Source of the DNA: Syntrophomonadaceae bacterium
GTDB taxonomy: Bacteria; Bacillota_D; Dethiobacteria; DTU022
DNA length: 17,659 nucleotides
Direction of reading: 5' to 3'
NCBI GenBank assembly: GCA_003551865.1
Contig: PUNU01000219.1
Coordinates: forward strand, 1-17,659
In this document: piece by piece, positions 1 to 17,659 of the stretch
Numbering within the stretch: the first letter of the stretch is position 1
How the letters are laid out: the number at the start of each line of letters is the position of its first letter
Translations under genes and position numbers: made by a program
Notes under the pieces: model-generated
The model's input: only the letters and a program-made list of their open reading frames with translations
What the model was told of the DNA's origin: nothing
Databases searched by the model: none

Positions 1-718
1 GCCTATAGCGATTGTCCTTGATGATGAAGTTATTTCCGAGCCCGTAGTCAGGGCGGTGGTAAGGGACGGAAATGCCACTATTGAAGGTGATTTTGATTAT
101 GAAGAAGCGGCTGAGCTGGCCCTGCTCCTGCGCAGCGGTGCACTGCCGGTTGAACTGCGCGAACTCGAGTCCCGCATGGTAGGACCGACTCTTGGCCAGC
201 GGACCGAGGAAATTGCCGTCTATGCTGCCGGAATAGGCCTGGCCCTGGTGCTGCTGTTTATGATTATTTTCTACAAAGGGGCGGGAGTTATAGCGGGAGT
301 AGCCCTTGTTTTTTACCTGTCACTGGTTTTATGGGCACTTACCTTTCTGCCGACCACTCTGACCCTGCCCGGCATAGCCGGACTGATCCTTTCTATAGGC
401 ATGGCTGTTGACGCCAACGTCATTATTTTTGAGAGGATCAAGGATGAACTGCGCTCAGGCCGCACGCCGCGCAGCGCCATGGAAAGCGGTTTTCAGAGGG
501 CGTTCCGGGCCATATTTGACGCCAACATCACTACCCTGATCGTTACGGTGGTGCTGTTTAGCCTGGCCAGCGGACCGGTCAGGGGCTTTGCCGTTACCCT
601 CTTTATCGGCATTATCTGCAGCATGTTTACGGCCATAGTTCTCACCCGCTTGCTGATGCGCCTTGCTTTTAAGGCCGGTGTTATCCGCAGCGGGGCTTAC
701 GTGGGGGTGAAAGGATAA
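1..718 (+). CDS. secD: Protein translocase subunit SecD, C-terminal part (5' end outside window)
   Basis: SecD works with SecF beside the SecYEG channel in the cytoplasmic membrane and uses the proton motive force to help pull exported proteins out. The open frame is already running at base 2 and ends with TAA at 716-718, so only about the last 238 residues are present. What is visible is the end of the extracytoplasmic domain (LDDEVISEP, then the SGALP motif) followed by the membrane bundle, including the conserved DANVIIFERI segment after a hydrophobic helix and the AMESGFQRAFRAI loop. These are hallmark SecD motifs. The ATG at 56 inside this frame is an internal methionine, not the start. 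The stop codon shares one base with the secF start (TAATG), indicating translational coupling. Nothing looks broken in the visible part. Confidence 0.96.
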   Translation, partial: PIAIVLDDEVISEPVVRAVVRDGNATIEGDFDYEEAAELALLLRSGALPVELRELESRMVGPTLGQRTEEIAVYAAGIGLALVLLFMIIFYKGAGVIAGVALVFYLSLVLWALTFLPTTLTLPGIAGLILSIGMAVDANVIIFERIKDELRSGRTPRSAMESGFQRAFRAIFDANITTLIVTVVLFSLASGPVRGFAVTLFIGIICSMFTAIVLTRLLMRLAFKAGVIRSGAYVGVKG

Positions 719-1641
719 TGATAAACTTTATTGAAAACCGCCGCAAGGCATATATTTTCTCAGGATTGCTGGTTGTTGCCGGCCTGCTTTCGCTGGCCTT
801 GTTCGGCTTGAATCTCGGCATTGATTTTACGGGGGGCACGGTTCTGCAGGTAAACCTGGGCGAGGATTTTTCCATGGAAGAGGTCGAAGAAGTGATCGCC
901 CCGTTCGAGGAGCTTGAAGGCGCAGCCGTGCAGGTCATCCAAACCCGGGATCTCAGCGGAGACCTGGCCGATGAAGGTCTGATCTTAAGAGGGCCCTACC
1001 TCGAAGAAGAGCGCCGTGACCAGTTGATGAGCGCTTTGAGAGAACGCTGGCCCCATATCGACCCGGCCAATATCAGGGTGGAGAGCGTTGGCCCGGTTGT
1101 CGGCGGCGAACTGACCCGCCAGGCCATCTTGTCTCTGCTGGTGGCGATAGTGCTGATGGTGGGCTACATTACCTTCCGCTTCGAGTTTAAATTTGCCGTG
1201 GCCACGATAGTAGCCTTACTGCACAATATTTTTGTTGTTTTGGGTATTGTTTCCATCTTTCAGATGGAGTTAAATGTTCCTTTTGTGGCGGCCATTTTGA
1301 CGGTTTTCGGCTATTCGGTTAACGATACTATTGTTATTTTTGACCGGATCCGGGAGAACATTAAGCAAAGGCGGAAAACTGAGTTCGGGGCTGTGGTTAA
1401 CGAAAGTATCAACCAAAACCTGAGACGTTCAATTAATACTTCGCTGACCACCCTGTTTGTGTTGATCTCCCTGCTTGCCGGTTTCCACTTCTTTATCGGC
1501 AATATCGACCTGTTTGTATTTGTTGCAACCTTGATCTTGGGAGTTCTCGTGGGCACCTATTCGTCCATTTTCATAGCCAGCCCGCTTTGGCTCAATCTCC
1601 AGGACGTTAAACTCAAGCGCCCGCGCCGCAGTGCGGCCTAA
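718..1641 (+). CDS. secF: Protein translocase subunit SecF
   Basis: SecF is the partner of SecD in the SecDF accessory complex of the Sec pathway. The 307-residue product has the usual layout: one N-terminal membrane helix (about residues 11-31) leading into the GIDFTGGT motif, an extracytoplasmic domain (about 40-130), then GPVVGGEL and five further membrane helices. The motif VNDTIVIFDRIREN and the following NQNLRRSINTSLTT segment are characteristic of SecF. Length is normal for the family. The ATG overlaps the secD stop by one base, and a purine-rich GGGGGTGAAAGGA lies just upstream, so the start is well supported. It ends with TAA; 138 bases without a clear terminator separate it from the next gene, so the transcript may continue. 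Confidence 0.97.
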   Translation: MINFIENRRKAYIFSGLLVVAGLLSLALFGLNLGIDFTGGTVLQVNLGEDFSMEEVEEVIAPFEELEGAAVQVIQTRDLSGDLADEGLILRGPYLEEERRDQLMSALRERWPHIDPANIRVESVGPVVGGELTRQAILSLLVAIVLMVGYITFRFEFKFAVATIVALLHNIFVVLGIVSIFQMELNVPFVAAILTVFGYSVNDTIVIFDRIRENIKQRRKTEFGAVVNESINQNLRRSINTSLTTLFVLISLLAGFHFFIGNIDLFVFVATLILGVLVGTYSSIFIASPLWLNLQDVKLKRPRRSAA

Positions 1642-1779
1642 GCTTTGACTGGCTAACCAGTGCCCATTCAACCAGGTTTATTTTGCCTATATGTTTGCAC
1701 TTGCTGCAAGCGGGCCAGGCACTTCCGTTATACCCAGTAAATATGGGGGTTAATAACCGGACCAAGGGAGGAGAGCAAG

Positions 1780-2193
1780 TTGGGTTCATTTTACCTGATT
1801 TTAGGCCTCGTATTCAGCCTGATTATCGCCATTGTCGCCCTGGCCAACCAGGAAACGGTTACCGTAAGCTATATTTTCGGGCGGGCGGATGTTTCCCTAA
1901 TTTTGCTGATCATCGGTTCGGCCGCGGCAGGTGCCCTGGCCATGGGGCTGTTCAGCCTGTTCCGGGGCATTCGCAGCGCCATTGCTTATCGGCAAGTGCG
2001 CCGGCGGCAGGAAGCGCTTGAGAAACAAGTAAAAGACCTGGAAGAAGAAAAGCTGTTCCTGGAGGCCGAGCTAAACAAATATACATCCATTACCGAAGAA
2101 GAATTTGCCGGGGAAGAAGGAATTACTGAACCCGCCGACGAATCAGAAATCGAGAAAGATAACGATAACGAGGATGAAGAGGTGAAGGACTAA
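1780..2193 (+). CDS. LapA-domain (DUF1049-type) small membrane protein
   Basis: This 137-residue protein has the pattern of the lipopolysaccharide-assembly-protein-A (LapA/DUF1049) domain family: a membrane helix at about residues 2-22, a short loop with NQETVTVSYIFG, a second helix at about 36-60 that is rich in Ala/Gly/Leu, then a charged coiled coil (about 66-96, heptad-like Leu/Glu/Lys) and a very acidic tail (about 105-137). In Gram-positive relatives the role is unknown; the name comes from proteobacterial proteins, so an LPS role should not be assumed. The start is TTG at 1780, chosen because a strong Shine-Dalgarno site (GGGAGGAG, 1766-1773) sits 6 bases upstream and the first helix starts directly after it. 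It ends 5 bases before recJ, suggesting co-translation with recJ. Confidence 0.8.
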   Translation: MGSFYLILGLVFSLIIAIVALANQETVTVSYIFGRADVSLILLIIGSAAAGALAMGLFSLFRGIRSAIAYRQVRRRQEALEKQVKDLEEEKLFLEAELNKYTSITEEEFAGEEGITEPADESEIEKDNDNEDEEVKD

Positions 2194-2198
2194 CTCTT

Positions 2199-4628
2199 AT
2201 GAGCCTGGGCGGCAACCGATGGATATGGCTCGATCAGAATAATGACAAAGCTACTGCTCTGGCTCAAATTCTTGATCTGCCCCCGGCTATGGCCCGACTG
2301 CTGGTTAACCGGGGAATTGACGACCCCGCTCAGGCGCGGGCTTTTTTATGCCCTTCATCGGAACAGTTTCATTCACCCTGGCTGATGCAAGGAATGGAGC
2401 AGGCGGTTGACAGGCTGCACAAGGCCCTTGAGCGGGGAGAAAAGATTATTGTCCACGGTGATTATGACGCCGACGGCATAGCCGCCTCGGTGCTGCTGGT
2501 TGACGCCCTGCGGCGGCTGGGCGCCGAAGTCGAGTTCTTTTTGCCCAGCCGTTTTGATGAAGGTTACGGCCTGCATATTGAATCTTTACAGCGCTTTAAA
2601 GACGAGGGAGCCTCACTGGTGGTTACTGTAGACTGCGGCGTCAATGCCGCTGAAGAAGTAGAATTTGCCGCCGGTATTGGACTTGATGTGGTCGTCACCG
2701 ATCACCACCAGCCCCTTGGTATGCTAAAAAGAGCGGTTTCTATCGTCAATCCTCTCCAGCAAAATTGTCCCTACCCCTTTAAGGAGCTTTCCGGGTCGGG
2801 GATAGCATTTAAACTGGCTTCGGCCCTGCTGGAAAAGGCAGGGCTGCCCTTTCCGGAAGATCTCCTGGACCTTGCCGCCCTGGGCACGGCGGCGGATGTA
2901 GTGCCCCTGGTGAGAGAAAACCGGCTTATTGTTGCCGAAGGGCTTAAGGTTATCCGCCGCCTGGAAAGGCCCGGTTTTAAAGCCCTGGCTGCGGCAGTCA
3001 GCCTGGAAAGGGAACGCATCTCCAGCACAACCCTGGCTTTTGTCCTGGCACCGGCAGTTAATGCCGCCGGGCGGATGGGAGAAGCCCTGCCGGCGGCGGA
3101 GCTCTTTCTGGAAAACAATGAGGAAAGGGCGGCTGAGCTGGCAGGGCAACTGCACCGCTCAAACCAGCTGCGCCGCCTGACCGAGCAGAAGATCCTGCAG
3201 GAAGCGGAAGATGCCGCTTTCGCAGGTCCGGTGCCGGAAGGGCAAAAGATAATCACCCTGGCTGGAGACAACTGGCACCATGGGGTAATCGGCATAGTCG
3301 CTTCCCGGCTGGTCGATAAATATAATCGACCGGTGGCCCTGGTGGCCCTGGAAGAAGGTGAAGGGCGCGGGTCGGCGCGAAGCGTGCCCGGCTTTAACAT
3401 AACCGATGCCCTGGCGTACTGCGCACCACTGCTGGAACGATTCGGCGGGCATGACCAGGCAGCCGGATTTACCCTGCGGGCCGATAAAGTGACACAGCTT
3501 CGGGAAGCGCTTAACCGGTATGCCTCCGAACACCTGCCCGATCAATGTTTGGACGCTCGCCTCTACCTGGAAGCGGAGCTTACTACGCATGATATTACTT
3601 TGGATCTGGCTGCGGAGTTGGACCGGCTTCAGCCTTTTGGCACCGCCAACCCGGTTCCGCTTTTCGGCAGTCGCGGCTGGGAGATAGAGTCCTGGCGCCT
3701 GGTCGGTGCTGACAAAAGCCACCTTAAGCTAAAAGTTAACAAGGGAGGCTTCTGTCTGGAGCCAATTGTTTTTTCCGGGGCGGATCTGGCATCTCACCTG
3801 GAGGTAGGCCGGTTGGTGGACCTGGCGTTCAGGTTAAAAAGAGGTTATTTCCGTGAGCGTGAAACCCTGGAAGTTGAAGTAAAAGATATAAGCTACGGCG
3901 ACAAAGTTGTAAGCAGTAGCCTGGAGCTGATTGACCGGCGCCACACTCATAAAAACCGCGAGCACAGTTTGCAAAACATTCTAGGGCAAGATGATCTGAA
4001 AGCGGTGGTTTTTATTTCCACTCTTTCGCGCGCAAAAAGACTGGAAGAAAACTGCCCATCGTCTAAAAGGCTTCATTTTATAAGCGGTGGAAAAGCAAAT
4101 GGGAACCAGAAACTGCCTGAAGCTTTTAACACCGTGATTCTTTTTGATTTGCCCTTGCATGAAGAGCCATTGAAATTGCTTATGGTGGAAGGTTTAAAGC
4201 AGGGGCCCTTGACCGTCCACCTCCTCTACGGCCGTGAAGACCTGGAACGGAACCGCCTGCTGACCGATCTTTCACTACCTTCAGCAAACCAACTTAATCA
4301 AATTATGACAGCTTTAACGGAATCCCGGGCAGGTGGTCGCGAAACAAGGTTCCCCGGGTCGGCAGCGGATAAATTTGAAATCACTCCGGCGCCGGGTTTC
4401 TGGGCACGCGCAGAAAAAATATTTACCGAAATTGGCCTGCTGCAGGACGGCTTCTTGTCTCCGGCAGGGCTTCCAGCTGGAGAAAGATGGCCTCAACTTC
4501 TTAATACTTCATCTACTTATCTTGCTTCGGCTGAACTGCGGGAAAGCTGTGAGCGCTTCCAGCAGCTGTTGCTGGAAGGGCCGCTTGAAGAGATTGCCTC
4601 CTACCTGCATGATCTGACCCGCCGCTGA
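2199..4628 (+). CDS. recJ: Single-stranded-DNA-specific exonuclease RecJ
   Basis: RecJ degrades single-stranded DNA 5' to 3' and acts in the cytoplasm in RecF-pathway recombination, mismatch repair and base excision repair. The 809-residue product carries the DHH phosphoesterase motifs that bind the catalytic metals: DYDADG (Asp88, Asp90, Asp92), VDCG (Asp145), DHH (168-170), then APAVNAAGRMG. The DHHA1 domain follows, with GRGSARS (389-395) and FGGHDQAAG (415-423). An OB-fold region starts near LQPFGTANP. After about residue 570 comes a C-terminal extension of about 240 residues with little motif content, as is common for Firmicute RecJ, which makes these proteins longer than the E. coli enzyme. 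The start ATG at 2199 follows the upstream gene by 5 bases, with a purine-rich GAAGAGGTGAAGG before it. All key residues are present. Confidence 0.96.
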   Translation: MSLGGNRWIWLDQNNDKATALAQILDLPPAMARLLVNRGIDDPAQARAFLCPSSEQFHSPWLMQGMEQAVDRLHKALERGEKIIVHGDYDADGIAASVLLVDALRRLGAEVEFFLPSRFDEGYGLHIESLQRFKDEGASLVVTVDCGVNAAEEVEFAAGIGLDVVVTDHHQPLGMLKRAVSIVNPLQQNCPYPFKELSGSGIAFKLASALLEKAGLPFPEDLLDLAALGTAADVVPLVRENRLIVAEGLKVIRRLERPGFKALAAAVSLERERISSTTLAFVLAPAVNAAGRMGEALPAAELFLENNEERAAELAGQLHRSNQLRRLTEQKILQEAEDAAFAGPVPEGQKIITLAGDNWHHGVIGIVASRLVDKYNRPVALVALEEGEGRGSARSVPGFNITDALAYCAPLLERFGGHDQAAGFTLRADKVTQLREALNRYASEHLPDQCLDARLYLEAELTTHDITLDLAAELDRLQPFGTANPVPLFGSRGWEIESWRLVGADKSHLKLKVNKGGFCLEPIVFSGADLASHLEVGRLVDLAFRLKRGYFRERETLEVEVKDISYGDKVVSSSLELIDRRHTHKNREHSLQNILGQDDLKAVVFISTLSRAKRLEENCPSSKRLHFISGGKANGNQKLPEAFNTVILFDLPLHEEPLKLLMVEGLKQGPLTVHLLYGREDLERNRLLTDLSLPSANQLNQIMTALTESRAGGRETRFPGSAADKFEITPAPGFWARAEKIFTEIGLLQDGFLSPAGLPAGERWPQLLNTSSTYLASAELRESCERFQQLLLEGPLEEIASYLHDLTRR

Positions 4629-4641
4629 GCTTCCTATAGAA

Positions 4642-4670
4642 TTTACAACCTTTTTTTAGTATTATAGAAT
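4642..4670 (+). promoter_or_regulatory. Candidate sigma-A-type promoter of rel
   Basis: In the AT-rich 114-base gap between recJ and rel, TTTACA (4642-4647, 5 of 6 matches to the -35 consensus) is separated by 17 bases from TAGAAT (4665-4670, 5 of 6 matches to the -10 consensus). Transcription would start near 4677, giving a leader of about 75 bases. A 9-base direct repeat TATAGAATT (4635-4643 and 4663-4671) overlaps both elements. The promoter would give rel expression independent of recJ. This is a motif match only. Confidence 0.5.
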
Positions 4671-4751
4671 TATATTGCAAACATTATAAGTTTGGAATAC
4701 GGGATTCAGTAGTTATCCTGAACTCCTTCTGTTCCAACGGGGATGGTTCAA

Positions 4752-5972
4752 ATGGCTGTTAAAGAAAAAAAACTGGGCGAACTGAAAAAGCTGATAAAAA
4801 ACTATTATCCCGACCTGGAAGACTGGAATATAGTCGAAAAGGCCTATAATTATTCGGTGCAGGCTCACTCCGGCCAGCTGAGGGAATCGGGGGAGTCATA
4901 TATAATCCACCCGCTCGGGGTAGCGATGATCCTGGCCGAGCTGGAGCTTGACCTGGTGACCATTATTGCCGGCCTGCTTCATGACGTGGTGGAAGATACT
5001 GATGTTAACCTGGATGATCTCCGGAGGGAGTTTGGTGAAGAGGTTGTCTCCCTGGTAGACGGTGTAACCAAACTGAGCCGCCTTGATTTTACCTCTAAAG
5101 AAGAACAGCAGGCGGAAACCCTGCGTAAAATGTTTATCGCCATGGCCCAGGATATCCGGGTCGTTTTGATTAAACTGGCCGATCGGACCCATAACCTGCG
5201 AACCCTTCGTTATTTAAATACCTATAAGCAAAAAGAAATTGCCCGTGAAACCATCGAGATATATGCACCGCTGGCCCACCGCCTGGGAATTTATAAGATC
5301 AAATGGGAACTTGAAGACCTCGCCTTCCGCTATCTGAACCCCGGGGACTATTTTCAACTGGTTGAAAAGCTGGCCAAGAAAAGAAAAGAGCGCGAGCATT
5401 TTATCAACCGTATTATAGATGTAATCCAGGAACAGCTCTCAGAGGCTTCGATCCAGGCCGAAATTCAGGGTCGTCCCAAGCACCTTTTCAGTATTTACAA
5501 TAAAATGAAGAACCAGGACAAGGATCTTAACGAAATTTATGACCTCACTGCGGTGCGAATTATTGTCGATACGGTAAAAGATTGCTATCACACTCTCGGT
5601 ATAGTTCATACCATCTGGAAGCCGATACCGGGACGGTTTAAAGATTTTATTGCCATGCCTAAGCCAAATATGTACCAGTCTTTGCACACTACGGTTTTTG
5701 CCGCTGAAAACGAACTGGTTGAGATCCAGATCAGGACCTGGGACATGCACCGGACCGCCGAATACGGTATTGCCGCCCACTGGCGTTACAAAGAGAGGAC
5801 AAGCGATTCCTATGAAGTGGACGAAAAACTGACCTGGCTGCGGCAGCTGCTGGAGTGGCAGCACGATTACCGCGATGCCCGGGACTTTATTAAAGATCTA
5901 AAGGGAGACCTATTTACAGACGAGGTTTTTGTTTTCACCCCTAAAGGCGATGTGATCGATCTGCCTTCCTGA
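4752..5972 (+). CDS. rel: Bifunctional (p)ppGpp synthetase/hydrolase Rel, catalytic N-terminal half, ends at in-frame TGA
   Basis: Rel makes and destroys the alarmone (p)ppGpp, the signal of the stringent response. This half holds the HD hydrolase domain (HDVVEDT, numbered His80-Thr86 from the ATG at 4743) and the synthetase domain (RFKD at 298-301, then PKPNMYQSLHT, EIQIRT at 327-332 and AAHWRYKE). RFKD is the RXKD version of the motif that separates bifunctional Rel/SpoT from monofunctional RelA (EXDD), so both activities are expected. The frame stops at TGA 5970-5972, right after GDVIDLPS, where the family continues with a small residue (usually Gly) into the TGS domain. The following bases in the same frame encode that TGS domain. 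I prefer ATG 4752 because GGGGATGG lies at a proper distance upstream; ATG 4743 has no room for a Shine-Dalgarno site. The truncated product resembles engineered N-terminal Rel fragments that lack ribosome control. Confidence 0.9.
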   Translation: MAVKEKKLGELKKLIKNYYPDLEDWNIVEKAYNYSVQAHSGQLRESGESYIIHPLGVAMILAELELDLVTIIAGLLHDVVEDTDVNLDDLRREFGEEVVSLVDGVTKLSRLDFTSKEEQQAETLRKMFIAMAQDIRVVLIKLADRTHNLRTLRYLNTYKQKEIARETIEIYAPLAHRLGIYKIKWELEDLAFRYLNPGDYFQLVEKLAKKRKEREHFINRIIDVIQEQLSEASIQAEIQGRPKHLFSIYNKMKNQDKDLNEIYDLTAVRIIVDTVKDCYHTLGIVHTIWKPIPGRFKDFIAMPKPNMYQSLHTTVFAAENELVEIQIRTWDMHRTAEYGIAAHWRYKERTSDSYEVDEKLTWLRQLLEWQHDYRDARDFIKDLKGDLFTDEVFVFTPKGDVIDLPS

Positions 5973-6947
5973 TCTGTTACCCTGGATTTTGCCTATAAAA
6001 TTCACACAGATGTTGGAAATCAGTGCACAGGTGCGAAGGTTAACGGCCGCCTGGTACCGCTCGACTACCAGTTAAAAACCGGGGACATGGTCGAAGTTGT
6101 CACTTCAAAACAAGGATCGCCGAGCCGTGACTGGTTGAAATTGGTAAAAACCTCCCATGCCAAAAACAAGATCCGGAACTGGTTTAAAAAAGAACGGCGG
6201 GAAGAGAACATTGAAAAAGGAAAAGAAATGCTCGAAAAAGAGATCCGAAGAGCCAATATTGTACGTCACCTGGTTCTGAAAAGTGAGCTGCTGGAAGAGG
6301 CCGGGCGCTCTTTCAACCTCCTATCGGCAGACGACCTTTATGCGGCTGTCGGTTACGGGGGAGTTTCGGTTAATCAGGTTCTCAACCGCCTGCGTGAAGA
6401 GTATAAGCGAAGGTACGGCGACAGGGAACAGGAGCAGGAACAGCCCTTGCCTGAGGTTAAACCCACGAAGCACCTGAAACAAACCTCCCCGGGCATATCT
6501 GTTCAAGGTGTCGACAACCTGCTGGTGCGTATAGCCCGCTGTTGCAACCCCGTGCCTGGAGATAATGTTATCGGGTTTATTACCAGGGGCCGGGGTGTTT
6601 CCGTGCACCGCCGCGACTGCCCCAACCTTGCGAACCAGGCCAACAGCAACCGCTTCCTGGAGGTCTCGTGGGAAGAAGAGGCCAATGTTTCTTACCCGGT
6701 TGAAATCGAAATTAATGCCGTTGATCGCAAAAATTTGCTTGCCGATATTATGAATGTGGTAAACGAGAGCAAGGTTGATATTACCGCCGTTACCGCCAGG
6801 GCCGACAAGGACCAGATTGCCACCATCTATATGACCATGGTGGTCAGGGACCAGGTTCATCTCGATCAGATCATGGCCAAAGTGAAAAAGGTAAAAGATG
6901 TTTATGCGGTCCGCCGCTATGTCTACGGTTCAAACAGCCAGGCCTAG
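5973..6947 (+). pseudogene. rel: Regulatory C-terminal half of Rel (TGS, helical, zinc-finger-like and ACT domains), downstream of in-frame TGA
   Basis: The frame of rel continues past the TGA without any frameshift: the first codons after the stop encode SVTLDFAYKIHTDVGN, the start of a TGS domain, followed by KVNGRLVPLDYQLKTGD, a helical region, the conserved Cys-rich segment VRIARCCNPVPGD...GVSVHRRDCPN, and a C-terminal ACT domain (from about VEIEINAVDRKNLL to the end). These parts sense the stalled ribosome and control the catalytic half. Joined across the TGA, the whole protein would be about 730 residues, the normal Rel length. The only early ATG in this half is at 6087 (inside the TGS domain), with no convincing Shine-Dalgarno site, so separate translation is unlikely to give a whole domain set. 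It is listed as a disrupted part of rel; readthrough or sequence error remains possible. Confidence 0.75.
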
Positions 6948-6960
6948 GGCCTCTTTTTTT
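6940..6960 (+). terminator. Weak candidate terminator overlapping the rel stop codon
   Basis: AGGCC (6940-6944) can pair with GGCCT (6948-6952) around the TAG stop, followed by C and seven T bases. The stem is only 5 bp with a 3-base loop, so it may act only as a pause or together with the stronger hairpin 20 bases further on. Confidence 0.3.
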
Positions 6961-6979
6961 CAGCGTGTCCCGGTTCAAT

Positions 6980-7007
6980 ACCGGCGCTTTATGGAAGCCG
7001 GTTTTTT
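6980..7007 (+). terminator. Rho-independent terminator after rel
   Basis: ACCGGC (6980-6985) pairs perfectly with GCCGGT (6997-7002), with an 11-base loop, and the stem runs directly into a run of six T bases (7002-7007). Position 30 bases after the rel stop fits the end of this transcript. Confidence 0.65.
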
Positions 7008-7210
7008 AATGATCGCTCACAGAGAATTGTTACGTTGCTTTTGCGGGTTTCGCCGGGCAGCTTCGACATTTGGCCTTATGTTTGCTGGTTTCAGACCGGT
7101 TCGTAATTTGCATGCCACTGCAGGCGGCTTGTTTTGTGTTCGCTCGCAGCCTGCAGGAGCCGCCCGCATTAACTTTGATTACTTGACCGGGTTGGGTAGA
7201 ATAAATAATC
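7008..7210. other. Non-coding stretch with two overlapping, mutually exclusive hairpins
   Basis: No credible gene is visible here: the open frames lack start signals and family motifs. Two hairpins compete for the same bases. CTGCAGGC (7118-7125) can pair with GCCTGCAG (7149-7156), or GGCGGCT (7123-7129) can pair with AGCCGCC (7158-7164). Both sets are perfect matches. Whether this is transcribed is unknown; it lies after the rel terminator and over 300 bases upstream of dtd. Confidence 0.35.
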
Positions 7211-7368
7211 GTAACTACTCGTATGTCTATTGTCCTTGTTGAATGAAAAGCTGTGCCATGGGGACGGTTCGAGCGTTCCTACAAATCCGGGTTCTGGCCT
7301 CTGACTTCTATTATGGAAAACGATGGAACCGTCCCCTATGGCATAGCGGGTTAGGCCTGAGTAGTTAC
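7211..7368. mobile_element. REP/MITE-like inverted-repeat element, 158 bp, no transposase
   Basis: The element is bounded by a perfect 10-bp inverted repeat, GTAACTACTC (7211-7220) and GAGTAGTTAC (7359-7368). Inside lies a second, longer pair of arms: 7250-7270 (contains GTGCCAT and GGGGACGGTTC) and 7325-7347 (contains GAACCGTCCCC and ATGGCAT), which match apart from one G/A difference and one extra A. The GGGGACGGTTC / GAACCGTCCCC core is, from memory, a recurring extragenic palindrome in many Clostridia and other bacteria, where it is often linked to REP-associated Y1 transposases. No protein-coding frame of transposase type is present, so it would be a non-autonomous copy. It lies between rel and dtd and interrupts no gene. 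Confidence 0.6.
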
Positions 7369-7378
7369 AAATAATCAT

Positions 7379-7384
7379 TATAAT
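7379..7384 (+). promoter_or_regulatory. Possible -10 element upstream of dtd
   Basis: TATAAT at 7379-7384 is a perfect -10 consensus lying 11 bases after the inverted-repeat element and about 100 bases before dtd. No acceptable -35 hexamer is found at 16-18 bases upstream (that position falls in the element's right end), so the call is weak. Confidence 0.25.
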
Positions 7385-7482
7385 GACTTTCCTTGATCAC
7401 AGCCAGTAGTGGACTGTCAACCGGCAAAACTGCAGAATTTAACCCCGGCCGGTGGAGACAATTAAATCGCAGGAGGAGAAAA

Positions 7483-7932
7483 ATGAGAGCCGTAGTTCAG
7501 CGAGTGCACAAAGCCGCAGTAGAAGTAAACGGTGAAACCGTGGGTTCTATCGGTCCCGGACTGGTTGTTTTCCTCGGGGTGGGCAAAGAAGACGGTCCGG
7601 AAGACGGCGATTACCTGGCCAATAAAATTGCCGGCCTGCGTATTTTTGAAGACGAGGCCGGGCTGATGAACCTTTCTTTGCAGGAAAGCGAAGGTTCTGT
7701 CCTCAGTATTTCCCAATTCACCCTTCTAGGCGACTGCCGTAAGGGGCGCCGCCCCGGCTTTTCAGCCGCAGCCCCGCCGGAAAAAGCCGAAGAATTATAT
7801 GAGCATTTTTGTAAAAATTTGCGCCGGGAAGGTATAAATGTGGCTACCGGACGCTTTCAAACCACCATGCGCATAACGGTTGAAAATGACGGTCCGGTAA
7901 CCATACTGCTGGACAGCAAAAAGCTTTTTTGA
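7483..7932 (+). CDS. dtd: D-aminoacyl-tRNA deacylase (DTD)
   Basis: DTD removes D-amino acids (and glycine mischarged on tRNA-Ala) from tRNA in the cytoplasm, protecting translation. The product is 149 residues, the standard length. It starts MRAVVQRV and shows the SQFTL motif in [17 protein letters not shown] and the NDGPVT motif near the C-terminus; the Gly-cisPro pair in GPVT forms the chirality-checking pocket in this family. The frame is open upstream to 7393, but ATG 7483 is chosen because of a strong Shine-Dalgarno site (AGGAGGAG, 7471-7478) and because the family begins exactly at MRAVVQR. The segment before NDGPVT reads GRFQTTM, where most family members have a form like G-x-F-G-A-x-M, a small departure. 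In many Clostridia dtd follows rel; here more than 500 bases of non-coding DNA separate them. Confidence 0.95.
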
Positions 7933-7980
7933 GAGCCGGACTGCCATAAACGCCAATACAAAACCGGAATATTTTATTAG

Positions 7981-8028
7981 CACCGCACCGGCCGGTTCGG
8001 TAGAAGACCATAACCGGCCGGTGCGGTG
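7981..8028. repeat. Perfect 17-bp inverted repeat (long GC-rich hairpin) between dtd and hisS
   Basis: The 17 bases 7981-7997 are exactly complementary to 8012-8028, with a 14-base loop (7998-8011); the arms contain the self-complementary block CCGGCCGG. No T-run follows on either strand, so it is not a textbook intrinsic terminator, though a stem this stable could protect or end the dtd message. The rest of the 240-base gap (7933-8172) holds a second, AT-rich stem (GCAAAAA 8118-8124 with TTTTTGC 8132-8138) and a candidate promoter. Confidence 0.7.
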
Positions 8029-8035
8029 TCGCTGC

Positions 8036-8065
8036 TTTACTTTATCAGCCCGGATCATTTAAAAT
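8036..8065 (+). promoter_or_regulatory. Candidate promoter of the hisS-aspS gene
   Basis: TTTACT (8036-8041, 4 of 6 matches) is followed after 18 bases by TAAAAT (8060-8065, 5 of 6 matches). It lies just after the long hairpin and would give a leader of about 100 bases. No T-box motif is seen in that leader. Motif match only. Confidence 0.35.
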
Positions 8066-8172
8066 AAGCATTGTACCCGGCATGCGGTGATCGCAGCAGT
8101 TGTTACTATAGCCGTAAGCAAAAAGCTTTATTTTTTGCCCGGCCTGAGGATTAACCTGAGAGGAGATAAAAG

Positions 8173-11100
8173 ATGAAATACAAAGCCCCGCGCGGAACAC
8201 GCGACATATTACCGGACGAAGCAGAAAAATGGCGGCAGCTGGAAACCAGGTTTGCCGAGTTTTGCCATCTCTACGGATTTGGTGAAATACGTACCCCCAT
8301 GTTTGAACAAACCGAACTTTTTGCCCGCAGCGTCGGCGAAGACAGTGATATAGTTTCCAAGGAGATGTATTCCTTCAAGGATCGCAGTGGGCGCGATTTG
8401 ACCCTGCGCCCCGAGCTTACTGCTGCAGTGGCCCGCGCTTACCTGGAGCATAACCTGGGTGAAAAGCCCCAGCCAATCAAGCTTTATTACAGTGGGCCGA
8501 TGTTTCGCTATGACAGGCCCCAGGCCGGCCGCTACCGGCAGTTCAACCAGTTTGGAGTGGAGATATTCGGAGCGGCTCATGCCGCCGCAGATGTAGAAGT
8601 AATTGCTTTTTGCTATAATTTTTTAAGAGCTCTGCAGATTGAAGATCTTTCCATCGAACTGAACAGCGTCGGCTGCCCGATTTGCCGTCCCCGCTACCGG
8701 GAGACGCTGGTGCCTTTTCTGGAAGAAAGGGAAAAAAGGCTCTGTGAGGACTGCCGCAGGCGTTACAAGACCAATCCACTGCGGGTGCTGGACTGCAAAG
8801 AAGAGCAATGCAGACGACAGGTAGCAGATGCTCCGCGCCTGATCGATCACCTGTGCCCGGATTGTGAAGAGAACTTTGCCACACTCAGGGAGCTGCTGGA
8901 AAAACTGCAGATCCCGTTTACCCTTAATCCCAACCTGGTCCGCGGTCTTGATTACTATACCCGCACGGCATTTGAGATAACGGCCGGCCAAGCCGGGGTC
9001 CAGTCCTCGCTCTGCGGGGGCGGCCGCTACGATTACCTGGTTGAACATATTGGCGGCCCTCCCACTTCCGCTACGGGGGTTGCTTTCGGCGTAGAGAGGA
9101 TTATTTTGTCCATGGATTGGAGCAAAATCATTCCTGAATCGGATATTTCCCTGTTTGTTGCCGCCGCCGGAGACGGCCTGGAAGGGGAAGCCCTGGCCCT
9201 GGCAAATGAGCTGCGCTTGAAAGGTTTTGCCGCCGAAGTTGACCTGCTTGGCAGAAGCCTCAAGGCCCAAATGAAGTATGCCGGAAGAAAAGGTTATCAA
9301 AAGGTGGCCATCATAGGTGAAGAGGAGATTGAACAAAACCGGGTTCTTTTGCGCGATATGGACAGCGGTGAGCAGAAAAACTTGCCCCGTAAAGATTTTA
9401 CCGCCCTGCTTACCCAAGACCACGGTCGAACAGGAATTTCCACCAAAAAAGACCGGGGGAGCGAAGTGATCCTTCCTGCACCTGTGGAGGATGCCGATCT
9501 AAAAACACATTACTGCGGAGCTCTCAGCCTGGATCATGTAAGCCAAAAGGTCAGGTTGACCGGTTGGGTCGGCCGGCGGCGGGATCACGGAGGCCTGATC
9601 TTCATTGACTTAAGAGATCGCAGCGGGGTGATCCAGCTGGTTTTTGATCAGCAGAGAGGTGATGAGCTGTTCAATCTGGCGGAAAGCCTGCGCAGTGAAT
9701 ACGTTGTTGCCGTAGAAGGGGAAATTTTAAAAAGAGCGGAAGATAACATTAACCCGACCTTGCCAACCGGCGAAATTGAAGTTCATATTTCTGGAATGGA
9801 AATATTAAACAGTTCAAAAACTCCGCCTTTCTATATTGAAGACGGGATCAACGTCGACGAGAACCTGCGCCTGCGCTATCGCTACCTTGATCTGCGACGC
9901 CCTGAGATGCTGAAGCGCCTGCAGCTGCGCCATCGTGCCGTCAAGTTGATCCGTGATTACTTGGACGATTATGATTTTTTGGAAATCGAGACTCCGATGC
10001 TCACCCGGAGCACCCCGGAAGGAGCGCGCGATTTTCTGGTGCCCAGCCGCATTCATGCCGGTTCATTTTATGCCCTGCCCCAGTCTCCCCAGCTTTTTAA
10101 ACAGCTCCTGATGGTCAGCGGGATTGAGCGCTATTTTCAGATTGTGCGCTGCTTCCGCGATGAAGATTTAAGGGCCGACCGGCAGCCGGAGTTTACCCAG
10201 GTCGATATTGAAACCTCCTTTTTCGGGTTGGAAAACCTTTTTGCCCTCACTGAAGGAATGGTGGCCAAGCTCTGGAAAGAGATTCACGGTATAGAAGCAA
10301 AAAGGCCTTTTCCCCGGATGCCCTACACCGAGGCAATGAACCGCTTTGGGTCGGACAAGCCCGATTTGCGCTACGAGATGGAACTGGTTGCTTTGGATGA
10401 TCTGGCAGACGAAAGCGAATTTAAGGTTTTCCAGTCAGCCCTGGAAGAGGGAGGCTCGGTAAAGGGCCTGCGGGTTCCCGGCGGTGGGAACATGAGCCGG
10501 AAGGATTTGGATGATCTGACCCTTTTTGCCCGCCAGCTTGGTGCCAGGGGTCTGGCCTGGGTTTATGTCGAAGCCGACGGCTGGCGCTCGCCGATCAGTA
10601 AATTTTTCAGTCCCTCCCTGGCCGAAAAAATCAACATGAAAATGGAAGCCGAGCCCGGTGATGTCCTGCTGTTTGTTGCCGACCGCTGGGAAGTAACCTG
10701 CGAGGTCCTGGGCGGTCTGCGCCGCCGCCTGGCCCCGGAAAGAAAATCGGCGGAACCCCACTTCCTATGGGTGGTCGACTTTCCGCTTTTCCACTTTAAC
10801 GAAGAAGAACAGCGCTATGATTCCGATCACCATCCCTTTACCGCACCTCACCGGGGAGATATGCCGCTTTTGGACAGCGATCCCCTTGCCATCCGAGCCC
10901 GGGCGTACGACCTGGTTCTCGACGGTGTAGAAATTGGCGGAGGCAGTGTTCGTATTCATGACAGTGAGATCCAGGCCAGAATCTTTCAACTGCTGGGATT
11001 GTCCGAAGAAGAAGGCAGGGAAAAGTTTGGCTTCCTGTTGGAAGCCCTTTCCTTCGGGGCTCCTCCGCACGAAGGCATTGCCCTGGGCCTTGATCGGATA

Positions 11101-11268
11101 ATCGCTTTATTAAGCGGTGACGAGTCAATCCGACAGGTCATTCCTTTTCCAAAAACAGCGGCCGCCAGCTGCCTGATGACAGCCGCACCCGCTGCGGTAT
11201 CGGAACAACAGCTTGAAGAGTTAAAATTAAAAATTCAGCCCCCGGATAAGGACAACAAAGAAAAATAA
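8173..11268 (+). CDS. hisS-aspS: Histidyl-tRNA synthetase fused in frame to aspartyl-tRNA synthetase
   Basis: One frame of 1031 codons encodes two complete class II enzymes. Residues 1 to about 414 are HisRS: APRGTRD at the N-terminus, motif 2 (FRYDRPQAGRYRQF, 111-124), the His-specific GLDYYTRT (258-265), motif 3 (GVAFGVERI, 302-310), the usual Cys-rich insertion and an anticodon-binding domain ending near LRDMDSGEQ. A polar linker follows (about 415-442). From about 443 it is AspRS: KTHYCG, an OB anticodon domain with RRRDHGG, the QSPQ loop (637-640), motif 2 FRDEDLR (661-667), a GAD domain, and motif 3 GLDRI (972-976). A good Shine-Dalgarno site (GAGAGGAG) precedes ATG 8173. In related bacteria hisS and aspS are adjacent separate genes. 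A GTG at codon 432 (9466), preceded by GGGGGAG, could start AspRS alone, and it overlaps an out-of-frame TGA as GTGA. A true fusion or a one-base indel joining coupled genes are both possible. Confidence 0.9.
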   Translation: MKYKAPRGTRDILPDEAEKWRQLETRFAEFCHLYGFGEIRTPMFEQTELFARSVGEDSDIVSKEMYSFKDRSGRDLTLRPELTAAVARAYLEHNLGEKPQPIKLYYSGPMFRYDRPQAGRYRQFNQFGVEIFGAAHAAADVEVIAFCYNFLRALQIEDLSIELNSVGCPICRPRYRETLVPFLEEREKRLCEDCRRRYKTNPLRVLDCKEEQCRRQVADAPRLIDHLCPDCEENFATLRELLEKLQIPFTLNPNLVRGLDYYTRTAFEITAGQAGVQSSLCGGGRYDYLVEHIGGPPTSATGVAFGVERIILSMDWSKIIPESDISLFVAAAGDGLEGEALALANELRLKGFAAEVDLLGRSLKAQMKYAGRKGYQKVAIIGEEEIEQNRVLLRDMDSGEQKNLPRKDFTALLTQDHGRTGISTKKDRGSEVILPAPVEDADLKTHYCGALSLDHVSQKVRLTGWVGRRRDHGGLIFIDLRDRSGVIQLVFDQQRGDELFNLAESLRSEYVVAVEGEILKRAEDNINPTLPTGEIEVHISGMEILNSSKTPPFYIEDGINVDENLRLRYRYLDLRRPEMLKRLQLRHRAVKLIRDYLDDYDFLEIETPMLTRSTPEGARDFLVPSRIHAGSFYALPQSPQLFKQLLMVSGIERYFQIVRCFRDEDLRADRQPEFTQVDIETSFFGLENLFALTEGMVAKLWKEIHGIEAKRPFPRMPYTEAMNRFGSDKPDLRYEMELVALDDLADESEFKVFQSALEEGGSVKGLRVPGGGNMSRKDLDDLTLFARQLGARGLAWVYVEADGWRSPISKFFSPSLAEKINMKMEAEPGDVLLFVADRWEVTCEVLGGLRRRLAPERKSAEPHFLWVVDFPLFHFNEEEQRYDSDHHPFTAPHRGDMPLLDSDPLAIRARAYDLVLDGVEIGGGSVRIHDSEIQARIFQLLGLSEEEGREKFGFLLEALSFGAPPHEGIALGLDRIIALLSGDESIRQVIPFPKTAAASCLMTAAPAAVSEQQLEELKLKIQPPDKDNKEK

Positions 11269-11301
11269 GCTGATCAATTAAGCCGGCAAACAAAGATTCT
11301 C

Positions 11302-11330
11302 TTGCAGGTGTGCGGGTTTTATGTTATCAT
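11302..11330 (+). promoter_or_regulatory. Candidate promoter of 6S RNA
   Basis: TTGCAG (11302-11307, 4 of 6 matches) and TATCAT (11325-11330, 5 of 6 matches) are separated by exactly 17 bases. The predicted start near 11337 would give about 27 extra bases 5' of the closing stem, so processing or an alternative start is possible; TGTAAT at 11354-11359 is a second possible -10 element whose start would fall right at the stem. Confidence 0.5.
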
Positions 11331-11361
11331 TTCTACAGGAAATGTTAGACAATTGTAATTG

Positions 11362-11541
11362 AACCCTGCTGTGTTCGTGAAACCCGAAAAAGTTTTGAGC
11401 CAACACTTAAACAACGGGAGCCCGGGCTTCAGCTGCGGCGCAGATGCCTTTTAAAAAAGGACCTGTAAAACAGCTGAGAGGGCACCCACCTTCGGGAGGA
11501 ACCGTTCAAAACTACGGGCCCACGGCACGGCGGGGTTTTTT
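11362..11541 (+). ncRNA. ssrS: 6S RNA (RNA polymerase regulator)
   Basis: 6S RNA mimics an open promoter and binds the housekeeping RNA polymerase holoenzyme. The fold can be read by eye. The closing stem pairs 11364-11373 with 11526-11535 (10 bp, two G-U), continues with CGTG 11376-11379 / CACG 11521-11524 and CCCG 11383-11386 / CGGG 11515-11518, then GTTTTGAGC 11392-11400 with GTTCAAAAC 11504-11512. A large central bubble follows, then an upper arm with TTCAGCTG 11428-11435 / CAGCTGAG 11471-11478 and the tip CCTTTT 11447-11452 / AAAAGG 11455-11460. The RNA ends in GGGG plus six T bases, which also gives termination. The 5' GTGTTCGTG...CCCG...TGAGCC pattern resembles known 6S RNAs, and the position after aspS matches the 6S-1 locus of Bacillus subtilis as I recall it. 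No protein-coding signal overlaps. Confirmation needs a covariance-model search. Confidence 0.8.
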
Positions 11542-11555
11542 ATTGCCCAACAGCG

Positions 11556-11564
11556 TGCTATAAT
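11556..11564 (+). promoter_or_regulatory. Extended -10 promoter of mgtE
   Basis: TGC followed by a perfect TATAAT (11559-11564) is a classic extended -10 element. It sits 15 bases after the 6S RNA T-run. The start would be near 11571, about 42 bases before the mgtE start. No good -35 is seen, which extended -10 promoters tolerate. Confidence 0.55.
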
Positions 11565-11612
11565 AAAGGTTGTTTAAGCGGAGTTCCAGCATGCTGCGGG
11601 GAGGTGAGGCCA

Positions 11613-12938
11613 TTGACTGAAGAGCATATCCACTTGTTGATCAGCCGGGAACTCAAATCAGGCACGCACCCCGGCGATCTGCTTGACTTAATTGAAGACC
11701 TGGGTATCGAGCAAAAAGTCGACCTGATACAAAAGCTAAACGAAACCGAAGCTGCCTTAATTTTTCAGGAAATGGAAGACTTTGAGCAGGCCGAAATTTT
11801 AAGGCTCCTGGATCGGAGCCGGGCCAAGGCAATACTTATGAACCTGGCTTCGGACGATGCCGCCGACCTGATTGGTGAGCTCTCGCCTGAAGAAGCGGAA
11901 GAAATGCTGGATCTGATTAAGGAAGAAGAAGAACCGGTAGACTTCGGGGAGCTGCTCAAATACCCCGAAGAGAGCGCCGGTGGAATTATGACCACCGAGC
12001 TTATATCGCTTCCCGAGGACATACCGGTCGAAGAGGCTATTGCCCGGTTAAGAGATATCGCTCCCGAGGCGGAAACGATTTATTATGTTTACGTAGTTGA
12101 CGAAAGCGGCCGCCTGATCGGGGTTATTTCACTTCGCGAATTGATTGCCGCATCGGACGGAACCCTGGTCAAGGATGTAATGCGCCGCAATGTGATCAGC
12201 GTCAATGCCCAGCTTGACCAGGAAGAAGTGGCCCGGGTGGTTTCAAAATATGATTTGCTGGCCATCCCGGTTGTCGATGATAAGGAGCGCCTGCTGGGGA
12301 TTATCACTGTCGACGACGTAATCGATGTTATGGAGCAGGAAGCAACAGAAGATATCTACCGCCTGGCCGGGGCCGGTGAGGTTGTCGGAATGGAACTTAC
12401 TGAAGCTCCGGTGAGCAAGGTGGTTCGCCTGCGCTTACCCTGGCTGCTGATTAGCATGTTTGGCGGGTTTGTTTCCGGCAGCGTGATCGGCGGATATGAA
12501 AGCACCCTGGAAGCAATCGTTATTCTTGCTGTATTTATCCCGGTGATCATGGATATGGGCGGCAATGTTGGTACACAGTCTTCAACCATATTTGTCCGGG
12601 GGCTTGCCACCGGACAAATAGATCAATCCGAGGCATGGCCTTACTTTTTTCGGGAAATTCGCATTGGCCTGACCCTTGGCGTAATAAGCGGCGCATTGAT
12701 CTCCGTTGTGACTTTCTTATGGCAGGGCAATCCCTATCTTGGCCTGGTGGTAGGTTTTTCGATGCTGGCCACAATCAGCGTTGCCGCTTTGATCGGCACC
12801 CTGGTGCCGCTGGTTTGCAGTAAGGTAAATATTGATCCGGCGCTTACCGCCGGCCCTTTTGTCACGACAATTAAAGATGTTACCGGCCTTTTGATTTACT
12901 TCTTCATCGCCACAAGCTTCCTCGATTACCTGCGCTAG
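11613..12938 (+). CDS. mgtE: Magnesium transporter MgtE
   Basis: MgtE is a Mg2+-selective channel of the cytoplasmic membrane whose cytoplasmic domains bind Mg2+ and close the pore when the ion is plentiful. The 441-residue product shows, in order, the acidic N domain of helical repeats (about 1-125), two CBS domains (about 126-185 and 188-245), a connecting helix, and five membrane helices from about 272 to the end. The pore signature MDMGGNVGTQSST (MGGN at 315-318) and the closing TIKDVTGLLIYF segment are typical. Start: TTG 11613 is preferred because GGGGAGGTGAG lies at the right distance; a GTG at 11604 in the same frame falls inside that Shine-Dalgarno site. It is a single-gene unit with its own promoter. 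The leader is too short to hold a Mg2+ riboswitch, so control is probably at the protein level. Confidence 0.95.
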   Translation: MTEEHIHLLISRELKSGTHPGDLLDLIEDLGIEQKVDLIQKLNETEAALIFQEMEDFEQAEILRLLDRSRAKAILMNLASDDAADLIGELSPEEAEEMLDLIKEEEEPVDFGELLKYPEESAGGIMTTELISLPEDIPVEEAIARLRDIAPEAETIYYVYVVDESGRLIGVISLRELIAASDGTLVKDVMRRNVISVNAQLDQEEVARVVSKYDLLAIPVVDDKERLLGIITVDDVIDVMEQEATEDIYRLAGAGEVVGMELTEAPVSKVVRLRLPWLLISMFGGFVSGSVIGGYESTLEAIVILAVFIPVIMDMGGNVGTQSSTIFVRGLATGQIDQSEAWPYFFREIRIGLTLGVISGALISVVTFLWQGNPYLGLVVGFSMLATISVAALIGTLVPLVCSKVNIDPALTAGPFVTTIKDVTGLLIYFFIATSFLDYLR

Positions 12939-12998
12939 CGGCTTGACTGTTAAACCGGAGAACACAAAGTTATAAAACACCATCTACGGTTTGTAACC

Positions 12999-13114
12999 GG
13001 TGCCTGCCATCTAATAATGAGCATGATTTGGTAGCTGCTGCAAATGTTTTCAATCTGGTGCCCTGCCAACATAATATGAGCGTGGTTTGACAATTATTAC
13101 AACAGATGTGAATT
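12999..13114 (+). repeat. Two imperfect tandem repeats of about 58 bp between mgtE and mraZ
   Basis: Copy 1 starts at 12999 and copy 2 at 13057. Both begin GGTGCC(C)TGCCA, continue with a TAATA-rich block, ATGAGC, a short G/T block (GATTTG or GTTTGA) and end in a CAAATG / CAGATG block. They differ at many positions and by small indels. A second weaker similarity, ACAAAGTTA, occurs at both flanks (12964 and 13124). No gene is seen in 12939-13345; a 35-codon frame at 13179-13286 is discounted. The function is unknown. Confidence 0.45.
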
Positions 13115-13217
13115 AAAAACAGAACAAAGTTAATTGACAGGACACTAGAGGAGATTTTGCAAACCGGAAAAAGCAAAAATGGAAATAATTAGTGCGTTAA
13201 ACGGGGATGGAATGTCA

Positions 13218-13264
13218 AATTTCCTCTTTTTTTTATATTTTTTTAAAAAAACAGGCAGGAAATT
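13218..13264. other. A/T-tract block with inverted repeat upstream of the mraZ promoter
   Basis: AATTTCCT (13218-13225) is complementary to AGGAAATT (13257-13264). Between them lie a T8 run and a perfect T7A7 palindrome (13238-13251). Phased A/T tracts at 25-60 bases upstream of a -35 box often bend DNA or act as UP elements; the pattern also superficially resembles a terminator. Either role is inference. Confidence 0.4.
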
Positions 13265-13275
13265 GAGAAAAGGGG

Positions 13276-13304
13276 TTGAAATTTAGAGAAAAGTGGTGTA
13301 AAGT
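13276..13304 (+). promoter_or_regulatory. Promoter of the mraZ division/cell-wall operon
   Basis: TTGAAA (13276-13281, 5 of 6 matches) is followed after exactly 17 bases by TAAAGT (13299-13304, 4 of 6 matches). The -10 hexamer lies inside the MraZ box, so a bound repressor would block it. The start would be near 13311, about 35 bases before the mraZ ATG. Confidence 0.55.
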
Positions 13305-13316
13305 GGTGAAAAGTGG
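13290..13316 (+). promoter_or_regulatory. MraZ box: three AAAGTGG repeats at 10-bp spacing
   Basis: AAAGTGG occurs at 13290-13296, 13300-13306 and 13310-13316, each pair separated by three bases (TGT, TGA). This is the MraZ binding pattern described for Mollicutes (AAAGTG[T/G] repeats with 3-base gaps), and the 10-bp period puts all sites on one face of the helix. A degenerate AAAGGGG lies two turns upstream (13269-13275). The repeats overlap the -10 box, consistent with autorepression of the operon. Confidence 0.85.
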
Positions 13317-13345
13317 TTAAGGTTGACCGATATGGGGGCGAACAC

Positions 13346-13777
13346 ATGTTCACAGGCGAATATCTACATTCCCTCGATGGAAAAGGAAGAGTGATAATTC
13401 CTTCACGCCTCCGTGAAGGTTTGGGGGATCGTTTTGTGGTTACCCGCGGCCTCGATCACTGTCTTTTCGTTTATCCCCTGGCCGAATGGACTCGCCTGGA
13501 ACAAAAGTTAAAACAGCTTCCTTTTACCAGAAGCGACTCGCGCGCTTTTATGCGCCTCTTTTTCTCCGGGGCGATGGAAGTTGAAACCGATAAGCAGGGC
13601 CGGGTGCTGATTCCGCAAAACCTGCGGGAATATGCCGGCATTGAAAAAGATGTAATGATTATAGGCGTTTCGAATCGAGTGGAGCTGTGGAGTGAACCGG
13701 CATGGAGAGAGTATTTCGGTAAAGCGGATGACAACTACGAAGAGCTTGCCGAAAAACTGGTCGATTTCGACCTTTAA
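13346..13777 (+). CDS. mraZ: Transcriptional regulator MraZ
   Basis: MraZ is an AbrB-fold DNA-binding protein that forms rings and controls its own division and cell-wall operon. The 143-residue product has the two tandem half-domains of the family, each with a D-x-x-x-R signature: [15 protein letters not shown] near the N-terminus (about 9-23) and [15 protein letters not shown] (about 82-96). Length and motifs are standard. The frame is open back to 13313, but ATG 13346 is chosen because the family begins [11 protein letters not shown] and because GGGGGCG is positioned 5 bases upstream; the upstream GTG at 13313 falls inside the operator. A clear three-repeat MraZ box lies directly upstream, so autoregulation is expected. 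rsmH follows after 15 bases. Confidence 0.97.
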
Positions 13778-13792
13778 ACGTGGTGTTGTCTC

Positions 13793-14755
13793 ATGGTTGA
13801 ACTGCATTTGCCGGTGATGGAAAAAGAAGTGCTTTACTATCTTGCCTGTCGCCCTGATGGAGTGTATGTTGACGCAACGGTCGGGGACGGCGGGCACGCC
13901 GAGGCGGTTTGTGAAAGGCTTACAGCCGGCGGCCGCCTGATTGGGATTGACTGGGACGACGCGGCCTTAAGGAGGGCCGGTGAAAGGTTGGCCCGCTTCG
14001 GCGAAAAAGTTACCCTGCTCCGTGAAGATTACACCAGGCTGGAAGAGCTGCTGAAAGAAGTGGGATATACGGCGGCAGATGGTATTCTGATAGATCTTGG
14101 AGCATCTACCATACAGTTGATGGATCCCGGACGCGGTTTTTCTTTTCACCGGGAAGGCGATCTGGATATGCGCATGGATCGCCGCCGCTCTTTGACAGCT
14201 CAAAAAATAGTTAATGAATATCCGGTTGATGAACTGGCCGAAATTTTTTTAAGCTACGGTGAGGAAAGATGGTCCAAACGTATAGCGGCGGCTGTGGTCC
14301 GGGAGCGGGAACAAAAGGGGCCGATTACAGACAGCAGGCAGCTGGCGGAAATAGTGAAAGAAGCAATCCCGGCACGCTACCGCCGCCAGGGAGGGCATCC
14401 TGCAAGGCGGGTTTTCCAGGCCCTCCGTCTAGCTGTCAACAGTGAACTTGAAAATATAGAAGCTGTACTGCCGCAGGCCGTAAAATGCCTGGCTCCAAAA
14501 GGAAGAATATGTGTGATTTCTTATCATTCTCTTGAAGATCGTTTAATAAAGCGCTACTTTCGGGAGCAGGCCACGGGTTGCAGTTGTCCACCAAAGATGC
14601 CCTGTGTCTGTGGAGGAGAAGCCGTCCTTAAAGTTTTGACTACCGGGGCGGTAAAGCCTTCCGAAGCGGAAGTAAGAAGCAATCCCCGGGCACGCAGTGC
14701 CCGGTTAAGGGCGGCAGAACGCAATAAAAAGGTTGTTCGGAAAGAAGGTGTATGA
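13793..14755 (+). CDS. rsmH: 16S rRNA (cytosine(1402)-N4)-methyltransferase RsmH
   Basis: RsmH (MraW) uses S-adenosylmethionine to methylate N4 of C1402 in the 16S rRNA decoding centre. The 320-residue product has the expected motifs: HLPVM near the N-terminus, the SAM-binding loop VDATVGDGGHAEAV with IGIDWD after it, then DGILIDLGAS...GRGFSF, DLDMRMD, the inserted helical domain, QALRLAVNSEL and the C-terminal VISYHSLEDRLIKRYF. The segment after DLG reads ASTIQL where most members have VSSxQL, a mild variant. ATG 13793 is used because the family starts just before HxPV; the Shine-Dalgarno match is weak, which suggests coupling to mraZ. Its stop TGA (14753-14755) lies one base before the preferred ftsL start. 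Confidence 0.96.
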   Translation: MVELHLPVMEKEVLYYLACRPDGVYVDATVGDGGHAEAVCERLTAGGRLIGIDWDDAALRRAGERLARFGEKVTLLREDYTRLEELLKEVGYTAADGILIDLGASTIQLMDPGRGFSFHREGDLDMRMDRRRSLTAQKIVNEYPVDELAEIFLSYGEERWSKRIAAAVVREREQKGPITDSRQLAEIVKEAIPARYRRQGGHPARRVFQALRLAVNSELENIEAVLPQAVKCLAPKGRICVISYHSLEDRLIKRYFREQATGCSCPPKMPCVCGGEAVLKVLTTGAVKPSEAEVRSNPRARSARLRAAERNKKVVRKEGV

Positions 14756-14756
14756 A

Positions 14757-15146
14757 ATGCAGCAGGCAAGAGAATATTCGGCTAAAACTCGGGTAATTTC
14801 TCCGGCTCAACCGGCAGGCGAACCGCATTTCAGGCCCCAGCCCGAACGCCGTTTAAAAAAGGTGAAACTGCTCTCAATAATGATCGGCTGTTTCGTCCTC
14901 AGCCTGGTTGTGGTTGCCCAGTATTCGTCACTTGTTGTCCTTAATTACCGGATGAGTAATGCCCGTACCGAGTTGTCTGCGCTCAAGGAAGAAAACCGCA
15001 GTCTTGAGTTGGAAGCTGCCCGGCTTGGTTCAATCAGTCGGATCGAAAAAGTTGCCCGCGAGGAGTTGGGGTTGGTCGATCCCGAAGTGGGGCAGTTAAA
15101 AGTGATCACTGCCGAAAGGGATAACATTAATCGACCGGGAGAGTGA
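14757..15146 (+). CDS. ftsL: Cell division protein FtsL
   Basis: FtsL is a single-pass membrane protein that joins FtsB/DivIC and FtsQ/DivIB and activates the septal synthase pair FtsW-FtsI. The 129-residue product has a basic cytoplasmic N-terminus (about 1-42, ending RRLKKVK), one membrane helix (about 43-66), and an extracellular coiled coil with a leucine-rich heptad pattern (about 72-100), then the segment IEKVAREELGLVDPE that is typical of FtsL/DivIC. The sequence is poorly conserved in this family, so the name relies on topology, the ELGLV-type motif and position between rsmH and the transpeptidase gene. ATG 14757 is preferred over the upstream TTG 14733 because GAAGGTG lies 6 bases before it and the start then follows the rsmH stop by one base. 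Confidence 0.85.
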   Translation: MQQAREYSAKTRVISPAQPAGEPHFRPQPERRLKKVKLLSIMIGCFVLSLVVVAQYSSLVVLNYRMSNARTELSALKEENRSLELEAARLGSISRIEKVAREELGLVDPEVGQLKVITAERDNINRPGE

Positions 15147-15152
15147 ATCTAA

Positions 15153-16886
15153 GTGGCCAATATTGTCGCAGGCCGGTCTGCTGTTAGAGTAAGGGTAATT
15201 ATCGCATTTGTAGTTACAGTACTGCTTATCACTTACCTGATTGGCAGGCTGGCCTGGATTCAAATTGTCCGTGCCGATGAGCTCTACGAGCAGGCCTGGG
15301 AACAGTGGAGCCATAATGTCCCGGTCAGCACAGCAAGGGGTTCGATCTATGACAGCCGGGGCCGCCTGCTGGCCGGCAGCACAAGCGCCCAAACTGTTGC
15401 CGCCATTCCTCCCCGGGTGGAGGATCGTCGGGCGGTGTCCGCTGCCCTGGCCCCTGTGCTGAATATGAATGAAGAAGAAATCTACGAGTTGATTTCCCTG
15501 GAGCGCAGTGCAGTATATATTAAACGCAAAGTAAATCCCGAGGTTGCGGAAGCGGTGCGTGATATGAATTTACCCGGCATTATATTTTTTAGTGAAGAGA
15601 AAAGATACTATCCGGGTGGGAACCTGGCTTCCCAGCTGCTTGGTTTTGCCGGTACGGATCAGGGTTTAGCCGGCCTGGAGGCTTATTACGAAAACTACCT
15701 GGCCGGTAGTGAAGGTATTTTTCTATTCCCGGCGGACGCCAGAGGCCGCCAGGTGCCGCATGATTTTACCCGTTCTGTTCAACCAGAACAGGGTTACAAC
15801 TTGCACCTGTCCATTGATGAAACAATACAGCATATCGTTGAAAGAGAGCTGGAGCGGACAATGCAGGAATCGGCACCCAGGCAGGCCATGGCGGTGGCCG
15901 TTGATCCTTACAGTGGGGCGGTGCTGGCTGCTGCTGCCAGGCCGGACTATAACCCTGATTCCTACCGGGATTACGACCCGGAGAGATGGAAGCTCGCCCC
16001 GTTTACTTCATCTTTTGAGCCCGGGTCAACTTTTAAAATGGTTACCCTGGCGGCTGTGATCGAAGAGGGGTTGTTTAACCCGGAAGAAAGTTTTTCCTGC
16101 TCCGGACATACAACGATAGAGGGGCGCCGTATTAACTGCTGGACCTCGGATCGGGGAGGGCACGGAGAGATTAATTTTTTTGAGTCTTTAGGCGCTTCCT
16201 GCAACCCGGCCTTTATCGAGCTGGGCAGGCGGCTGGGCAAAGAAGAACTAACGCGTTATATAGAAGCTTTTGGTTATGGAGAACCGACCGGGGTTGATTA
16301 TCCCGGAGAAAGTTCAGGCTTGATTTTTACGCCCGACAACATGGGGCCGCTGGAGCTGGCCACGACCGCTTTTGGCCAGGGAGTATCAGTCTCCCCGATC
16401 CAGCAGACAGTGGCCGTTGCGGCCATGATTAACGGCGGCTATCTTTATAAACCCTACCTGGTGGAGGAAGTGCGAAGCATAGAGGGTGACACTGTATTCA
16501 AGCAAAAGCCGGAAATGGTCAGGCAGGTGGTTTCCGCTGAAACATCCGCCAAACTGATAGAAATGATGGAGAATGTCGTTTTGGAAGGAACAGGAAGAGC
16601 TGCGGCGGTGGAAGGTTACCGGGCGGCCGGTAAAACCGGGACGGCGGAAAAGCTTGATCCGGATAAAGAGTACATGAAAGATGAATATATCTATTCATTT
16701 GTTGGCTTTGCCCCGGTTGAAAACCCCCGCCTGGTTCTCTATGTGGCGGTGGACGGAGTGACAAAGGGACCGCGTCTCGGGGTGCATACAAGTGCCCCCC
16801 TTTTCAGCCGGATTATGGAGGATACCATGAAATATTTGCAGGTTAGCCCGTCACAGGTGCTGCCTGATGACGCTGAACAGGAATAA
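15153..16886 (+). CDS. pbpB: Septal peptidoglycan transpeptidase (class B penicillin-binding protein, FtsI/PbpB type)
   Basis: This enzyme cross-links peptidoglycan at the division septum on the outer face of the membrane and is a beta-lactam target. The 577-residue product has a short cytoplasmic tail, one membrane helix (about 11-32), a dimerisation/pedestal domain containing ARGSIYDSRGRLLA, and a transpeptidase domain with all three active-site motifs: STFK (Ser292-Lys295, nucleophile Ser292), SCN (349-351) and KTGTAEK (from Lys494). The chain ends about 80 residues after KTG, so there is no PASTA domain; this favours FtsI/PbpB over SpoVD, which carries PASTA in many relatives. Start is GTG 15153, with GGGAGAG upstream and 6 bases after the ftsL stop. 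A Shine-Dalgarno site for murF overlaps its end region. Confidence 0.93.
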   Translation: MANIVAGRSAVRVRVIIAFVVTVLLITYLIGRLAWIQIVRADELYEQAWEQWSHNVPVSTARGSIYDSRGRLLAGSTSAQTVAAIPPRVEDRRAVSAALAPVLNMNEEEIYELISLERSAVYIKRKVNPEVAEAVRDMNLPGIIFFSEEKRYYPGGNLASQLLGFAGTDQGLAGLEAYYENYLAGSEGIFLFPADARGRQVPHDFTRSVQPEQGYNLHLSIDETIQHIVERELERTMQESAPRQAMAVAVDPYSGAVLAAAARPDYNPDSYRDYDPERWKLAPFTSSFEPGSTFKMVTLAAVIEEGLFNPEESFSCSGHTTIEGRRINCWTSDRGGHGEINFFESLGASCNPAFIELGRRLGKEELTRYIEAFGYGEPTGVDYPGESSGLIFTPDNMGPLELATTAFGQGVSVSPIQQTVAVAAMINGGYLYKPYLVEEVRSIEGDTVFKQKPEMVRQVVSAETSAKLIEMMENVVLEGTGRAAAVEGYRAAGKTGTAEKLDPDKEYMKDEYIYSFVGFAPVENPRLVLYVAVDGVTKGPRLGVHTSAPLFSRIMEDTMKYLQVSPSQVLPDDAEQE

Positions 16887-16902
16887 AGGAGAGCACGGAG
16901 CG

Positions 16903-17659
16903 ATGAAGCTGAGCGGAGCCGAAATAATTGAAGCTTGCCGTGGCAAACTGCTTCAGGGCGATCCCGGGCAGGTGGTTACCGGTTTAGCCATAGATTCGCG
17001 GCAGGTAAAAAAGGGTGATTTGTTCATCCCCTTAAGGGGAGAACATACCGACGGTCATCTTTACATTGCTCAGGCAAGCAGGGCAGGAGCAGCCGGCGCT
17101 TTTCACGAGCTGAGCCGAACACCCGATCCTGCTGTGCCCGAAAATTTTCTGCTCATCGAGGTTGATGATTCGCTGACTGCCCTGCAGGAGCTTGCCGCCG
17201 TCTACAGGAAACGCTTTGATCTGCCAATTATTGGCATCACGGGCAGCAGTGGAAAAACAACGACCAAAGATTTTACAGCCGGGGTGCTCTCGGCAAAGTA
17301 CAGCGTATTGAAAACACCGGGCAACCTGAACAATGAAATCGGGCTGCCGCTTACCATAATGGAGATGGAAGGCGACTACCAGGTGGCCGTGTTCGAAATG
17401 GGCATGAGTGCCGCCGGTGAAATCACAACCCTGTGCGATATAGCCAGGCCCTCGATTGGCGTGATTACCAATATTGGGGAAGCTCATATCGAGCTGCTCG
17501 GCTCAGTCGAGGCCATTGCCCAGGCGAAAGGAGAGTTGTTAGATTACCTCGGCTCAGGCGGGGTAGCTGTTTTGAACGGCGATGATCCCCGCCTCCAAAA
17601 GCTTGGAAAACGCTTCCCGGGAAAAGTGTTATACTACGGCTTTAACCAGGGCGATATAA
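16903..17659 (+). CDS. murF: UDP-N-acetylmuramoyl-tripeptide--D-alanyl-D-alanine ligase MurF, N-terminal part (3' end outside window)
   Basis: MurF adds D-Ala-D-Ala to the UDP-MurNAc-tripeptide, the last cytoplasmic step of the peptidoglycan precursor. About 252 codons are present before the window ends, with no stop. The N-terminal substrate domain contains GLAIDSRQVKKGDLFIPLRGE (DSR motif), followed by the ATP-binding loop GITGSSGKTTT (Gly111 to Thr121, Lys118), then PGNLNNEIGLPLT, EMGMSAAGEI and ITNIGEAHIELLGS. The GSSGKTTTK loop and the GNxNNxIG block are MurF-type; MurE would show GTNGKTT. ATG 16903 is preceded by AAAGGAG at about 10 bases. It follows pbpB by 16 bases, in the slot where murE usually sits, so murE must be elsewhere in the genome or downstream. 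Confidence 0.94.
   Translation, partial: MKLSGAEIIEACRGKLLQGDPGQVVTGLAIDSRQVKKGDLFIPLRGEHTDGHLYIAQASRAGAAGAFHELSRTPDPAVPENFLLIEVDDSLTALQELAAVYRKRFDLPIIGITGSSGKTTTKDFTAGVLSAKYSVLKTPGNLNNEIGLPLTIMEMEGDYQVAVFEMGMSAAGEITTLCDIARPSIGVITNIGEAHIELLGSVEAIAQAKGELLDYLGSGGVAVLNGDDPRLQKLGKRFPGKVLYYGFNQGDI

Follow-up and report, generated by a model that had tools for sequence, protein, structure and literature searches.

The rel gene of a contig assigned to Syntrophomonadaceae is interrupted by a single in-frame TGA, and this stop is private to the contig within everything that we examined. We give about an even chance to the reading that a single substitution created this nonsense allele very recently and that it is private to one strain or population of a clostridium resembling Syntrophomonadaceae. 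An error in the consensus sequence is nearly as likely. One of these two readings most likely accounts for the stop, rather than a new regulatory device. The contig was analyzed over its full length of 17,659 bases (referred to as the window).

The interrupted rel frame and its neighborhood

The Rel frame occupies positions 4752-6947 of the window (+ strand), and codon 407 of its 731 codons is TGA (5970-5972, +). The part upstream of this stop (4752-5969, +) encodes 406 residues that include, based on Pfam, an HD hydrolase domain (residues 31-180), a RelA_SpoT synthetase domain (residues 240-349) and the first 15 residues of a TGS domain; an alternative upstream ATG at 4743 would extend this first piece to 409 residues. 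Thus, the catalytic domains of a long RSH Rel are present (PF13328, 176.6 bits; PF04607, 148.6 bits). The upstream piece also carries HDVVEDT at residue 77 and RFKD at residue 295, which we take to be motifs of the two catalytic domains of Rel. The part downstream of the stop (5973-6947, +) has 324 codons, ends in TAG and encodes the remaining TGS, AH/RIS and ACT domains (PF02824, PF19296 and PF13291). The TIGR00691 model was matched on both sides of the TGA (model positions 1-377 upstream and 380-687 downstream), and the lesion is a clean substitution with no indel. These results bear out the original prediction that rel is full-length save for one TGA with the frame kept: 406 residues are followed by the TGA and then by 324 more Rel residues. 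In a long RSH Rel the TGS, AH/RIS and ACT domains lie in one open frame, whereas here the TGA intervenes.

The stop had been placed precisely at the border of the catalytic and regulatory halves of the protein. This placement is off by 15 residues, as the TGS domain spans residues 392-451 of the read-through Rel by Pfam and is itself cut at position 16 of its 60. A stop that cuts a domain would fit a random nonsense change, unlike a tidy modular release. Global reassignment of TGA was rightly ruled out at the outset, as recJ, dtd, rsmH and ftsL all terminate in TGA; with four genes ending in this codon and no other internal TGA, the window does not follow a code in which UGA specifies Gly or Trp. 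No further internal stops were found in 14 coding segments (5,298 codons, rel counted as two), an absence that is partly by construction since the segments were chosen as open frames.

If the base is real, translation would stop at codon 407 and yield a 406-residue fragment composed of hydrolase, synthetase and a TGS stub. This fragment would be without AH/RIS, ACT and most of TGS, including His418, which by alignment offset appears to be the counterpart of the tRNA-reading H420 of B. subtilis Rel. With these regions gone, the fragment should not respond to starved ribosomes, judging from other Rel proteins.

Several other features of the window were recorded. The gap between rel and dtd (6948-7482) is 535 bases, compared to about 5-110 bases in four relatives (L002, L003, L004 and L006). 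An 18-nt inverted repeat of the GGGGACGGTTC type (7260-7277 and 7319-7336) lies within this gap, nested in arms at 7197-7220 and 7359-7382; we presume that it resembles a REP- or MITE-like element. Farther downstream, hisS and aspS are fused in one open frame of 1031 codons (8173-11268), with TIGR00442 matched on residues 4-405 and TIGR00459 on residues 444-1020. A single stop-free HisRS-AspRS frame was detected in 27 of 43 family genomes; among the rest, G016 and G021 show separate genes or stops, and in several the locus runs off a contig end. Stops between hisS and aspS were found in the farther relatives L010, L013, L015, L016 and L028-L030. The fusion is conserved in the family and is a side finding of more interest than the rel stop. 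In titles and abstract openings, the literature search returned no title on a bacterial HisRS-AspRS fusion and 0 occurrences of the term 'HisRS-AspRS' in two of the papers found; 'hisS-aspS' occurs twice in a Lactobacillus gene-cluster paper (PMC5313534). A 6S RNA (RF00013, 103.8 bits) is located at 11360-11540, between aspS and mgtE. The window has one mgtE, while a relative carries a tandem pair of mgtE-like genes (L021, 11949-14633).

Relatives and constraint on the downstream half

Three samples of relatives were examined for the stop. A contig scan with the downstream half of rel confirmed at least 515 relatives, of which the best 80 loci were kept; the TGA site is a Gly codon in all 80 (GGT 34, GGA 18, GGC 17 and GGG 11). 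The read-through Rel was also scored against 7,994 candidate proteins, with the best 120 listed; the top 74 (P0002-P0075, 724-749 aa) were aligned. These best 74 are all full-length, with Gly at the site in 73 and Asp in one, such that Gly is indeed usual at this position as had been proposed. Finally, 71 genomes were surveyed from the order to which the genome of L001 belongs, 66 of which had a rel match (58 complete and 8 partial frames) and 5 of which had none. All 58 complete frames run uninterrupted to the natural C-terminus. Seven of these frames (G004, G013, G020, G023, G024, G029 and G048) had been flagged as candidate parallel truncations, and every flagged stop was the natural C-terminus; similarly, the partial frames of the other eight genomes, considered as candidate split rel genes, stop at contig edges.

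By this approach, the same TGA, which the original prediction had suggested seeking in close relatives, was found in none of the 80 best loci, the 58 complete frames of the order or the 74 nearest listed proteins. A truncated RSH protein under selection would share its truncation among more than one lineage, and no such sharing was detected in the 80 kept loci and 58 complete frames. Among the matches listed, the closest full-length protein is 84% identical to the read-through Rel.

The age of the stop was approached through the constraint on the downstream half. The divergence of the downstream relative to the upstream half of rel (C/N ratio) had a median of 2.02 for pairs that include the window (n = 74) compared to 2.21 for other pairs (n = 2,601), and the window ranked 63 of 75, a ratio that is not raised. 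At columns that are otherwise invariant among the 74 relatives, the window has one private change downstream (I to V) and none upstream. There is also no added stop before the TAG; by all three measures, the downstream half is not that of a decayed pseudogene. With no relaxed constraint among the 75 compared proteins, the earlier statements that the downstream half is still conserved and that any loss is recent both hold.

Ratios of dN calculated from DNA did not contradict this: the window gave 1.29-2.52 in comparison with 14 loci, and the 91 pairs that these loci form gave 1.43-3.27. The window's values were biased low by selection of the 14 loci for low downstream divergence. The claim of constraint therefore rests on the 74-protein comparison, which is free of this selection. 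Synonymous sites were saturated (pS 0.60-0.81), rendering branch dN/dS unusable. As a rough estimate with branch dS assumed to be 0.3-0.7, a downstream half unconstrained for the whole branch should have gathered 59 to 137 private changes, and the unconstrained share of the terminal branch would be at most about 8% to 3.5%. Thus, either the stop is very young, or it is absent from the organism, or translation still reaches the downstream half.

Origin of the stop

A private allele is supported by the absence of the stop from the relatives (80/80 best loci, 58/58 order frames and the 74 nearest listed proteins), by a contig that otherwise looks fair, by a downstream half with no sign of relaxation, and by the precedent of Leptospira biflexa (PMC3153485, from the portion of that report available). 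On this reading the downstream half would have had too little time for decay. The same reading is weakened by the occurrence of the stop in one contig and one cluster member, with no near-identical strain (nearest at 84%). It is further weakened by the likely cost of the change: rel was the only RelA_SpoT gene found in five of six relatives' genomes searched (two matches in G005), as far as these genomes are complete, so losing its control should be costly. If the organism of the window resembles these relatives, small synthetases would probably not buffer the effect.

Additional RSH-like sequences were observed in the relatives. The second RelA_SpoT domain of G005 (G005:C198:8387-8794, 70.4 bits) lies inside an 885-aa open frame. 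One 366-aa HD+SYNTH protein (P0144), for which the longest contig is 179,725 bases, the same figure as for the full-length P0029, may represent a naturally short Rel that occurs beside the full-length one in a relative. Distant matches to the HD half alone (G010:C238:1975-2355 and G018:C161:5298-5666, at 36% and 39%) are possibly small alarmone hydrolases.

The closest competitor of the private allele, for which we estimate somewhat less than an even chance, is an error in the consensus, introduced by sequencing or assembly, or a mixture of strains at low coverage, in which case the organism's Rel would be ordinary and full-length. In agreement with an error, the truncated Rel forms a one-member protein cluster from this single contig, no second copy of the truncated allele was found in the protein clusters, and rel is complete in all 58 full frames of the order. 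The lack of relaxed constraint downstream is equally expected under an error. By contrast, the change is a clean substitution with no indel, and nine other segments (the 3' part of secD, secF, lapA, recJ, dtd, hisS-aspS, mgtE, mraZ and rsmH) align unbroken to a relative along almost all of their length, which argues for a contig that is not generally poor. Of these, dtd (frame from 7483) matches relatives at 72-79% over its length. No match among the relatives' loci compared was obtained for ftsL, the gene of a penicillin-binding protein or the partial gene that comes last.

It appears improbable that the truncation is maintained as an adaptive form, in which an HD+SYNTH fragment would act independently of the ribosome. 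Both catalytic domains retain their presumed motifs, and a fragment of this reach can fold, as structures of similar reach have been deposited (1vj7, 393 residues; 5xnx, 394; 8acu, 373). However, the stop is absent from every relative examined, the cut leaves a partial TGS, and B. subtilis Rel 1-373 is described, in the sections of the report available, as weak in net synthesis and not efficient in hydrolysis (PMC7058999). A stop kept for long would also let the downstream half decay, and decay was not seen. Deliberate release of a catalytic fragment, one of the options raised originally, is disfavored by the same private occurrence and by the cut inside TGS.

Recoding of the UGA by selenocysteine insertion, a suppressor tRNA or regulated readthrough, which would provide some full-length Rel, is very unlikely. 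Selenocysteine insertion was put to the test based on the tRNA-Sec of relatives: matches were detected in all six searched and exceeded the Rfam cut-off in five (G001-G005), compared to 14 of 14 controls with a match and 5 of 14 over the cut-off. The relatives' clade probably makes selenoproteins. In addition, the downstream half is under constraint, one of four folds had a z of -2.06, and a hairpin after the TGA (5983-6004, +), with a loop G 18 nt downstream of the stop, passed a loose bSECIS-like test. Against recoding, the other three folds had z values of -1.31, -0.74 and -0.64, and 13 of 30 relatives with a Gly codon at the site also passed the loose test, as did 1431 of 4232 window codons (34%). 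The hairpin lies within the conserved LDFAYKIH codons and was rejected as a bSECIS, being a by-product of the coding sequence. No bSECIS specific to the UGA copy was found; the site in homologues is Gly (80/80 best loci; 73 Gly and 1 Asp of the 74 listed proteins) and never Cys or Sec, and the window is without a tRNA gene. Readthrough has no specific support, and the regulated form of it suggested earlier is not supported, as the stop is absent from all relatives examined and no recoding element specific to this copy was found. There is a similarly slight chance that the UGA is kept on purpose, such that the cell would make mostly a ribosome-blind HD+SYNTH enzyme and, by minor readthrough (Sec or near-cognate decoding), some full-length Rel. 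Stringent signalling would then depend on UGA decoding; such maintained recoding would matter if true, but the comparative evidence opposes it.

Least probable of all is a split Rel with a separate regulatory protein made by internal initiation: an in-frame ATG at 6087 opens a 286-aa frame and the protein database carries a 270-aa prediction from the window (P0240), but TGS would be divided in two and, by eye, no well-spaced Shine-Dalgarno sequence precedes 6087 or 6135, compared to clear ones at dtd and hisS-aspS (the start of rel itself is also not strong).

Comparison with known Rel proteins

If the private allele is real, it provides another example of one substitution freeing a strain's (p)ppGpp from control by the ribosome, in a lineage whose sampled relatives mostly have a single RelA_SpoT gene (5/6). 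If it is an error, it serves as a warning on the interpretation of lone stops in metagenome contigs.

The read-through frame has the full HD-SYNTH-TGS-AH-RIS-ACT order of long RSH Rel proteins, with 84% identity to the nearest listed relative, and differs from them by one in-frame TGA in TGS. Laboratory NTD-only versions of Rel from B. subtilis and S. aureus likewise retain the catalytic half minus the ribosome-sensing half; these proteins are engineered, whereas the stop of the window falls 15 residues into TGS. Based on the parts of the two reports available, net synthesis by B. subtilis Rel 1-373 is weak and its hydrolysis not efficient (PMC7058999), while S. aureus Rel without the CTD is natively a net hydrolase, the CTD being essential for synthesis under stringent conditions (PMC6053245). 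Because NTD-only Rel differs between the two species, the direction of any shift in basal (p)ppGpp is unpredictable; by analogy, both results would fit a lost starvation response.

Natural truncations are also described in the available portions of two reports. A frameshift in rel of a clinical S. aureus (N697*, with a stop at 701) similarly truncates Rel at its C-terminus (PMC10597345); it drops 29 ACT residues, whereas the rel of the window loses AH, RIS and ACT entirely and TGS for the most part. The rel of Leptospira biflexa Paris carries a CAA to TAA nonsense change and is annotated as a pseudogene (PMC3153485). Like the TGA of the window, this is a one-base premature stop in a long Rel, in another codon and another lineage. 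Taken together, the rel of the window is a new and unconfirmed instance of a kind already known, the nonsense-mutated long Rel.
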